Part shown: piece after piece, positions 1 to 64,000 of the stretch
Layout of the letters: the number at the start of each line of letters is the position of its first letter
Position numbering within the stretch: position 1 is the first letter of the stretch
NCBI RefSeq assembly: GCF_034044635.1
Contig: NZ_JAXCLX010000002.1
Span: 310,001 to 374,000 of the forward strand
DNA: 64,000 nucleotides
DNA from: Dongia rigui
Lineage (GTDB): Bacteria; Pseudomonadota; Alphaproteobacteria; Dongiales; Dongiaceae
Direction of reading: 5' to 3'
Notes under the pieces: model-generated
Seen by the model: only the letters and a program-made list of their open reading frames with translations
What the model was told of the DNA's origin: nothing
Database searches by the model: none
Translations under genes and position numbers: made by a program

Positions 1-2
1 AT

Positions 3-491
3 GCGGCGGCCGCGTCGCAGACCACAAACACGCCGTTGCTTCGCTTTGAACGGCCCGCCTGGATGCCCCAGCCAGGCGATCATTGGATCGACGTGGCTGA
101 TTGGGACGAGGCGGTCAATGTTTTGCGCGGCAAGGCGCGCCGGGTGTTCCTCGCCTTGGGCCGGCAGGAGTTGGCGCCCTTCACCGCTCTCAAGGATATC
201 GCCTTCGTCATTCGCGCGGTCGACGCGCCGGATGCCGATCTCGCCTTTGCCGATGCCGAGATCGTGCTGGCACGCGGCCCCTTCAAGCTGGCGGACGAGC
301 GGGTGCTGCTGCAGTCGCGCGGCATCGATCATTTGGTGTGCAAGAACAGCGGCGGCGATGCGACCGATGCCAAGCTGCAGGCCGCCCGCGAACTTGGCGT
401 CACCGTCATCATGCAACGCCGCCCGCCACGGCCCGATGTGCCCAAGGTCAGCGACGTCCAGGCCGCTGTCGATTGGGTGAGATCCCTTTAA
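3..491 (+). CDS. cobK: Precorrin-6A reductase, C-terminal part (cut by window start)
   Basis: Precorrin-6A reductase uses NADPH to reduce precorrin-6A to dihydroprecorrin-6 in the aerobic cobalamin pathway. Only the C-terminal 162 residues are visible; the reading frame is open to base 3 and the start lies outside the window. Family features seen are the FLALGRQEL stretch and the KNSGG motif followed by a helix and the late VIMQRRP strand. The gene converges with the cbiG-cobJ gene and their stop codons overlap by 4 bases (488-491). All neighbours downstream are cobalamin genes, which supports the call. The first in-frame ATG, at 36, is internal. Confidence 0.9.
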   Translation, partial: AAAASQTTNTPLLRFERPAWMPQPGDHWIDVADWDEAVNVLRGKARRVFLALGRQELAPFTALKDIAFVIRAVDAPDADLAFADAEIVLARGPFKLADERVLLQSRGIDHLVCKNSGGDATDAKLQAARELGVTVIMQRRPPRPDVPKVSDVQAAVDWVRSL

Positions 492-2191
492 GCCGGCTTC
501 GTCCCGTACCAGCGCGGGGTATAGACCCAGGCGCTGCCATCGGGCTTTGCGATGGCCCGCGTCATGGATGAGCCCACAATGACGACCGTGCGGCTGTCTA
601 CCATCTCCGTGGTGAGTTCGCCCAGCGTGGTATGACCGATCTTTTCGTCCGGCCGGCCGACATCGCGCCCCAGCACGACCAGCGTCTCAGGCGCCCGGTA
701 CTGGCGCAACAGATCCAATGCCTCGCCCAATTGCCAGGGCCGCGCCTTGGAAATGGGATTGTAGAGGGCCATGGCAAAGTCACCCTCCGCGGCATGGCGG
801 AGGCGATCGAGAATTGTCGCCCAGGGTTTCAGATTGTCAGAAAGCGAGATGACGCAGAAATCATGGCCGAGCGGTGCGCCGATCTTTGCCGCCGCCGCCA
901 TCGCCGCCGAGACACCGGGCAGGATAGCAAGGTCGACGCCGTGCCATTCCGGCTTGTCCGTATCGTCCAGGGCTTCCAGCACGGCGGCAGCCATCGCAAA
1001 GACGCCAGGATCGCCTGAGGAGACGATCACGACCGAGCGCCCGCTCGCTGCCAGTTCGAAGCCATGGCGCGCGCGGGCCAGTTCCTCGCGGTTGTCGCTC
1101 CCGTGCACGATCTGGTCGGGGCGCAAGGGGCCGGCCATCTTCACATAGGTCTCGTAGCCCAGGATGTCCTGGGCCTGGTCAATCTCGCGCCGCACGGCCG
1201 GCACCATCATTGCCGCCGCGCCCGGGCCGAGGCCGACAACGGCCAAGCGCCCGCGCTTGCGCCCGATGGGTGTCACTTCTGCCGGTGTCTCGGCGACGCC
1301 AATCGCCAGTTGCTCAATGGTCACGGACAAGGCGGGTGAGGGAACGGCGGCCAGCACCAGTTCCTCGGCCGAGCGCGCCGCGACGAAGCGCACGGGCAGG
1401 CCCAGCGCAGCTGCCGCAGTGGCGACATGCGGATCGGCAAAATCATCCTCGCGCGCCAGCAGCAGCGCCAGGGAATGAATCGATAACTGCGTCTGTGCCA
1501 AAGCCCGGCGGATCACATCCGCGAGGTCCGGTTGCGGCCGACCGATGCCGATAACGATGCTGCGCGGATGAAACAGCAACTCATTCTCGCCCGGCGCCAC
1601 GTCCTGATGCGTGATCCGTGCGGTGAGCGTGCCGTCATCGGCGATGGGCAGGTTAGCATCGGCGAACCAGGGCGCCTCGCCTTCCACCCGCATCTTGGCC
1701 CCCGCCAGCAGATCGGCAATGAAGGTCTTGCCCGCCGCAGGGTTGCGCAGCACATAACCGTCGGGTGGGTTGATGAGACAGGTGCCGAAGCGGATCTCGC
1801 CGGTCGTGGTGATCGCCGGCACGGTACCCAGGGCCGCGCCGATTTCACGCGCCAGCACATTGACGCCGCTCAGGCCCCCCAGCAGCGGTACGACAGCACT
1901 GCCGTCTTCAGCCACAGCGAGAACCGGCGGTTCCGCGCGCTTGTTCTGCAACAAGGGACTGAGCGAGCGGATGACGATGCCGGCAGCGCACAGGGCGATG
2001 ATCGGCCGTCCCGCCTCGTATAGTCCGCGCAAGGTCTCGCCGAATTCTTCGAACGGAATGTCGGCGCCCTCGACGCGGGATTTAAGGCCATAAACTTCCG
2101 CGCCGGGCAACGCCGCCTGGATGCGCCGCGCGGTGGGCAGCGAGCGCGCACCCAGGATCAAAATAGCCGGCGCATCGTTCACGACTGCCAT
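488..2191 (-). CDS. cobJ: CbiG-CobJ fusion: cobalt-precorrin-5A hydrolase-like domain plus precorrin-3B C17-methyltransferase
   Basis: A 567-residue two-domain protein. Residues about 1-310 match the CbiG/CobE family, with the [12 protein letters not shown] and GGLSGVN motifs in the N-terminal half and a CobE-like domain from about 208. Residues about 314-567 are a tetrapyrrole methylase of the CobJ/CbiH type, with the glycine-rich loop VVGLGPG at 318-324, a [11 protein letters not shown] motif and [12 protein letters not shown]. CobJ methylates C17 of precorrin-3B and contracts the ring, using S-adenosylmethionine. The first 13 bases overlap the end of cobI, so translation is probably coupled. 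A CbiG domain is normally linked to the anaerobic route, but CobG is present here, so the fusion may supply CobE function. Confidence 0.92.
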
Positions 2192-2910
2192 TTCTTGCCC
2201 GGCACCAGCACGATGGAGAAATAAGGGGCGCTTTTGGGATCGACCTCGGCCAACGGCACGATCTTCTGGTTGCCCATGGTGGCGCGTTCGACATAAAGCG
2301 CGCGGTCGCCGAGCCCCAGATCCATCACGACCTTGCGCACCTTTTCGAAATTGGTGCCGAGCTTCATGATGGCCGCCGCTTCGAGATCAGAGAGGCGCCG
2401 CTTCAGCTCTTCCTCCGGCAGCACGCCGGACAGGATGCCGAGGTTCTGGTTGCGATAGACCAGGGGGGCACCCAGCACAGATGCGGCAGCCAGCACCGAG
2501 CACACACCGGGCACGACTTCCGTCTCGTAGCGGGTCGCCAACCGGTCGTGGATATACATGAACGAGCCGTAGAAGAACGGATCGCCTTCGCAGATGACAG
2601 CCACGTCGCGCCCGGCATCGAGATGCGCTGCGACCTGCTCCGCCGACTGGTCATAGAAATCGCTGACCAGCGTCTCGTAGCTGAGATGCGCCGGCAGCTT
2701 TTCCGTCGTCACCGGATAGATCAGCGCCATGGTCTGCTGTTCCGGCTTCAGGAAGGTCTCGACGATGGTAAGAGCGTTGCCTTTCTTCCCCTTGGCAGCG
2801 AGATAGGCGACGACGGGTGCCTGCTGCAACAGACGCAGAGCCTTGATCGTCATCAATTCCGGATCGCCCGGGCCGACGCCCAGACCATACAAACGTCCCT
2901 TGGCCATCAT
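2179..2910 (-). CDS. cobI: Precorrin-2 C20-methyltransferase
   Basis: A 243-residue tetrapyrrole methylase that transfers a methyl group from S-adenosylmethionine to C20 of precorrin-2, giving precorrin-3A. The N-terminus carries the family loop [18 protein letters not shown], and the [18 protein letters not shown] motif follows near residue 109. Length is typical of CobI/CbiL. It overlaps cobH by 4 bases at its start (ATGA-type overlap) and cobJ by 13 bases at its end, so it sits in the middle of the cobG-cobH-cobI-cobJ operon read on the minus strand. The operon is headed by a cobalamin riboswitch, so it should be repressed when B12 is plentiful. Confidence 0.95.
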
Positions 2911-3533
2911 TCGCGCTCCGTTGCCAAGGCGTTGACCGCAGCTGCCGCCATGGCGCTGCCGCCACGCCGCCCGCGAATGATGACGAAGGGCACGCCGCGG
3001 CTGTTTTCGGCCAGCATCTCTTTCGATTCCGCGGCGCCCACGAAGCCGACGGGAAACCCTAAGATCAGCGCTGGTTTCGGTGCGCCTTCGTCCAGCATTT
3101 CGAGAAGGCGGAACAGCACGGTCGGTGCATTGCCGATGGCAACGACGGCGCCGCCCATCCTGTCGCGCCAGAATTCAAGTGCAGCGGCCGAGCGCGTGTT
3201 GCCGAGGTCTTGCGCCATCTGCGGCACGCGCGGATCGTTCAAGGTGCAGATCACCTCGTTATCGGCGGGGAGGCGCGATCGCGTGACACCATCCGCCACC
3301 ATGCGGCAATCGGCGAGGATCGGCGCGCCGTCGGCGAGGGCCTTGCGCCCGGCATCACCAGCACCGGTGGAGAAGCGCAAATCCGGCACGACATCGACCA
3401 TGCCGGAGGCATGTGCCACGCGCACGGCGAGTTTTTCGAGATCGGCCGGAATGCCGGCAAGATCGGCTTCCCGGCGAATGATGGAAAAGGATTGGCGATA
3501 GATTTCCTGCCCATCGCGCTCGTAATTGATCAT
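2907..3533 (-). CDS. cobH: Precorrin-8X methylmutase
   Basis: A 208-residue protein of the CobH/CbiC family, which moves a methyl group from C11 to C12 of precorrin-8X to give hydrogenobyrinic acid. Visible family features are [12 protein letters not shown], which carries the catalytic histidine, the [12 protein letters not shown] stretch, [12 protein letters not shown] and the C-terminal [16 protein letters not shown]. Length is normal. The ATG overlaps the stop of cobG by 4 bases, and the end overlaps cobI by 4 bases, so the four genes are probably translationally coupled. No unusual residues were noticed. Confidence 0.95.
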
Positions 3534-4849
3534 GCCTTCTCTCTTTGCATCAGCAGCCTGGCTGCCTGTTCGATAGTGACGTCATGGCCCAGAAGCTCGC
3601 CCAAACCCGTCTTTGCCGTGTCGCCCACCGGCGCGTCGGATTGGGCAAAGACATCGTAATGGCCAGGCCGCAACCCCAACAGGGTGTAGGGGGCGGGGCG
3701 GGGTGCGGCGCAGGATTTGGCACAGCCGGTGAGGTGGATGCCAAAGACAGGCTGTCCCCAACCATCGATCTCGTTGGCGAGGTGCCGCGCATCGGCCTTG
3801 GTGTCAGCGAGGCCGGACTTGCAGCCGGCACTGCCGGCACAGGTCAACGTCGCCGCCAGCGTGCGGTCGGGCCGCGTGATGAAGTCCAGCTCTTCCAGGG
3901 CAGCGACGGCCTCTTCCAGCGCGTCTTCTGTCATGGAGGGCAGCATCACGCTCTGCCAGGGGGTGAGGCGGATCTCGCTGCCGGAAAATCGGTGAGCGAG
4001 GTCGGCAAGGCCCAGCATCATCTCCTGGCCGAGGCGACCCAGAAGTGGCACGGCGCCCAGGATGAACCGCCCATCCGCTTGGCGCCTGGCGCCGATGTGG
4101 CCTTGCGGCATCGCTGCCGCGCGCTGCCAAGCGTCTGCGGGCGTCACCCGGCAAGTTAGGCGCGCGGCGAGGTCTGCCGGTGTTTCATCCACCAGCAAAT
4201 GCCGCATGCGGGTGATCTTGTCACCCTTGGCGTTGAGCTGGCCGATCTTCGCCGTGAAGTGATCGAGCAACGTGAACAACGCAGCCTCGGCATCGCCGCT
4301 CGCAACCGCTCCGGCGGTGCGCTCGCCCGGCACCCCGGCAAAGCCGAAGGCAAAGCGCCCGTCCGCCATCGCCGACAGCCAGATATCGTTGGGGTGCTGC
4401 AGCATGGCGATTTCTTCGCCGCCATCGATCTGGATCGAAAATTTGGGTGACAGCACGTGATAGTGCGTCTCGTTCTCCAAACGCGCGAGCACCCGGCGCG
4501 CGAGATCGCTGACATCGAAAATGGCATTGGGGTCGAGACCAATGAAAGGGCTCACCATCACATTGCGCACATCGTCGGCGCCGCTGCTCTTGGGCGCCAA
4601 TCCGGCATCGACCAAGCCGGCGATCAGCGCGTCATCGGCGCCGTCATGGACGCCACGGATCTGCACATTGGCACGGTTGGTGACTTCGATTTCCGGCAAT
4701 CCATGAGCCGCGGCAAGCTTCGCCAGCGCCCGCATCTGCGCAGCGTTCAGCCGGCCGAACGGCAGCTTGATGCGACAGATGCCGCCATCTTGCGAGGGCA
4801 CGATGCGGTAAAGGCCCGGACAGGCGAAACGGCGATCACTCTGGATCAA
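3530..4849 (-). CDS. cobG: Precorrin-3B synthase (CobG), nitrite/sulfite-reductase-like
   Basis: CobG is the oxygen-dependent monooxygenase that makes precorrin-3B, so it marks the aerobic B12 route. The protein has two ferredoxin-type half domains, starting with the RRFACPGLYRIVPSQDGG signature, and a [4Fe-4S]/siroheme-type cysteine set near the C-terminus (CAGSAGC then CAKSC). The open frame runs back to 5095, but everything upstream of about 4950 is the cobalamin riboswitch, so the long N-terminus is not real protein. The start chosen here is TTG at 4849, just before the conserved N-terminal region, giving 439 residues. It has only a weak ribosome site, so the exact start is uncertain; in-frame TTG codons nearer 4935-4945 are alternatives. 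It is first in the cobGHIJ operon. Confidence 0.85.
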   Translation of the reverse strand: MIQSDRRFACPGLYRIVPSQDGGICRIKLPFGRLNAAQMRALAKLAAAHGLPEIEVTNRANVQIRGVHDGADDALIAGLVDAGLAPKSSGADDVRNVMVSPFIGLDPNAIFDVSDLARRVLARLENETHYHVLSPKFSIQIDGGEEIAMLQHPNDIWLSAMADGRFAFGFAGVPGERTAGAVASGDAEAALFTLLDHFTAKIGQLNAKGDKITRMRHLLVDETPADLAARLTCRVTPADAWQRAAAMPQGHIGARRQADGRFILGAVPLLGRLGQEMMLGLADLAHRFSGSEIRLTPWQSVMLPSMTEDALEEAVAALEELDFITRPDRTLAATLTCAGSAGCKSGLADTKADARHLANEIDGWGQPVFGIHLTGCAKSCAAPRPAPYTLLGLRPGHYDVFAQSDAPVGDTAKTGLGELLGHDVTIEQAARLLMQREKA

Positions 4850-4951
4850 ATCGGCACCGGCAAAAACCGTTGCGGCGAATGGGTACGGACCAAGTCTGAT
4901 CCCACCACAGCATCGATACGCCCCGACCGATGCATCCAACCACAACCCCGT

Positions 4952-5138
4952 GTTACCGGCAGGTTTCCTGGCTTCGCGGGTCAGGGCCGTCGTCGCAGCC
5001 TTCCCGGACCCCTTGGGGCCAGTGGCTCGTTGCAACAGGCTCGCCGCGTACAGTTGCGGGGGCAGCCACGGCTGGTTCCGGTCCATTTGGGCCATCGCCT
5101 CCCGTGTTCCCTTTTATGCCCCGAAGGGCACCGGTAAC
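4952..5138 (-). promoter_or_regulatory. Cobalamin (B12) riboswitch upstream of cobG
   Basis: Read on the minus strand, the segment starts with GTTACCGG (5138-5131) and ends with CCGGTAAC (4959-4952), a perfect 8-bp closing P1 stem. Just inside the 3' arm lies the B12 box AGCCAGGAAACCTGCC (4973-4958), and CCCGCAACTG and GCCACTGG motifs of the class are present between. The element precedes cobG and should switch off the cobGHIJ operon when adenosylcobalamin is bound. The long open frame through it is a by-product of GC-rich structure. No clear terminator hairpin was identified downstream, so control may act on translation. Confidence 0.93.
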
Positions 5139-5279
5139 GGCCCCGTTCTATAGGAGCGTGGGACCCCGCGAAAGCGGATTCTCCCGTGGTTTGGCGTCGC
5201 GGGCACGCTTGCTCATCCCTTGCCGATGTCCTATTGGAAGCCGGGAAGCAGCCTTTTTTCCAACGAGATAGACGCGAAG

Positions 5280-6491
5280 ATGGCAACCTGGCTCACCGTC
5301 ATCGGTATCGGCGAAGACGGCCTCGATGGCCTCGGCGCGGCCGCGCGCGCGGCCTTGAGTGACGCTGCCATCGTGTTTGGTGGCAACCGGCATCTCGGCA
5401 TGCTGCCGGACAGCTTCAAGGCCGAACGCCGTCCCTGGCCGAGCCCGTTTTCGGACGCTTTCGACGCGGTTCTGGCACTGCGCGGGCAGAAGGTCGCCAT
5501 TCTCGCCAGCGGCGATCCGATGTTTTACGGCATGGGGGCGAGCCTCAGCCGACAACTCTCGGCTGATGAGATGCGGGTGATCTCAGCCCCGTCCTCCGTC
5601 TCGCTCGCGGCGGCGCGCATGGGCTGGGCCCTGCAAGATGTGTGTGTCGTCACCATTCATGGCCGGCCGATCCATCACGTCAATCGGGCCCTCCATGATG
5701 GCGCGCGTCTGATCGTGCTGAGCGAGGACGGCTTTTCCGCACAGGCGGTTGCGGCATTGCTGACCGCGCGCGGCTTCGGGCCCAGCCGCATCACGGTCTT
5801 CGAACACCTTGGCGGACCGAAGGAAAAGCGTATCGACGGCATCGCCGAGAGCTGGCGGGCAGGGGAGAACGCGGCGCTCAATCTGCTGGCGATCGACTGC
5901 AGGGCGGGGCCCCAGGCGCAAGCCTTTCCGGCCCTCGCCGGCCTGCCTGACGAGGCGTTCCAGAATGACGGCCAACTCACCAAGCGCGACGTGCGCGCCG
6001 TAACCTTGGCGCGTCTTGCGCCGCTGCCTGGTGAACTGCTGTGGGATGTCGGTGCCGGCTGTGGCTCGATCTCGATCGAATGGATGCGCAGCCACCCCAG
6101 CTGCCGTGCCATCGCGATCGAAGAAAACGATGGCCGCCAGCAATTCATCCGCGCCAATGCCGATCATCTCGGCGTACCCAACCTCGACCTCGTCGCTGGG
6201 GCGGCGCCGGCAGCACTCGCGGGACTTGCCCAACCAGACGCCATTTTCATCGGCGGCGGCGTGACCGAGCCAGGTGTCATCGAGGCCTGCTGGGCGGCCC
6301 TCAAACCCGGGGGGCGCCTCGTCGCCAATGCCGTGACGGTGCAAAGCGAGGTTCTGCTGATCTCCTGGCAGGAGAAGATCGGCGGCGAGCTCACCCGGAT
6401 CGCCGTCTCCCAGGCCAAGCCGCTCGGCGGCTTCGATGCCTGGCGCGCGGCTTTGCCGGTCACCATTTTCTGCGCGTTTAAGCCTAACTAG
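5280..6491 (+). CDS. cobL: Precorrin-6Y C5,15-methyltransferase (decarboxylating), CbiE-CbiT fusion
   Basis: CobL adds methyl groups at C5 and C15 of precorrin-6Y and removes the C12 acetate carboxyl. The 403-residue protein has an N-terminal CbiE-type tetrapyrrole methylase ([15 protein letters not shown] at the start, then [16 protein letters not shown]) and a C-terminal CbiT methyltransferase with the S-adenosylmethionine loop [14 protein letters not shown] and a FIGGG motif. ATG at 5280 is chosen because it begins the conserved domain directly; an upstream ATG at 5220 would add 20 unconserved residues. The gene is divergent from the riboswitch-controlled cobG operon, and the 140-base interval should contain both promoters. 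No second riboswitch was seen for this side. Confidence 0.93.
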
Positions 6492-6544
6492 CTGACAAAT
6501 AACGGATTGTCGGCCAGAACAATACGTTCGTACAAATAACATAA

Positions 6545-6560
6545 AGATATACTTATATCT
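6545..6560. promoter_or_regulatory. Operator-like palindrome upstream of metF
   Basis: A perfect inverted repeat, arms AGATATA and TATATCT with a 2-base spacer, lies about 55 bases before the metF start in an unusually AT-rich patch. The position fits an operator for a regulator of methionine or one-carbon genes; metF is often under an ArsR-type or SAM-related repressor in alphaproteobacteria. No regulator gene is adjacent here, so the identity of the protein is unknown. Confidence 0.4.
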
Positions 6561-6613
6561 CGTTTCTGTTATCCTGTGCGGCATTGCGCCTCACCCAACC
6601 CGCGAGGGCCCGG

Positions 6614-7552
6614 ATGAACATGATCGAGGAACCGCTGCCCCAGCCGTCGCCCATCGGCGGCACCCGGACGGAACGCTCCGGCCGCGCGCTCAATCTTGCC
6701 GTCAGCTTCGAATTCTTCCCGCCGCGCCAGGCCGAGGCTGTGCCCGCCTTCTGGGCAGCGGCTGATGATCTGGCGGCGCTCGCCCCGCGCTTCGTCTCAG
6801 TCACTTATGGTGCCGGCGGGTCGACCCGCGACCAGACCCGTGATCTGGTGCGCAGCATCCAGGCTCGCTGCGGCGTGGCGGCGGCCGCCCACCTCACCTG
6901 CGTCGGCGGCAGCCGTGCCGAGATCGACGCCATTGCCGACGCCTATTGGCAGGCAGGCATCCACCGTCTCGTGGCCTTGCGCGGTGATCCGGCGGGTGGC
7001 ATCGGGGCGTGTTACCAGCCGACAGCCGATGGTTACGCTTACGCCGACAGCCTGGTCGCGGGCCTTGCGCGCCTGCATCCCTTCGACATCAGCGTCGCCG
7101 CCTACCCCGAGACGCATCCGCAGGCCAAGGACGCCCAGGCCGATCTCGACCATTTGAAGCGGAAGATCGATGCCGGTGCCACGCGCGCCATCACCCAGTT
7201 CTTTTTCGACAATGATTGCTTCAAGCGCTTCCAGGATCGCGCGGCGCGCGCCGGTATCAATGTGCCGATCGTGCCGGGCATCCTGCCCATCCGCAATTTC
7301 CAGAAAGTGGCGGCGATGGCCGAAGGCTGCGGGACCCACGTGCCAGCCGATCTTCGCGCGCGCTTCGATGCTGTGGCCGAGGACGCAAGCGGGTGCCGGC
7401 AATTGGCTTTTGAGACAGCGCTGAAGCAATGCGAGGGCCTGCGTCGCGCCGGCGTCGACCATTTCCACTTCTACACGCTGAACCAGGCCGATCTTGCGCG
7501 CGATATCTGCGCCGAACTCGGGCTCGTCTCACCGCTCGAAGGATACCGCTGA
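6614..7552 (+). CDS. metF: Methylenetetrahydrofolate reductase
   Basis: MetF reduces 5,10-methylene-THF to 5-methyl-THF with FAD and NADH, feeding methionine synthesis. The 312-residue TIM barrel shows the family signatures SFEFFPPR near the N-terminus, SVTYGAGGSTR, HLTCVGGSR, LRGDPAGG, YPETHPQAKDAQADL, and ITQFFFDN, followed by VPGILPI. Start ATG 6614 has GAGGG five bases upstream; ATG 6620 is also possible, and an upstream frame extension to 6584 lacks a ribosome site. It stands alone, 120 bases after cobL, with its own AT-rich promoter region. Its product would also receive one-carbon units from the methylamine region further along. Confidence 0.94.
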   Translation: MNMIEEPLPQPSPIGGTRTERSGRALNLAVSFEFFPPRQAEAVPAFWAAADDLAALAPRFVSVTYGAGGSTRDQTRDLVRSIQARCGVAAAAHLTCVGGSRAEIDAIADAYWQAGIHRLVALRGDPAGGIGACYQPTADGYAYADSLVAGLARLHPFDISVAAYPETHPQAKDAQADLDHLKRKIDAGATRAITQFFFDNDCFKRFQDRAARAGINVPIVPGILPIRNFQKVAAMAEGCGTHVPADLRARFDAVAEDASGCRQLAFETALKQCEGLRRAGVDHFHFYTLNQADLARDICAELGLVSPLEGYR

Positions 7553-7628
7553 AGCGGGATGGACTTGGCCCTCCCAACCTGATTTCATCCAGCCTTCCAA
7601 TACAAATGAAAAAGAAGGCAGGCAGGCG

Positions 7629-9263
7629 ATGGCTGGCTCACCCGATCTCGTAATCCTCAACGGCAAGATCCGCACCATGGATCCCTTGCAGCCCCAGGTC
7701 GAAGCCTTGGCGGCCAAGGACGGGCGCATCGTCGCCATCGGCCGCAATGACGAGATCAAGGCGCTGGCCAATGGCGCACGAAGGGTCGATGCCGGTGGGC
7801 GCCTCGTTCTGCCTGGTTTCCAGGACACGCACATTCATCTGCAGGACAGCGGCACCGGGTTTTCCAGCAGCGTCAATCTCGAGGGCGCCAAGACGGTCGA
7901 GGAATTGCAGCAGCGCCTGCGTGAGTTCTCGCAAAAGACCAATGACCTCTGGGTCAAGGGCACCGGCTGGTATACCGGGATCTTCGGCGCGCAGAATCTC
8001 AATCGCCAGGTGCTCGATGCTGCCGTGCCGGACCGCCCGGTCTTCATCTTCGCGGCCGACGGCCACAACGCAGCTGTCAACACCAAGGCCTGCGAGATCA
8101 TGGGCCTCGACAAGAGTGTTGCCGATCCCTCTGGTGGTGCCTTCGTGCGCGAGGACGACGGCACCCCGACCGGCCTCATCTATGAAGACGCGATCGATTG
8201 GATCCGCGCCCGCATGCCCAAGACCAATCTCGACGTCTATGCGAAGGGCGTGCAATACGGACAGAAGCTCTGCAACACCCACGGCATCACCGGCGTGCTC
8301 GATGCCATGGTGTGGGAGCGGCATATGAAGGTCTATAAGGCGCTGGACGAAGCGGGTGAGCTCAGCGTGCGCTTGACCGCCACGGCAAAGGTGTTCCCCA
8401 CGGAAACCGTGAAGGATGCGCTGGGCCGGGTCGAGGCGCTGCGCCGCGACTATCGCACCGCAAATACGGCCGTGCATTCGGCCAAGTTCTTCCTCGACGG
8501 CGTGGTCGAGAACCGCACCGCGGCGATGATCGAAGATTACTCCGACGCCACCGGCGGCAATGCGCCAATCATGTTCGACGAGACGTTGCTCGAGCAGCTT
8601 TTCATCGCCTTCGATGCGGCGCGGTTCCAGCTCCATGTCCATGTCATCGGCGACCGGGCGACCCGTGTGGCCCTTGACTGCATCGAAGCGGCACGGAAAG
8701 CGAATGGGGCCTGGCCGAGCCTGCATCAACTGGCCCATGTCCAGCTCATCCACCCCAACGATATCCCGCGCCTGCGTGACTTGAAGGTTGTCACCAACAT
8801 GCAGCCGCTCTGGGCGCGCTGCGAGCCGTCGGTGACCGAGATGGCGCTTCCCTTCGTCGGCAAGGAGCGCGGCCGCTGGATGTATCCCTGGCGCACTATC
8901 GTCGACAGCGGCGCCCCTTACGCCGTCAGCAGCGATTGGGGCGTGTCGACATTGAACCCGTTTCCGATCATGCAGACGGCAGTGACGCGCCAGCCGGCGC
9001 ATGTCGCCAAGGACTTCCCGATCTTCGAGGCGCAAGAGCGCATGACGGTGGAGCAGGTGGTGCGCGGCTACACCACGCTTGCGGCGGCCGCTGCCTGGCG
9101 CGCCGACGAGACCGGCTCACTGACGCCCGGCAAATATGCCGACGCCATCATCCTCGATCGGGATATTTTCGAGATCGATCCTTACGAAATCGGCGACACG
9201 CAGGTCGACCTCACCTTGCTCGGCGGCAGGGAAGTGCATCGCTCGGAAGGGTTTGCTGGGTAG
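7629..9263 (+). CDS. Amidohydrolase family protein, YtcJ-like
   Basis: A 544-residue metal-dependent hydrolase of the amidohydrolase-3 (YtcJ) group. It begins DLVILNGKIRTMDP, the short beta-sandwich strand typical of the family, followed by the metal-binding HIH in FQDTHIHLQDSG, the AADGHNA segment, HVHVIGDRA, HVQLIHPNDI and the C-terminal GKYADAIILDRDIFEI. Substrates of this family are diverse (N-acylated amino compounds, cyclic amides) and cannot be read from sequence. ATG 7629 is preceded by a purine-rich ribosome site (AAGAAGGCAGG); the open frame extends upstream without conserved sequence. It lies 76 bases after metF and may be co-transcribed with it, though no functional link is evident. 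Confidence 0.85.
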   Translation: MAGSPDLVILNGKIRTMDPLQPQVEALAAKDGRIVAIGRNDEIKALANGARRVDAGGRLVLPGFQDTHIHLQDSGTGFSSSVNLEGAKTVEELQQRLREFSQKTNDLWVKGTGWYTGIFGAQNLNRQVLDAAVPDRPVFIFAADGHNAAVNTKACEIMGLDKSVADPSGGAFVREDDGTPTGLIYEDAIDWIRARMPKTNLDVYAKGVQYGQKLCNTHGITGVLDAMVWERHMKVYKALDEAGELSVRLTATAKVFPTETVKDALGRVEALRRDYRTANTAVHSAKFFLDGVVENRTAAMIEDYSDATGGNAPIMFDETLLEQLFIAFDAARFQLHVHVIGDRATRVALDCIEAARKANGAWPSLHQLAHVQLIHPNDIPRLRDLKVVTNMQPLWARCEPSVTEMALPFVGKERGRWMYPWRTIVDSGAPYAVSSDWGVSTLNPFPIMQTAVTRQPAHVAKDFPIFEAQERMTVEQVVRGYTTLAAAAAWRADETGSLTPGKYADAIILDRDIFEIDPYEIGDTQVDLTLLGGREVHRSEGFAG

Positions 9264-9279
9264 CGGAACCGCCATTGTT

Positions 9280-9369
9280 GTCATGGCCCGCTTTAGGCGG
9301 GCCATCCACGAGTTAGTTGGCGGCACGAAGAAAGAAACTCGTGGATCCCCCGCCTTCGCGGGGGATGAC
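9280..9369. repeat. GTCAT...ATGAC intergenic repeat (type B copy 1)
   Basis: A 90-base element starting GTCATGGCCCG and ending GGGGGATGAC. It contains two local hairpins (GGCCCGC/GCGGGCC and CCCCCGC/GCGGGGG) and an outer inverted pair, ATCCACGAGTT against AACTCGTGGAT. A close relative lies at 61394-61480, and looser relatives at 21475, 42850 and 61228. It fills the space between the amidohydrolase and the convergent agmatinase-like gene, where it could end transcription from both sides. Confidence 0.8.
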
Positions 9370-9389
9370 AATGAGAGCGTTGACGAACC

Positions 9390-10364
9390 CTACCTCCGGC
9401 TATCGATCCGCTCCGCCAGCAGGCACAGGATCTCATACATCAGGGTCGCGGCGACCAATGCGGTGTTGCCGGTGGGGTCGAAGGGCGGGGCCACTTCGAC
9501 GACATCGGCGCCGACATAATCGAGATTGCGCAAACCGCGCAGCAGCTTTTGTGCCTCGAGTGTCGTGATGCCGCCGATTTCCGGCGTGCCCGTGCCGGGC
9601 GTATAGATCGGGTCCAAGCCGTCCACATCGAAGCTTAAATAGACCGGGCCATCGCCCACGACGCGGCGCGCTTCCTGGATCACGGCATCGACGCCGATCT
9701 CGGCGAACTCCTCCATGAACACGACGCGCATGCCGCTCTTTTGCGAGAAGTCCCAGCCATCGGCCGTCGTCTGCGCACCGCGGATGCCGATCTGGATGAC
9801 GCGCTTGGGGTCCAGCAAGCCTTCCTCGGTGGCATTCCGGAAGGGCGAGCCATGGGAGAATTTCGAGCCCTGGAACATCTGCCAGGTGTCGGTATGGGCG
9901 TCGATATGGATCATGCCGACCGGGCGGTCCTTGGCCAGCGCGCGCAGAATGGGCAGCGAGATGGTGTGATCGCCGCCGGCCGTGAGCGGCGTGATGCCAT
10001 GTCCCTTGATCTTGGCGAACACCGTTTCGATCTCGTCCAGCGCGCCGGGATGCTGCAGCAATTTGGTGAAGAGCACGTCACCCAGATCGGCGACACTGAC
10101 CAGGTCGTAGGGGTTCACGCGCGTCACATGATGAATGGTGCGCATGAAGGAGGATTGATTGCGGATCTCGCGCGGGCCATGGCGGGCACCGGCCCGGTTG
10201 GTGACGCCGCCGTCATAGGGCACGCCGATGAGGCCGATATCGATCCCGCTCCAATCCTCGCCGGCCAGCGGCACGCGCATGAAGGTTGGAATTCCCGTGT
10301 AACGCGGCTGCGTCATGGCTTTGGTATCGGTCTTGCGGCGCTCGGCCATGTGGCTGTTCCCCAA
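9390..10364 (-). CDS. speB: Agmatinase / guanidino-acid ureohydrolase
   Basis: A 324-residue member of the ureohydrolase (arginase) superfamily, which splits urea from guanidino compounds at a binuclear manganese or nickel centre. All metal motifs are visible: GGDHTIS, HIDAHTDTW and SFDVDGLDP, plus the EVAPPFDPTGNTA segment. The N-terminal PRYTGIPTFMRVP is typical of agmatinase-like enzymes in alphaproteobacteria, some of which act on guanidinobutyrate or guanidinopropionate rather than agmatine. Substrate is therefore uncertain. ATG 10364 is the longest start; ATG 10349 (MAERR) is possible. The gene converges with the amidohydrolase gene across a repeat element, and no transporter or regulator is adjacent to indicate the substrate. 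Confidence 0.85.
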   Translation of the reverse strand: MGNSHMAERRKTDTKAMTQPRYTGIPTFMRVPLAGEDWSGIDIGLIGVPYDGGVTNRAGARHGPREIRNQSSFMRTIHHVTRVNPYDLVSVADLGDVLFTKLLQHPGALDEIETVFAKIKGHGITPLTAGGDHTISLPILRALAKDRPVGMIHIDAHTDTWQMFQGSKFSHGSPFRNATEEGLLDPKRVIQIGIRGAQTTADGWDFSQKSGMRVVFMEEFAEIGVDAVIQEARRVVGDGPVYLSFDVDGLDPIYTPGTGTPEIGGITTLEAQKLLRGLRNLDYVGADVVEVAPPFDPTGNTALVAATLMYEILCLLAERIDSRR

Positions 10365-10600
10365 ACTGGAATGGCGATCTGAATGATGGATAAAACCCCA
10401 AATTGATGGGGCAGCGGAGCTTAGCGAGGCCGGCGCGGTCGTGCCAGGGTTAACCTCTCATTAAGCATGGGTGCAGAAGCTGCGGCGTTTCGGGTCCTCT
10501 GCGTGATTGGGTGTGTCCAATTGGGCCATTATCGTTTGCCCCGACGCGAAGGGCTCGCTTATCTTCATTCCGGCCCGTCCAGAAACGGAGGATGGCCGTC

Positions 10601-10951
10601 ATGGCTGATGACGATCAGGACCCGGATCACCGACGACAACCGCGCTTTCAGTTTGGGGGCACGGCGATGCTGGTCTTCGATGACGATAATGCGCGGCGCA
10701 CGCTGGCCATCACCAATTATCGCAACATCTCGCAAGGCGGCGCCTGCATCCTGACGCCGGACGTCAAGGGCTTTGCGACCGGCGACCGCATGTATCTGAT
10801 GCCCGAGCGTTATCGCCGCAAACGCGAGGCCGTGGTCGTCGATCTCGGGACCGGCCGCCTCCATCTCGAAATTCCACGCAGCCAGGAACTCAGCGAATTC
10901 GAAGTCGCCGAGATTCTCGAAAAGCTCAATCTGCTGGACGGCAAGGACTGA
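10601..10951 (+). CDS. PilZ domain protein
   Basis: A 116-residue single-domain protein. The RRQPRF motif near the N-terminus followed by a NISQGGACI segment matches the PilZ cyclic-di-GMP binding signature (RxxxR then [D/N]xSxxG). ATG 10601 follows AAACGGAGG at about 9 bases; ATG 10592 sits too close to that site. PilZ proteins act as c-di-GMP receptors controlling motility, polysaccharide or other outputs, but no partner is visible. A second PilZ gene converges on it from the right, and a c-di-GMP synthesis/degradation protein is encoded at 46.4-49.7 kb. Confidence 0.82.
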   Translation: MADDDQDPDHRRQPRFQFGGTAMLVFDDDNARRTLAITNYRNISQGGACILTPDVKGFATGDRMYLMPERYRRKREAVVVDLGTGRLHLEIPRSQELSEFEVAEILEKLNLLDGKD

Positions 10952-11032
10952 GTGGCGCGTTGCGTTTACAAAGCGCCGTCATCCCAGGGTATGACGGGAC
11001 GGCTCAGTCCAGATCGGAGATAGCCGTGTGCG

Positions 11033-11332
11033 CTAGCGGACGATGCTGGAAATGATGATCGCGCCGGGGAAGGCCATCGCGATATGCGAGGGGCTGACGC
11101 GGACGACGGTGGCGATGGTGGGGCCAACCTTCGGCAGATCGAGCGAAACCTTGTCGCCGACAGCGACCGGGCCGCTGGTTTCAACCAAGGCGCCACCTTC
11201 GGAAATATCGACCAGGCGACACGTCACGCGGGCGCCCTTGATCAGGACGTCGGTCGGCAGATTGACCACGTAGCGTTGTGCGCGGCGGCGATCGCCATGC
11301 TCGTCGGTGTCTTGCTGCAAGTTGCTCATCAT
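11033..11332 (-). CDS. PilZ domain protein
   Basis: About 99 residues from the chosen start. It carries RRRAQRY and DISEGGALVE, the two PilZ signature elements for cyclic-di-GMP binding, then a short beta-barrel ending IAMAFPGAI. The open frame continues upstream to 11419, but the first part is low-complexity and unconserved; ATG 11332 and ATG 11329 are adjacent, with AAGGGG/GGATGA purines upstream. It converges with the other PilZ gene at 10601-10951; the two are related in domain but differ in most positions. Confidence 0.8.
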   Translation of the reverse strand: MMSNLQQDTDEHGDRRRAQRYVVNLPTDVLIKGARVTCRLVDISEGGALVETSGPVAVGDKVSLDLPKVGPTIATVVRVSPSHIAMAFPGAIIISSIVR

Positions 11333-11545
11333 TTCATCCAATCCCCTTCGCTCCGGCCGGCAATATCCGGGGATCGGAGCAGCCCCGCTTGACCATCCAT
11401 CAGGATCCCCCCGGATCATCGACAGACGGCGTTCTCAAGCGGGCAATGTGCCACGATCAGCCTAGGGCGCCAAGCCTCAATGCCCCCATAGAAGCCGGCA
11501 TATGGTGAAGATTTCGTTATCAAGAATGCGGCGACGACCGAATTC

Positions 11546-12676
11546 TCATCCGCGGCAGCGCGCCGGGGCCAATTCCGCCAGTTTGAGCCCACGCGCCAGC
11601 AGATCCGCCGGCACCTCGTTGCGCACTATAAGGCTGCGGGTGAGGCGCCCCAGGGCCGCTGCCAGCATGATGCCATAGCCGCCCTGGCCAGCCAGCCAGA
11701 AGAAGCCCTCTGCATCGTCATCGAAGCCGACCACGGGGCAGTGATCGGCAACGAAGCTGCGCAAGCCCGCCCAGCTGTGCTCGATCCGCTTCACCGTGAG
11801 ATGCGTGTTCCGCTCCAGCCAGTCGACGATCATCGCCATGTCGAGATCCTCCGGCTGCGCGTCACAAGGCGGGCTTGGCGTCGCGTCGCCCAGCGATGCC
11901 ATCAGCCGTCCGGCGTCGATCTTCACATAGGCCTCGGTGGCGCCGTCATCGACCGCCGGCATGGTGGCGGGTGCCAGGGCGGGATCGCCGGCGATGATGA
12001 TGGCGGTCCGGCGCATCGGCACCAGGCCGATGGGCTTGAGGCCCGCCATCTGCCCGATCTCATCGGCCCAGGCACCGCCGGCATTGACGGCGATGGGGGC
12101 AGCAAACGTCGCGCCGGATGTCGTGGTGGCACGCCACAAGCCGGCCTCCCGCTCGATCCTGGTGATGCGATGGTCGGTGAAGACCTTGCCGCCGCGATGC
12201 TTCAGCAGTTTCAGGAAGCCCTGGTGAATGGCGCCTGCATCCATGTCCATCACATGGGGATCGAGCGAGGCGCGGGCCACGGCTTCACGGCGCAGCAGCG
12301 GCGCCAGCTTGCAGGCCTGGTCGGGCGAGATCTCCTGCAGGGGCGTCTCAGGCGTCGCCATCGCCATGTATTCGTCGATCTTGGCTTCCGATCCGGCGGG
12401 CACGAAGGTCATCGCCTGGCGCGGCGTCAGCAAGGGGTGATCGGTGAAGCCCGGCATTGGCGCACGGTAGAATTCGGCGCTGGCGGCGATGATGGTGCGC
12501 ACAACGGCCGGCCCGTAATTGGGCGTGTAGAGTGCCGCCGACCGGCCGGAACTGTGATAGCCGGCGCGTTCTTCCATTTCGACCAGCGTCACACTGCCGG
12601 CTTGCGCCAGTTCAGCCGCTGCGGCAGCACCCGACACCCCGGCGCCGATCACCAGGTAATCGCTGGCAGCACTCAT
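11546..12676 (-). CDS. FAD-dependent oxidoreductase, DAO (D-amino acid oxidase/DadA) family
   Basis: A 376-residue flavoprotein with the N-terminal dinucleotide-binding fingerprint DYLVIGAGVSGAAAAAELA, followed by an acidic strand end (TLVEMEE) and the RSAALYTPNYG segment. Near the C-terminus are SWAGLRSFVADHCPVVGFD and WLAGQGGYGIMLAAALG, which close the FAD site in this family. Members oxidise D-amino acids, glycine or N-methyl amino acids; the substrate here is unknown. ATG 12676 overlaps the stop codon of the MATE gene (ATGA), so the two are almost certainly one transcript. The pairing suggests the transporter moves a substrate or product of this oxidase, but that is inference. Confidence 0.85.
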   Translation of the reverse strand: MSAASDYLVIGAGVSGAAAAAELAQAGSVTLVEMEERAGYHSSGRSAALYTPNYGPAVVRTIIAASAEFYRAPMPGFTDHPLLTPRQAMTFVPAGSEAKIDEYMAMATPETPLQEISPDQACKLAPLLRREAVARASLDPHVMDMDAGAIHQGFLKLLKHRGGKVFTDHRITRIEREAGLWRATTTSGATFAAPIAVNAGGAWADEIGQMAGLKPIGLVPMRRTAIIIAGDPALAPATMPAVDDGATEAYVKIDAGRLMASLGDATPSPPCDAQPEDLDMAMIVDWLERNTHLTVKRIEHSWAGLRSFVADHCPVVGFDDDAEGFFWLAGQGGYGIMLAAALGRLTRSLIVRNEVPADLLARGLKLAELAPARCRG

Positions 12677-14064
12677 CGCCACAACCCTTCCGGCCGCGAA
12701 CTCAAATAGTGGAAGCGCCAGCCAAGGCCCATCGCCGCGACGATCAGCGCCGCGATCAGCGACCAGATCAGCGCTGGAACGCCGGCCCCTTGCAGAAATC
12801 CAATCATGTAACCCATGGGCAGGCCCACCACGACGAAACTGACGATATAGACGATGGTGGGAATCAAGGTGTCCGCCGTACCCCGCAGGGCGCCCATCAA
12901 CACGCCTTGTAGGCCATCGACGATGAACAGCAAAGTGGTAAGCGTGAGGGCCGCCGTCAGCAGCGGCAGCACCAGTGGGTCCTGGCTGTAGGCGCCGGCG
13001 ATCTTTGGCGCGAGAACCGCGGTGACGCTGGCGACCAACCCCATCACCGCCACTTCCAGGCCGACGGCGGTCCAGCCGGCGCGGGCGACATCACCCGCGT
13101 TGCGCCGGCCGATCGCATTGCCGACGCGCACAGAGGCGGCCGTCGACAACCCCAATGTCAGCATGTAGACGAAGCTGGTGAAATTGATCGTGGCATACAT
13201 CGTGGCAAGCTCGGTGCTGCCAAGCCAGCCGGCCATGTAGATCATCATGTTGAAGCAGGCGGTTTCGGTGCCGATGGCAAAGGCCAGCGGCAATCCCAGC
13301 CGCAGCATGTGCTTGAGCGTCGCGGCATGCAGGCTGAACCAGGGCAGGGCGCCGTACTTGGTACGGTCCTTCATGGAGAGGATGTAGGTGGCGATTGCTG
13401 CCAGCATGCACCAGCGCGTGATGGTGGTGGCAAGCGCCGACCCCGCGGCCCCCATTTCCGGAGCCCCCAGATGCCCCAACACGAAGACCCAGTTCAGCGC
13501 GAAGTTGATGAGATTGCCGGAGAGCGCGATGACCATGCCGGGCATTGGCCGGTTGATCCCCTCCAGGAAGAATGAGCAGGCGCTGAACATCAGGATGCCG
13601 GGCAGCGAATAACCCAGGATGGCAAGCGCCCTGCCGCCACCGTCGAAAGTCTCCGGCGGCTGCTGAAAGAGTCTCAACAGGCTTTCGGCCGGCGAGAGCA
13701 CCAGCATGAAGACGATTCCGATGCCGCAGGCGATGGTGAGGCCCGCGCGCAAGGCGCGTCCGCATTCCAGATATCGTTCGGACCCGGCAGCCTGGGCGGT
13801 GAGAATGATCGTCCCGATGAGCAGGCCGACGCCGACCACCATCAGCGTCACCTGGGGGATGGCGGCAGCGCCGAGATCCGCCAGCGCGGCCGTTCCCTGC
13901 CAGCCGCAGAAGATGGCGTTGACCGTGAACATGATGACAAGGCCGGCGCGGGCTGCCATCACCGGCAGGGCCAATGCAACCGTCCGTTTCAAGTGATAGG
14001 AGAGCGGCGCGGGCGACGCCGGCTGGGTCCCTTCACCCGGGCCGGGCACGCGAAGCGGCGACAT
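12673..14064 (-). CDS. MATE family efflux transporter
   Basis: A 463-residue integral membrane protein with about 12 hydrophobic segments. It has the two-fold repeated MatE arrangement, with segments such as GTAALADLGAAAIPQ, EMGAAGSALATTITRW and TAASVRVGNAIGRRNAGDV, all characteristic of Na+ or H+ driven multidrug and toxin extrusion pumps (NorM/DinF group). Length is normal. The stop overlaps the ATG of the DAO-family oxidoreductase downstream. It is divergent from the methyltransferase gene at 14160, with about 95 bases between them for both promoters. Confidence 0.88.
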   Translation of the reverse strand: MSPLRVPGPGEGTQPASPAPLSYHLKRTVALALPVMAARAGLVIMFTVNAIFCGWQGTAALADLGAAAIPQVTLMVVGVGLLIGTIILTAQAAGSERYLECGRALRAGLTIACGIGIVFMLVLSPAESLLRLFQQPPETFDGGGRALAILGYSLPGILMFSACSFFLEGINRPMPGMVIALSGNLINFALNWVFVLGHLGAPEMGAAGSALATTITRWCMLAAIATYILSMKDRTKYGALPWFSLHAATLKHMLRLGLPLAFAIGTETACFNMMIYMAGWLGSTELATMYATINFTSFVYMLTLGLSTAASVRVGNAIGRRNAGDVARAGWTAVGLEVAVMGLVASVTAVLAPKIAGAYSQDPLVLPLLTAALTLTTLLFIVDGLQGVLMGALRGTADTLIPTIVYIVSFVVVGLPMGYMIGFLQGAGVPALIWSLIAALIVAAMGLGWRFHYLSSRPEGLWR

Positions 14065-14159
14065 GATGGCCGGACGACCTCAACTTGCGATTCAGGAATG
14101 CAGAAGGTAGAGTTAAGTAGTTGATTTGCCGTGAATCGGCAATGGCCCATTGGGGGAAG

Positions 14160-15113
14160 ATGAAAACCGAAGACGGTGCCAAAGTAGCCTGGAACGTGCG
14201 CCTGCGCGCATGGTGGGAAGGCGAGGAAATCCGCGTCGCCGCGCCAAGCGCACAGGGCCCGGGCACCCGGTCTGAGCCGGTCCTGACCGCGCCGGCCGTC
14301 GTCATTCCGCCATTGATGCCCTGGGAAAACGAAGCGATTCGCATCCAGCAGCAGGTGTGGGGCGAGGGCTACTATAAGCCCGGCGGCGAGGAGCATGTGC
14401 TTGGATTGGCCAAGCCCTTTGGCCTCAACCCCTCCCTGACGGTGATGGAGTTCGGCGCTGGCCTCGGCGGCGGAACCCGCGCTCTGGTCAACGAATTCGG
14501 CGTATGGGTGAGCGGCCTGGAGCCGACGGCGGACCTTGCCAAGGCTGGCAAGGAAATGTCGATCAAGGCCGGTCTCGAGAAGAAGGCCGATATCGTCCGC
14601 TACGCGCCCGAAGGCTTCGAGCCCAAGGCGGGCTCGGTCGATTGCATCTTGTCCTCTGAGTCGCTCTATCTGGTCGAAGACAAGGAAAAATTGCTGAAGA
14701 TCTTCGAACGGACCCTGAAACCCCGCGGCCAGGTCTCGATCACGGATTTCGTCCGCAGCGACGAGCTGCAGGCCAATGACCAGAAGCTCCAGGGGCTGGG
14801 CCTCGCCCCAGCCGATCCCACCCATTTCGCCTCCAGCGCCGAATATGTGAAGTGGTTCCGCGAACTCAATTTCGACCTCCGGGTCAATGAGGACATCACC
14901 GAGCGCTACCGCAAGCTGATCATGGATGGCTGGGTCGATTTCACCCAGGCGGGCGGCCAGAAGGCTGCTCATGCAAAAGCTCTTCCAGAACAAGTGGTTA
15001 AGGAAGTTGAGCTGTGGTCCCGCCGGGTTGCGGCCATGGATGCCGGCCATCTCAAGGTCATGCGCTATTACGCCATCAAGCTGGGCGGCACCAAGCTGAT
15101 GTCGAACTGGTAA
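14160..15113 (+). CDS. SAM-dependent methyltransferase, class I
   Basis: A 317-residue class I methyltransferase. The S-adenosylmethionine loop MEFGAGLGGGTRALV lies near residue 99, followed by GLEPT, then DCILSSESLYLVEDKEKLL and the post-motif strand QVSITDF. This pattern is shared with small-molecule N- or C-methyltransferases such as those acting on phosphoethanolamine, glycine or sterol-like substrates; the substrate cannot be assigned. ATG 14160 has GGGGGA just upstream; ATG 14142 and TTG 14121 are alternative starts that add unconserved residues. Divergent from the MATE-oxidase pair and followed by rpmJ. Confidence 0.8.
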   Translation: MKTEDGAKVAWNVRLRAWWEGEEIRVAAPSAQGPGTRSEPVLTAPAVVIPPLMPWENEAIRIQQQVWGEGYYKPGGEEHVLGLAKPFGLNPSLTVMEFGAGLGGGTRALVNEFGVWVSGLEPTADLAKAGKEMSIKAGLEKKADIVRYAPEGFEPKAGSVDCILSSESLYLVEDKEKLLKIFERTLKPRGQVSITDFVRSDELQANDQKLQGLGLAPADPTHFASSAEYVKWFRELNFDLRVNEDITERYRKLIMDGWVDFTQAGGQKAAHAKALPEQVVKEVELWSRRVAAMDAGHLKVMRYYAIKLGGTKLMSNW

Positions 15114-15235
15114 CCGGCTGTTAATTCATATATTTCAGCAACTTGAGGACACCAGACGATGGTTGACAGGTCCCGCCCTGGTCACTATGTTGCGCCACCA
15201 TTTCAAGACTCGTTGTTTTCTCAAGGAACCGGACC

Positions 15236-15361
15236 ATGAAGGTTGTTAATTCGCTGAAGTCGGCCAAGGCGCGGCACAAGGATTGCCGTATCGTGCGCCG
15301 CAAGGGCCGGGTCTACGTGATCAACAAGACCAATCCGCGCTTCAAGGCGCGCCAGGGTTGA
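15236..15361 (+). CDS. rpmJ: 50S ribosomal protein L36
   Basis: A 41-residue basic protein beginning [17 protein letters not shown] and ending [13 protein letters not shown]. This is the alphaproteobacterial form of L36: it keeps one cysteine rather than the full zinc-binding C-C-C-H set. In this group rpmJ usually stands alone, as it does here, rather than in the spc operon. AAGGAACCGG precedes the ATG. A strong hairpin terminator follows at 15448. It is the shortest clear gene in the window. Confidence 0.96.
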
Positions 15362-15447
15362 GCATCCTCACCCTGGGATTGGGCTGCGCAGGCTGAAGAA
15401 TTTCGGTCCAGCGCGTTGATCGAGCTGGATCCGACTGACTGAATGAA

Positions 15448-15486
15448 GAAACCGCGCGTGGGACTTTCCCCGCGCGGTTTCTTTTT
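15448..15486 (+). terminator. Rho-independent terminator after rpmJ
   Basis: GAAACCGCGCG (15448-15458) pairs with CGCGCGGTTTC (15471-15481) across a 12-base loop and is followed by a run of five T. It ends rpmJ transcription and separates it from the glc operon, which starts 19 bases later. Confidence 0.92.
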
Positions 15487-15504
15487 GCGCTATAGAATCG
15501 TCCC

Positions 15505-16992
15505 ATGCTGATGCCGCCGCCCGATACAGCAGCCCTGGCCGCTGCCCCGGATTTCGTTGCCGCTTTGCGCGCGGCCCTCGGCGCCGAGAATGTCATTTCT
15601 GACACCCGCGCCATGCGGCCATATGAGAGCGATGGCCTGACCGCCTATCGCCAGGTTCCCTTGGCGGTTGCCCTGCCACGATCGACGGCGGAGGTGTCGG
15701 CCGCCCTCAAGATCGCGCATCGCTTCAATATCAAGGTAGTGCCGCGCGGCGCGGGGACCTCGCTCTCGGGTGGTGCGCTGCCATTGGCTGATGGGTTATT
15801 GCTCGGCCTCGGCAAGCTCAACAAAATTCTCGACATCGATCTCGCCAACCGCTGCGCCGTGGTGCAGCCAGGTGTCGCCAATCTGGCGATCTCTCACGCG
15901 GTGGCGGGCGACGGCTTCTATTACGCGCCTGATCCCTCCAGCCAGATCGCCTGTTCGATCGGCGGCAATGTCGCCGAAAATTCGGGCGGTGTGCATTGCC
16001 TGAAATACGGTCTCACCACCAACAACCTCCTCGGCCTTGAGGTGGTGCTGATGGATGGCGAGATCATCAGACTCGGCGGCAAGCATCTCGATGCCGGCCT
16101 TTACGATCTCATGGGGCTCTTCACCGGCTCAGAAGGTCTTCTGGGCGTCGTCACGGAAGTCACCGTGAAGCTGTTGAAGAAACCAGAAGAGGCGCGTGCG
16201 CTCCTTGCCGGTTTCGCCTCGACCGAAAGTGCCGGCGCGGCGGTCGCTGCCATCATCGGTGCCGGCGTCATTCCCGCTGGCATGGAGATGATGGACAAGC
16301 CCGCCATTCATGCCGCCGAAGATTTCGTCCATGCCGGCTACCCGCTCGATGCCGACGCCTTGCTCATCGTCGAACTCGATGGGCCGGAGGTCGAAGTCGA
16401 CGATCTCATCGCGCGCGTGAGCAGCATCGCGACGGCGCATGGCGCCACCGGTTTACGCGTCAGTCAAAGCGAAGCGGAACGCCTGCTCATCTGGGCCGGG
16501 CGCAAGGCGGCGTTCCCAGCGGTCGGGCGCATCTCGCCCGATTACTATTGCATGGATGGCACCATCCCGCGCAGCCGCCTGCCTCAGGTTCTCCAGCGCA
16601 TGAATGAACTCTCCGTGGAACATGGCCTGCGCGTCGCCAATGTCTTTCACGCCGGTGACGGCAATCTGCATCCGCTCATCCTCTACGACGCCAACAAGCC
16701 CGGCGAGCTTGAAGCCGCCGAGGCGTTCGGCGCCGATATCCTGAAGCTCTGCGTCGATGTCGGCGGCGTGCTGACCGGCGAGCACGGCGTCGGTGTCGAA
16801 AAGCGCGACCTGATGCCCACCATGTTCAATGAAGCCGATCTGGACCAGCAGCTGCGCGTCAAATGCGCGTTCGACGCCGGTAATCTGCTCAATCCCGGCA
16901 AGGTCTTTCCGACGCTGCACCGCTGCGCCGAACTGGGCGCCATGCATGTGAAGGGCGGCAAGCTGCCCCACCCCGACTTGCCGCGGTTCTAG
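15505..16992 (+). CDS. glcD: Glycolate oxidase subunit GlcD (FAD-linked)
   Basis: GlcD is the flavin subunit of glycolate oxidase, which oxidises glycolate to glyoxylate and passes electrons to the membrane quinone pool. The 495-residue protein has the FAD-binding type 4 domain (VVPRGAGTSLSGGALP, then SSQIACSIGGNVAENSGGVHCLKYG) and the C-terminal FAD-oxidase domain with HAGDGNLHPLILYD and GGVLTGEHGVGVEKRDLM. Length matches E. coli GlcD. It is first of three genes; glcE starts at the base after its stop. The promoter must lie in or near the rpmJ terminator, since the gap is tiny. Confidence 0.95.
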   Translation: MLMPPPDTAALAAAPDFVAALRAALGAENVISDTRAMRPYESDGLTAYRQVPLAVALPRSTAEVSAALKIAHRFNIKVVPRGAGTSLSGGALPLADGLLLGLGKLNKILDIDLANRCAVVQPGVANLAISHAVAGDGFYYAPDPSSQIACSIGGNVAENSGGVHCLKYGLTTNNLLGLEVVLMDGEIIRLGGKHLDAGLYDLMGLFTGSEGLLGVVTEVTVKLLKKPEEARALLAGFASTESAGAAVAAIIGAGVIPAGMEMMDKPAIHAAEDFVHAGYPLDADALLIVELDGPEVEVDDLIARVSSIATAHGATGLRVSQSEAERLLIWAGRKAAFPAVGRISPDYYCMDGTIPRSRLPQVLQRMNELSVEHGLRVANVFHAGDGNLHPLILYDANKPGELEAAEAFGADILKLCVDVGGVLTGEHGVGVEKRDLMPTMFNEADLDQQLRVKCAFDAGNLLNPGKVFPTLHRCAELGAMHVKGGKLPHPDLPRF

Positions 16993-18135
16993 ATGCTGCT
17001 CCCGCAAACCGACGCAGACCTCATTGATATTGTGAGATCGGGCGAGCCGCTCGCACTCTGCGGCCACGGCACCAAGGCCGGCTGGGGTCGTGTGTTCGAC
17101 GGAAAGCCGGTCTCGTTGCGCAAGTTCAGCGGCATCACCGATTACACCCCGGCCGAACTGGTCATGACCGCCGGGGCAGGGACGCCGCTGGCGGTCGTTG
17201 AACAGGCATTGGCCGATGCCGGCCAGTACCTGGCCTTCGAGCCGATCGACCTCGGCCCGCTCTATGGCGGGCCGCGCGGCGAGCAGACAATCGGCGGCGT
17301 CATCGCCACCAATCTATCCGGTCCACGTCGGCCCTTCGTCGGCGCGGCGCGGGATTTCTTTCTCGGTTTCAAGGGCGTGAATGGCAGCGGCGAGGCGATC
17401 AAGGCCGGTGCCAAGGTGGTCAAGAACGTCACCGGATATGATCTGCCCAAACTGATCGCTGGCTCGTTCGGCACATTGGTCGCCATGACCGAAGTGACAC
17501 TGAAGGTGATGCCGGCGCCGGAAGCCACTGCGACACTCGTTCTCGACGGGGTCGAGGCCGCAAAGGCACAGCATCTGTTTGTCTCCGTGCTGGGAAGTAC
17601 CATCGAACCGACGGGTGCCGTGTTTCTGCCGGATCGGCAACGCCTCTATTTCCGGCTGGAAGGGTCCGGTCCCTCCGTTGGCTACCGGTTGGGCGAACTG
17701 ACGAAGATGGCGGGCGAGGGTGAGGTGTTGACGGGGATTCACGCGGCGGACATCTGGCAGGGCCTCCGCCATATCGACCACGTCTTGGTGCCGGAACCCG
17801 CCCTTTTATGGTCGCTGTCGGTGCCGGCGGCGGGCTTTGCCGATGGCCTTGCGTCATTGCTGGGTCAGCTCGATGGGGCGAAAGCCCAGGTTGATTGGGG
17901 CGGCGGCAGGATCTGGCTGGCTCATTCCCTCATGGATATCGGTGCTGTCAGGCAGATCATTCGTGGCTATCTCAAGGGGCGCGGCCACGCCACCCTGCTG
18001 CGCGCCCCGGATGAGCTGCGGCGCGGGGACGCCGTCTTCTCCCCTGAAGTGCCCGTGCCGCTCCTCAAAAAAATCCGCGCGGCTTTCGATCCCGGTCTCA
18101 TGTTCAACCGCGGCCGCCTGCATCCGGATCTCTAG
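16993..18135 (+). CDS. glcE: Glycolate oxidase subunit GlcE (FAD-binding)
   Basis: A 380-residue FAD-binding subunit of glycolate oxidase. Family features include LCGHGTKAGWGR near the start, VMTAGAGTPLAVVEQALA, the PLYGGPRGEQTIGGVIATNLSGPRR stretch (positions about 88-113) and KVVKNVTGYDLPKL. The C-terminal LLKKIRAAFDPGLMFNRGRL resembles that of GlcD, reflecting common ancestry. ATG directly abuts the glcD stop, and glcF follows after 5 bases, so the three subunits are translated as a coupled set. Confidence 0.94.
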   Translation: MLLPQTDADLIDIVRSGEPLALCGHGTKAGWGRVFDGKPVSLRKFSGITDYTPAELVMTAGAGTPLAVVEQALADAGQYLAFEPIDLGPLYGGPRGEQTIGGVIATNLSGPRRPFVGAARDFFLGFKGVNGSGEAIKAGAKVVKNVTGYDLPKLIAGSFGTLVAMTEVTLKVMPAPEATATLVLDGVEAAKAQHLFVSVLGSTIEPTGAVFLPDRQRLYFRLEGSGPSVGYRLGELTKMAGEGEVLTGIHAADIWQGLRHIDHVLVPEPALLWSLSVPAAGFADGLASLLGQLDGAKAQVDWGGGRIWLAHSLMDIGAVRQIIRGYLKGRGHATLLRAPDELRRGDAVFSPEVPVPLLKKIRAAFDPGLMFNRGRLHPDL

Positions 18136-18140
18136 CCAGC

Positions 18141-19442
18141 ATGCAGACTCATTTTTCCCTCGCTCAACTTGCCGATCCGGATCTTGCCGCCGCCGACAAG
18201 ATCCTGCGCACCTGTGTCCATTGCGGCTTCTGCACGGCGACCTGTCCCACCTATGTCATCGCCGGCGATGAAAACGATTCCCCGCGCGGGCGCATCTATC
18301 TCATCAAGAACATGCTGGAGCGGGATGAGCAGGCGGATGCGATCGTCGCCCGCCATGTCGATCGCTGCCTCACCTGCCTTTCCTGCATGACGACCTGCCC
18401 GTCGGGGGTTGACTACATGCATCTGGTCGATCAGGCGCGGGTGCGGATCGAGGAACAATACAAGCGGCCATTCTTCGATCGCCTCTTGCGCGATGTGTTG
18501 AGCGTCGTCCTGCCCAGCCAGACGCTTTTCCGCCTGGCATTGATGATGGGGAAGTTGGCCAAGATCACCGGGGTGCCGTCGCTCTTCGTTGGCCGCCTCA
18601 AGGCGATGTTCGACATGCTGCCGGCCAAAATCGCCGCGCCGGCCGTGACCGATCAACCGGGTGTCTTTCCGGCACAAGGGCCGCGCAAGGGCCGCGTCGC
18701 GATCCTCGCCGGCTGCGCGCAGCCGGTGCTGAAGCCCGGCATCAACGCAGCCGCTATCCGTCTGCTCAATCGCTTAGGGATCGAGGTGGTGGTGGCCGAA
18801 GGTGCCGGCTGCTGCGGCGCCCTCACGCAACATTTGGGCCGCGAGCGTGCGGCCAAGGAAACGGCACGCGCGACATTGCATGCCTGGGCGCGGGAGATGA
18901 ACGGACCGGGTCTCGATGCCATCGTCATCACGACATCTGGCTGCGGCACCGCAATCAAGGATTGGGGGCACCTGTTCCGCGGCGATGCAGACGAGGCTGT
19001 GGCGCGGACGATCGCCGCGAAGGCGCTCGATATCAGCGAGTATCTGGTACAGATCGGCGGTGTTTCGCCGGCCGTGTCGCTGCCGCACATGAGGATCGCC
19101 TACCACGCCGCCTGTTCTTTGCAGCATGGCCAACGGGTGCTGGCGGCACCGAAGGATTTGCTGCGCGGCGCCGGCTTCGAGGTCGTCGATGTGCCGGAAG
19201 CGCATCTCTGCTGCGGTTCGGCCGGTACCTACAACCTGCTGCAGCCGGAATTCGCCAATCAACTTCGTGCGCGCAAGCTCGCCAACATCGAAAAGACCGG
19301 CGCCGATCTCGTCTCGGCCGGCAATATCGGCTGCTTGCAGCAACTCGAAAGCGGTCTCACCCAGCCCATCCTGCATACGGTCGAACTGCTCGACTGGGCC
19401 AGCGGCGGGCCGGTCCCGGCGGCTTTGCGGCGCCTCGATTGA
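18141..19442 (+). CDS. glcF: Glycolate oxidase iron-sulfur subunit GlcF
   Basis: The electron-transfer subunit of glycolate oxidase, 433 residues. Two [4Fe-4S] motifs lie at the N-terminus (CVHCGFCTATCPT and CLTCLSCMTTCPSG). Two CCG cysteine-rich domains follow (GCCGALTQHLG and HAACSLQHGQR with CCGSAGTYNLLQPE), as in heterodisulfide-reductase-type proteins. Last gene of glcDEF. A LuxR-type regulator gene converges from the right with only 11 bases between the stops. Confidence 0.95.
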   Translation: MQTHFSLAQLADPDLAAADKILRTCVHCGFCTATCPTYVIAGDENDSPRGRIYLIKNMLERDEQADAIVARHVDRCLTCLSCMTTCPSGVDYMHLVDQARVRIEEQYKRPFFDRLLRDVLSVVLPSQTLFRLALMMGKLAKITGVPSLFVGRLKAMFDMLPAKIAAPAVTDQPGVFPAQGPRKGRVAILAGCAQPVLKPGINAAAIRLLNRLGIEVVVAEGAGCCGALTQHLGRERAAKETARATLHAWAREMNGPGLDAIVITTSGCGTAIKDWGHLFRGDADEAVARTIAAKALDISEYLVQIGGVSPAVSLPHMRIAYHAACSLQHGQRVLAAPKDLLRGAGFEVVDVPEAHLCCGSAGTYNLLQPEFANQLRARKLANIEKTGADLVSAGNIGCLQQLESGLTQPILHTVELLDWASGGPVPAALRRLD

Positions 19443-19453
19443 TGTTGGCCGGG

Positions 19454-20617
19454 TTACTGTGCGGCGACGAGGCGCTGGGGCTCTTGGTGGCCGTTGCGAC
19501 CGCCGAGCGGTGAAGTGTGGGTGGCGACCAGCCGCACCAGATCCGCCTGCCTTCCCGCACCGGTCTTGGCGAAAATACGCCGCAGATGCGTCTTCACTGT
19601 GCCTTCGCCGATGCCAAGCGATTCAGCCGTTTCCGGCACGCCGCCGATCTCGACGATGGCCAGCAGGACGCGCAGTTCCGTCGGCGTCAGGCCAAAGCTC
19701 TGGGCGATGACGCGCGGCGCGGCATCAAGCTCAAGGGCCGCGCGCTGTAGGCAGATGACGGCGGCGGCACCATGCGTGCCATTGCGATTGGCGCGGAAAG
19801 ACAGCGGCAAGACATGAGCGAGGTAGCTCTCGCCATCGTCATGGGTGAGGGTGAGCCGCAGATCGCGCGGTGCATTGCTGCTGGCCGGGGTCGTCAGCAG
19901 GCAGCGCAGCGCGTCATTTGCGGTGCGTTCGCGGAAGGAAAGCTTGCCGGAGAGCGCACGACACAGATCCTGCTCCTCCATCACCAGATAGGCAGCGGCA
20001 TTGGCATGGAGGATACGCCCCTCGCGGTCGACAAGAATGAGTGCGCTGCCGATGGCATCGAGCGTATCGGCCAAGGCAGCCGCTTCCTCGGATTTCTGTT
20101 CCACTGCCCGGCCGATGAAGACCGCGCGGCGCACATGCGGGGCGATGAGCCCCATGCGGCGAAGGACGGTTTCATCCGCCACACCTTGGCTGGCATGTCG
20201 GAACACGCCGAGCATGGCCGAGGAGGCGCGCGACTTTTCGAGCGCCACGGTGACGAAATCGACCAGGCCCTGCGGTGCCGCCCATTCCTGGAAGAAGCGC
20301 GATTCCATCATCTCGTCCGGGGGGACGAGGCTGGAAACGCTGACCGGCTTTTCCAACTCGGCGAAGTATTGCAGCGTATTGGCCGGGTCCAGCTTGATGT
20401 ATTGCGTGAAATAGGAATGGCGGAAGGTCGCCTCGATGCGTCCATCATGATGATGGATGGTGCTGTCGATAAGCGCGGGCGTCTTGGTAAAGATCGCGGC
20501 GCTGTAGCCCTCGACATAGCTGGCGATCCTGGCCAGCGCCTCGGGCCAAAGGGCAGGGGTTAGCGCCGCGTCATAGACGCGCTCGACCGTTGTCGACAAT
20601 GCCAATGCTTCGTTCAT
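19454..20617 (-). CDS. LuxR-type transcriptional regulator
   Basis: A 387-residue protein with a C-terminal LuxR-class helix-turn-helix (LTPTELRVLLAIVEIGG, then GIGEGTVKTHLRRIFAKTGAGRQADLV, about residues 310-365). The long N-terminal part resembles PAS/sensor regions found in many alphaproteobacterial LuxR solos; a central ALILVDREGRILHANAAAYLV segment at about 192-212 is PAS-like. No response-regulator receiver domain or acyl-homoserine-lactone signature was seen. It is convergent with glcF and divergent from ahpC across 270 bases, so it could control either ahpCF or an unlinked target. Confidence 0.82.
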   Translation of the reverse strand: MNEALALSTTVERVYDAALTPALWPEALARIASYVEGYSAAIFTKTPALIDSTIHHHDGRIEATFRHSYFTQYIKLDPANTLQYFAELEKPVSVSSLVPPDEMMESRFFQEWAAPQGLVDFVTVALEKSRASSAMLGVFRHASQGVADETVLRRMGLIAPHVRRAVFIGRAVEQKSEEAAALADTLDAIGSALILVDREGRILHANAAAYLVMEEQDLCRALSGKLSFRERTANDALRCLLTTPASSNAPRDLRLTLTHDDGESYLAHVLPLSFRANRNGTHGAAAVICLQRAALELDAAPRVIAQSFGLTPTELRVLLAIVEIGGVPETAESLGIGEGTVKTHLRRIFAKTGAGRQADLVRLVATHTSPLGGRNGHQEPQRLVAAQ

Positions 20618-20887
20618 GCATCACCTCGAATGAGAGGGTTGCCATCCCTGCAAGCCCGTTCGGTATTACCGAAGTAGTGGTGGGTGCATAAGGCAGAAAC
20701 GTGGAATCTCCAACATTAAAAATCCATAAAATGACCGATATCACAAATAGACGTACGGATTCTGGATCACTAATCGATTGGGTCGATTAAAAGTTCAAAA
20801 ATAATCTATTTCATAAATCAGGACGACTGCCCTATTTATTGCGGTGCGAGTTAACCGCATCCACCACGCAATTGGAGAACGTTCGAT
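20618..20887. promoter_or_regulatory. Divergent promoter region, LuxR regulator / ahpC
   Basis: A 270-base gap with marked AT enrichment between about 20700 and 20830, unlike the GC-rich surroundings. It must hold the promoters of both divergent genes. Partial ATAG/CTAT-like spacing is visible but does not make a convincing OxyR site. No gene or RNA structure was recognised in it. Confidence 0.5.
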
Positions 20888-21451
20888 ATGTCGTTGATCA
20901 ACAGCACCATTAAGCCGTTCAAGGCCGAAGCCTTCAAAGACGGCAAATTCATTTCCGTCACCGAAGCCGATTTGAAGGGCAAGTGGGCCGTCTTCTTCTT
21001 CTACCCGGCCGATTTCACCTTCGTCTGCCCGACCGAGCTCGAAGACCTCGCCGACAATTACGCCGAGTTCCAGAAGCTCGGCGTCGAGATCTACTCGGTT
21101 TCGACCGACACCCATTTCGCCCACAAGGCTTGGGCCGACACCTCGGCCGCCATCAAGAAGATCAAGTACACGATGCTCGGCGACCCGACCCTGCGTCTGT
21201 CGCGCAACTTCGACGTGCTCATTGAAGACGCCGGTCTTGCCGACCGCGGCACCTTCGTCGTCGATCCCAATGGCGTCATCCAGATCGTCGAAGTCACCGC
21301 CGGTGGCATCGGCCGCGACGCCAAGGAACTCCTGCGCAAGATCAAGGCGGCACAGTATGTCGCGGCACATCCGGGTGAAGTCTGCCCGGCCGCCTGGAAG
21401 GAAGGCGCCAAGACCCTGGCTCCGTCCCTCGACCTGGTCGGCAAGATCTAA
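20888..21451 (+). CDS. ahpC: Alkyl hydroperoxide reductase subunit C (peroxiredoxin)
   Basis: AhpC is a typical 2-Cys peroxiredoxin that reduces hydrogen peroxide and organic peroxides. The 187-residue protein has the peroxidatic cysteine in [16 protein letters not shown] and the resolving cysteine in [10 protein letters not shown] near the C-terminus, with ATP-FFYPADF and [17 protein letters not shown] segments matching the E. coli-type AhpC group. ATG at 20888 follows GGAGAACG. It is followed after 164 bases by ahpF, its dedicated reductase; the gap contains a repeat element. Confidence 0.96.
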
Positions 21452-21474
21452 CACACGACCGACTGCTCTTTACC

Positions 21475-21568
21475 GTCATGCCCGGGCCCAGCTTTGATTT
21501 TGGCTGGGGCCGCGCATCCACCCTCTCCGTTACAACAGTGGATCCCCGGGTCTTAGCCCGGGGATGAC
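21475..21568. repeat. GTCAT...ATGAC intergenic repeat (type A copy 1) inside ahpC-ahpF
   Basis: A 94-base element starting GTCATGCCCGGGCC and ending CCCGGGGATGAC. It contains an inner GTGGATCCCCGGG stem shared with copies at 42850 and 61228. It is placed between two genes of one functional unit, so it may act on mRNA stability or partly separate expression of ahpC from ahpF. Confidence 0.8.
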
Positions 21569-21615
21569 GGGGGAGAGCTATACCGACCGCACACCAATTC
21601 TCGGAGAGTCTCATC

Positions 21616-23199
21616 ATGTTGGACGCCAATCTCAAAGAACAGCTGAAGGCCTATCTGGAGCGCATCACGCAGCCGATCGAGCTTGTCGCCTCGCTCGACG
21701 CCAGCGACACCGCGCGCGAGATGGAAGAGCTGTTGAGCGAGATCGCGACGCTCTCCGCCCTCATCACCTATGAGCGCCGCGACGACGATGCCAGGAAGCC
21801 CTCCTTCGCGATCCATCGCACCGGCACAGCCGTTGGCGTGCGCTTTGCCGGCCTGCCCATGGGCCATGAATTCAATTCGCTCGTCCTCGCCTTGCTCCAG
21901 GTCGGTGGTTATCCGTCGAAGACCGCCCAGGACGTGATCGAGCAGGTCCAGGCATTGGACGGCGACTTCCATTTCGAGACCTATTTCTCGCAAAGCTGCC
22001 AGAACTGCCCGGATGTGGTGCAGGCGCTCAATCTGATGAGCGTCCTCAATCCGAAGATCCGCCACGTCGCCATCGACGGCGCCAGCTTCCAGTCGGAAGT
22101 CGATGGCCGCCAGGTCATGGCCGTGCCATCGATCTATCTGAACGGCCAGCCATTCGGCCAAGGCCGCATGGATCTCGAACAGATCCTCGCCAAGATCGAT
22201 ACCGGTGCCGAGGCGCGCGCGGCTGAGAAGTTGAAGCACAAGGCCCCCTTCGACGTGTTGGTCGTGGGCGGTGGTCCGGCCGGTGCCGCGGCGGCGATCT
22301 ATGCCGCGCGCAAAGGCATTCGCACCGGTGTGGTGGCCGAGCGTTTCGGCGGCCAGGTGCTGGACACGATGGCGATCGAGAACTTCATCTCGGTCTCGCA
22401 TACCGAAGGGCCGAAGCTCGCCGTGGCGCTCGAGGAACATGTGAAGGCCTATGAGGTCGACATCATGAACGTCCAGCGCGCCGAGAAACTGGTGCCGGCC
22501 AAGGTGCCTGGCGGCCTGGCGGAAGTGCATCTCAAGAACGGCGCGGTCCTGAAGGCGCGCAGCGTCATTCTGGCGACCGGCGCCCGCTGGCGGCAGATGA
22601 ACGTGCCCGGCGAGGCCGAGTATCGCAACAAGGGTGTCGCCTATTGCCCGCATTGTGATGGTCCGCTGTTCAAGGGCAAGCGCGTGGCGGTGATCGGCGG
22701 CGGCAATTCCGGCGTCGAGGCGGCGATCGATCTCGCCGGCATCGTCGCCCATGTGACGCTGATCGAGTTCGACGGCAAGCTGCGGGCCGACGCGGTGCTG
22801 CAGCGGAAGTTGAACTCGCTCCCCAATGTGAAGGTCGTCACCTCGGCGCTCACGACCGAAGTGCATGGCGACGGGTCGAAGGTCACGGGTCTTTCCTACA
22901 AGAACCGCGATACCGATGAACTGCACCGCGTCGAACTTGAAGGCATCTTCGTCCAGATCGGCCTGGTGCCGAACACGGAGTTCCTCAAAGAGACCGTGGC
23001 GCTCACCAATCGCGGCGAGATCGAGATCGATCATCGTGGGGCCACCTCGCAGCCCGGCGTGTTCGCGGCCGGCGATGCGACGACGACGCCCTTCAAGCAG
23101 ATCGTCATCGCCATGGGCGAGGGTGCCAAGGCCTCGCTGTCGGCCTTCGACTATCTCATTCGCCTGGCCCCGGTCGAGGGCGAGGTGAAGGCGGCATAA
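21616..23199 (+). CDS. ahpF: Alkyl hydroperoxide reductase subunit F
   Basis: AhpF is the NADH-dependent flavoprotein disulfide reductase that regenerates AhpC. The 527-residue protein has an N-terminal tandem thioredoxin-fold region with the redox pair SCQNCPDVV (about residue 130), then a thioredoxin-reductase-like part with FAD fingerprint [21 protein letters not shown], the active-site pair YCPHCDGP, the NAD fingerprint [13 protein letters not shown] and the FAD-closing VFAAGDAT. Length is standard. A hairpin terminator follows at 23230. Confidence 0.96.
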
Positions 23200-23229
23200 C
23201 GCTCGACTTCAGTACCATCCATAGGTCTC

Positions 23230-23266
23230 AACACCGCCGGAGCAGCAATGCCGGCGGTGTTTTGCT
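23230..23266 (+). terminator. Rho-independent terminator after ahpF
   Basis: AACACCGCCGG (23230-23240) pairs with CCGGCGGTGTT (23251-23261) and is followed by a T-rich stretch TTGCTTTG. It closes the ahpCF unit. Confidence 0.88.
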
Positions 23267-23292
23267 TTGTGCAACGGCCAGGAAAGCAGCTG

Positions 23293-23335
23293 TTGACTCT
23301 CGTCAAAATATGAGAAATATTCTCATATATGAGAA
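23293..23335 (+). promoter_or_regulatory. Promoter and operator of the XRE-cupin gene, probably leaderless
   Basis: TTGACT at 23293-23298 is a good -35 element, and AATATT at 23316-23321 sits at 17-base spacing. A perfect palindrome, ATGAGAA (23310-23316) and TTCTCAT (23320-23326), overlaps the -10 element. A third ATGAGAA half-site forms the first codons of the gene (23329-23335). The predicted start of transcription falls at or one base before the ATG, and there is no ribosome binding site, so a leaderless mRNA with autorepression is likely. Confidence 0.6.
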
Positions 23336-23889
23336 AAACCGATGACACCATCGACCACCGCATCGCCCTGCGGCTGAAGGCTCTGCGCGGCGAGCGCGGC
23401 TGGTCGCTCGACGATCTCGCGGCCCGCAGCGGCGTCAGCCGGGCCACCCTGTCGCGGCTCGAAAATGCCGAGGTGAGCGCCACGGCGAGCGTGCTGGGGA
23501 AGCTCGGCGCCGCCTATGGCCTCACCGTCTCGCGCCTCATGCATCTGGTGGAGGAGGGATTTCTACCATTGTTGAAGCGCGCGGATCAGCCGGTCTGGCA
23601 GGACCAGGCGAGCGGCTTTCATCGGCGCGCCGTCTCGCCGCCGGCGCAAGGGCTGGCTGGAGAGATCATCGAAGGCACGCTGCGGCCCGGGGCCGAGATC
23701 CTCTATGAAACACCGCCGCGACCCGGCCTCGAGCATCATCTGGTGCTGCTGGAAGGGGCGCTCACGCTGACCATCGCAGGGCATGTCCACCCACTCGAAC
23801 CGGGCGATTGCCTGCGTTACCAGCTCTTTGGCGGCAATGCCTTCAAGGCGGGCAAGAAGGGTGCCCGCTATCTCCTCTTCATGGTGTAA
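23329..23889 (+). CDS. XRE-family transcriptional regulator with C-terminal cupin
   Basis: A 186-residue two-domain regulator. An XRE/HTH_3 DNA-binding domain occupies residues about 8-65 (RLKALRGERGWSLDDLAARSG, positions 14-34, then SRATLSRLEN). A cupin sensor domain fills about 105-186 (PGLEHHLVLLEGALTLTI, HPLEPGDCLRY). Such proteins sense small molecules and usually repress themselves and a neighbouring gene. The operator-like palindrome at its start codon supports self-control. The next gene, a GNAT acetyltransferase, starts 2 bases after its stop and is a probable co-regulated partner. Confidence 0.88.
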   Translation: MRKTDDTIDHRIALRLKALRGERGWSLDDLAARSGVSRATLSRLENAEVSATASVLGKLGAAYGLTVSRLMHLVEEGFLPLLKRADQPVWQDQASGFHRRAVSPPAQGLAGEIIEGTLRPGAEILYETPPRPGLEHHLVLLEGALTLTIAGHVHPLEPGDCLRYQLFGGNAFKAGKKGARYLLFMV

Positions 23890-23891
23890 CG

Positions 23892-24434
23892 ATGGCTCCA
23901 AACGCGATGGCCGGGATTGCGATCCGGCCGGTGCTCGCCGACGAGATGATGCGGCGGCTCGATGAGTTCGGTGCCGTGCTGCTGGCCTGTGTCGCCGACG
24001 GGGCCAGTGTCGGCTTCGTCGAGCCGTTCGGCGCCACTGATGCCACCGATTATTGGCGGCGCAAGGTGCTGCCTGCCGTGCGGGGGGGCGAGGTCGTGAT
24101 CCTGGTGGCGGAAATGGAAGGCCGCATCCTTGGCACGGTGCAGCTCGATCACGACACGATGCCGAACCAGCGCCACCGCGCCGAGGTCAGGAAGCTCCTG
24201 GTGCATCCCGATTTTCGCCGCCGCGGCATTGCCCGCGCGCTGATGGCCGAGATCGAAACCCATGCCCGCAGGCTGGCGCGCAGCTTGTTGACCCTCGACA
24301 CGCGGAGCGGCGATGCGGCCGAACCGCTCTATCGCGATCTCGGCTTCGACGTCGCTGGCATGATCCCCGGCTATTGCCGCGATACACGCTCCGCCCGGCT
24401 CGATGCGACGACGCTGATGTACAAAAGGCTGTGA
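23892..24434 (+). CDS. GNAT family N-acetyltransferase
   Basis: A 180-residue acetyltransferase. The acetyl-CoA binding motif A is clear as VRKLLVHPDFRRRGIARALM, preceded by VAEMEGRILGTVQLDHD and followed by LLTLDTRSGDAAEPLYRDLGF. Substrate is unknown; family members act on antibiotics, amines or protein N-termini. ATG 23892 is chosen because it starts 2 bases after the regulator stop and directly before the conserved IAIRPVL strand; a longer frame begins at 23808 inside the preceding gene. Probably co-transcribed with the XRE-cupin gene. Confidence 0.87.
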   Translation: MAPNAMAGIAIRPVLADEMMRRLDEFGAVLLACVADGASVGFVEPFGATDATDYWRRKVLPAVRGGEVVILVAEMEGRILGTVQLDHDTMPNQRHRAEVRKLLVHPDFRRRGIARALMAEIETHARRLARSLLTLDTRSGDAAEPLYRDLGFDVAGMIPGYCRDTRSARLDATTLMYKRL

Positions 24435-24446
24435 CCGCAGCCCAAT

Positions 24447-25532
24447 TCAGCTCTGCGTCAGCCCCTTCATCGTCCGGCCCAGCACATCGACGGCGCGCTC
24501 GATGACCATTTCCTTCCAAAGCTTCTCGTCCGGATAGAAGGTGTAGCGGATCTCGCTCTTGATCTTGCGGCCCTGGGCGCTGTCGAGATTGCCATGGACA
24601 TGCAGCCAGTTGTCGGCCCTGACGGCATCGATCATCGCATCGACCGGCACAGTGCCGTATTCCAGCGTGATGCCGGTCAGCGTCACGTCGGGAAGGGCCG
24701 CGACGACGCCGAGTTGCGTGTCGCCGGTCACCGCCGTCGAGGTCGAGGAGCCGTCATCGAGCAGGGTCGATTCCGCACCGAACCACTCGCGCACGCGCGC
24801 CGCTCCTGGTGTGCCGCCAAAATCGTTCGACATGATCTCGCCCACGCCATAGGGGCCAAGGCCGGTATGGAGATCGATGAAGGCCACATCGCGCGCCGTG
24901 GCGGCATAGGGCGAGAGCGCCTCGATCAATGTGCGGCGCGACCAGGTGGGGCCGGTGCCACCATAAAACACGCCCTGCTTGTCCCAATACTGGCCGTTCA
25001 TGATCGCGGCCTGCAGGTCGATCTTGCTGTGGCGGGCAGCGTAATCGTCGAAGATCTTCTTCACCGCCGCTTCCGATTCATCCGACCACGCATCGGGGCA
25101 GATGGCGCTGCGCAATTCCTTATAGCCGTCATTCTGCGGCAACGCCTTGGCGTGGTCGAGGAAGTTGCGGTTGAGGTCGACATTGTCCTCGTTCACGCGC
25201 CGCACCCAGGCAAAGCCATAGGGGTTGATGGCATGGACCAGCAGCACGGCGGTGCCGGCGGGCAGATTTTTGAACGCCCCCTGCCGAAGCCAGCCCGTCT
25301 GGATGCCGGAGCCGCAGAAACCTTCCGCGCCATGGGTCGAGGACATGGCAATGAGCAGGCGCGCCGCATTCTTCGGCCCGATGCGGGCGACATCGGTCGA
25401 GAGATCGCCGCCATCGGGCCCGCGCTGCGGGTTCTGATAGGTGACGGTCTCGGCGCCAGCGGCTTTCGCGGCATCGCGAAAACGGGCACGCGCCTGGGCA
25501 TAGGTCGAGGAGAAATGGGTTTCTGCGGTCAT
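24447..25532 (-). CDS. DUF2817 / M14-like metallopeptidase family protein
   Basis: A 361-residue protein of the DUF2817 family, which is related to zinc carboxypeptidases of the M14 fold. Probable zinc and active-site elements are STHGAEGFCGS (HGxEG), NPYGFAWVRRVNEDNVDLNRNF and FIDLHTGLGPYGVGEI. No signal peptide is evident, so it is likely cytoplasmic. The substrate is unknown. The gene ends 12 bases after the convergent GNAT and is divergent from the HExxH gene at 25592. Confidence 0.82.
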   Translation of the reverse strand: MTAETHFSSTYAQARARFRDAAKAAGAETVTYQNPQRGPDGGDLSTDVARIGPKNAARLLIAMSSTHGAEGFCGSGIQTGWLRQGAFKNLPAGTAVLLVHAINPYGFAWVRRVNEDNVDLNRNFLDHAKALPQNDGYKELRSAICPDAWSDESEAAVKKIFDDYAARHSKIDLQAAIMNGQYWDKQGVFYGGTGPTWSRRTLIEALSPYAATARDVAFIDLHTGLGPYGVGEIMSNDFGGTPGAARVREWFGAESTLLDDGSSTSTAVTGDTQLGVVAALPDVTLTGITLEYGTVPVDAMIDAVRADNWLHVHGNLDSAQGRKIKSEIRYTFYPDEKLWKEMVIERAVDVLGRTMKGLTQS

Positions 25533-25591
25533 GATTTTCAGTATATTGCGAATGAATGGGGTGTTGAACGGGCATATTATAGGGATGGCAG

Positions 25592-26308
25592 TTGGCGACG
25601 GAACCCCCTATCGGCAATGTCCTCATCGGCCTTGTTCTGCTGTGCCTGGCTTTGCTGCTGCCGGAGTCCGCCTGGGCGAAAAGCTGCACGCCGCCGACCG
25701 ACGGGCCCGAAATCAAGATCAAGCTGGTCGAAGGCAAGCTCGCGCAGAATTCGGCCCTGGGGCTGCAGGCGCTCACCCGCAAGATGCGGCCCCATGAGGA
25801 CCCGGCCCTTAAGTCGATCTACAGCTTCGGCCTCACCAGCGTTGAATGGCGCAGCAAGGCCGATCTGCAATTGACCGGTATGCCGTCCGGCGCCACCGCC
25901 CATTGCTGGTACGTGGCCGGTATCAGCATGACCATCACATTGCGCTCGACCGTTTTCGTTGCCAAGGAAATCGCGCGCGACAGCTGCCCCTGGCGCGAGG
26001 TGCTGAACCACGAGCAGAAGCATGTGACGCTGAACGCCAAGATGTTCGCGCGCCTGCCCAAAGAGCTCAAGCCCAGGATCGCCGCCGTCGCCGGGGGCGG
26101 AATTCTCTCTGCCAAAGGCCAGTTGGCCATGGCAACCTTTCGTCCCCGGATCGAAAAGGCGATCGGCGCCGCACTCGACGATTTCTCTGCGGCCCGCGAA
26201 AAGCAGCATCGCGACGAGATCGATACCAAGGCGGAATACGACCGCGTCGATGCGGCATGCCCCGAGGCGGAATGGGATGCGGTCTTCCATCGGGCCGGAC
26301 TTAAATAG
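25592..26308 (+). CDS. Secreted protein with HExxH motif, putative zinc metalloprotease (paralogue 1)
   Basis: A 238-residue protein with an N-terminal signal sequence (hydrophobic stretch about residues 10-28, cleavage after AWA). The motif VLNHEQKHVTLN contains HExxH, the signature of zinc metalloproteases, and it resembles the DUF922-type putative secreted Zn-dependent proteases. A pair of cysteines flanks the core (AHCWYV and DSCPW). TTG 25592 is the only start after an in-frame stop at 25580, with AGGGA 7 bases before it. A paralogue lies at 26923-27627 with the same layout and the same C-terminal RAGLK. Function is not established; activity is inferred from the motif only. Confidence 0.72.
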   Translation: MATEPPIGNVLIGLVLLCLALLLPESAWAKSCTPPTDGPEIKIKLVEGKLAQNSALGLQALTRKMRPHEDPALKSIYSFGLTSVEWRSKADLQLTGMPSGATAHCWYVAGISMTITLRSTVFVAKEIARDSCPWREVLNHEQKHVTLNAKMFARLPKELKPRIAAVAGGGILSAKGQLAMATFRPRIEKAIGAALDDFSAAREKQHRDEIDTKAEYDRVDAACPEAEWDAVFHRAGLK

Positions 26309-26372
26309 GCAGGCGGATCGGCCGCCGCGATGATATGATCGTTGGGTCGACGGCTGGCTCGCGAGGTGTTGC

Positions 26373-26933
26373 TTGAAGCGCCTGGATCTTGTTGCATTGT
26401 TGGCAAGCGTTGGCCTGCTGCTGGCCGGTGGCGCGGCTCAGGCGGACCAGACCGATCCGCGCCTGCCGGCGCTGTTCCAGCGCCTGCACGACACAGCCAA
26501 TGCCAACATCGCGCGCGTTACCGAATTCATGATCTGGCAGATCTGGGGCGAGAGCGGCCGGCCGGAACTCGACCGCCTGATGGCGGAAGGCGAGGCGGCG
26601 ATGGGCGACGACGATTATCCGACCGCGCTCAAGAAGTTCAACGACGTCATCGCCGCGCGCCCGGATTTTGCCGAAGGCTGGAACCGGCGGGCGACGCTCC
26701 ATTACCTCACCGGCGATTACGCGGCTTCGCTCGCCGATATCGATCACGTCCTGGAACTGGAGCCGCGCCATTTCGGGGCGATCTCTGGCCTCGGCGTTGT
26801 CAACATGGCACTCTCCCACGACGCGGCGGCGCGCGATGCGTTCGAACGTGTGCTGGCACTCTATCCGCTCAATGTTCCGGCGCGCGAGAATCTGAAACTG
26901 GTCAAGAAACGGCTGGACGACAGTGCGATCTGA
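26373..26933 (+). CDS. Secreted TPR-repeat protein
   Basis: A 186-residue protein with an N-terminal signal peptide (LVALLASVGLLLAGGAAQA) and about three tetratricopeptide repeats over residues 70-180 (EGEAAMGDDDYPTALKKFND, positions 70-89, then RRATLHYLTGDYAASLADID and a third unit). TPR proteins serve as protein-binding scaffolds in the periplasm. TTG 26373 is the likely start, with GAGG six bases upstream. It lies between two HExxH paralogues, and the second starts inside its last codons (26923), so it is probably co-transcribed with at least that one. Confidence 0.82.
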   Translation: MKRLDLVALLASVGLLLAGGAAQADQTDPRLPALFQRLHDTANANIARVTEFMIWQIWGESGRPELDRLMAEGEAAMGDDDYPTALKKFNDVIAARPDFAEGWNRRATLHYLTGDYAASLADIDHVLELEPRHFGAISGLGVVNMALSHDAAARDAFERVLALYPLNVPARENLKLVKKRLDDSAI

Positions 26934-27627
26934 AAAGCCGGTTCTGCGCGCCGCCTTGCTGCTGTTCATCTGCCTTGCCGGCGCCCAAACGGCATGGGCG
27001 GACTGTGGCGAGGCCATCGCGCCGCCGGTGGTTTCAGTCCGCACGCTGGCACAGCCCCCGACCCAGGATGTCAGCCACGGCATCGCACAATTGTCGGCCG
27101 ATCGTAGCCTGGCCGTGCCGCGCGGTCTCGAGAATTTCCGCTTCGCCGTCGGTGCCACCGCGGCCCAGGCGCAAGGCCGCACCAACTGGCAGATGCGCGG
27201 CGAACCGCTGGCGGGTGGCGGCTATTGCTGGGAGATCGCGCAGCTGGAAATCGTCGTGACCGTCGCCACCAAGGTCTATATCGCGCGCGAAGTGCCGCGC
27301 GGCAGCTGCCTCTGGAACGAAGTCGTCCGTCACGAGGCCAAGCATGTGCGCGCCGATCAGAAGCTGTTCCCCGAGCTGTCCGGCCTCATCCGGCCCAAGG
27401 TGCTGCGGGCGATTTCACGCACCGTACCGGCTGCCAATGAGAACGATGCGCGCGCGGCGCTGGGCGCATTGATCAATCGCGCGGTTCAGGAGGCCGTCGC
27501 GGCGTTTCAGGTCACGCGCAATCAACAGCAGCTCACCATCGATACCGCCGCCGAATACAGTCGCGCCAACCGCGTGTGCGGCAATGCGGAAGTGGCGGCG
27601 GCCATCCAGCGCGCCGGGCTCAAATAA
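26923..27627 (+). CDS. Secreted protein with HExxH motif, putative zinc metalloprotease (paralogue 2)
   Basis: A 234-residue secreted protein (signal sequence ending AQTAWA) with VVRHEAKHVRAD, again containing HExxH, and a conserved cysteine pair (GYCWEI and GSCLW). It shares order of motifs, cysteine positions and the C-terminal IQRAGLK with the gene at 25592-26308 but is otherwise diverged. GTG 26923 overlaps the last 11 bases of the TPR gene, so translation is coupled. The family resembles DUF922-type putative proteases; no substrate can be named. Confidence 0.72.
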   Translation: MRSEKPVLRAALLLFICLAGAQTAWADCGEAIAPPVVSVRTLAQPPTQDVSHGIAQLSADRSLAVPRGLENFRFAVGATAAQAQGRTNWQMRGEPLAGGGYCWEIAQLEIVVTVATKVYIAREVPRGSCLWNEVVRHEAKHVRADQKLFPELSGLIRPKVLRAISRTVPAANENDARAALGALINRAVQEAVAAFQVTRNQQQLTIDTAAEYSRANRVCGNAEVAAAIQRAGLK

Positions 27628-27770
27628 CTCCGCGGCTGCCCAAATCGGTCTGGCTTTGGTTGCGGAAATCCGCCGTTGCCGGTCGATTGCCGGCTTGAGA
27701 GGTGGTTCGTCAGCGGTCTATCATTGGGCTCAGAATGGTGTCGTCTCGTGCGGCGATAAGCTGAGGTCAG

Positions 27771-30158
27771 ATGGGCGTCATGTCGAGCGATGGAACGGCG
27801 CGACCACGGGTCATTGAACCTGGCCTGCCACGCTGGGATCCTGGAACCGAGCGTTACCGGCTGGCCGGACTCGGCGCGCTGATCCTTCGGCTCGAGGCCG
27901 GCGACCGCCTCGACATCGTCGACCGCGAAGGGCGGCAGCCCTGTGAACTGGCAGCCTTTCACCCCGATAGCCTCAAGCCGGACCTGGCTGCGTTGAACCT
28001 GCAACCCGGGCCCGTATCGGCGGGGATCGATGCCGTCCTTGCCGGCACCCCGCTTGGCTTCGGCCTCCCGCCGGACGAGATCCATCAGCTGCGCCACCAA
28101 TTGGCCCATTGGCGGATGCCCAAAGGGAGCGACGGCGTCGCACGCATCCTGGAAGGCGACACACGCCCCGGTGACAAGGTAACCTTGAACGCAGCGCGGG
28201 CAGTGATCGTCATTTTGCATGCCCCGCGCGGTCACGGCCCCGCCATGCTGCCGGACGAGCAAACGCCGGCGACGGATCTTTCGGTCATCATCCGCCGCGC
28301 GACCGTAAACCCCTTGGCCAGCCCAACGCTGCCGGCGCCTTTGGGTGATCTTGTCGCCGAATACCGCGTCGATCGATGCACGGCGCTGTCCTATGAGGTG
28401 AAAGAAGGGCAGTTCATCCAGGTCATTGATGTGGACGGGCGGCAATGCTCCGATTTCGTGGCCTTTGACGCGCGCCAGTTGGCCGAGGGGCGCGAGCGCG
28501 GCATCGACATGACGACGACACGCACCATGCTGGGGGCGATCTATCCGGGTCCCGGCCTGGCGTCGAAATTCTTCGACATGGACATGCAGGCGCTGACTGA
28601 AGTCGTGCGCGATACCTGCGGACGTCATGACACATTCGGCCTGGCCTGCACCGCGCGCTTTTACGAAGACGCCGGCTATCCCGGACATCCCAGCTGCTCG
28701 GAAAACTTCAACAACGTGCTGGACCGTTTCGGCCTGGCGCGGCGGCGCGGCTGGCAGGCGGTCAATCTTTTCTACAATACCGGCGTCAATGCCTCGAATG
28801 CGATCTTCCTCGACGATCCCTGGTCGCGGCCGGGGGATTACGTGCTGATGCGGGCGCTCAAGGATCTGGTTTGCGGATCGTCGGCATGTCCCGACGATAT
28901 CGATGCCACCAATGCCTGGAACCCCACCGACATTCATGTGCGCATCTATGATGCCAAGAGCGACTTCACCCGAGCCATGGCCTATCGCATGACACCAGAT
29001 GCCGAACCGAGATTGACGCGCGAGACCGGCTTTCATGCGCGCACCAGTACGCTAACGCGGAACTTTACCGAGTATAAGGGCTTCTGGCTGCCCAGCCGCT
29101 TCAACAATGCGGGGCCGACGGCCGAGTACTGGGCTTGCCGCGAAGGGGCGGCGGTGATGGATCTGTCGCCCTTGCGGAAGTTCGAAGTGCTGGGGGCCGA
29201 TGCCGAGGACCTGTTGCAGGCGGCCTGCACGCGCAACATCCGCAAGCTCAGCGATGGCCAGGTGGTCTATACCGCCATGTGCTATGACCACGGTGGCATG
29301 GTGGATGATGGCACGGTGTTTCGTCTGGGGCCCGACCGCTATCGCTGGATCGGTGGCGACGAGTTCGGTGGCAAATGGCTGCGCGATCTGGCCGAGAAGA
29401 AAGGCCTGCGCCAAGTCTGGGTGAAGTCTGCCACCGATCAGCTGCACAACATCGCGCTGCAGGGGCCAAAGAGCCGCGAAATCCTGAAGGAGATCATCTG
29501 GACGCCGCCGGCCCGGCCGCGCGTCGATGAAATCCAATGGTTCCACTTCACGGTCGGCCGCATCGGCGACTACAACGGCACCGCTGTGCTGGTCTCTCGC
29601 ACCGGCTATTCCGGGGAACTCGGCTACGAGATCTTCTGCCACCCCAAGGATGCGCCCAAGGTCTGGGACGCCGTGTGGGAAGCGGGCCAGAAGCATGGCC
29701 TGTTGCCGCTGGGTTTGGAGGCGCTCGACATCCTGCGCATCGAAGCCGGCCTCGTCTTTGCCAATTACGAATTCAACGATCAGACCGACCCGTTCGAAGC
29801 CGGCATCGGCTTCACGGTGGCGCTGAAGGGCAATGAGGAATTCGTCGGGCGCGAGGCGATCATCCGCCGCAAGGAGCATCCGCAACGCGTTCTTGTCGGC
29901 CTCGAGATTGAGGCCAAGCAGGCGGTGGGGCATGGCGACTGCGTGCATGTGGGCCGCGCCCAGGTCGGCGTCGTCACCTCCGGCTGCATTTCACCAAGCC
30001 TGGGCAAGAACATCGCGCTTTGCCGCGTGGATGTCACTTATGCAGCGATCGGCACGGAAGTGGAGATCGGCAAGATCGATGGCCAGCAGAAACGCCTGCC
30101 GGCCCGCGTGGTGCGCTTCCCATTCTACGATCCGGATAAGCTGAAGCCGCGGAGTTGA
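27771..30158 (+). CDS. tdm: Trimethylamine N-oxide demethylase (Tdm), DUF1989-GcvT fusion
   Basis: Tdm splits trimethylamine N-oxide into dimethylamine and formaldehyde; its C-terminal domain is thought to hand the carbon to tetrahydrofolate. The 795-residue protein has a DUF1989 domain at about 195-405, with cysteines at 226 (GRQCSDF), 283, 293, 309, 368 and 373 that could hold zinc. A GcvT aminomethyltransferase-like domain fills about 425-795, with YSGELGYEIFCHP and LGLEALDILRIEAG. This architecture is that of the characterised Methylocella Tdm. Residues 26-66 look like a degenerate copy of 195-236 (GDRLDIVDREGRQPCELAAF against GQFIQVIDVDGRQCSDFVAF), suggesting a duplicated N-terminal module. 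ATG 27771 has GAGG nearby. tmm lies 1.1 kb downstream on the other strand. Confidence 0.88.
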   Translation: MGVMSSDGTARPRVIEPGLPRWDPGTERYRLAGLGALILRLEAGDRLDIVDREGRQPCELAAFHPDSLKPDLAALNLQPGPVSAGIDAVLAGTPLGFGLPPDEIHQLRHQLAHWRMPKGSDGVARILEGDTRPGDKVTLNAARAVIVILHAPRGHGPAMLPDEQTPATDLSVIIRRATVNPLASPTLPAPLGDLVAEYRVDRCTALSYEVKEGQFIQVIDVDGRQCSDFVAFDARQLAEGRERGIDMTTTRTMLGAIYPGPGLASKFFDMDMQALTEVVRDTCGRHDTFGLACTARFYEDAGYPGHPSCSENFNNVLDRFGLARRRGWQAVNLFYNTGVNASNAIFLDDPWSRPGDYVLMRALKDLVCGSSACPDDIDATNAWNPTDIHVRIYDAKSDFTRAMAYRMTPDAEPRLTRETGFHARTSTLTRNFTEYKGFWLPSRFNNAGPTAEYWACREGAAVMDLSPLRKFEVLGADAEDLLQAACTRNIRKLSDGQVVYTAMCYDHGGMVDDGTVFRLGPDRYRWIGGDEFGGKWLRDLAEKKGLRQVWVKSATDQLHNIALQGPKSREILKEIIWTPPARPRVDEIQWFHFTVGRIGDYNGTAVLVSRTGYSGELGYEIFCHPKDAPKVWDAVWEAGQKHGLLPLGLEALDILRIEAGLVFANYEFNDQTDPFEAGIGFTVALKGNEEFVGREAIIRRKEHPQRVLVGLEIEAKQAVGHGDCVHVGRAQVGVVTSGCISPSLGKNIALCRVDVTYAAIGTEVEIGKIDGQQKRLPARVVRFPFYDPDKLKPRS

Positions 30159-30194
30159 GCGCGGCGCGGCTCGTCACGTGGCCCCCCTCTCTAA

Positions 30195-30276
30195 CCCTCC
30201 CCCTGAAGGGAGAGGGGATAAGAGCGAGGTGCTCGTTCGATCTCAGACTGAAAGCCCTCTCCCTTCAGGGGGAGGG
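30195..30276. repeat. Long perfect inverted repeat between tdm and the PAS gene
   Basis: Two 22-base arms (30195-30216 and 30255-30276) are perfect reverse complements, separated by 38 bases. Each arm contains its own short CCCTT/AAGGG dyad. The element lies between two convergent genes and could serve as a two-way transcription terminator. It differs in sequence from the GTCAT...ATGAC elements. Confidence 0.85.
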
Positions 30277-30316
30277 TGGGGTGGGGGGCGAACCGCGGTG
30301 ACGTCTCAGACCACCC

Positions 30317-31054
30317 TTAATGCCCGCCTTGCGTCGGCGTGGCGAGGACGGTCTGCAACTCGTTCATCAGCTTGGTGATGCGCTCGGCCGAGGCGCCGGA
30401 TGTCGTGGCCAGCGTCTTGATCTCCTGCGCCACCACGGCAAATCCTAATCCCATGTCGCCGGCGCGGGCCGCTTCGATGCGGGCGTTGAGCGCCAGCATC
30501 TTCAAGGCGCGCAGCACTTCAAGGATATTGCCGGTATCCTTGACGATATGTTCCGAGATCACCGCAATCCGGTCGATGAGATCGCGGTTGGCTTGCTCCA
30601 GCCGCTTGCGCTCCGAAATGTCGATGATGAAGCCTTCGAGGAATTCGAGATTGCCGGCTGCATCGAAAACGCCGCCGCCGATTTCATGCACCCAGATCGC
30701 CTCACCCTGCCGCGGCATGATGCGATAGTCGATGTTCCAGTTGGTCTGCGTCTCCAACGCCTTGCCGACGGCGGCATCGACGGCCGCCAGATCATCCGGA
30801 TGCGTGATCGAGGCGTAGCCGCGAACCTTGTTGCCGATGAAGTCGCTGGGCGGATAGCCGCTCACCGTCAAGATGCCCTCGCTGATATAGAGCATCGTGT
30901 AATTGGGGTCGTTGCGGCAGCGATAGAGGAAGCCGTCCATGCGGCCGGTGATGCTGAGCAATGCCGCCAGCCGTTCGTCGGCAACGCCGCCCATGCCTGC
31001 AGCGCTCTGCGTATCGAAGCTGCCGACATTTCCCATCTGGCTTTCGTCGATCAT
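30317..31054 (-). CDS. PAS-domain protein with truncated chemoreceptor signalling segment
   Basis: A 245-residue soluble protein. A PAS/PAC sensor spans about 30-150 (MLYISEGILTVSGYPPSDFIG, positions about 54-74, then WVHEIGGGVFDAAG and GFIIDISERKRLEQ). It is followed by a short stretch typical of methyl-accepting chemotaxis proteins (LKMLALNARIEAARAGD, then GFAVVAQEIKTLA). The segment ends before the full coiled-coil hairpin tip, so it is much shorter than a normal receptor. ATG 31054 is chosen for AGGA six bases upstream; the frame continues to 31081. No membrane segments. It lies between tdm and tmm, so it could sense a methylated amine, but this is inference. Confidence 0.78.
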   Translation of the reverse strand: MIDESQMGNVGSFDTQSAAGMGGVADERLAALLSITGRMDGFLYRCRNDPNYTMLYISEGILTVSGYPPSDFIGNKVRGYASITHPDDLAAVDAAVGKALETQTNWNIDYRIMPRQGEAIWVHEIGGGVFDAAGNLEFLEGFIIDISERKRLEQANRDLIDRIAVISEHIVKDTGNILEVLRALKMLALNARIEAARAGDMGLGFAVVAQEIKTLATTSGASAERITKLMNELQTVLATPTQGGH

Positions 31055-31236
31055 TGCCATTCCTGAATCAGTCAGTGTCATTGGTCTAACGCTTGGCGCA
31101 CCGCTTGGGAAAATGGACCGTGACGGGAAAATGAGCCTCGCCTGGTAAACAAATGGTAATCCCGCAGTGCAACCGGTCCTATCGCCAGGAAGCGCGTTGA
31201 CCCACGCTGCCCGGTTTTAACCAGTCGTTTACGAAG

Positions 31237-32580
31237 TCACTTAGACTTGAGATAGCTCTCGAGTGAATCGTCCATCGCCTGCAGCCACGGTGTGTGATGC
31301 TTGGGCGACATGTTGCCGGTCATGATCGAGCGGTACGAATTATTGCGGAAGCCCATGATGTCTTCCTGCTTGTGGTGCTCCCACTCCATGAAGGTCTTGT
31401 TGACCGTCTCAATATCGAAGCTCGGATAGTCGGTAAGATCGATCAGTTCCTTCACGTAATCGCCCTGGAACCAGATCATCTGCTCGGCATCTTCCAGCGT
31501 TTCTTCGCGCGCGCGCCAGGCAGCACTGTTCTTCTCCATCTCCGCGCGGCTGGGCAGTGGCTGGCGCCCCAGAATGACGTCGCGTGCGTACCATGCCTGC
31601 GCGTCGAACATGTTGAAGGTATAGAACTGGTCCTGCATGCCGATGAAGTGGAGCTTCGGGTTGTCCTCCCACACCACGCCGCGATAGAGGCCGGTCGGCC
31701 ACATGCGATTGGCGGTCTTCAGGCGCAGCTTGTCCTCAAGGAAGGGGAAGTGGTGCAGGTAGCCGGTGCACAGGATGATGGCATCGACATCCTTCGTGCT
31801 GCCGTCCTTGAAATAGGCGGTCTTGTTCTCGACCCGCTGCAACAGCGGCTTCTCCTCCCAATTGGCCGGCCATTTGAAGCCCATGGGCTTTGAGCGGTAG
31901 GAGGTGGTGATGGATTTGGCGCCGTATTTGTAGCACTGCGAGCCAACATCTTCGGCCGAATAGGAGCGCCCGATGATGAGGATGTCCTTGCCCTTGAATT
32001 CGACCGCATCGCGGAAGTCGTGGCTGTGGAGGACGCGGCCGTTGAAGGTGCGGAAGCCCGGAAACTCCGGCACGTTCGGCACCGAAAAATGGCCGGAGGC
32101 GACGATGACGTGGTCGAATTCCTCGCGGCTGACCTTGTCGTTGACGAGGTCGTGGGCCTCGACCGTGAACTTGGCTGTCTTCTCGTCATAGGTAACATGG
32201 CGAACGGGGGTGCGGAAACGCACCCACTTCTTCACGCCGGCTTTTTCGACGCGGCCCTTGATGTAATCCCACAGCACCGCGCGCGGCGGGTAGGAGGCGA
32301 TGGGCCGGCCGAAATGTTCCTCGAAGGTGTAATCGGCGAATTCCAGGCATTCCTTGGGCCCATTGGACCACAGATAGCGATACATGCTGCCATGGACCGG
32401 CTCACCATATTCATCGAGCCCCGTGCGCCAGGTGTAGTTCCACAGGCCGCCCCAATCTTCCTGTTTCTCGAAGCAGACCACCTCGGGGATCTCGGCGCCC
32501 TTGGCGGCGGCGGATTGAAAAGCCCGGAGAACGGCGGTTCCCGACGGACCGGCACCGATGACGGCAACTCGCTTTTTCAT
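31237..32580 (-). CDS. tmm: Trimethylamine monooxygenase (Tmm), flavin-containing monooxygenase
   Basis: Tmm oxidises trimethylamine to trimethylamine N-oxide with FAD, NADPH and oxygen. The 447-residue protein has the FAD fingerprint [17 protein letters not shown], the NADPH fingerprint [16 protein letters not shown] and segments diagnostic of bacterial Tmm rather than general FMOs: [57 protein letters not shown] and the C-terminal [20 protein letters not shown] 32580 has GGGAG five bases upstream. The gene converges with tdm across the PAS-chemoreceptor gene, so the two steps of the pathway sit within 5 kb but on opposite strands. Tmm enzymes can also oxidise dimethyl sulfide and other small amines. 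Confidence 0.93.
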
Positions 32581-32768
32581 ATCGGCTCCCTGCACCTGAT
32601 TTTTTTAAGATGATCTAAGCGTGTTCAAGCCCCGTTCAGCGGCCGGACAGCGAATTGGTTGCGCCCGGCCGGCATGCCACAAATGCCACTCTCATGCGGA
32701 AAAGAATAACCTATGGCAGAGAGGGCTTTCAATGATCGCGTTACCAAAGTCAGACATATTTCAACCAA

Positions 32769-33605
32769 TTAAAGGCCATTTAGCCAGGCCGAGCGATAGC
32801 CGTCGGCGCGCCACAGGATCGGGAAGAAGCTCTCATCCATCGCAAGGTCGCCCTGCCGGCGATAGCGGCTGTAGATGTAGCTGACCTCGGTTTCGTGGAA
32901 GTGGCATTCGGCGGCGATGCAATGCGCGACGAGCGACCGGCGCGGGACCGTAGCCGTGTTGGTGCCCGATCCGTGCCAGACATGGCCGTGATGAATGACC
33001 GCATCGCCGGCCTTCACCTCGATCGGCACGATGTCGATGCTGCCGCCGGCCTCCGCCGCCGCCTCGCGCAAGGTCGCACGGTAATCGTCGGGGGCGTGGA
33101 ACTTGCCCTTCGGTTTGGAGAGCGGCCACAGATGCGAGCCCCGCGCATATTCGATCGTGCCGCCGGCGGCCGAAGTATCGTCCAGCGTCATCCAGCAGGT
33201 GACATACCCGGCCGGCACGACCCAATGGCAATAGCTGTCATCCTGGTGAAAGCCCAGCGATTTGGCACCGGGCGGCTTCCACAGCACATTGTCCTGGCCG
33301 ATGCGCGCACCCTGCCAGCCCGCAAGGCGCGCGCAGAATGCGCCGACCTTTTCTGAGAGGACGATGCGTGCCACCGTCTTGTCCGCGCGCCAGCCATTGC
33401 AGATCTGCCGCGTCCGGTCGGGCGGATCGCGCCCCTCGATCCAGTTCCATTCGTCTGGGTAAAGCCCAGTCTCGAATTTGCCCTGAAACAGCGGCTCGAA
33501 CCGCGACCGCGCAGCGGCGATCGTCTCCGGCCCTAGGAAGTCGCGGATGATGACGAAGCCGTCGCGGCGGAAGGTGTCGATGAGATGCGGGTCGATGGCG
33601 GTCAT
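32769..33605 (-). CDS. Phytanoyl-CoA dioxygenase (PhyH) family protein
   Basis: A 278-residue Fe(II)/2-oxoglutarate dioxygenase of the PhyH group. The metal triad is visible as HQD in LGFHQDDSYCHW and the distal histidine in HGHVWHGSGTN, followed by an arginine (RRSLVAHCIA) suited to bind 2-oxoglutarate. Members hydroxylate very varied small molecules. ATG 33605 is chosen because it begins the conserved IDTFRRDGFVIIRDF start; the longer frame runs through the upstream terminator. It lies immediately after the permease terminator and before tmm on the same strand, so it is within the methylated-amine region, but its substrate is unknown. Confidence 0.82.
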   Translation of the reverse strand: MTAIDPHLIDTFRRDGFVIIRDFLGPETIAAARSRFEPLFQGKFETGLYPDEWNWIEGRDPPDRTRQICNGWRADKTVARIVLSEKVGAFCARLAGWQGARIGQDNVLWKPPGAKSLGFHQDDSYCHWVVPAGYVTCWMTLDDTSAAGGTIEYARGSHLWPLSKPKGKFHAPDDYRATLREAAAEAGGSIDIVPIEVKAGDAVIHHGHVWHGSGTNTATVPRRSLVAHCIAAECHFHETEVSYIYSRYRRQGDLAMDESFFPILWRADGYRSAWLNGL

Positions 33606-33615
33606 GTGCACTGCC

Positions 33616-33649
33616 AAAAGAAAGGGGCGGGGTCCGAAAACCCCGCCCC
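33616..33649 (-). terminator. Terminator after the APC permease gene
   Basis: On the minus strand GGGGCGGGG (33649-33641) pairs with CCCCGCCCC (33632-33624) and is followed by TTTCTTTT. The hairpin lies between the permease stop (33667) and the PhyH start (33605), only 10 bases before the ATG. Confidence 0.88.
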
Positions 33650-33666
33650 GTTTCTCCTTCAGGTCG

Positions 33667-35355
33667 TCAGAGTGTAAAGATCCAGTTCGACACCAGGACC
33701 ACCGCCACGCCGGCGATGAGGGTGATGTAAGGCAGCATGCCGGCCTTGCGTTCACCCAGATGCCCCGCATCCTTGAGGCCCAGATCTTCCAGCATGCGCG
33801 CCGGGAACTGGCCCTTATCCGTCACATAATGGCGATACCAGAAGACCGGGATGATCAAGGCGGCGACGACGATGCCGCTCCACAGCGCGGTCGGGTTCCA
33901 CACTTTGGCGCCAGCACCCATGAACATGGCGTTGACGAAGGCGAGGATCGTGCCGGCGGCGAGGATGATGGTCGGCGCCTTGAAGGGGCGCCGCACATGC
34001 CCGGCATCAATGCGATGGATCCAGCCCGCATTGAGGTTGAGGAAGTTGAAGATGATATAGCCGCAGTTGGAAACCGCGAGGATCCAGTAATAGGCGGTGG
34101 CGTCGGTGGCAGCGATCGAGAGCAGCACGAGGTTGACGCCGAGATCCGTCCACATCGCCCCCGTGGGCGCGCCGTTATGGTTGACGTGGCTGAGGAACTT
34201 CGGCAGCCAGCCATCGACCGAACCCTGGTAAAGGGTGCGCGACGAACCCGCCATCGCCGTGATGATGATCAGGATCAGCGAAGCGATCATCAGGAACACG
34301 AAGATGACGTTCATGAAGTGACCGCCACCCACCATGCGGGCCATGGCATCCGCCACACCCGTGCCGGCAACGATGCCGCCATCCAGCATGCCATTGAGGC
34401 CGAGATAGCCCTGGAAGGTGATCGGCACCAGGATGAACAGCACCAGGCACAAGAGCCCTGAATAGAAGATCGCCTTGAAGGTATCCGTCTCGGGGTTCTT
34501 GAACTCGCTGGTGTAGCAGATCGCCGTTTCGAAACCGTAGGTCGACCAGGCGGCGATGAACATGCCCCCTAAGATCAATGTCCAGCCGGCGATGTTCCAT
34601 GAGCCGGGCTCAGGCGCATAGGGTGCCGCCAGCGGCACGAAGGGCGAGAAGTTCGAGGCGTAGAAATTGCCGTTGAAGAACGGCACCACGCCGACGATGA
34701 GCAGGGTCAGGACGATGATGAGGCCCACCACCGTCTGCACCTTGGCGGTGCCGAGAATGCCGCGGTGCTGAATGGCAAAGGCGATCAGCATCAGGACGGC
34801 GCCGATGACGAAGGTCCAGTTGAAGGAAAGGATGAAAAAGTGAAGATCGAAGGTGAAGCCCCAATTGTGGAGCGGCATCAGCGCTGCCGTCGCCCCCGCA
34901 TCGTCGAGGACCGTGCCGGTGGCTGCCGCTTCGGCGATCTTGGCGGCGATAGCTTCGGCGGCTGGCGCCGGCTCCATGATGCCGAGGATGTAGCCGGCGG
35001 CGATCGCCGAACCCAGCGACAGCACCGGCGTCCAGGCAAACCAGTTGCACCACACCGAGAGCGGGGCGATGAACTTGCCGTATTTCAGCCAGGCGGCAGC
35101 ACCATAGACCGAGGCGCCGCCCGATTTGTTCGGGAAAAGGCCGGCGATTTCGGCATAGGTGAAGGATTGAATGAAGCCCATCACCATCGAGACAGCCCAG
35201 ATGGCGAAGGCCGGAATGCCGACCGTGCCGGCAATGCCGCCGATCGAGAAGAGGACGAGGGCGGGCACGCCGCTCGCCACCCAGAAGGCACCGCGCCAGT
35301 CGATCGCGCGTACCAGTTCGCCCTTGGCAGGGCCGGACATCGTTTCCGCAGACAT
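33667..35355 (-). CDS. APC superfamily amino acid/amine permease
   Basis: A 562-residue integral membrane protein with about 12 to 14 hydrophobic segments. Features of the amino acid-polyamine-organocation superfamily include the first-helix break ALVLFSIGGIAGTVGI, YAEIAGLFPNKSGGASVYGA in helix 2, and TYGFETAICYTSEFKNPETD. ATG 35355 (MSAETMSG) follows GGAGAG; the frame extends six codons further to 35373. It is flanked by tmm/PhyH on one side and the glutamate-synthase-like operon on the other, all minus strand, so uptake of a methylated amine, amino acid or N-methylated amino acid is plausible. A palindrome at 35461 is a candidate operator. Confidence 0.87.
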   Translation of the reverse strand: MSAETMSGPAKGELVRAIDWRGAFWVASGVPALVLFSIGGIAGTVGIPAFAIWAVSMVMGFIQSFTYAEIAGLFPNKSGGASVYGAAAWLKYGKFIAPLSVWCNWFAWTPVLSLGSAIAAGYILGIMEPAPAAEAIAAKIAEAAATGTVLDDAGATAALMPLHNWGFTFDLHFFILSFNWTFVIGAVLMLIAFAIQHRGILGTAKVQTVVGLIIVLTLLIVGVVPFFNGNFYASNFSPFVPLAAPYAPEPGSWNIAGWTLILGGMFIAAWSTYGFETAICYTSEFKNPETDTFKAIFYSGLLCLVLFILVPITFQGYLGLNGMLDGGIVAGTGVADAMARMVGGGHFMNVIFVFLMIASLILIIITAMAGSSRTLYQGSVDGWLPKFLSHVNHNGAPTGAMWTDLGVNLVLLSIAATDATAYYWILAVSNCGYIIFNFLNLNAGWIHRIDAGHVRRPFKAPTIILAAGTILAFVNAMFMGAGAKVWNPTALWSGIVVAALIIPVFWYRHYVTDKGQFPARMLEDLGLKDAGHLGERKAGMLPYITLIAGVAVVLVSNWIFTL

Positions 35356-35460
35356 CTCTCCAGTTCCCCTCACTAGTGTTTTCGAGTTGACGATCCCGGG
35401 GTCCTTCTGTCCTTGCCGCTTGCCTGAATGAGCGACCGTGCAGCCCCCGTTGCCGCCGGC

Positions 35461-35479
35461 CGTCTGATCCCATCAGACG
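35461..35479. promoter_or_regulatory. Operator-like palindrome upstream of the APC permease
   Basis: CGTCTGAT and ATCAGACG form a perfect inverted repeat around a CCC spacer, 106 bases upstream of the permease start. The inner TGAT-N3-ATCA spacing is compatible with a GntR/FadR-type operator, and a FadR-type regulator is encoded at 42031, but the same sequence was not found upstream of the glutamine-synthetase-like gene. Confidence 0.45.
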
Positions 35480-35537
35480 CTACAGTTCGAGCCGAAACGC
35501 GTGTAAGCAAACACATGCGGCCGCAGAGCGATCGGGC

Positions 35538-35726
35538 TCAGCGGCTTTGGTCGTGATTGGTCTGTTTTCTGATGTCGGCGCAATGCTGGGCGGCCCGCGT
35601 CACCGACGCCACCGCATCATCCCGGAGCGCCGACTGCATTCCGGGTGAGTCTCTGAATTCACGTCTCAAACGCTGCAATCCCAAGCGAATTTCCCCCTCG
35701 CCGGTCACGCGTCGATGCTGAATCAT
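35538..35726 (-). CDS. Possible small hypothetical protein
   Basis: A 62-codon frame in an otherwise gene-free interval. The composition (charged, helical, no low-complexity arginine runs) looks less like noise than the usual shadow frames. An AGGAG directly abuts the ATG, which is too close to work well, and no family is recognised. It may be noise. Confidence 0.25.
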   Translation of the reverse strand: MIQHRRVTGEGEIRLGLQRLRREFRDSPGMQSALRDDAVASVTRAAQHCADIRKQTNHDQSR

Positions 35727-35863
35727 CTCCTATTGATGATGCGACAAACTGCCCGCCCAATCCAGCACATTCTTGGCAAAGATGGCCCAGGATTGGTTGA
35801 GCCGAGCGTTGCGGCGCGCGGGCGCGCGCGATATCGTCGAGGCCAATCGAAAGGCGAGGCGAG

Positions 35864-36466
35864 ATGGCGAAGAATTCCGACAAGGTGGTCCTCATCGGCG
35901 AAGCGGCGGCGGCCTTGCGTGAAGATTTCCTGCACTGGCAATGCCGGCTGCGGCAGATGGCGATGCGCGAAGGCGGCGGCCGGCCCAGTGCCGGCATGCG
36001 CCCCGTTATCTTCGCGCGCGATGACAGCCAACTGGCCGGCTCGACCGTCGTTCTGCTGCACAAGGCTGATACCGAAGATTCCACCGCCTTCTTCCGCCAC
36101 CAGGTCTTGAAGACCCAGGACCCGGTCGAACGCTGGGAGAAGGCGACCGAGCACATGGCCGCCGGCTATTTCCAGCGCTTCCGTGATTTCGACGACACGC
36201 TGACGGCCTTGTTCGGCCCCGGCACGACGCTGGTCGACCAGCTGCTGGGCCAGGGCAAGGTCTATCTCGATTTTGCCGAGCTCAGCCAGCGCTTCCGCCT
36301 GCTTGTGAAGGTGACCGAGCTATCGGAACACGACCCGCTCTATCAGGCGACCTACTGGCATAACCGCATGTTCAACCCCAACATTCCGGCCGGCGTCCGC
36401 ATCGTCTCGTTCAGTCCCGATTGGGGCCGGAGCGAAGGCGAAAGCGGATTTGAAGATCGGGAGTAG
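35864..36466 (+). CDS. Hypothetical protein, no recognised family
   Basis: A 200-residue soluble protein without signal peptide or membrane segment. It begins SDKVVLIGEAAAALREDFLHWQ, contains mostly helical regions in the middle (ERWEKATEHMAAGYFQRFRDF, about 89-109) and ends with a HNRMFNPNIPAGVRIVSF strand-rich part. Codon use is like its neighbours, and the frame has no competing gene on the other strand, so it is likely real. GGCGAGGCGAG precedes the ATG. It converges with the minus-strand methylamine-type operon, whose terminator lies just past its stop. Confidence 0.7.
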   Translation: MAKNSDKVVLIGEAAAALREDFLHWQCRLRQMAMREGGGRPSAGMRPVIFARDDSQLAGSTVVLLHKADTEDSTAFFRHQVLKTQDPVERWEKATEHMAAGYFQRFRDFDDTLTALFGPGTTLVDQLLGQGKVYLDFAELSQRFRLLVKVTELSEHDPLYQATYWHNRMFNPNIPAGVRIVSFSPDWGRSEGESGFEDRE

Positions 36467-36517
36467 CGCAGAGTTCGTCATGGTCGCCGAAGGTGGACCA
36501 TGACGACGGGTGAAGAC

Positions 36518-36550
36518 AAAAAAAGCCCCGCCGTTGCGACACGGCGGGGC
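36518..36550 (-). terminator. Terminator of the glutamine-synthetase-like/glxBCD operon
   Basis: On the minus strand GCCCCGCCG (36550-36542) pairs with CGGCGGGGC (36533-36525), followed by a run of seven T. It lies 28 bases after the stop of the 134-residue gene and marks the end of the five-gene operon. Confidence 0.92.
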
Positions 36551-36578
36551 AGGACCTTGAGCGGGTTAATGGGGCTGG

Positions 36579-36983
36579 TTAGAACTTCCGATAGGCCTTA
36601 TTGAGGTCGACCATCGGGTGCTTGCGCGACATCTGGAACTTGATCAGCAATTCGCGCGCGATCATGTCGCGGTCCTGCTGATTGTCCGGCAGCTTGAGGT
36701 CCTGAGGCACCGTGACCCAGCCGTTGATGTTGCGGTCGAACACGGCGGCCCGGCCTTCCTCATAGCCCATATGCACGTCCTCGAGCCAATTGAGGTCGTC
36801 CCAGCCCATCGTCTCCAGATACTTCTTCAGGAACGGCGTCAACCGGTTGTAGTCAGGGACAAGGTTCACATCGTAGCGATAGCCGATGTGTTGACCGATC
36901 TCCTTCTCGCGGCTGGAATCGAGACCATCGCCCTTCAAATACTTGTCGACGTCTTCCTTACCCGCGGGCTTCTTCTCTGCCAT
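36579..36983 (-). CDS. Conserved-looking 134-residue protein of unknown function in the glx/mgs-like operon
   Basis: I do not recognise a family. The protein is soluble, acidic-to-neutral and aromatic-rich: REKEIGQHIGYRYDVNLVPDY, then LKKYLETMGWDDLNWLEDVH and FDRNINGWVTVPQDL. There are no cysteines and no metal or nucleotide motif. It is not the small zinc-binding delta subunit of sarcosine-oxidase-type enzymes, which has a cysteine cluster. A strong AGGAGG lies six bases before ATG 36983, and only 10 bases separate it from glxD upstream, so it is the last gene of the operon and is probably made with the enzyme. A role as an accessory subunit or assembly factor is inference. Confidence 0.85.
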   Translation of the reverse strand: MAEKKPAGKEDVDKYLKGDGLDSSREKEIGQHIGYRYDVNLVPDYNRLTPFLKKYLETMGWDDLNWLEDVHMGYEEGRAAVFDRNINGWVTVPQDLKLPDNQQDRDMIARELLIKFQMSRKHPMVDLNKAYRKF

Positions 36984-36993
36984 CGGTTCCTCC

Positions 36994-38376
36994 TTAGTAA
37001 CGGGTCATGTCGGGGCGGCCGACCGTGTGCTGCGAACCAGCCAGCGGCACCTGCGCCAGGGCCGAGGCTTCCATGGTGAGTGCTGCGAGGTCTTCCGGTT
37101 CCAGCGAGTGCACATTGGTCTTGCCGCACGCACGCGCCATCATCTGCGCTTCGATGGTCAGGCAGTGGAGGAAGTTGTAGACCCGCTCCGCCGCCTCATC
37201 GGGATCGAGCCGCTTGCGCAAGGCGGGATCCTGCGTCGCGACACCCACCGGGCAACGGCCGGTATGGCAATGATAGCAATAGCCGGCCTCGCAACCGATC
37301 TCCTTGGGGAAGTCGGCCTCGGGGATATCCTTGTTGCAGTTGAGCGCCATCAGCGCCGAATGACCGATGGCCACCGCATCGGCGCCGAGCGCCAATGCTT
37401 TGGCGACATCGCCGCCATTGCGGATGCCGCCGGCATAGACCAGGCTGATTTCGCCGGTCTTGCCCACATCGTCGAGCGCCTTCCTTGCCTGGCGGATGGC
37501 GGCGATGCCGGGCACACCGGTTTCCTCGGTGGCGATGTGCGGACCGGCGCCCGTGCCGCCTTCCATGCCGTCGATATAGATGCTGTCCGGACCGGTCTTT
37601 GCCGCCATGCGCACGTCGTCATAGACGCGCGCCGCACCGAGCTTCAGCTGGATGGGAATCTCCCAGTTGGTCGCTTCGCGGATTTCCTGGATCTTCAACG
37701 CCAGATCGTCCGGCCCCAGCCAGTCCGGGTGGCGCGCTGGTGAGCGCTGGTCGATGCCGGCGGGCAGCGAGCGCATTTCGGCAACCTGGTCGGTCACCTT
37801 CTGGCCCATCAGATGGCCGCCGAGACCCACCTTGCACCCTTGCCCGATGAAGAATTCGCAGGCATCGGCCAATTGCAGATGGTGTGGGTTGAAGCCATAG
37901 CGCGACTGGATGCATTGATAGAACCATTTCGAGCTGAAGCGGCGCTCATCGGGGATCATGCCGCCCTCACCGGAACAGGTCGCCGTCCCCGCCATGGTGG
38001 CGCCACGCGCCAGCGCGATCTTGGCTTCGAAGGAGAGAGCGCCAAAGCTCATGCCGGTGATATAGACCGGCACGTCGAGCACCAGCGGGCGTTTGCATTT
38101 CGGCCCGATGACCGTCTTGGTCTCGCACTTCTCGCGGTAACCCTCGATCACAAAGCGGGTGAGGGTGCCGGGCAGGAAGGTCAGGTCATCCCAGCTCGGG
38201 ATCTTCTTGAACAGCGAGAAGCCGCGCATGCGATAGCGGCCAAGTTCGGATTTGATGTGGATGTCGTCGATGACGGTCGGCGGGAACATGAAGCTGTTGC
38301 CAAGGCGCGAGGTGTCGCGCGACAGCGGCTTCTTATCCTTGGGTTGAGCGGCCGGAGCCTTCTTCTCTTTTGCCAT
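36994..38376 (-). CDS. glxD: FMN-binding glutamate synthase-like subunit (GlxD/MgsC-type)
   Basis: A 460-residue protein matching the central FMN/iron-sulfur domain of glutamate synthase. Visible features are ITGMSFGALSFEAKIALARGA, QLKLGAARVYDDVRMA, SIYIDGMEGGTGAGPH, the FMN-site YAGGIRNGGDVAKALALGADA and the 3Fe-4S cysteine set GYCYHCHTGRCPVGVATQ. Together with the two genes upstream it forms a split glutamate synthase, as in N-methylglutamate synthase (MgsABC) and GlxBCD. ATG 38376 (MAKEKKAP) has AAGGAAC upstream; the longer frame to 38562 overlaps glxC and is not real. Subunit lettering differs between studies. Confidence 0.88.
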   Translation of the reverse strand: MAKEKKAPAAQPKDKKPLSRDTSRLGNSFMFPPTVIDDIHIKSELGRYRMRGFSLFKKIPSWDDLTFLPGTLTRFVIEGYREKCETKTVIGPKCKRPLVLDVPVYITGMSFGALSFEAKIALARGATMAGTATCSGEGGMIPDERRFSSKWFYQCIQSRYGFNPHHLQLADACEFFIGQGCKVGLGGHLMGQKVTDQVAEMRSLPAGIDQRSPARHPDWLGPDDLALKIQEIREATNWEIPIQLKLGAARVYDDVRMAAKTGPDSIYIDGMEGGTGAGPHIATEETGVPGIAAIRQARKALDDVGKTGEISLVYAGGIRNGGDVAKALALGADAVAIGHSALMALNCNKDIPEADFPKEIGCEAGYCYHCHTGRCPVGVATQDPALRKRLDPDEAAERVYNFLHCLTIEAQMMARACGKTNVHSLEPEDLAALTMEASALAQVPLAGSQHTVGRPDMTRY

Positions 38377-38426
38377 CTGGCTGTTCCTTGTCTCTGATGG
38401 GAGGAAGTAGCAAAGGTCCTGTTGCG

Positions 38427-39263
38427 TTACAGGATCAGCTTCTTCTCCGAAGGCTCGAGATTGTCGTAATTCCACAGCTGCTTGCCGGCGACGATCTTGG
38501 TCATGTTCTTGACCCCGTTCGGCGCCTTGAGGCCATAGAGCTTCAACTTCCGCTCCATCCACTGGCAGTCGAGCTCGTTCATCTCGCCCGGCACCGCGTC
38601 GACGCCCAGGCCTTCGATCTTGCCGCCGACATAGATGGTGCCGTCATACATCGAATCGCCGAGGTTCTTGCCGGCGTCGCCCAGGATGACCATGCGTCCG
38701 CGTTGCATCATGAAGCCGCAAAAGGCACCGCAGCGACCACCGACGATGATGGTGCCACCCTTCTGGTCGATGCCCATGCGGGCACCGACATCACCCTTGC
38801 ACACCAAATCGCCACCGCGAATGGCCGCACCGAAAGTGGAGCCCGCATTCTTCTCAATGACCACGGTGCCGGCCAGCATGTTCTCGGCACAGGACCAACC
38901 CACGCGTCCTTTGATGTGGATGTTCGGCCCATCGATCAGGCCGCAGCCGAAATAGCCGAGGCTGCCTTCGATCTGCAGGTTGAGCTTGTTGAGGATGCCG
39001 ACGGCGATTGCATGCTTGGCACCGGGATTGCGCATCACGATGGTGCCATAGCCTTGTTTCATCAGGTCGCGGAGTTTCAGGTTGATCTCCGAGGTCGAGA
39101 GTTTCTCGGCGTCGAACTCGGCGCGCTTGTTGAAATCGACGTCATAAGCGCCGGGATAGGTGAAATTCTCTTCTTCCGACGGCGAGAAGAATCGCTGCTG
39201 GGTGCGGCCCGAGAGCTTCTCGGTATGCATCCCCATTTCGTGTGACTGTGTGCGAAGCGCCAT
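38427..39263 (-). CDS. glxC: Glutamate synthase GXGXG-domain subunit (GlxC/MgsB-type)
   Basis: A 278-residue protein corresponding to the C-terminal beta-helix (GXGXG) domain of GltB. Repeated glycine patterns are evident: GSLGYFGCGLIDGPNIHIKG, ENMLAGTVVIEKNAGSTFGA, GGTIIVGGRCGAFCGFMMQR and GDAGKNLGDSMYDGTIYVGG. In the complete enzyme this domain connects the amidotransferase and FMN sites. ATG 39263 has AGGAGC upstream; the longer frame to 39323 overlaps glxB and is not conserved. Lies 28 bases after glxB and 50 before glxD. Confidence 0.88.
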   Translation of the reverse strand: MALRTQSHEMGMHTEKLSGRTQQRFFSPSEEENFTYPGAYDVDFNKRAEFDAEKLSTSEINLKLRDLMKQGYGTIVMRNPGAKHAIAVGILNKLNLQIEGSLGYFGCGLIDGPNIHIKGRVGWSCAENMLAGTVVIEKNAGSTFGAAIRGGDLVCKGDVGARMGIDQKGGTIIVGGRCGAFCGFMMQRGRMVILGDAGKNLGDSMYDGTIYVGGKIEGLGVDAVPGEMNELDCQWMERKLKLYGLKAPNGVKNMTKIVAGKQLWNYDNLEPSEKKLIL

Positions 39264-39291
39264 AGTCGGCTCCTGGCTAAAGTGATCCTGA

Positions 39292-40227
39292 TTACCGCTT
39301 CCAGACCCGCACTTCGCCCTCATAGGGGTCGAAGGTGTCGATCTCGTGCGGAAACACGCTGCGGATGGCGACTTCTTCCGACGCCAGGCCGATGAAGTCG
39401 TCGCTCTCGTAAAGAACCATCGGCTTCGCGGCCATCACATCCTTGGCCATGCCGAGGCTGTCGGCGGTGGCGACCAGATAGGTGAAGACGCCGTCCAGTT
39501 CGTCGATGGAATCGGTCATCGCGTCTTTGAGCTCGGCGCCCTGCTGCATCTTGTCGGCAAGGTAGACGGCGATGAGTTCGCTGTCGCAGTTCGACATGAA
39601 GCGATGGCCGCGGCGTTCCAGGTTGCGCCGCCCGGTCCAGTAATTGGTGAGCTGCCCGTTATGCACGACGGAAACGTCGGCGAAGGGATAGGCCCAATAG
39701 GGGTGGGCCGAGCGGATGTCGACGTCCGATTCCGTCGCCATGCGCGTATGGCCCAAGGCGTGGCTGCCCTTGAAGCCTTTGAGGTGATAGGCACCGGAGA
39801 CGTCAGCGGCGTCACCCAGATCCTTGATCAGTTCCAGGCCATAACCCAGCGACAGGATCTCGGCGCCGTCGATATCCTCGATATAGTTGGCGAGCTTCTT
39901 CTTGTCGCCGCCGAAATCGAGCGTGTAGCGGAAGGCATATTCGGTGGCATTCTCCGCCTGCACGATCGTGGCGCCCAGTTCCTTGAGGCGCTTATCGACC
40001 TCGGCCTTCCGGTCCTTCACCTGGTCATGGATCTTGAAGCCATGCTTCATATCCTCCTGCTCGGCGACCTTGAAGCGCATGATCAAGGTATTGCCCTTGG
40101 GGCTGCCATAGAGCGCAAAGCCGGTTGAGTCCGGCCCGCGATGCTTCAAGCTTTGCAGCATCGCGGTCATCTCGGTGCCGATGTCGCCGGTCTTGCCGCG
40201 GTGGATCAATCCTGCGATTCCACACAT
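39292..40227 (-). CDS. glxB: Class II glutamine amidotransferase subunit (GlxB/MgsA-type)
   Basis: A 311-residue Ntn-hydrolase-type amidotransferase. The catalytic cysteine is residue 2 (MCGIAGLIHRG), followed by LKHRGPDSTGFALY, the GHTRMATESDVDIRSAHPYW segment, VVHNGQLTNYW and SNCDSELIAVYLADKM. It releases the amide-bound amine from the gamma-amide of glutamate: ammonia in glutamate synthase, or methylamine from gamma-glutamylmethylamide in N-methylglutamate synthase. AAGGAGAG precedes the ATG. Second gene of the operon, 53 bases after the glutamine-synthetase-like gene. Confidence 0.9.
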   Translation of the reverse strand: MCGIAGLIHRGKTGDIGTEMTAMLQSLKHRGPDSTGFALYGSPKGNTLIMRFKVAEQEDMKHGFKIHDQVKDRKAEVDKRLKELGATIVQAENATEYAFRYTLDFGGDKKKLANYIEDIDGAEILSLGYGLELIKDLGDAADVSGAYHLKGFKGSHALGHTRMATESDVDIRSAHPYWAYPFADVSVVHNGQLTNYWTGRRNLERRGHRFMSNCDSELIAVYLADKMQQGAELKDAMTDSIDELDGVFTYLVATADSLGMAKDVMAAKPMVLYESDDFIGLASEEVAIRSVFPHEIDTFDPYEGEVRVWKR

Positions 40228-40280
40228 GGATAACTCTCCTTGAAGTTAAACGGCAGAGAAGTCCAAGGACGTCCTGCCCG

Positions 40281-41747
40281 TCAGGGCAGGATGTCCCAAT
40301 ACTGCTCCAGATCCCAATTGGTGACGGTGGCCATGAACTTTTCATGCTCGTCACGTTTGTAGTGCATGAAGACACGCATCATGTCGCCCGGCAGGGCGCT
40401 GTTGATGACCTTGTCGTTCTCGAGGTGATCGAGCGCTTCGCCAAGGCTCATCGGCAGCTTTTTGACCTTCTTGCCGGCGGCAATGGCCTCGTACATGTTG
40501 CGCTCTTCCGGTTCGCCGGGATCGATCTTGTTGCTGATGCCGTCGTCGAAGGCCTTCAGCAATGCGCCAGCCATCAGATACGGATTCACCGCGGCATCGA
40601 CCGAGCGGTATTCGAAGCGGCCGGGTGCCGAGATGCGCAAGGCGCAGGTGCGGTTCTGGTAGCCCCAATCGGCAAAGACCGGTGCCCAGAAGCCGGTGTC
40701 CCACAGGCGGCGATATGAATTGACCGTCGAGGAACCAATGGCGGTGAGCGCATTCAAATGCTTGATCACGCCGCCGATGGCATAGAGTCCGATCTGGCCC
40801 GGCTTGCCGCCGCCCTTGCCCGGCATGAAGGTGTTGACGCCGCCCTTCCTATACGAGAACACGTCTTTCTGTCCGGGCAGCTTTTCCTGATGCAGGTTGT
40901 TGACCTGGTCGTCGCCACCAGTCCACAGCGACAGATTGTGATGGCAGCCCGATGCGGAGACACCCATGAAGGGCTTCGGCATGAAGCAAGCGATGAGGTT
41001 GTTCTCCCGCGCGACCTGCGCGCAGATCTGGCGATAGGTGGTGAGACGGTCTGCGGTACGCATGCAGTCGTCGTACATCCAGTTCAGCTCAAGCTGGCCC
41101 GGGGCATCCTCATGGTCGCCCTGGATCATGTCGAGGCCCATCGCCTGGGCATATTCGATGACCTTCATGAAGACCGGGCGCAGGCTTTCAAACTGGTCGA
41201 TGTGATAGCAGTTGGGCTTCGAGAAGCCACCATCGGGCAAGCCATTGTCGCCCTTCTTCAGCCACATCATTTCCGGTTCGCAGCCGTGGCGCAGATGCAG
41301 GCCCTTGTGCTTCTTCTTGAACTCGTCATGGATGATGCGCAGGTTGCCGCGGCAGTCAGAACTCAAATGGCCGCCGGGATTCTCGCGCTCCTCGCGATTG
41401 CGGAAGCAGGTGCAAAAGACGCGTGCGACACGCTTGTCCCACGGCAGCTGCACGAAGGTCTCAGGGTCGGGTATGCCCACCAGTTCGGAGGCTTCCGGGC
41501 CGTAACCGATATAGTTCTTGCGGCGATCGACGAAGAGATTGGCGGTCGATCCGTAGACCAGCTGGAAGCCTTTTTCGGCGACCGTTTCCCAATGATCAGC
41601 GGGAACGCCCTTGCCGACGATGCGGCCGGTCACGGAAACGAATTGGTAGTAGATATACTTTATACCGAGTGCATTGATCTGGGCGCGGACTTGTTTGACA
41701 AGCTCCTTCCGCCCTTTTTGTGCGACGTGTGCCTCAAGGTCAGTCAT
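40281..41747 (-). CDS. Glutamine synthetase family protein, candidate gamma-glutamylmethylamide synthetase
   Basis: A 488-residue ATP-dependent amide ligase. Catalytic motifs of the glutamine synthetase fold are present: GCEPEMMW, GDHEDAPGQLELNW, SGCHHNLSLW, SSTVNSYRRL and the metal-site FEYRSVDAAVNPYL. It is longer than and distinct from housekeeping GlnA, and it is co-transcribed with three glutamate-synthase-like subunits, the arrangement of gmaS-mgsABC in methylamine users. It may therefore ligate methylamine (or another amine) to glutamate. GlnT-type ammonia ligase activity is an alternative. GGAGG lies 5 bases before ATG 41747. It is the first gene of the operon and divergent from a GntR regulator. 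Confidence 0.85.
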   Translation of the reverse strand: MTDLEAHVAQKGRKELVKQVRAQINALGIKYIYYQFVSVTGRIVGKGVPADHWETVAEKGFQLVYGSTANLFVDRRKNYIGYGPEASELVGIPDPETFVQLPWDKRVARVFCTCFRNREERENPGGHLSSDCRGNLRIIHDEFKKKHKGLHLRHGCEPEMMWLKKGDNGLPDGGFSKPNCYHIDQFESLRPVFMKVIEYAQAMGLDMIQGDHEDAPGQLELNWMYDDCMRTADRLTTYRQICAQVARENNLIACFMPKPFMGVSASGCHHNLSLWTGGDDQVNNLHQEKLPGQKDVFSYRKGGVNTFMPGKGGGKPGQIGLYAIGGVIKHLNALTAIGSSTVNSYRRLWDTGFWAPVFADWGYQNRTCALRISAPGRFEYRSVDAAVNPYLMAGALLKAFDDGISNKIDPGEPEERNMYEAIAAGKKVKKLPMSLGEALDHLENDKVINSALPGDMMRVFMHYKRDEHEKFMATVTNWDLEQYWDILP

Positions 41748-41790
41748 CTCACCCTCCCCAAAGCAGCGACTCGTTGGCCGCTGTTGAGCG

Positions 41791-41836
41791 ATGCCGGGAC
41801 GCTCCCGGCATTCCGCGTCAGTTGCTCATGAACAAC
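41791..41836. promoter_or_regulatory. Two operator-like palindromes in the GntR / glutamine-synthetase-like divergent region
   Basis: ATGCCGGGA (41791-41799) and TCCCGGCAT (41803-41811) form a perfect inverted repeat around CGC, 44 bases upstream of the synthetase start. GTTGCTCATGAACAAC (41821-41836) is a near-perfect 16-base dyad with one mismatched pair, centred on TCATGA. Either could bind the divergently encoded GntR regulator; the first could also be a leader hairpin. Confidence 0.45.
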
Positions 41837-42030
41837 TCTTCTTCGTTTCGCTTGGCCGGTCTTTGGTGCCGACTAAAGCGATCCTTCGCGGGCGGTGGAG
41901 AATTGGGCCTTACTGGTCTTTCGCGTTTCCCTCCGATACGGCAGTCGCGCTCGCAAGATTTGCTTGTGGGCGGGCGTGACTGACGGCGATTGACCGTATG
42001 GCTACCCCACTCGCATAATCCGATCCTTGC

Positions 42031-42834
42031 ATGGCGGTCCTAAGGCTGCCAACCAATTTTTTCAAAGGATCAGAATTGGGTCGAATTGGTACACCAGCGA
42101 AGGATGCCGCCGGTTCCGGGGCGGGCCGCAGCGCAACAGATGGCAGCCTGCTGCCGGTCGATGGCAATCGGGGTTCCGTTTGGATCGCCGGCCAATTGCG
42201 CCAGGCCATCGTGGCTGGGACCTACAAGCACGGCGAGAAGCTGCCGGCCGAACGCCATCTCGCAGATGCATTCGAGGCCAGCCGCACCACGGTGCGCTTG
42301 GCGCTCGATCAATTGGAACAGGAACGGTTGGTCACCCGGCGCGTGGGTAGCGGCACCTTCGTCAATCACCGCCCGGTTTCAGACCTCGACAACATCGCCG
42401 ATTCGACCTCGCCCCTTGAACTGATCGAAGCGCGGCTGGGGCTCGAACCGCATATGACGCGTCTCGCGGTCCTCAATGCCACCAACCGCGATCTCGAGAA
42501 GATGACCGAGGCGATCGAGAAGGCCGAGGCGGCCGGCGACGATCCGGAGATCTGGACCGAATGGGACACCCAGTTCCATCTGCTGCTCGCGGAAGCCGCG
42601 CATAATCGCTTGGTGCTGTGGCTCTATCAGCACATCAACGAGATCCGCTCCCACGACCAATGGGCCTCGATGCGCGACAAGGTGCTCACACCCGCCCGCA
42701 TCGCCGAATACAACCGCCAGCACCGGGCACTCCTCGGCGCCATCGCCAGCCGCGATGTCGAAGGTGCCGCGGCCATGGTCACCAGCCACCTCCACTTTGC
42801 CCGGCGGCAATTGATGGGGATCGAGGGGGCTTAG
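42031..42834 (+). CDS. GntR-family regulator, FadR (FCD) subfamily
   Basis: A 267-residue regulator. The winged-helix DNA-binding part is at about 48-115 (GQLRQAIVAGTYKHGEKLPAE, positions about 54-74, then DAFEASRTTVRLALDQLEQE and GSGTFV). An FCD ligand-binding domain follows at about 130-260 (ELIEARLGLEPHMTRLAV, WDTQFHLLLAEAAHN, HRALLGAIASRD), with D/H residues suited to bind a metal and an organic acid. It is divergent from the glutamine-synthetase-like gene, and palindromes lie between them, so it probably controls that operon. ATG 42031 lacks a strong ribosome site; the conserved part starts near residue 48, so a later start is possible. Confidence 0.88.
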   Translation: MAVLRLPTNFFKGSELGRIGTPAKDAAGSGAGRSATDGSLLPVDGNRGSVWIAGQLRQAIVAGTYKHGEKLPAERHLADAFEASRTTVRLALDQLEQERLVTRRVGSGTFVNHRPVSDLDNIADSTSPLELIEARLGLEPHMTRLAVLNATNRDLEKMTEAIEKAEAAGDDPEIWTEWDTQFHLLLAEAAHNRLVLWLYQHINEIRSHDQWASMRDKVLTPARIAEYNRQHRALLGAIASRDVEGAAAMVTSHLHFARRQLMGIEGA

Positions 42835-42849
42835 ACAACTCATACAGTC

Positions 42850-42924
42850 GTCATGCCCGGGCTTGACCCGGGCATCCACTCTCTCAGGCAAACAGTGGAT
42901 CCCCGGGTCAAGCCCGGGGATGAC
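42850..42924. repeat. GTCAT...ATGAC intergenic repeat (type A copy 2)
   Basis: A 75-base element starting GTCATGCCCGGGC and ending GCCCGGGGATGAC, with outer hairpin ends and an inner ATCCACT/AGTGGAT dyad. It lies between the convergent GntR and FAD oxidoreductase genes, 15 bases after the first stop and 12 before the second, so it can act as a shared terminator. Closest to the copy at 61228. Confidence 0.82.
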
Positions 42925-42936
42925 GAATGATTGGTA

Positions 42937-44277
42937 TCAGCTCCACGGGAACGGCGAGTTCGACGTCGGGTGCAGCTTGCCTTCGGCAAAGCGCGAGAAG
43001 CGGAACGGGCGCAGCAATTCGTCGCCCATGCCGCAGATGTCGTCGGCCACCAGCTTGCCGACGCCGATCATCTTATAGCCGTGGTTGGAATCGGCGATGA
43101 CGTAGACGTTCTCGGCGAACTTGTCGAAGACCGGGAAGCTGTCGGCGGTGAAGCAGCCGATGCCGCCCGAGGGCTCCTTCTTGTATTTGGGCATCGTGCC
43201 CATGAAGCGCTTCTGGCAGAACGCCAAGGCCGAAACCCACATATGCGCGAAATCGTCACCGACAATGAATTCCGGGCTTTCCGGGCCGTAAGGGTCGACA
43301 CGCACCTTGTTGAGCTCGGTCTGCACCTTGAACGGCATGGCGCCGCCCTGGACGCCACCGAAATGGAAGTCGGGCTTGTAATAGATGCCCCACAGCTTGT
43401 CGGTGATGAGCGAGCCGTCCTCGTCGGAATAGAGCGGCGCGTCGGTGTCGACATGGATCACCGGCGGCAGCTTGCCGTCATTGGTCTTCTGCAGATCCGG
43501 ATCGACGCCAAGGGTCCCTTCCTGCAGCGACCAATAGACCCACATCGGCACGTTCTCGTGCATCTTGCCGTCCTTGCCCTTGATCGAAATGGCATCGGGC
43601 AGGTCCAGCATTTTCCAGACCGAGCGCACCCAGGGTCCCATGCCGGCGATGACATAGTCGCACTTGATATCGCCCTGGTTGGTCTCGACCGCGGTGACGG
43701 CGCCCTTGCCGTCGCGTTTCAGGCCCTTCACCTCGACGCCGGTCACGATGCGCACACCCTCGGCCTCGGCTTTTTTGGCGAGGCCGTACATAGCCGCGGT
43801 GTTGTTGGCATAGCCGCCCTTCTTCTCGTGGAGGACCGAGGTGATGCCCTTGGCCTGCCAATCGTCGAAGATGCCCTTCATATAGGTCATGCAATCCTTC
43901 TCGCCCTCGATGAAGGTCGAGGTGTAGCCGATCTCCTTCTGCTGCGCGTAGATCGAGGCCACGTCCTGGTGCATCACTTCCGGGCTGATCTGCATATAGC
44001 CGACGGGATGATAGGAGAAGGCTTCCGGGTCGCTTTCCCAGACACTGACCGAATGCGCCATCAAGCGGCGCATCGCCGGCTGGAAATAGTTGTTGCGCAC
44101 GACCCCGCAGGCAATGCCCGAAGCGCCGGCCGCAATCGCCGTCTTGTCGATGATGAGCACATCCGCCCCCGACCCCTTGCCGCTCTTGCGCAGGTTCTCA
44201 GCCAGATGCCAAGCCGAGGAGAGGCCGTGGATGCCGGCGCCGATGACGACGTATTTGACGTGTGCTGGAAGGGCCAT
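42937..44277 (-). CDS. Single-chain FAD-dependent oxidoreductase, SoxB/DAO-like
   Basis: A 446-residue flavoprotein. The FAD fingerprint is VKYVVIGAGIHGLSSAWHLA, with IIDKTAIAAGASGIACGVVRNNYF resembling sarcosine oxidase beta and N-methylglutamate dehydrogenase subunits, and a C-terminal IADSNHGYKMIGVGKLVADD. In the N-methylglutamate pathway the dehydrogenase is normally four subunits (MgdABCD, related to heterotetrameric sarcosine oxidase); only this one flavin protein is present nearby. It is therefore the local candidate for oxidising N-methylglutamate to glutamate and formaldehyde, but this is inference. ATG 44277 has GGAG about 11 bases upstream. Confidence 0.85.
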   Translation of the reverse strand: MALPAHVKYVVIGAGIHGLSSAWHLAENLRKSGKGSGADVLIIDKTAIAAGASGIACGVVRNNYFQPAMRRLMAHSVSVWESDPEAFSYHPVGYMQISPEVMHQDVASIYAQQKEIGYTSTFIEGEKDCMTYMKGIFDDWQAKGITSVLHEKKGGYANNTAAMYGLAKKAEAEGVRIVTGVEVKGLKRDGKGAVTAVETNQGDIKCDYVIAGMGPWVRSVWKMLDLPDAISIKGKDGKMHENVPMWVYWSLQEGTLGVDPDLQKTNDGKLPPVIHVDTDAPLYSDEDGSLITDKLWGIYYKPDFHFGGVQGGAMPFKVQTELNKVRVDPYGPESPEFIVGDDFAHMWVSALAFCQKRFMGTMPKYKKEPSGGIGCFTADSFPVFDKFAENVYVIADSNHGYKMIGVGKLVADDICGMGDELLRPFRFSRFAEGKLHPTSNSPFPWS

Positions 44278-44422
44278 GGGATCGAATCTCCGATAGGGCT
44301 ATGTTGTTAAAAAAAATTTTGGGGTGGGTTGGGGGTGGTTGCATATCGGGTTTTCGACTTGCTATGCAGTGAAATCGACAAAGTTCGATTGGCTGGCAGG
44401 TATTGGAAGAGGTGGAAAAGAG

Positions 44423-44782
44423 ATGAACTGGATGCGCTGGGTCGGACGGCGGAATTTGGGCTATGTGGGGTTCGTGGCCCTGCTGATCCCGGCCGCTTTG
44501 GCGCTGGAGGCGGCGGGGCCGAGCGGGCCGGATGCGGGCGGCGGGATGATGTTCGGGTTCATCCTATGGGGCCTGGTCTCGGCCGTTTTCTTTCTCTTGA
44601 ATCTGGTGCTGTTGATCCGCGACCTGATGCGCGGGACCCCGGCGGCCAAGGCCTTTATCGCCTGCGCACTGCCGGTCGTTCTCGTGGTCGGCACGCTGAT
44701 GGTCGAGGATATTGCGATGGGCCTACGCGGCCGCGGCACCGACCCGGCCGTCCTCGATGACGAAGCTGCGCAGCGTGGCTAG
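44423..44782 (+). CDS. Small membrane protein, unknown function
   Basis: About 119 residues with three hydrophobic segments (YVGFVALLIPAALALEA, MFGFILWGLVSAVFFLLNLV, FIACALPVVLVVGTLMVEDI). There is no signal peptide and no recognised family. ATG 44423 follows GGAAAAGAG. Its last 60 bases overlap the end of phoD on the opposite strand, a convergent overlap that argues for caution over the exact end. Its codon use is similar to the neighbours. Confidence 0.65.
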   Translation: MNWMRWVGRRNLGYVGFVALLIPAALALEAAGPSGPDAGGGMMFGFILWGLVSAVFFLLNLVLLIRDLMRGTPAAKAFIACALPVVLVVGTLMVEDIAMGLRGRGTDPAVLDDEAAQRG

Positions 44783-46339
44783 ACTGGCCTGGGGATCGCC
44801 GACATGGCTGACGGTGCGGAAATGGCTGGTGAGCGTGCCGCCCGTCATTTCGACCAGGGAATAGCCGCGCTTCCTGCTTTCGGCGAAATGGACATGGGGA
44901 TGCGCATCCAGCATGGCTTGGAGATGCGCCTGGGGTGGCCCGTCCGAGGTGATCGACGAGGTCACGAATTCGCTGGCGACGGTGCGGCCATCCAGCATCA
45001 GATCGTTGTTCCAGAAGGAATGGATGTCGCCGCTGAAGACCACGGGATTGCGCGCCCGGGTCAATTGTTCCAACAGGCGCCGCCGCGCCAATGGGTAGCC
45101 GTCCCAGGCATCCGTCCAGGCCGTGACCGTGCCAGCGGCGTCACGCGCGTCAAGCTCGGCCATGATCACGTTTTGCGCCACGATGTTCCACCGTGCCGGC
45201 GAGGTGGCAAGATTGCCGCCCAGCCATTGTTCCTGCCGGAGGCCCAGCATCGAGCGTGAGGGATCCATGAGTTCGGGACAGGTGCGGCTGTCGACCTGAT
45301 GCCCGCCGCCCTGACCCGGTGCCGCATAGCAGGCGCCGCGGCTGCGGTATTGCCGGCCATCCAACAGCGAGACGCGCGCAAGATCGCCGACCGTCACGCT
45401 GTCATAGATATCGAGACCGGCTGCGTGCGGCCGGTTGCGCACCGGCATGTGTTCGTAAAAGGCGCGATAGGCCGCCTGGCGGCGCCGCGCGAATGCCGCG
45501 GGCGGCGCAAAATTTTCCGACCAATCGCCGGCATAGTCGTTTTCGACCTCGTGATCGTCCCAGGTGACGAGCGTCGGTGCCGTCGCATGCAGGTTCTGCA
45601 GATCCGGATCCAGCCGGTATTGCGCATAACGCCGTCGATAGCCATCGAGCGTCGTCGGCACCGCGTTGTCGCTGTGACGGCGCAGCACCGGGCGATTCTG
45701 TTCGACCTGTTCGTAGATGTAATCGCCCAGCATCAGGACGAGGTCGGGCTGCTCGGCAGCCAGGTGACGGTAGCCGGAGAAATAGCCGCGTTCGAAATTG
45801 GCGCAGGACGTGAACCCGAGCGTCAGCCGATCCGCCGGTCGACCCGCGCGCGGCAAGGTCCGTGCGCTGCCGACAGCACTCGTATAGGGGCCGAGATGGA
45901 AGCGGTACCAATAGGGCCGGTCTGATGTGAGACCATCGACCGGCAGATGAACGGAAAAACCGTGCGCGGCTTCGGCAAGTGCCGTCCCTTGGCGCAGCAC
46001 ATGGCGCATGGCGGGATCGGCAGCGATCTCGACGTCGAGCGCGATGCCCAACGGGTGGTCCTTCAGTGCGATGCCACCGGGTGCCGCGGAATCGGGCGAA
46101 AGCGGATCAGGCGCCAGGCGCGTCCACAGGATGAAGCCATTGGCGGTCGGACTGCCGCTTGCCACACCGAGCGTGAAGGGATCGGTCTTGCCAGTGAGCG
46201 GATTGCCGCTGCGATGATAGGCGTAATAGGGGGCAAAATTGGCAAAGCCGCTGCTGGAAACGGCAATACCGGCGAGTGTCGCCCCGGAAGCGATCAGAAA
46301 CTGGCGACGGCTCGGCGTCGAAACTGCCACGCGACCCAC
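44723..46339 (-). CDS. phoD: Alkaline phosphatase D (PhoD), Tat-exported
   Basis: A 538-residue phosphodiesterase/phosphomonoesterase that releases phosphate in the periplasm using Ca and Fe. The N-terminus carries a twin-arginine signal (SRRQFLIASGATLAGIAVS). Core motifs are FTSCANFERGYFSGYRHLA, VLMLGDYIYEQ, TWDDHEVENDYAG and VVFSGDIHSFWNNDL. Length is normal for PhoD. The longest start is GTG at 46339; GTG at 46330 is an alternative. No Pho box was searched for with confidence. It is the only phosphate-related gene in the window. Confidence 0.92.
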   Translation of the reverse strand: MGRVAVSTPSRRQFLIASGATLAGIAVSSSGFANFAPYYAYHRSGNPLTGKTDPFTLGVASGSPTANGFILWTRLAPDPLSPDSAAPGGIALKDHPLGIALDVEIAADPAMRHVLRQGTALAEAAHGFSVHLPVDGLTSDRPYWYRFHLGPYTSAVGSARTLPRAGRPADRLTLGFTSCANFERGYFSGYRHLAAEQPDLVLMLGDYIYEQVEQNRPVLRRHSDNAVPTTLDGYRRRYAQYRLDPDLQNLHATAPTLVTWDDHEVENDYAGDWSENFAPPAAFARRRQAAYRAFYEHMPVRNRPHAAGLDIYDSVTVGDLARVSLLDGRQYRSRGACYAAPGQGGGHQVDSRTCPELMDPSRSMLGLRQEQWLGGNLATSPARWNIVAQNVIMAELDARDAAGTVTAWTDAWDGYPLARRRLLEQLTRARNPVVFSGDIHSFWNNDLMLDGRTVASEFVTSSITSDGPPQAHLQAMLDAHPHVHFAESRKRGYSLVEMTGGTLTSHFRTVSHVGDPQASLATLRSFVIEDGRVGAAAA

Positions 46340-46424
46340 TCATGCGGTTGCAGGAGTGGGCAAGGTAAGGACAATGCGTGACGCGCCGATGCCAATCGCG
46401 AGACGCTGTCGCGACCGATGCGCG

Positions 46425-49400
46425 TCAGAATGATGAACGGGCCATCGGCGCGTGCATCTCGATACCGTGCCCCAGAAGACTTTCCGCATCCGCTGCCGGC
46501 ACGGGCTTCGAGAATAGATAGCCCTGGGCGAAGTCGCAGTCCTGTTGGCGCAGGAAGTCGAGCTGCGCCTCCGTTTCGACGCCTTCAGCGATGCAATCGA
46601 GGCGCAGGTTGCGCGCCAGGCCGATGATGGCCGAGGTGATCTCCATGTCGGCTGGGTCGCTGGGGATGTCGCGAACGAAGCTCTGATCCACCTTCAGCTT
46701 GTTGATGGGGAAGCGCTTCAGATAAGAGAGCGACGAGTAGCCCGTCCCGAAATCGTCGATCGCAACCCGCACCCCGAGCTTGCGCAAGGCGGCGAGCCGC
46801 ATTTCCGCGCCGATGCCCTGTTCGATCAGCGCGCTTTCGGTCAATTCCAGTTCCAGATACTGCGCTGGCAGCCCGGTTTCAGTCAAAATTCCGCTGACGA
46901 TCTCGTCAATATCGGGCAAGTGAAACTGGCGCGGTGACAGGTTGACCGCCATGGTGGCGATGTCGTGGCCGGCGTCGAGCCAGCTTTTCATCTGTCGGCA
47001 GGCCATCCGCAGCACCCGTTCGCCCAAGGGCAGGATGATGCCGGTTTCTTCGGCCAAGGGGATGAAGCTGCCGGGCGGGATGAGGCCGTTGCCAGGTTCC
47101 TGCCACCGCGCCAAGGCTTCGAACCCGACAATGCGCCGATCGGCAATGCGGATGAGCGGCTGGTAGTGAAGAAGGAACTCGTCGCGCTCGAGCGCCCGCC
47201 GCAGGCGGCGTTCCATGCTGAGGCGTTCATTGGCTTTGTCGGTTAGTGCGGCAGTATAGAAGCGGTAGATCCCGCGTCCTTCCTCCTTGGCGCGATAGAG
47301 CGCCGCGTCGGCATTCTTGACGATTTCGTCCGCCTGGTCGCCGTCTTCGGGGAACAGGCTGATGCCGATGCTGGTCCCGATATAGACTTCGTGCCCGCCG
47401 GTAAGGGTGAAGGGCTCTTCGAACTGAAGCAGTATCGCGTCGGCCAGTGAAGCGACGGCACTGGGGTTCTTGACGTCCTGCAGCAGGATTAGAAATTCGT
47501 CGCCCCCGAGCCTTGCCAAGGTATCGCTGGCCCGGAGCCGGGCGCCCAATCGTTTGGTGACGGCCAGCAGCAATTCGTCCCCGGCGGGATGGCCGAGACT
47601 GTCATTGACGTTCTTGAAGCGATCAAGATCCAGGAACATGACGGCGCCAGAGGTCTTCTTGCGCTTGGAGACCTGGATCGCGAATTCCAACCGCGACATA
47701 ACCAGGAGACGATTGGGCAGGCCGGTCAGCGCATCATGATGGGCAAGGTGAACCAGGCGCGATTCCGTTTCCTTGATGCCGGTTATGTCGATGAAGGTGC
47801 CGACATATCCCATCGGCTGCCCGGTTTCGTCCTTGATGGTGGATATGGTCAGGAACTCGGGGTAGGGCGCCCCGCCCTTGCGTCGGTTCCAGATCTCGCC
47901 CTGCCAGGAGCCTTCGGTGGCAATGCGCTGCCACATGTCGCGATAGAAGTCGCGGTCGTGCTGGCCAGACTGCAGGACGCGCATGTTCTTGCCGATCAGC
48001 TCGGCTTCGCTGTAGCCGGTGATCGCTTGGAAGGCGGGATTGACGGAAAGAATGTCACCGCCGGCATCCGTGACCACGATCCCTTCCTGCGTATTCTGAA
48101 AGACCGTACTGGCCCGTTTGAGGGATTTTTCAGATCTTTTGCGCTCGGTGATATCCGTGATGACGTCGATGAGGTAGTCGGGTTGTCCGGCTTTGTCGCG
48201 TACCAGCGAAATGGAAACGGTGAACCAGACCTCGGTGCCGTCGTCCCGGTAGCCGCGGTGCTCACCTTGATAGGTCGCGATCTCGCCTTTCCTGAAACTT
48301 GTGAGCAATTCAAGGTCGCGCGCCCGGTCTTCGGGCGCACTCAACTCGATCACGCCGACTTCCTGAAGGGCCGGCAATGGCTGCCCTTTGATGCGGCAGT
48401 ACTCGGCGTTCGCCCGCAGAATGCGTCCATCGAAAGCCAGATGCGCGATGCCGACCGGTGCCTGTTCGAAAGTTGCGCGAAATCTTTCCTCGGCGATTTC
48501 GGTGGCCTGCCGGGCCGAGGCGACGAGCAGAGCCGCCTGCAAGCGCCGGCTCTGCCAAAGATAGGCAATGGTGGCGATAAGGGCGATGAGTCCAGCCAAT
48601 GTCGAGATGCTGACGACGATGGTCCGCCGCTCTACGCCGGCGAGGGCGGCATCGACGTCGATCTTGGCGGCCAGAATCCATTCGGTGCGCGGAACCGACA
48701 GCATCGCCGCCAGGACCGGTATCCCGCGATAATCGACGCCCTCGGTCTGGTGTTCGCCCCGCGTGAGATACTGGACGACCGGCGCGTCACGATGGGCCAT
48801 TGGGATAATCAAGCGCAGCGCACTGTCCGGCCTGTCCTGCAGCGAGTTCAGCACCAGCACATTGTCATTCTCGCGTCGTGCCAAGACGAGCTGGCCCCGC
48901 TTGCCCGGCAGAGGCCAGCCGCTGAGAAATGGATCGATGAAATCAGCGGCATGGAGATCGAAAAGAATGACATCGCGTCCCCGGGCATCCGCGCCATCCA
49001 GCGTCGCAATGGGCACGGCAAATCCGAAATGCACGGCCCCATCGGCCTTGTCGCGGTAGAGGTCGACAAAGATCGTCTGGTGCCTGGCATTGGCAGCGCG
49101 CGCGATCTCGGGCAGATCGAGTGGCAGCTGTTCGTTGGGGTTGGTATTCAGAAGCAGGTCGCCGTTGCCGGTCATCAGGTTGACCCGGGCAAAGCCATGC
49201 GACAGCTTGACGTCACGCAGCGCCTGAAGGGTTACGGCGCGATCGGCTTCGGTGCCGGAACGTCGCCATTGGTGGATGGCCTCCTGCAACAGGCGATCGT
49301 GCCCGGTCGATTCAGCATCGGAGCGCCGATCGGCGAGCCATTGCGACAGCCCGGTGACCTTGAGGCGCGCGACAGCTTGCAGGTTCTGCAGGGTATCGCG

Positions 49401-49739
49401 CTTGTTGCTGTCGATCTGCAGGCGGTAGGTGGTAAAGGCCACCAGACCCACCGCCACCGCGAGGGCGGCAATGGCGACGAGCGATGGCCATAAGGAACGC
49501 GGTGCCAGGGGGGCTGCGTCTTTCTCCGAATTGCCAGGCATGAAGCGCAGGGCGATGGCCAGCAAGGCCGTCGTCACGCCGACGAAGGCGAGACCCTTAA
49601 GCGTCCCGAACGAACTGCCGAATGAATCGTTTTGGAGATTGGCGAGCAGGCGGTCGGATGCGACGATCCACAGGCTGCCGCCCAGTGCATAGGCGGCAGC
49701 AATGAGGGCAATGAGACGGATGCGTTTCCTATGACTCAT
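46425..49739 (-). CDS. Membrane-bound PAS-PAS-GGDEF-EAL cyclic-di-GMP enzyme
   Basis: A protein of about 1104 residues. N-terminal membrane segments lie at about 6-28, 38-60 and 83-105, then an extracytoplasmic Cache-like sensor (about 105-355) and another membrane helix near 370-392. Two PAS/PAC domains follow (about 410-530 and 540-660), then a GGDEF domain with an intact LARLGGDEFLILLQ, and an EAL domain with GFEALARWQ and DDFGTGYSSLSYLKRF. Both catalytic motifs are intact, so it may both make and break c-di-GMP. Two PilZ receptors at 10.6-11.3 kb are possible readers. ATG 49739 is chosen because it begins the first conserved helix; the frame extends to 49766. Confidence 0.93.
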   Translation of the reverse strand: MSHRKRIRLIALIAAAYALGGSLWIVASDRLLANLQNDSFGSSFGTLKGLAFVGVTTALLAIALRFMPGNSEKDAAPLAPRSLWPSLVAIAALAVAVGLVAFTTYRLQIDSNKRDTLQNLQAVARLKVTGLSQWLADRRSDAESTGHDRLLQEAIHQWRRSGTEADRAVTLQALRDVKLSHGFARVNLMTGNGDLLLNTNPNEQLPLDLPEIARAANARHQTIFVDLYRDKADGAVHFGFAVPIATLDGADARGRDVILFDLHAADFIDPFLSGWPLPGKRGQLVLARRENDNVLVLNSLQDRPDSALRLIIPMAHRDAPVVQYLTRGEHQTEGVDYRGIPVLAAMLSVPRTEWILAAKIDVDAALAGVERRTIVVSISTLAGLIALIATIAYLWQSRRLQAALLVASARQATEIAEERFRATFEQAPVGIAHLAFDGRILRANAEYCRIKGQPLPALQEVGVIELSAPEDRARDLELLTSFRKGEIATYQGEHRGYRDDGTEVWFTVSISLVRDKAGQPDYLIDVITDITERKRSEKSLKRASTVFQNTQEGIVVTDAGGDILSVNPAFQAITGYSEAELIGKNMRVLQSGQHDRDFYRDMWQRIATEGSWQGEIWNRRKGGAPYPEFLTISTIKDETGQPMGYVGTFIDITGIKETESRLVHLAHHDALTGLPNRLLVMSRLEFAIQVSKRKKTSGAVMFLDLDRFKNVNDSLGHPAGDELLLAVTKRLGARLRASDTLARLGGDEFLILLQDVKNPSAVASLADAILLQFEEPFTLTGGHEVYIGTSIGISLFPEDGDQADEIVKNADAALYRAKEEGRGIYRFYTAALTDKANERLSMERRLRRALERDEFLLHYQPLIRIADRRIVGFEALARWQEPGNGLIPPGSFIPLAEETGIILPLGERVLRMACRQMKSWLDAGHDIATMAVNLSPRQFHLPDIDEIVSGILTETGLPAQYLELELTESALIEQGIGAEMRLAALRKLGVRVAIDDFGTGYSSLSYLKRFPINKLKVDQSFVRDIPSDPADMEITSAIIGLARNLRLDCIAEGVETEAQLDFLRQQDCDFAQGYLFSKPVPAADAESLLGHGIEMHAPMARSSF

Positions 49740-49824
49740 CTGCGGACAAGACCAAATTCCGATCACCGACCATGCTATCGTCGGGATGTAAATTTGGACT
49801 TAATGCCCGCGGCTGTAGGGGTTC

Positions 49825-50790
49825 TTACGTACGGTCCTTGGTCGGCAGCTTGCCGAAGCGCTGGCGATAGAGTTGCGCGAAATGCGAGGGCGAGCCGAAG
49901 CCGCAGACGATGGCGATGATGGTCACCGACAAGGTCGACTGCGTCAGCATGCGCCGCGCCTGGTCGAGGCGCAGGTCGCGGTGATAGGCGACCGGTGTGC
50001 GGCCGAACTGTGCCTGGAACTGGCGTTCGAGCTGGCGCTGCGAGATGCCAAGGTCGCGCGCGATGACGGCGGGCGAGACGGGACGATTGAGCGATTCCTC
50101 CATGCGCCTGACGGCTTCGACGATGATCGGCTTTGCCGTGCCCAGGCGGTAGGCGAGGTCGCTGCGCTGGTGTTCGGCGGCAGCGCGCAAGCCGCTGTGG
50201 ACGAATTGCTCGCTGACGGCCTTGGCAAGTGCCGCGCCCTGCTGGTCGGCAATGAGGCGCAGCATCAGATCGAGTGCTGCGATCGAGCCTGCCGATGTGA
50301 AGATGCCGCGGTCGATGACGTAGAGTTCATCGACCAGATCGAGATCGGGATAGGCTTCGGCCAGGGCCGAGCGGAAATCCCAATGCACGGTACAGCGCCG
50401 GCCATCCAGCAACCCGGCGCGGGCCAGCACGAAGGTGCCGGTCGAGACGGCACCGACATTGTGCCCTAAGCGACGGTGCCGCCGCAGCCAGTTGAGGACG
50501 CTTGCCGCGCGATAACGCTGGGCATTGAAGCCGGCGCAGACCAGCGACAGATCGAAGGTGCGGTCGCGCATCTCGGCAATGGGGTGGGTCTGCAGCTCGA
50601 TGCCGGCGCTGGAGCCGATGGCGCCGCCGGTATCCGAGAGCAGCGTCCAGTCGTAAAGCTTGTGCCCGGACAGCCGGTTGGCGATACGCAGCGGCTCGAT
50701 GATCATGGAAAAGGAGGCAAGGGCGAAATCCGGCACCAACACGATGCCGACCACAATCGTGTCAACCTGGCGCGCCGGACCGTCGTTCAT
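49825..50790 (-). CDS. GlxA-type AraC-family regulator with DJ-1/PfpI-like domain
   Basis: A 321-residue regulator. Residues about 10-180 form a DJ-1/PfpI (class I amidotransferase-like) domain: VLVPDFALASFSMIIEPLR, VGAVSTGTFVLARAGLLDGR and RGIFTSAGSIAALDLML. An AraC-type DNA-binding domain is at about 215-315, with DLGISQRQLERQFQAQFG and FGSPSHFAQLYRQRFGKLP. The subfamily (GbdR, SouR, CdhR) controls glycine betaine, sarcosine and carnitine catabolism. ATG 50790 is chosen because upstream sequence is an arginine-rich shadow of the ACT gene. It follows the ACT gene by 10 bases and probably belongs to the FAD oxidase-ACT-regulator operon. Confidence 0.87.
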   Translation of the reverse strand: MNDGPARQVDTIVVGIVLVPDFALASFSMIIEPLRIANRLSGHKLYDWTLLSDTGGAIGSSAGIELQTHPIAEMRDRTFDLSLVCAGFNAQRYRAASVLNWLRRHRRLGHNVGAVSTGTFVLARAGLLDGRRCTVHWDFRSALAEAYPDLDLVDELYVIDRGIFTSAGSIAALDLMLRLIADQQGAALAKAVSEQFVHSGLRAAAEHQRSDLAYRLGTAKPIIVEAVRRMEESLNRPVSPAVIARDLGISQRQLERQFQAQFGRTPVAYHRDLRLDQARRMLTQSTLSVTIIAIVCGFGSPSHFAQLYRQRFGKLPTKDRT

Positions 50791-50800
50791 GCGCGAGGCG

Positions 50801-51328
50801 TCAACCGACCTGCTGCCAATGGCATTTGAGATTGAGCTGCGAGGCAGTGTTGGCGATGGTCGCCATGCAGGTCGCGGCCTTGGCGGCCGGCACCGCCAGC
50901 GCCATGCGCAGCAGGAAGCGGGCGCCGGATTCCGAGGGGACCGATTCCGAATTGAGGCGCACGATGTTGGCACCGAATTTGGGCAAGGCTTCCGAGAGGC
51001 GGGCGATCAGCCCGGGGCTGTCGTCGCCGGTAATCTCGATCCGGTGCGTGATATGGGCCTGTTCGCTGTGACTCTCGCGGTACTGGAAATTGCTGACCGT
51101 GAGCTTGGCGTCCTTCAAGAGCGATAGGGTTCGCAATTCCTTTTCAACATCGGAGAGCGACGTCCCCTTGGGCAGCTTCGCCACCAAGGTGAATTCGGCG
51201 CCGCCGCCCAGGACGGCAAAGGTGGTATCGCCCAGATTGAGGCCCAGATCGAACAGCCGCCCCGTGACCTCGGCAATGAGGCCGGGATTGTCCTCGCAGA
51301 TGATGGAGATGAGCGCGGTGCCGTGCAT
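50801..51328 (-). CDS. ACT-domain protein, glycine cleavage repressor (GcvR)-like
   Basis: A 175-residue protein with two tandem ACT domains (about 4-75, ISIICEDNPGLIAEVTGRLF, and 88-165, HRIEITGDDSPGLIARLSEAL). The arrangement is that of GcvR, which antagonises the glycine cleavage activator by binding glycine. No GcvA is adjacent here. ATG 51328 has GGGAGG upstream. The genes on either side are an FAD-dependent amino-acid-type oxidase and a GlxA-type regulator, so a link to glycine or N-methylglycine metabolism fits, by inference. Confidence 0.84.
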   Translation of the reverse strand: MHGTALISIICEDNPGLIAEVTGRLFDLGLNLGDTTFAVLGGGAEFTLVAKLPKGTSLSDVEKELRTLSLLKDAKLTVSNFQYRESHSEQAHITHRIEITGDDSPGLIARLSEALPKFGANIVRLNSESVPSESGARFLLRMALAVPAAKAATCMATIANTASQLNLKCHWQQVG

Positions 51329-51347
51329 GCGGTGGGCCTCCCTGGTC

Positions 51348-52523
51348 TTAAACGACGTTCTGCTCGCGCAAGGCGGCACCGGTCAACAGGCGGTCGTAGC
51401 CGAAGCGCCTGAGATCGAGGCTTCGATACTGCCCGAAGGTCACCAGTTCGCTCAAGGCCCGGCCGATCGCCGGCGATTGCTGCAGGCCATGGCCCGAGAA
51501 ACCGTTGGCGAGGAGGAAATTGTCATAGCCAGGCGCCCTGCCCACGATCACGTTCTGGTCGAAGACGTTGTAGTCGTAATGACCAGCCCAGGCGCGCACC
51601 AGCTTGATCGCCTCGAAGGAGGGGACGCGGTGGGCCAGCGTCGGCCAGATCAGCTCTTCGAACAGGCGATAGTCGAGTTCGAAATCGAAGCTTTCAGGAT
51701 CGTCATGTTCTTCCGGCGAGACACCGCAGATGAACTGTGCGCCCTCGGGACGGAACCAGACGCCGCTGGGATCGATGACCAGCGGCACCTTTTCCAGCTC
51801 GTCTCGGCAATCGAAGACGTAGATGAACCGCTTCCTGGAATGCACCGGCAGGTCGATCCCGGCAAGGGCCGCGATATTGCGCCCCTGGCAACCGGCGGTG
51901 TTGATGGCACAGCCGCAGGCGATGGTCTCGCCGCTGGCCAGCGTGACGGCCGTGATGCGGCTGCCCTCGCGGGTGAGATTCGTCACCGTGTTGTTGAGAT
52001 AGGTCACGCCCTGCGAACGGGCCTTGCGCTTGAAGGCCTGGAGCAGGCTGTAGGGGTCGGTCCAGCCTTCGTTGACCGGGCCGAAGCTGCCGCCGGCGAG
52101 ATCCGTCGTGTTGAGCCAGGGAAAGCTGTCTTGGAGTTCGCGCGGATTGAGGAGTTCGGTGGCGGCGCCTAATTCGTGCTGCAGGCGCTGGTTGTTGAGG
52201 AGGGTCTTGAGGCCGGCCCCGGTCGCCAGGAACAGATAGCCGTTCTCGCGGAACTCGACGCCGGAGGTTTCGTTGCCGACCTTGAGATGCTCGTCGGCCG
52301 ATTTGATGAAGCTGGCCCCGAAGGCGCCCATCAGCACGTTTTCAGCGGTCGAGAACTGGAGGCGGACGCCGCCGGCCGAACGGGGCGTTGCCGCCTCGGC
52401 ATAGGTCGGGTCCTTTTCGATGACGGCGATGGTGCCGTTGAAATCGGGCTGCGTGCTGAGGAAGTAGGCCGCCGAGGAACCGACCACCCCACCACCGATG
52501 ATGACGACGTCGAAGCTTTGCAT
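51348..52523 (-). CDS. FAD-dependent oxidoreductase, DAO family (sarcosine/dimethylglycine oxidase-like)
   Basis: A 391-residue flavoprotein with VVIIGGGVVGSSAAYFL as FAD fingerprint, TPRSAGGVRLQFSTAENVLMG near the N-terminus, GRNIAALAGIDLPVHSRKR and the C-terminal LLANGFSGHGLQQSPAIG. The RSAGGVR segment resembles FOXRED1-type and sarcosine-oxidase-like enzymes. It heads an operon with an ACT protein and a GlxA-type regulator; regulators of that kind usually control methylated-amine or N-methylglycine breakdown, so a secondary or tertiary amine substrate is plausible but unproven. ATG 52523 has no strong ribosome site; GTG 52538 is in frame. Confidence 0.85.
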   Translation of the reverse strand: MQSFDVVIIGGGVVGSSAAYFLSTQPDFNGTIAVIEKDPTYAEAATPRSAGGVRLQFSTAENVLMGAFGASFIKSADEHLKVGNETSGVEFRENGYLFLATGAGLKTLLNNQRLQHELGAATELLNPRELQDSFPWLNTTDLAGGSFGPVNEGWTDPYSLLQAFKRKARSQGVTYLNNTVTNLTREGSRITAVTLASGETIACGCAINTAGCQGRNIAALAGIDLPVHSRKRFIYVFDCRDELEKVPLVIDPSGVWFRPEGAQFICGVSPEEHDDPESFDFELDYRLFEELIWPTLAHRVPSFEAIKLVRAWAGHYDYNVFDQNVIVGRAPGYDNFLLANGFSGHGLQQSPAIGRALSELVTFGQYRSLDLRRFGYDRLLTGAALREQNVV

Positions 52524-52739
52524 TGTAAGCGCAGTCACTTGTGTTGCTGGTGCAAATGATGCCGCCCGTTATAAGGGGGTCCTTGGCCGCGGTCCATATC
52601 TGGCGGGCGGATTCCCCGAGAAGCCGGCCGTTGATGGGTCGGCAACGGCCGGCCGGCCAATGGGTTAGTCATTTGACCTTGACGATGCGCGTCAGCGGCC
52701 TAGCTTTATATGAATGTGCATTTATCAGATGAGTGGGCC

Positions 52740-53237
52740 ATGAGTCGGGCGTTCGTGAAAGAAAATGATGATCAGGCAACGGAACTGCCGGAGCGGCCGC
52801 AAAGCCCGCACCCCAATCTGGTGACGCCCCATGGCCTGGAACTGCTGCGGGAGCAGGAGGCGGCGTTGGAAGAGCAGCGCGGCAAGCTGCTGGCCGACGC
52901 GCATCTCCTGGACAAGGAGCAGCTGCTGGTCGTCGAACGCGATCTGCGTTACGTCCAGGAACGTCTGGTGCGTGCGGTCGTGGTCGATTTCGAGGCCCAG
53001 CCGCAGGACGCCGTCGATTTCGGCGCGGTGGTGGAGACCGTCGACGAGAATGACGTGAAGCGGCATTTCCAGATCGTCGGCGAGGACGAGGCTGACCCCA
53101 ATGCCGACAAGCTTTCCTGGGTCTCGCCCATTGCCCAGGCGCTGAAGGATGCTAAGGTCGGCGACACGGTCGTCTGGAAACGCCCGGTGGGTAATCTGGA
53201 GCTCGAAGTGACGGGCATTTCCTACCCCAAGGGGTAA
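52740..53237 (+). CDS. GreA/GreB-family transcription elongation factor
   Basis: A 165-residue protein. It begins MSRAFVKENDD, the usual start of GreB-like factors. An N-terminal coiled-coil region follows (HGLELLREQEAALEEQRGKL, then LVVERDLRYVQERLV), and the C-terminal FKBP-like domain includes VDFGAVVETVDE, FQIVGEDEAD, KLSWVSPIAQALKDAKVGD and GNLELEVTGISYP. Gre factors insert into the RNA polymerase secondary channel and rescue backtracked complexes. It is shorter and more divergent than GreA/GreB proper, so it may be a specialised paralogue. An ATG 30 bases earlier (52710) is possible. Confidence 0.84.
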   Translation: MSRAFVKENDDQATELPERPQSPHPNLVTPHGLELLREQEAALEEQRGKLLADAHLLDKEQLLVVERDLRYVQERLVRAVVVDFEAQPQDAVDFGAVVETVDENDVKRHFQIVGEDEADPNADKLSWVSPIAQALKDAKVGDTVVWKRPVGNLELEVTGISYPKG

Positions 53238-53351
53238 GGGCCGTCATCGCTCGGGGGGAATTACCACTGAAATGTAAGCGAAAGGAGACGGGATTGTCGC
53301 TGTCGCCGACGCTGCTGCACTGGCCTGATCATCGACAAAAAGGGGTAGCCG

Positions 53352-54491
53352 ATGGTCAAGCATGTTCCGCACTTTGAAGTCCTGCGCGGTATCGCGGCAA
53401 TGTGGGTGCTGTGTGGCCACGCGCTGCGCATCACCGACATCCACGCATCTTATCTGTCGCGCGGCGACCAGGCCGTCGAAGTCTTCGTCATCCTCTCGGG
53501 CTTCGTCATCGCGCTGATGCGCGTCAATGAAGCGGAGCCTTACGGCCGCTATATCTTCCGGCGCTTCATGCGGCTTTACCCGCTGTTCCTGGTGGCGCTC
53601 GTCCTCGGCGCATTGACCATGCATCTCTATGCGCCGGTCTTTGGATCGTCGCCCTGGCTGGCGCAGGAACAGGTGGCGTTCCTGGCGCGCATGGAGAATG
53701 CCGAGAACGGCCTGTTCGCGCATATCGCGCTCCATCTCACCATGCTGCACGGCGTGGTGCCCGACACGGTGCTGCCGCAGGCGGCGCTGATGTTCTCCGG
53801 CCCGCTCTGGAGCATTTCGCTGGAATGGCAGTTCTATTTGATCGCGCCGTTTCTGATAGCGCTCATTTCGTTCAATACGCCGCGCGGGGTGGTGATTGCT
53901 GGTCTCATCCTGCTGGCGACGATCGGGCTGCAATGGGTGACGGCGCAATATTGGGTGGCCGGCGTGCCGTCCTTCCTGCCGCTGCGCCTGCCGCTCTTTG
54001 TGGTGGGCATCGCCTCGGCGCTGTTGTGGCACCGGGCGCGCGCGGCCAAGCCATGGGTGCTGGCGGTTGTTCTGGGGCTGGCGACGGTGGCCGGCTGGTC
54101 GTTCGCGCCCAACAAGCTGCCGATCCTGATCTGGTTCACGACCTATTTCCTGGCGGCCACCCATGACCGGATCGGGTTGTCGCGGGTCGCCGGCCGGGTG
54201 GTGGCCTGGCCCGCCGCGCGCTTCCTCGGGCGCGTCTCCTACGGCGTCTATGTCCTGCACGTACCGGTGATGATGGCGGTGACCTATTATCTGGTCATTC
54301 CGCTGGTGGGGGACCAGCCGGCCATCGTTGCTGCGCTGATGATCTTGGGGCTCACGCTGCCGATCGTGCTGGTGCTGGCCACGCTCAGCTTCACCTATAT
54401 CGAACGGCCGGCGATCGCTTGGGCGCGGGGCCGCGCGTCGCATCGCGCGAACGCGTCGGCACCACAATCGGTGCCGGAGCCATCGCCATGA
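53352..54491 (+). CDS. Acyltransferase 3 (OafA/YrhL) family membrane protein
   Basis: A 379-residue membrane acyltransferase with about ten hydrophobic segments. It starts FEVLRGIAAMWVLCGHALRI, the family N-terminus with the conserved R and H, and carries RRFMRLYPLFLVAL, GPLWSISLEWQFYLIAPFL and SYGVYVLHVPVMMAV. Such enzymes O-acetylate cell-surface polysaccharides or modify antibiotics and lipids. The target is unknown; no glycosyltransferases are adjacent. The gene is followed by the terminator of the convergent cold-shock gene. Confidence 0.86.
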   Translation: MVKHVPHFEVLRGIAAMWVLCGHALRITDIHASYLSRGDQAVEVFVILSGFVIALMRVNEAEPYGRYIFRRFMRLYPLFLVALVLGALTMHLYAPVFGSSPWLAQEQVAFLARMENAENGLFAHIALHLTMLHGVVPDTVLPQAALMFSGPLWSISLEWQFYLIAPFLIALISFNTPRGVVIAGLILLATIGLQWVTAQYWVAGVPSFLPLRLPLFVVGIASALLWHRARAAKPWVLAVVLGLATVAGWSFAPNKLPILIWFTTYFLAATHDRIGLSRVAGRVVAWPAARFLGRVSYGVYVLHVPVMMAVTYYLVIPLVGDQPAIVAALMILGLTLPIVLVLATLSFTYIERPAIAWARGRASHRANASAPQSVPEPSP

Positions 54492-54510
54492 GGAGCCAGG
54501 TGTGGACAAA

Positions 54511-54549
54511 CAAAAATGCCCACCTTCCGCATCCGCGCGGCGTGGGCAT
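54511..54549 (-). terminator. Terminator after the cold-shock gene
   Basis: On the minus strand ATGCCCAC (54549-54542) pairs with GTGGGCAT (54523-54516), followed by TTTTTG. A second hairpin (GGCGACC/GGTCGCC, 54559-54581) lies just upstream, between it and the cold-shock gene. Confidence 0.8.
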
Positions 54550-54613
54550 GGCTTTGACGGCGACCCCAGCTTGAGGTCGCCGCGCTCAAGCGCTGGGTCC
54601 GGAAACGGCTAGC

Positions 54614-55027
54614 TCAGTCGTCGTGATGACGGCCACGGCCATAACCGCCGCCGCGGTCACCCCGATCGCCGCCATAACCGCCACGGTCGCCGCCAAAATC
54701 GCGACGGCCACCGCCGCCGCCACCGCCACCACCGAACGGACGGCGCGCGCCGCCGCTATTGGCTGGGCGCGAGGGCGCCGCGGTCGACGTATCCAGATTG
54801 ATGACGCGGAGGACCTGGATCCCCTTGCGGCCCTGGCCTACCTCGCAGGTGATTGTCGAACCTTCGGGCGCATCCTGCAGGCCGGCATCTTTCAGCGCGG
54901 AGATATGCAGGAACACATCAGAAGAGCCATCAGACGGCGTCACGAAGCCGAAGCCCTTCTCCGGGTTGAACCACTTAATCTTCCCCCTAAGCTCGCTACC
55001 GCCGGAGGACTGGTATTGGTCAGTCAT
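54614..55027 (-). CDS. Cold-shock domain protein with RGG/glycine-rich tail
   Basis: A 137-residue protein. Residues about 12-80 are a cold-shock domain with RNP motifs KIKWFNPEKGFGFVTPSDG and DVFLHISALKDAG. The C-terminal half is a glycine-rich, arginine-spaced tail (repeats of GGDRGG and GGYGG, ending in GRGRHHDD), resembling RGG-type RNA-binding tails of plant and cyanobacterial proteins. Typical bacterial CspA stops after about 70 residues, so the tail is the unusual part. ATG 55027 (MTDQYQSS) is preferred over the longer frame from 55063. A terminator follows. Confidence 0.88.
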   Translation of the reverse strand: MTDQYQSSGGSELRGKIKWFNPEKGFGFVTPSDGSSDVFLHISALKDAGLQDAPEGSTITCEVGQGRKGIQVLRVINLDTSTAAPSRPANSGGARRPFGGGGGGGGGRRDFGGDRGGYGGDRGDRGGGYGRGRHHDD

Positions 55028-55207
55028 GAGTGCGCTCTTAAAATCAGGACTAGAGATAGGCACTCCACCATGACCGCCAATCGAGGATGAGCGGGGTCAT
55101 GCCGAATAGCCGCAGTCAGAATGGGCTGCGGTAAATGGAAATGCAAGACTGGTAATACGCTTTCCGCCATTTCTTGTTGCGGCGGGTTAAGAACTTCCGC
55201 GTCGCAA

Positions 55208-56161
55208 TCAGCGCTGTGGCGGTGTCGCCACAGGGGCCGGTCCCGTCAGCTGTCGCAGGGCGCCGCGCATGAGCGATGCATCGAAATGCTCACGTTCCAG
55301 CGTGAATTGCCGCGGCAGCTGCCACCAGGGCAGATGCATCCTGCGGTGGTGGACGCGGTGCATGTTCATGTTGAGGAACAGCGCCTGCAGCGGGCGCGGG
55401 AGGGAAAGGTTATAGGCGTAATCGACCTCATCGAGGGGCGTGTGGAAGTGGTAGACATTGTCGAGGAATGAGACGAGGAAACCGCGCCCCAGCAGGAAGG
55501 CCGCGAAGGCCGGCCAATAGGGACCCCAGGCCAGAAGGGCGAGGGCGATGAGCGCTGCCGACAGCAACGCGTCCTGCCGGATTTCGGCGATCCCCTTGGG
55601 GCCGGCCAAGGCTTGTTCGGCCAGCGACCGGAGGCGCGGCATGGGCGTCTCGTCCCCGCTGTAAAGACTGCGGACGATGCGCCCGACCACGGACCGCGGC
55701 AGCAGATAGAGGAGCGGTGTCAGCACCTCGATGATATAGAGCCCGCAGAAGATCTCCGCGAAGAAGCGCAGCCGTGCGATGCCGGCGCCGGTGCGCTTCG
55801 GATCATAACTGTCCGGACGGTCAAGTTTGTGGCGGTTGAAGCGGTGATGCATCAGATGCCCGAAGCGGAGCAGCCGGAACGACGATCCCCACAGGATGGC
55901 AAGCACCCGACCGCCGCGCCGATTGACCTCGGCGCCTGCGAAGAGTTGACCATGGATCGCCTCGTGCAAGGTCGCCCAATAGCCATTGGCAATGAGGGCA
56001 AGCGGCAGCAAGGCCCAGGCCCAGACCGGGCCGCCCAGGTGGACGGCCAGCGGCAGAAGGAAGAAGGCCGCCAGGCTCGACGCCGCGTAGAAGCCGAAGA
56101 GCCGCCGGTTGATGCGCCCGAAACGGGCCGTTTCCAGGGCGGTGATGGGTCGATCGATCAT
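55208..56161 (-). CDS. Membrane fatty acid desaturase family protein
   Basis: A 317-residue membrane di-iron desaturase. All three histidine boxes are visible: HEAIH near residue 66, HLMHHRFNRH near 100, and HRVHHRRMH near the C-terminus. Hydrophobic spans separate them as expected. Such enzymes introduce double bonds into acyl chains or hydroxylate carotenoids and related lipids. ATG 56161 is chosen because the longer frame (to 56353) crosses the divergent secreted-protein gene. It is divergent from that gene across about 80 bases. Confidence 0.86.
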   Translation of the reverse strand: MIDRPITALETARFGRINRRLFGFYAASSLAAFFLLPLAVHLGGPVWAWALLPLALIANGYWATLHEAIHGQLFAGAEVNRRGGRVLAILWGSSFRLLRFGHLMHHRFNRHKLDRPDSYDPKRTGAGIARLRFFAEIFCGLYIIEVLTPLLYLLPRSVVGRIVRSLYSGDETPMPRLRSLAEQALAGPKGIAEIRQDALLSAALIALALLAWGPYWPAFAAFLLGRGFLVSFLDNVYHFHTPLDEVDYAYNLSLPRPLQALFLNMNMHRVHHRRMHLPWWQLPRQFTLEREHFDASLMRGALRQLTGPAPVATPPQR

Positions 56162-56243
56162 GACCCTTTGATGACGCAAGACAATCGGGCTGGCAATGTT
56201 CAATCTGCCGCAAGGGGGGCTGCCGCAAGGGGAGGGCGACGCT

Positions 56244-56618
56244 GTGACGATGACCAAGGCCATACCGATTGCGCTGGCCGCCGCCCTGCTGCTGCCCGGG
56301 GACGGTGCTGCCGATGAACTGCCCGCCAGCCGGTATCCGGATTTGATGCGCACCTATTATGATTACGGTGTCGCCGAGTATTGCGGCCTGGTCGACATGC
56401 CGGTCCATAACGGCTTTGCCCTGCTACGGGGCGACCAGTTGGCGCGGCTGCGGGTCGGGCGGGAAGACGACCGCCGCACCCGGATCGAGGCGGCCAAGGC
56501 AGTTGAGTATGAGTATCAGGACCACGGCCTGTCGGGGAACAAGACCTGGTGCCGGACCGATGGCTTGGGCGCCGTCGACCGCTTCACGACCTATTTCCGC
56601 CTGCGCCGGTTGCCGTGA
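56244..56618 (+). CDS. Small secreted hypothetical protein
   Basis: About 124 residues with a signal peptide (TKAIPIALAAALLLPGDGAA) and a short mature part containing two cysteines (EYCGLVDMPV and KTWCRTDGL). No family is recognised. GGGGAGG sits 8 bases before GTG 56244; ATG 56250 is the alternative. It is divergent from the desaturase gene and precedes the alpha/beta hydrolase by 79 bases on the same strand. Confidence 0.7.
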   Translation: MTMTKAIPIALAAALLLPGDGAADELPASRYPDLMRTYYDYGVAEYCGLVDMPVHNGFALLRGDQLARLRVGREDDRRTRIEAAKAVEYEYQDHGLSGNKTWCRTDGLGAVDRFTTYFRLRRLP

Positions 56619-56697
56619 GGCACCGCCAGGATGTGTTTCCGTAACTTTGCTTGAATTCCAGTTTGTTGCCGCGTAACGCTGCGAAAGATGATTCACT

Positions 56698-57543
56698 GTG
56701 CCGATCTGGCTCGCGGGGGTTTTGAGAATGCTTTTGGGTGTCGTGATCGCCGCGGCTGTGGCTTACCTTGCCGCCCTGTTCATGCTGTACACGAAGCAGC
56801 GCAAGATCGTCTTCAAACCCAACCCGACCCTCGCGGTGCTGGCCGATTATCCGGCCCCGAGCGGACTCAATCCGGTCACCAACCGGAACGCCGATGGTCT
56901 CGACATCGTCTCCTGGTATCTGCCCGCCCGCCGCGATGACGGTCGCGCCATCGCCTATTTTCACGGCAATGCCGGACATCACGGCGACCGGGTGGCACGC
57001 ATCATTCCCTATGCGGCCGAAGGCTATGGCATTCTCCTGGTCGGTTATCGCGGCTATGGCGGCAACCCGGGCCAACCGACCGAGGCAGGTCTATATACCG
57101 ATGCCCGGGCGGCGCTGGATTTTTTGCAAGACCAAGGCGTTAAGCCGGATCAGCTCATCCTCTTTGGAGAGTCGCTGGGTTCGGCCGTGGCGACACAGAT
57201 GGCGACCGAGCGGGCGGCGCGGGCGCTGATTCTGGAGGCGCCTTTCGCCTCCATCCTGCGCTCGGCCCGGCAGCGTTACCGCTACCTCGCCTTCGACTTC
57301 CTGGTCCGGGACAAGTTCGACACGCTCGCCAAGATCGGGCGGGTCGGCAAGCCGCTGCTGGTCATCCATGGCGATCTCGACCGCACGACCCCGGCCTACT
57401 TCGGCCATATGGTTTTCGAGGCGGCGAAGGAGCCCAAGCAAGGCTTTTTCCCAAAAGACGCAGGCCATACCGACCTCATGCAGCACGGCATGCCGGCAGC
57501 GGTTCTGGGGTTCCTGGACGCGCTGGGCCAAGGCCCCAAATGA
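56698..57543 (+). CDS. Membrane-anchored alpha/beta hydrolase (BEM46/ABHD13-like)
   Basis: A 281-residue hydrolase with an N-terminal membrane anchor (about residues 8-30). The alpha/beta hydrolase elements are YFHGNAGHHGDR (oxyanion region), the nucleophile elbow LFGESLGSAVA, an acid in IHGDLDRTTP and the catalytic histidine in KDAGHTDLMQ. The HGNAG signature is shared with the BEM46/ABHD13 group of lipases or thioesterases. GTG 56698 is the longest plausible start; ATG 56728 lies inside the anchor. It precedes nrdJ by 227 bases. Confidence 0.85.
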   Translation: MPIWLAGVLRMLLGVVIAAAVAYLAALFMLYTKQRKIVFKPNPTLAVLADYPAPSGLNPVTNRNADGLDIVSWYLPARRDDGRAIAYFHGNAGHHGDRVARIIPYAAEGYGILLVGYRGYGGNPGQPTEAGLYTDARAALDFLQDQGVKPDQLILFGESLGSAVATQMATERAARALILEAPFASILRSARQRYRYLAFDFLVRDKFDTLAKIGRVGKPLLVIHGDLDRTTPAYFGHMVFEAAKEPKQGFFPKDAGHTDLMQHGMPAAVLGFLDALGQGPK

Positions 57544-57560
57544 GGGGATAGCGGGGGGAA

Positions 57561-57660
57561 CGTGGATAAGGTTGTCCACAGGCCCTGCGAAATGTGGATG
57601 ACTTCAAGTTGTGCATAAATATCAGCGATCTATATATTTGATTATATGTAATAAAATCCG
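57561..57660. promoter_or_regulatory. DnaA-box-like cluster with AT-rich stretch upstream of nrdJ
   Basis: Four 9-mers match the DnaA box TTATCCACA at 8 of 9 positions: 57561-57569 (minus, TTATCCACG), 57572-57580 (plus, TTGTCCACA), 57593-57601 (minus, TCATCCACA) and 57610-57618 (minus, TTATGCACA). An AT-rich segment (57615-57660) follows, itself unusual in this GC-rich DNA. The cluster is about 150-210 bases before the nrdJ start. It could time nrdJ expression with replication, or mark an origin-like region. The matches were counted by eye. Confidence 0.65.
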
Positions 57661-57770
57661 CATTCTTAAAGTGAAAGATGTGGTGGAATAAAGCCGGAAC
57701 ATCATTGACGTTCGGCCGCCGAAAGTGGTTAACTGAAGCCCTGATTTTTGACCACGAAGGAATGACCGAA

Positions 57771-60149
57771 ATGGCGCAGGTAGCCGCGATTTCCCAACAG
57801 ATATGGGACATGAAATATCGGCTGAAGGCGCTGGACGGCGTGCCCGTGGATAAGACCATCGAGGATAGCTGGCGCCGTGTCGCCGATGCCCTGGCCGAGG
57901 CCGAGGCGCCGGAGAGCCGCGCCAAATGGGCGGGCGAATTCGCCGAAGCCTTGGCCGATTTCAAGTTCCTGCCCGCTGGCCGGATCCTGGCCGGGGCGGG
58001 GGCCAAGCGCACCGTCACCCTCTTCAACTGCTTCGTCATGGGAACGATTCCGGACGATATGGGCGGGATCTTCGCCCATCTCCGGGAAGCCGCGCTCACC
58101 ATGCAGCAGGGCGGCGGCATCGGTTACGACTTCTCGACCCTGCGGCCCAAGGGCGCGCCGGTCAAAGGCGTGGGGGCGGACGCCTCCGGCCCGCTCACCT
58201 TCATGGATGTCTGGGACGCGATGTGCCGGACCATCATGTCGGCCGGTCACCGGCGCGGTGCCATGATGGCAACTTTGCGCTGCGATCACCCTGATATTGA
58301 AGCATTTATCGACGCCAAGCAGACCGCGGGGCGCCTGCGCATGTTCAACCTCTCGGTCCTCGTTTCCGATGCCTTCATGGCGGCGGTGAAGGCCGATGAG
58401 CCGTGGGAGTTGAAGTTCGGCGGCACCACCTACCGCGTCGTTCAGGCGCGCGAGCTTTGGGACCGGATCATGCGGGCGACCTACGCCTATGCCGAGCCGG
58501 GCGTCATCTTCATCGACCGCATCAATCAGAAGAACAACCTGCACTATTGTGAAACGATCAGTGCCACCAACCCCTGCGGCGAGCAGCCCCTGCCGCCCTA
58601 TGGCGCCTGCCTGCTGGGTTCGGTCAATCTGACGACGTTGGTCGCCAAGCCTTTCACGGCGGAGGCGACGCTCGATCTTGCAGCACTTGACCGATTGGTC
58701 AGGATGTCGGTGCGGATGATGGACAACACCATCGACGTCTCGAACTTCCCGCTGGAGGCACAAAAGGCCGAAGCCAAGGCCAAGCGCCGCATCGGCCTCG
58801 GCGTCACCGGCCTCGCCGACGCGCTCATCATGTGCGAGGCGCGCTATGGCGGACCCAAGGCGATCAAGCTCACCGACGAATGGCTCCGCGCCATCTCCCG
58901 CTCGGCCTATCTCGCCTCGACCGAACTCGCGGCCGAGAAGGGGGCCTTCCCGCTCTTCGACAAGCACCAGTTCCTCGCCTCCGAAACGGTGAAGACCCTG
59001 GATGCGGATGTGCAGGCGGCCATCGCCAAGCATGGCATCCGCAACGCGCTCCTCACCTCCATCGCCCCCACCGGCACGATCTCGCTCTTTGCCGATAACG
59101 TCTCCTCCGGGTTGGAACCGGTCTTCAGTTTCAAATACACCCGCCATGTCCTGATGCCGGACGGCACCCGCCAGGCAGAAGAAGTGACGGATTATGCGTA
59201 TCGGCTGTTCCGCCGCCTGAAAGGCGAGGATGCGCCGCTGCCGGATTACTTCGTCGACGCCCAGTCCCTCTCGCCCCACGACCATGTCGTGATGCAGGCG
59301 ACGGTGCAGAAGCATATCGACAGCTCGATCTCCAAGACCATCAACTGCCCGGTCGATCTGTCGTTCGAGGAATTCAAGAGCGTCTATACCGAAGCCTATG
59401 ACATGGGCTGCAAGGGCTGCACCACCTACCGGCCCAATGACGTGACGGGTTCCGTCCTCGAGGTGAAGAAGGAAACGCCCAAGCCCCAGGCCGAACTGCC
59501 GCTGATGACCCAGAAGGTGACGCCGCAATCCGAGGCCGTGCGCCTCGATGCGCCGAAGCCCCAGGATGTCTATGAGGCGGGCGGCGTCGTCTACATGACC
59601 CAGCCGCTCGACCGGCCGGAGGCGCTACCCGGTGCCACCTATAAGGTGCGCTGGCCGGAAAGCGACCACGCCATCTACATCACCATCAACGACGTCATCC
59701 AGGACGGGCGCCGCCGCCCCTTCGAGGTCTTCATCAATTCGAAGAACATGGAGCATTACGCCTGGACGGTGGGCTTGACCCGCATGATTTCGGCCGTCTT
59801 CCGCCGTGGCGGCGATATCTCCTTCGTGGTGGAGGAACTGAAGGCCGTGTTCGACCCGCGCGGCGGCTCCTGGGTCAGCGGCCGCTATGTGCCCTCACTG
59901 CTGGCGGCCATCGGCGAAGTGATCGAGCGCCACCTCATCGCCATCGGCTTCATGCCCGACCCGCGCCAGGACCGCGAGGATCTCGAGCACATGGTGGCGC
60001 GCAAGGTCGCCAACCTCGCCGACGGCCAGGGCAACGGCGATGCGGGTGGCCGCAAGCTCGCCCATTGCCCCAAATGCAACTCCCCCTCGCTCATCCGCCA
60101 GGAAGGCTGCGACATGTGCACCTCCTGCGGCTACAGCAAGTGCGGGTGA
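57771..60149 (+). CDS. nrdJ: Vitamin B12-dependent (class II) ribonucleotide reductase
   Basis: NrdJ reduces ribonucleotides to deoxyribonucleotides using a radical made from adenosylcobalamin. The 792-residue protein has the class II core: RTVTLFNCFVMG, QGGGIGYDFSTLRP, the radical/active-site NPCGEQPLPPYGACLLGSVN, ALLTSIAPTGTISLFA and CKGCTTYRPN. A TSCPD-type domain follows (TYKVRWPESDHAIYITINDV), and the tail is cysteine-rich (CPKCNSPSLIRQEGC, then CTSCGYSKC), providing the reducing pair. ATG 57771 has GAAGGA nine bases upstream; ATG 57762 and the frame start at 57678 are alternatives. The last 33 codons are duplicated at 61111-61209. It depends on the B12 pathway encoded at 0-6.5 kb. Confidence 0.95.
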   Translation: MAQVAAISQQIWDMKYRLKALDGVPVDKTIEDSWRRVADALAEAEAPESRAKWAGEFAEALADFKFLPAGRILAGAGAKRTVTLFNCFVMGTIPDDMGGIFAHLREAALTMQQGGGIGYDFSTLRPKGAPVKGVGADASGPLTFMDVWDAMCRTIMSAGHRRGAMMATLRCDHPDIEAFIDAKQTAGRLRMFNLSVLVSDAFMAAVKADEPWELKFGGTTYRVVQARELWDRIMRATYAYAEPGVIFIDRINQKNNLHYCETISATNPCGEQPLPPYGACLLGSVNLTTLVAKPFTAEATLDLAALDRLVRMSVRMMDNTIDVSNFPLEAQKAEAKAKRRIGLGVTGLADALIMCEARYGGPKAIKLTDEWLRAISRSAYLASTELAAEKGAFPLFDKHQFLASETVKTLDADVQAAIAKHGIRNALLTSIAPTGTISLFADNVSSGLEPVFSFKYTRHVLMPDGTRQAEEVTDYAYRLFRRLKGEDAPLPDYFVDAQSLSPHDHVVMQATVQKHIDSSISKTINCPVDLSFEEFKSVYTEAYDMGCKGCTTYRPNDVTGSVLEVKKETPKPQAELPLMTQKVTPQSEAVRLDAPKPQDVYEAGGVVYMTQPLDRPEALPGATYKVRWPESDHAIYITINDVIQDGRRRPFEVFINSKNMEHYAWTVGLTRMISAVFRRGGDISFVVEELKAVFDPRGGSWVSGRYVPSLLAAIGEVIERHLIAIGFMPDPRQDREDLEHMVARKVANLADGQGNGDAGGRKLAHCPKCNSPSLIRQEGCDMCTSCGYSKCG

Positions 60150-60161
60150 GGGGAATGGCCC
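60051..60161. repeat. Direct repeat, left copy (true 3' end of nrdJ)
   Basis: This 111-base segment, covering the last 33 codons of nrdJ and its stop, recurs at 61111-61221 with two mismatches (60080 C to T, silent; 60145 G to A, changing the last residue from G to E). The offset is exactly 1060 bases. Similarity falls to about 6 of 10 just left of the boundary and disappears to the right. The start codon and ribosome site of the next gene lie in its right-hand end. Confidence 0.93.
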
Positions 60162-61003
60162 TGCGCGTTCTGAAGTTCTGGTGCGCCTCGATCAGAATGA
60201 TCGTGCGGGTTGCTCTTCTGCCTGTTGCCGCATTCGCCCTTTCCACTCAGGCATTCGCCGACAAAGGCGTTACGGAGCTTTCCAATACGTTGGTCCAGCA
60301 CTTTGTTCAAAGCTACTTTCGCGTGGATCCGCGAACTGCGGCGACATCTGACTATCCGATCGTAAAATGGCCGCATGAGATATCGATCAGTCTGCTGCAT
60401 CCAGAACTTCTGCCGAAGGGCGCCGACATATACGCCAAAGCGGTCGTAGCCGCACTTCGAAGCTCCGGCTTCAATATCGAATTGAATGCCGCCGAGTCCG
60501 ATCAAGCCAACGTTAGCATTATCGTGTTCGATGCGACCGATGGCTTCTCCCAATCGGATCTGGCGATTCTGACGCGCCGTATGTCGGGCAATACCGCCGG
60601 CTTGAAGTACTTTGTAAGTCAGTTCGACTCGCGATCGACATGCTTGATGGGCGGCGACTTTAGTAAGCCCTGGCAACTGAAATCATCGTTCATCGGAATC
60701 AATGCCAATATGCCTGGAGCGGTCATCAAGCATTGCTTGGTTAGCATGATCGCCGGGATCGTTGGCTTCCAGGGAAAAGTTGATAAAGGTGTGGTACGCC
60801 ACTCTCTGTTTTCCAGTGACACCTCCTCCATTGACGTATCGGCTTGGGACCGGCTGGCTTTTCAAATGCTGGCTGATCCGCGTCTGCAGGCAGGTATGCG
60901 CTACAATGGGTCGACGTTGTCGATCCTGCACGAGATAGCGGAGACTTTGATTGCAACGTGGCCTGATCCTGAAGGGTTGGAAGAACAGATGCAGGCTCAT
61001 TGA
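60155..61003 (+). CDS. Secreted DUF2927-like protein between nrdJ-end repeats
   Basis: A 282-residue protein with a signal sequence (VRVALLPVAAFALSTQAFA). The C-terminal part (HCLVSMIAGIVGFQG, SLFSSDTSSIDVSAWDRLAF, DPRLQAGM) resembles DUF2927, a family of putative lipoproteins of unknown function. The usual E/Q residues after HCL are not evident. ATG 60155 is six bases after the nrdJ stop and lies inside the repeat, with GAGGGG as ribosome site; ATG 60197, nearer the signal peptide, is possible. Base composition is lower in GC than nrdJ, consistent with a separate origin. Confidence 0.75.
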   Translation: MALRVLKFWCASIRMIVRVALLPVAAFALSTQAFADKGVTELSNTLVQHFVQSYFRVDPRTAATSDYPIVKWPHEISISLLHPELLPKGADIYAKAVVAALRSSGFNIELNAAESDQANVSIIVFDATDGFSQSDLAILTRRMSGNTAGLKYFVSQFDSRSTCLMGGDFSKPWQLKSSFIGINANMPGAVIKHCLVSMIAGIVGFQGKVDKGVVRHSLFSSDTSSIDVSAWDRLAFQMLADPRLQAGMRYNGSTLSILHEIAETLIATWPDPEGLEEQMQAH

Positions 61004-61110
61004 AGGTCTCGAGCTGGGTCAGGCCATTGGCCCCGGTAGCAACTGCTTGAGCACGATGACGGCTGGGGTTTTCCTCTTGTGCGCTGGGATTTGGCCCGCG
61101 TGTCGGCGGG

Positions 61111-61221
61111 CGCAAGCTCGCCCATTGCCCCAAATGCAATTCCCCCTCGCTCATCCGCCAGGAAGGCTGCGACATGTGCACCTCCTGCGGCTACAGCAAG
61201 TGCGAGTGAGGGGAATGGCCC
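61111..61221 (+). pseudogene. Duplicated fragment of the nrdJ 3' end
   Basis: A second copy of the last 33 codons of nrdJ (RKLAHCPKCNSPSLIRQ through CTSCGYSKCE) ending in TGA at 61207-61209, 109 of 111 bases identical to 60051-60161. It has no start codon or upstream coding sequence, so it is a remnant. It marks the right edge of a 1060-base insertion or duplication that carries the DUF2927-like gene. Confidence 0.9.
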
Positions 61222-61227
61222 CCGACC

Positions 61228-61304
61228 GTCATGCCCGGACTTGATCCGGGCATCCACTCTATCGACTGCCCCCGTGGATCCCCGGGTCTTCGCCCGGGGA
61301 TGAC
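61228..61304. repeat. GTCAT...ATGAC intergenic repeat (type A copy 3)
   Basis: A 77-base element starting GTCATGCCCGGAC and ending GCCCGGGGATGAC, with CATCCACT and GTGGATCCCCGGG inside. Very close to the copy at 42850-42924 and related to that at 21475-21568. It begins 7 bases after the nrdJ-end fragment. Confidence 0.85.
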
Positions 61305-61393
61305 GCGTTCGGTTTAAGGAGCAAACTCGGCATCGGCTAGGGCTGCGGAATATCGGCGCGTGCCGATGGCCACTATGACGATCTACGTTCCTC

Positions 61394-61480
61394 GTCATCC
61401 CCGCGCAGGCGGGGATCCACGAGTTGCTTTCTTCAGGTCGCCCGCAAACTCGTGGATGGTCGGCCTGTGCCGAGCATGAC
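61394..61480. repeat. GTCAT...ATGAC intergenic repeat (type B copy 2)
   Basis: An 87-base element starting GTCATCCCCGCGC and ending CGAGCATGAC. It has the ATCCACGAGTT and AACTCGTGGAT inverted pair also found at 9280-9369, but in the opposite orientation relative to the two hairpins. It lies 90 bases after the type A copy. Confidence 0.82.
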
Positions 61481-61551
61481 GGGTTAAATTGCCCCCAGCT
61501 TCTCCCCCGACCTTGTGGGGTGAGGGCGTTCTTACAGGCCAGCCGAAATAC

Positions 61552-62337
61552 CTAGCTGCTGGCACTGGTGTAATGCCGCACGGCGCGGCGCCAGATCGTC
61601 ATCGACAGCAGCAGGCTCGCAGCGGCAACCAGCCAGCTGAGGCCGATCGTCGTCCAGCCGACCTTGGCGACGGCGGCGGCGGCCGGGACATTGGTGATGA
61701 AGGCGACCGGCAGCACGAAGGTGAAGAAGAGGCGCAATCCCCTCGGATAGACCGTTGCCGGATAGCGCGCGACGCCCATCAGCGCATAGAGAATCATCTG
61801 CGCGTTATTGATGCGCACGAACCAGAACGCCATCACGGTCACCGTCGCCCAAAGCGCATAGAGGATGGTGATGCCGGCGGTAAGGCCGAGGAGCGCCATC
61901 GCCACATGCGTTGGCGTAAGGGTGCCGGCGCCAGACATGCCGCCCAGAATCAGCGCGAGGCCGATGCCGAAATTGGGGAGCTGCCAGAAGTTCCAGGCGC
62001 GGAACGACATGTTGACCTGCAGGTTGACCGGCTTCAGCAGCATGTAGTCCATGTTGCCGAGTTCGATAAATTCCGCGACCTTGCGCAGGCTGGGGCGGAT
62101 GACCAGGCCCACCATGGCGTCGGCACAGGTGAAGACGCCGAGGAGGACGATGATCGCATGGGTGTCCCAGCCGCCGATCGTGCCGCCGTGCCGCAGCAAA
62201 GCGAGCAGCACGGCTGCGCCGGCACCGAGGCTCAGCAGGGTATTGATCATATTGATCAGGAACCCCGTGCGGTATTCGAGATCCAACTGAATGGAGTTGG
62301 CGAGGAACCGGGCGAGGAGTCGGCGGGTCCGCGTCAT
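61552..62337 (-). CDS. ABC-2 type transporter permease subunit (DUF990/ABC2 family)
   Basis: A 261-residue membrane protein with six hydrophobic segments (INTLLSLGAGAAVLLALL, AMALLGLTAGITILYAL, FTFVLPVAFITNVPAAAAV and others). The GNMDYMLLKPVNLQVNMSFR stretch is characteristic of the bacterial ABC-2 permease group paired with a second permease and an ATPase. ATG 62337 overlaps the stop of the upstream permease by 4 bases. Last gene of the exporter operon. Substrate unknown. Confidence 0.85.
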   Translation of the reverse strand: MTRTRRLLARFLANSIQLDLEYRTGFLINMINTLLSLGAGAAVLLALLRHGGTIGGWDTHAIIVLLGVFTCADAMVGLVIRPSLRKVAEFIELGNMDYMLLKPVNLQVNMSFRAWNFWQLPNFGIGLALILGGMSGAGTLTPTHVAMALLGLTAGITILYALWATVTVMAFWFVRINNAQMILYALMGVARYPATVYPRGLRLFFTFVLPVAFITNVPAAAAVAKVGWTTIGLSWLVAAASLLLSMTIWRRAVRHYTSASS

Positions 62338-63131
62338 GCGCCGGCCCCGGTGAAACGGCGCAGGCCCCGCCGCCACAGCGCCCAGGCGCAAGCGCCCGAG
62401 AGGCTTGCCCAGGCGACTTGCCCGCCCAGCAGCCAATAGAGGTCGGTGCCCCGATGCAAGCCGACCAGGATTTCGGCCGGCGCGCCGAACATGTAGCGCC
62501 AGGGAACCCAGGCGATGACGGCCTGGGCCGATGGGGGAAACAGGGCCAGCGGCACCGTGAAGCCGGTGAGGAGATAGAGGGCGGCGGTGTAGAAATCCTC
62601 GAACGCCCAGGATTGGTCGGTCCAGAAGGCGGTGAGGCCGATTGCCATCTCGGTATGGAAGTGAACCAGCACGCCGAGCAGCAGCGACAGCATGAAGAGC
62701 GGCAGCCGGTTCGCCTCGATGACGGGCCAGGCATCGAAGAGCCACAGGCCCAGCGGCACCACCCCGAGGATGATGGGGAGGCGGATCGCATTGTCGGCAA
62801 GATGATGACCGACCAGATGCCAATAAAGCGGCGCCGGGCGCAGCAGATGCTGCGAGAGCTGGCCCAGCCGTACCTGGCGGTCCATCTCGCGGATGAGCCA
62901 AATCGGGCTCAGCTGGCGCGTGGCAAAGATGACGAAGAAATAGGCGGCGAACCAGGTGCCGCTGACATCGCCGATCTGCCCGGCATCGGCCAGGGACCGC
63001 CAGGCGAACATGACGATGATCGGCACGGCGCCCGCCAGCATGTAAAGCAGGAATTCGGCGCGGTACTGGACATGGCTGGCATAGGAGGTGGCCAACGATC
63101 GGCCGATGATATGGAGTGGCCGGCTTCTCAT
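62334..63131 (-). CDS. ABC-2 type transporter permease subunit
   Basis: A 265-residue membrane protein with six hydrophobic segments, related in layout to its partner. Signature parts are QYRAEFLLYMLAGAVPIIVMF near the N-terminus, GQLSQHLLRPAPLYWHLV and FALFPPSAQAVIAWVPWRYMF-like text at the C-terminal third (LALFPPSAQAVIAWVPW). It overlaps the ATPase gene by 4 bases and the next permease by 4 bases, so the three subunits are translated together. The two unequal permeases suggest a heterodimeric exporter. Confidence 0.86.
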   Translation of the reverse strand: MRSRPLHIIGRSLATSYASHVQYRAEFLLYMLAGAVPIIVMFAWRSLADAGQIGDVSGTWFAAYFFVIFATRQLSPIWLIREMDRQVRLGQLSQHLLRPAPLYWHLVGHHLADNAIRLPIILGVVPLGLWLFDAWPVIEANRLPLFMLSLLLGVLVHFHTEMAIGLTAFWTDQSWAFEDFYTAALYLLTGFTVPLALFPPSAQAVIAWVPWRYMFGAPAEILVGLHRGTDLYWLLGGQVAWASLSGACAWALWRRGLRRFTGAGA

Positions 63132-64000
63132 CGTGCCGCCCCGGCCGGCGGGTTGCCGGCAAAGAGGGAACTGACGACATCCTCGATGGGGATGTCTTCG
63201 ATGGCGATGTCCTCGACCGGGAATTCGGCAAGGATCGCGCCGGCGATCTGCGGCACCGAACCGCGTTCGACGCGCAGGGTCGCCGCGTGGCCGTCGAGCC
63301 GCTCGACGATGCCGAAGCGTTCGAGGGCGGTGCGGCCGACAAGGGTCCCGAAATGCAGCTTCAGGATCTTGCGGTCGGCAACGCGCTGGGTGAGCTCGCG
63401 CAAGGTGCCGTCGAAGGCGAGCTCGCCGTTGTCAATGACGATGACGCGCGAGACGAGTGCCGCGATGTCGCCCATGTAATGCGAGGTGAGGACCACGGTC
63501 GCGTTATGGAGGCGGTTATAATCGCGGATGAAGTCGCGCACATTCTGCTGCATGGTGATGTCGAGGCCGATGGTCGGCTCGTCGAGGAACAATATCTTGG
63601 GCTGGTGCAGCAATGCCGCTGCCAGTTCGCATTTCATCCGCTCGCCCAGCGACAGGGTGCGCATGGGCTTGTCGATGACCCGCTGCAACGCCAGCAACTC
63701 GACCAATTCACCGAGGCGCTTCCGATAGTTGGCGTCGGGAATGTCGTAATAGGCCTGGTTGACGAGGAAGGAATCGCTGGCCGGCAAATCCCACAGCAAT
63801 TGCTGCTTCTGCCCCATGACCAGCGTGATGCTGTGCAGGAACGCGGCGTCGCGCCGATGCGGCGTGTGGCCGTCCACCGTGACCGTCCCCGATGTCGGGT
63901 GCAGCAGGCCGGACATCATCTTCAGCGTCGTGGTCTTGCCGGCGCCGTTCGGTCCCAGGAAGCCGACGATCTCGCCGGTTGGAATGTCGAAGCTGATGTC
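63128..64000 (-). CDS. ABC exporter ATP-binding protein (cut by window end)
   Basis: The nucleotide-binding subunit of the exporter; only the part up to base 64000 is visible and the start lies beyond. The Walker A motif GPNGAGKTTT is present at about 63930-63960, followed by the Q-loop region, the signature TLSLGERMKCELAAAL, Walker B ILFLDEPTIGLD and the switch histidine in VLTSHYMGD. The C-terminal 80 residues form an accessory domain. It overlaps the first permease by 4 bases. The first in-frame ATG, at 63919, is internal because it falls after Walker A. Confidence 0.9.
   Translation of the reverse strand, partial: DISFDIPTGEIVGFLGPNGAGKTTTLKMMSGLLHPTSGTVTVDGHTPHRRDAAFLHSITLVMGQKQQLLWDLPASDSFLVNQAYYDIPDANYRKRLGELVELLALQRVIDKPMRTLSLGERMKCELAAALLHQPKILFLDEPTIGLDITMQQNVRDFIRDYNRLHNATVVLTSHYMGDIAALVSRVIVIDNGELAFDGTLRELTQRVADRKILKLHFGTLVGRTALERFGIVERLDGHAATLRVERGSVPQIAGAILAEFPVEDIAIEDIPIEDVVSSLFAGNPPAGAAR

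Follow-up and report, generated by a model that had tools for sequence, protein, structure and literature searches.

In the genome of Dongia rigui, a single foreign-looking gene is enclosed by two copies of the nrdJ 3' end, where relatives have one copy, and the downstream (right) copy is decaying (Table 1). The structure was found in a window of 64,000 nt, which is the whole stretch of DNA analysed, in a draft assembly of 10 contigs (genome G000). It probably records an insertion with a long target duplication, the most likely route being integration of a religated donor fragment by a single crossover. The event is of a known kind, and its scar is rarely seen so clearly.

Table 1. Features of the nrdJ locus, in positions of the 64,000-nt window.
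Feature	Position	Strand	Basis
nrdJ, B12-dependent ribonucleotide reductase	57678..60149	+	TIGR02504 NrdJ_Z, E 3.1e-173; PF02867, PF00317, PF12637
Left repeat copy, functional nrdJ 3' end plus 12 bases	60045..60161	+	repeat match, base states
Orphan gene, DUF2927 family, 282 aa	60155..61003	+	PF11150, 33.6 bits (cut-off 26.2)
Insert between the repeat copies, 943 bases	60162..61104	+	absent from G003, G004 and G006; low GC
Right repeat copy, truncated and decaying nrdJ 3' end	61105..61221	+	abrupt 5' boundary, non-operon-like junction
ABC exporter genes (two ABC-2 permeases, one ATPase)	61552..64000	-	PF06182 twice, PF00005

The initial annotation had described 111-base direct repeats, 1060 bases apart with two mismatches, and a repeat scan and a recount both bear this out. 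The scan delimits a repeat of 117 nt (97% identity, spacing 1060), and the recount gives two mismatches in the 111 bases of 60051-60161 and 61111-61221 and four across the full 117. These 111 bases comprise the last 33 nrdJ codons including the stop (60051-60149) plus 12 bases, and their mismatches are C at 60080 paired with T at 61140 and G at 60145 paired with A at 61205. As the left-copy base is kept at both sites by six of six other tails in the genus (left and right tails of G001 and the tails of G003-G006), the left copy is taken as the functional gene end, with the right copy as a recent remnant. One of the right-copy changes turns the last codon from Gly to Glu. The left junction is operon-like, with the nrdJ stop (60147-60149) followed by an ATG at 60155, and the right junction is an abrupt truncation.

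The insert contains one relevant open reading frame and no integrase, matching the single passenger gene of lower GC that had been described there, and the PF11150 score above cut-off agrees with its DUF2927-like designation. The GC content is 54.4% in the insert versus 63.6% in nrdJ, a level as low being found in 2.7% of 943-nt windows across 831 kb of the same contig, and third-codon-position GC is 0.62 for the insert against a comparison value of 0.84. The ATG, which follows the nrdJ stop by 5 bases, and the GAGGGG preceding it are both located within the left repeat, where the initial annotation had placed them, and an in-frame alternative ATG is present at 60197. Since nrdJ remains complete and the new gene is placed behind it as in an operon, we propose that the insertion is harmless and that the DUF2927 gene can be co-expressed. 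Searches of 61 genomes with the DUF2927 protein returned its own genome and one weak match (G023, E 5.1e-4), and nothing was found in genome_contigs (46 pattern stretches, 0 confirmed), plasmids, phages or a PDB sequence search. The insert had no PADLOC match, and a literature search found no paper on the DUF2927 family. Judged by eye, the N-terminus of the protein is signal-peptide-like.

Three relatives (G003, G004 and G006) have one nrdJ tail each, which speaks against an arrangement of two copies common to all relatives; G002, in which the contig breaks inside nrdJ, stands outside this comparison. The empty site that the initial annotation had proposed looking for is present in G003, where the same ABC exporter genes begin 155 nt behind the single nrdJ end (71.5% DNA match over 2,471 nt). 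In G005, a different short gene overlaps the nrdJ stop. The site downstream of nrdJ varies in content across the genus, and we therefore propose that repeated arrivals there are tolerable.

A second nrdJ tail also occurs in the sister species G001, 1,502 nt downstream and around a different orphan gene. Compared with the D. rigui tail, this second tail is 99% alike over 99 nt and the working tail of G001 is 93.7% alike over 95 nt. In addition, the two tails have different flanks, that of the right one matching the native flank of G004 (174 nt, 90%). The differing likeness and flanks of the two tails point to mixed descent, as a single crossover gives. The tails of G000 and G004 are separated by a single difference in 99 bases, versus 17.5% over much of nrdJ, a figure partly inflated by poorly aligned columns (13-18% elsewhere), and this likeness of tails beside a divergent gene body may reflect tail exchange between lineages. 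Other observations count against a single crossover. The right copies of G000 and G001 have 5' boundaries that agree to within about 3 nt, which hints at a specific site. The G001 orphan gene is also flanked by 89-nt direct repeats with a Y1_Tnp gene nearby, given which the history of that insert may differ. Finally, the penultimate 33 codons are unusually divergent between G001 and G000 (20/99, P 1.6e-4 with sites treated as independent); the left end of G001, rather than the right, could be the foreign one, and the comparison gives signs in either direction.

A second locus in the D. rigui genome shows the same layout. The repeat scan covered 1,913,000 bases (831 kb of contig C2 and 1,082 kb of contig C1) for repeats of at least 40 nt and at least 85% identity within 10 kb, and it yielded 11 pairs, among which only C2:413372/414889 shared the layout of nrdJ. 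As the layout recurs only once among 11 pairs in 1.91 Mb, its occurrence at nrdJ is taken to be beyond chance. At this second locus the first 52 nt (5' end) of a gene for an EamA transporter (PF00892) are duplicated at 96% identity around another orphan gene. The arrangement mirrors that at nrdJ, with the orphan-gene stop overlapping the EamA start and an abrupt truncation on the opposite side, and G001 has a single copy with both neighbours present. The GC of the EamA insert is ordinary (20% of windows are as low), which also counts against a single crossover. The orphan proteins of this locus and of the G001 nrdJ locus each match their own genome only among 17 genomes. Three repeat pairs at C2:214-218 kb, considered as further cases, belong to a paralogous gene array with alike 3' ends and were dropped; five C1 pairs lie inside long repetitive ORFs that are RTX-type-like by eye, and one pair is short and low-complexity-like.

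Under a single crossover, a fragment of donor DNA from a relative in which the DUF2927 gene natively follows nrdJ would have brought that gene and the nrdJ 3' end into the cell, been trimmed inside nrdJ and had its ends joined into a circle. One crossover in the common nrdJ tail would then insert the circle into the chromosome, giving the native nrdJ body, an intact tail, the donor gene, a truncated tail and native downstream DNA. The locus has this layout, with the native body and intact end on one side and a truncated end and native flank on the other. We count in favour of this route the empty sites, the decaying right copy, the asymmetric junctions, the mirrored EamA case, the descent of the G001 tails, the likeness of the G000 and G004 tails, the G005 gene and the E. 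coli precedent described below. Against it counts that the searches, in which the order was represented by 17 genomes, brought up no donor form carrying DUF2927 behind nrdJ with a single tail.

A closely comparable process has been reported in E. coli conjugation, where duplications occurred in 56 of 60 Lac- clones, measured 109 to 950 bp in the 14 sequenced and were attributed to trimmed, religated molecules integrating via a single crossover (PMC3240628). There, as at nrdJ, part of a homologous locus was duplicated around the insert with one side abruptly truncated; that system used laboratory plasmids, whereas the Dongia case is inferred from sequence. In homology-facilitated illegitimate recombination, as outlined in PMC3240628 and PMC2884548, incoming DNA is likewise anchored by homology at one end while an unrelated gene enters at the other, but classically resident DNA is replaced or deleted, whereas in Dongia the resident end survives as an extra copy. 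Insertion with long target duplication (Nobusato, Uchiyama, Ohashi, Kobayashi, Gene 2000; as cited in PMC1643837 and PMC3874152) involves a gene present in one genome and missing from the corresponding site of a relative, with variable direct target repeats of about 100 bp and no known element. The empty site in a relative and the target repeats of 117 nt (97%) and 52 nt (96%, EamA) correspond to this description. According to those citing papers the process mainly concerns restriction-modification genes, a usual but not obligatory cargo, in Helicobacter pylori; the Dongia cargo is instead a secreted-looking DUF2927 orphan, and one junction is operon-like.

The same kind of scar could arise with no donor homology, if a staggered break or a replication template switch at the nrdJ end captured a stray piece of a gene and about 110 target bases were re-copied. 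We regard this as unlikely, though the strongest of the alternatives. In G000 the left and right tails barely differ from each other and match the local sequence, and since they are too alike to display mixed descent, this reading fits the G000 tail equally well. It is also consistent with the insert ends, which lack a terminal inverted repeat (the longest match between them is 7 nt), and with duplications varying from 52 to 117 nt, like the long duplications of about 100 bp described in PMC3874152. However, it makes the operon-like stop/start junction a coincidence that happened twice, once at each locus, and it leaves the mixed descent of the G001 tails unexplained, which a single crossover accounts for.

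Integrative elements that target gene 3' ends restore the gene end on one side (attL) and leave a displaced remnant on the other (attR). The layout at nrdJ resembles such islands, and the second tails of two sister species nearly coincide in their 5' boundary while enclosing different cargo, as would be expected of an element aimed at the nrdJ 3' end (left copy attL, right copy attR) whose recombinase was lost or acts in trans. This is nevertheless improbable. The recombinase search by family covered tyrosine integrases (PF00589), and across the order it found none near nrdJ in any member of the genus, the nearest in G000 being about 74 kb away. The nrdJ tail had no match in phage, plasmid or IMG/VR records, and a literature search on nrdJ as a prophage integration site found nothing relevant. 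Second tails are also rare, at 2 of 34 matching relatives, 1 of 10 genome_contigs stretches and 2 of 12 matching class-sample genomes, although the class-wide tail pattern matched 12 of 385 genomes and the negative from that sample is weak. The EamA locus has another target and a 5' end, and the Dongia case differs from such elements in its single gene, with no recombinase and no shared cargo. The terminal inverted repeats and short duplications of IS elements and transposons are likewise missing, the duplication here being 111-117 nt. Given the EamA locus and the independent nrdJ case in G001, a homology-anchored insertion-duplication is favoured over a dedicated element. The initial annotation had suggested an integration that restored the end of nrdJ, possibly a decayed element; the insertion, with a complete nrdJ end in front and empty sites in relatives, stands, while an integrase-type element is not supported.

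If an old tandem duplication had arisen in an ancestor common to G000 and G001 and its interior had been replaced later, this would account for the presence of second tails with similar boundaries in both sister species, but such a history is very unlikely. An idle copy should drift, yet the right copies differ from working tails at few of 99 bases (3/99 between the G001 right tail and the G000 left tail, two of them at the boundary, versus 8.3% between the nrdJ bodies), and the right copies are followed by different flanks. An assembly artefact, which a draft genome might invite and which had been raised as a caution, is highly unlikely, as the copies differ at 4 of 117 sites, the insert is unique and an independently assembled relative has an analogous structure.

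The entry of single orphan genes into bacterial chromosomes without mobile elements is normally invisible. Here the scar, the empty sites, the G001 case and the EamA locus let the two junctions be told apart, and the proposed route, with homology to a neighbouring gene end on one side and illegitimate joining on the other, becomes testable by a search for donors and by laboratory work. We advance only tentatively the broader idea that the ends of certain Dongia genes, above all that of nrdJ, serve as common address tags: single orphan genes tagged with a neighbouring gene end would move between species and enter by recombination at the tag, with no recombinase of their own. If this were so, each arrival would leave a spare tail, and one route of integrase-free gene turnover would be caught at different moments in the sister species, with their different cargo and nearly coincident tail boundaries, in the likeness of the G000 and G004 tails and in the mirrored EamA locus. 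As to nrdJ itself, the ORF opens at 57678, and a reading from 57771 (MAQVAAIS...) that is conserved in G001 and G003 suggests that translation starts there.

The 3' end of nrdJ, the B12-dependent ribonucleotide reductase gene (TIGR02504 by profile match), is present in two direct-repeat copies in the window, as the initial annotation had proposed. The repeat comprises the last 33 codons, stop included (the tail), followed by 12 bases, and a recount of these 111 bases yielded two mismatches. The single lower-GC gene described between the copies was also recovered, with the 943 bases of inter-repeat DNA containing one substantial gene with a Pfam family match. GC content of this insert is 54.4%, a value as low being found in only 2.7% of the contig's same-size windows, and its codon-position profile differs from that of nrdJ.

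Repeat copies and genes at the nrdJ and EamA loci of Dongia rigui
Feature	Coordinates	Strand	Details
Left copy of direct repeat	60045-60161		117 nt, 97% identical to right copy
Right copy of direct repeat	61105-61221		117 nt, 97% identical to left copy
DUF2927 gene	60155-61003	nrdJ strand	Pfam family match
EamA-locus repeat	C2:413372-413423 / 414889-414940 (whole C2:413372-414940)		52 nt, 2 mismatches

At the two mismatches, the left copy carries C (60080) and G (60145) and the right copy T (61140) and A (61205), the latter replacing the final Gly codon of nrdJ by a Glu codon. C and G are found at these sites in the six remaining genus tails (both from the sister species, G001, and one each from G003, G004, G005 and G006), while among five tails from other genera T occurs at the first site in one (G012) and A at the second in none. 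Because all six genus tails keep the left-copy bases at both positions, the left copy is the working nrdJ end, with the right copy free to drift, but only briefly.

The 417 bases at the nrdJ 3' end were searched against 61 genomes and matched 34, of which only D. rigui and G001 contained a second tail; extra matches in other genomes were fragments of nrdJ itself or short chance matches. In the genus sample of seven genomes, the nrdJ end was present in six, the gene being broken by a contig end in G002. Two copies are not shared by all relatives, as G003, G004 and G006 each have a single tail. The empty site, an intact nrdJ end followed directly by ABC exporter genes, was detected in G003, where these genes start 155 nt behind nrdJ and match the window genes after the right copy (71.5% over 2,471 nt); from this arrangement, the right copy is the one adjoining the native downstream side. 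A conserved block lies behind nrdJ across the genus, beginning at about 6 kb in D. rigui, and the interval before it varies, measuring 5.7 kb in G001 and 3.8 kb in G003 against about 0.9 kb in G004 and 0.4 kb in G006. Intergenic DNA at 61234-61470 of the window contains palindromic repeats of the form gtcatgcccggacttgatccgggcatcc; copies also lie behind nrdJ in G003, G004 and G006 and at other sites in those genomes. In G005, a short gene overlaps the nrdJ stop, its one relative in a set of 17 genomes being a distant one in G003 (26%), and the frame ahead of the conserved part of nrdJ is intein-like by eye, with homing-endonuclease-type text ending VHNC before GEQPLPPYGACLLGS.

Searches with the tail yielded no match in 72,556 plasmid records or 50,697 phage records, and IMG/VR gave none for an exact degenerate pattern of it. 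A stricter class-wide tail pattern matched 12 of 385 genomes, with two copies in D. rigui and G001. In genome_contigs, 10 stretches matched, with two copies in one, the G001 record. A search for the tyrosine integrase family (PF00589) found no member near nrdJ in the genus. Neither the 61 genomes, which sample the order by 17, nor genome_contigs yielded a donor genome.

The D. rigui and G004 tails differ at 1 of 99 bases, against 13-18% divergence in the compared nrdJ parts between these lineages; a figure of 17.5% across much of nrdJ is raised in part by poorly aligned columns. As the D. rigui-G001 and G001-G003 tails diverge as much as the remaining nrdJ, the tail is not simply slow-evolving, and the comparison points to nrdJ ends having passed between lineages. 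In G001, a second tail lies 1,502 nt behind the first (93.7% over 95 nt between them) and is 99% identical to the D. rigui tail over 99 nt. Beyond this second tail, the flank aligns with G004's native one (174 nt, 90%), and the flank beyond the first resembles the D. rigui left-copy flank for about 20 bases by eye. Such mixed descent is the expected product when a resident tail and an incoming one recombine by a single crossover. The 33 G001 codons preceding the tail are unusually far from those of D. rigui (20/99, P 1.6e-4 with sites treated as independent), and for this reason it may be the left end of G001 that was imported. Between the tails is an orphan gene of 211 open codons, whose protein has no Pfam match and matches only its own genome among 17 searched. 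This gene may have a REP/RAYT-type history, being framed by 89-nt direct repeats (C1:186559-186647 / 187493-187581; 98.9%, palindromic by eye) with a Y1_Tnp gene (IS200-like, RAYT-like) further downstream.

A scan of 1,913,000 bases of the D. rigui genome for repeat structures revealed one more with the layout of the nrdJ locus, lying beyond the window some 43 kb from nrdJ. There, an orphan gene of about 486 codons, in an insert of ordinary GC, separates two copies of the 5' end of an EamA transporter gene (PF00892); the orphan was found in D. rigui alone among 17 genomes, with no Pfam match above cut-off, and G001 has a single copy at this site with neighbours on both sides. The orphan stop overlaps the EamA start in an operon-like junction, whereas at the other boundary the EamA 5' end is abruptly truncated. 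This is the mirror image of the nrdJ locus, which has its operon-like junction next to nrdJ itself and its truncation at the opposite end of the insert. A foreign gene brought in by a transposition-like or break-filling event would be placed at random relative to its neighbours, in contrast to this arrangement at both loci. The repeated combination instead fits a donor fragment, trimmed and religated, entering by one crossover: the incoming fragment would carry the gene with the end of its native neighbour, be trimmed, and then be religated to a circle, steps that we infer, before a single crossover would admit it into the chromosome.

The insertion is real, recent and explicable as a case of a known insertion type. 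The pattern is that published as insertion with long target duplication, which was first noted in Helicobacter pylori (PMC1643837, PMC3874152). The same outcome was seen experimentally in Escherichia coli, whereas at the window locus it is read from sequence; there, 56 of 60 clones yielded a duplication PCR product, and duplications in 14 sequenced clones measured 109 to 950 bp (PMC3240628). The junctions of the window locus show the likely route, and the second locus and the sister species repeat the pattern. Elsewhere in D. rigui, four or more paralogous genes form an array (C2:214588-218487) with nearly identical 3' ends, divergent 5' parts and an unrelated-looking ORF between two of the genes; two of the proteins were tried and had no Pfam match, and by eye the array is like a polymorphic-toxin immunity-gene array.
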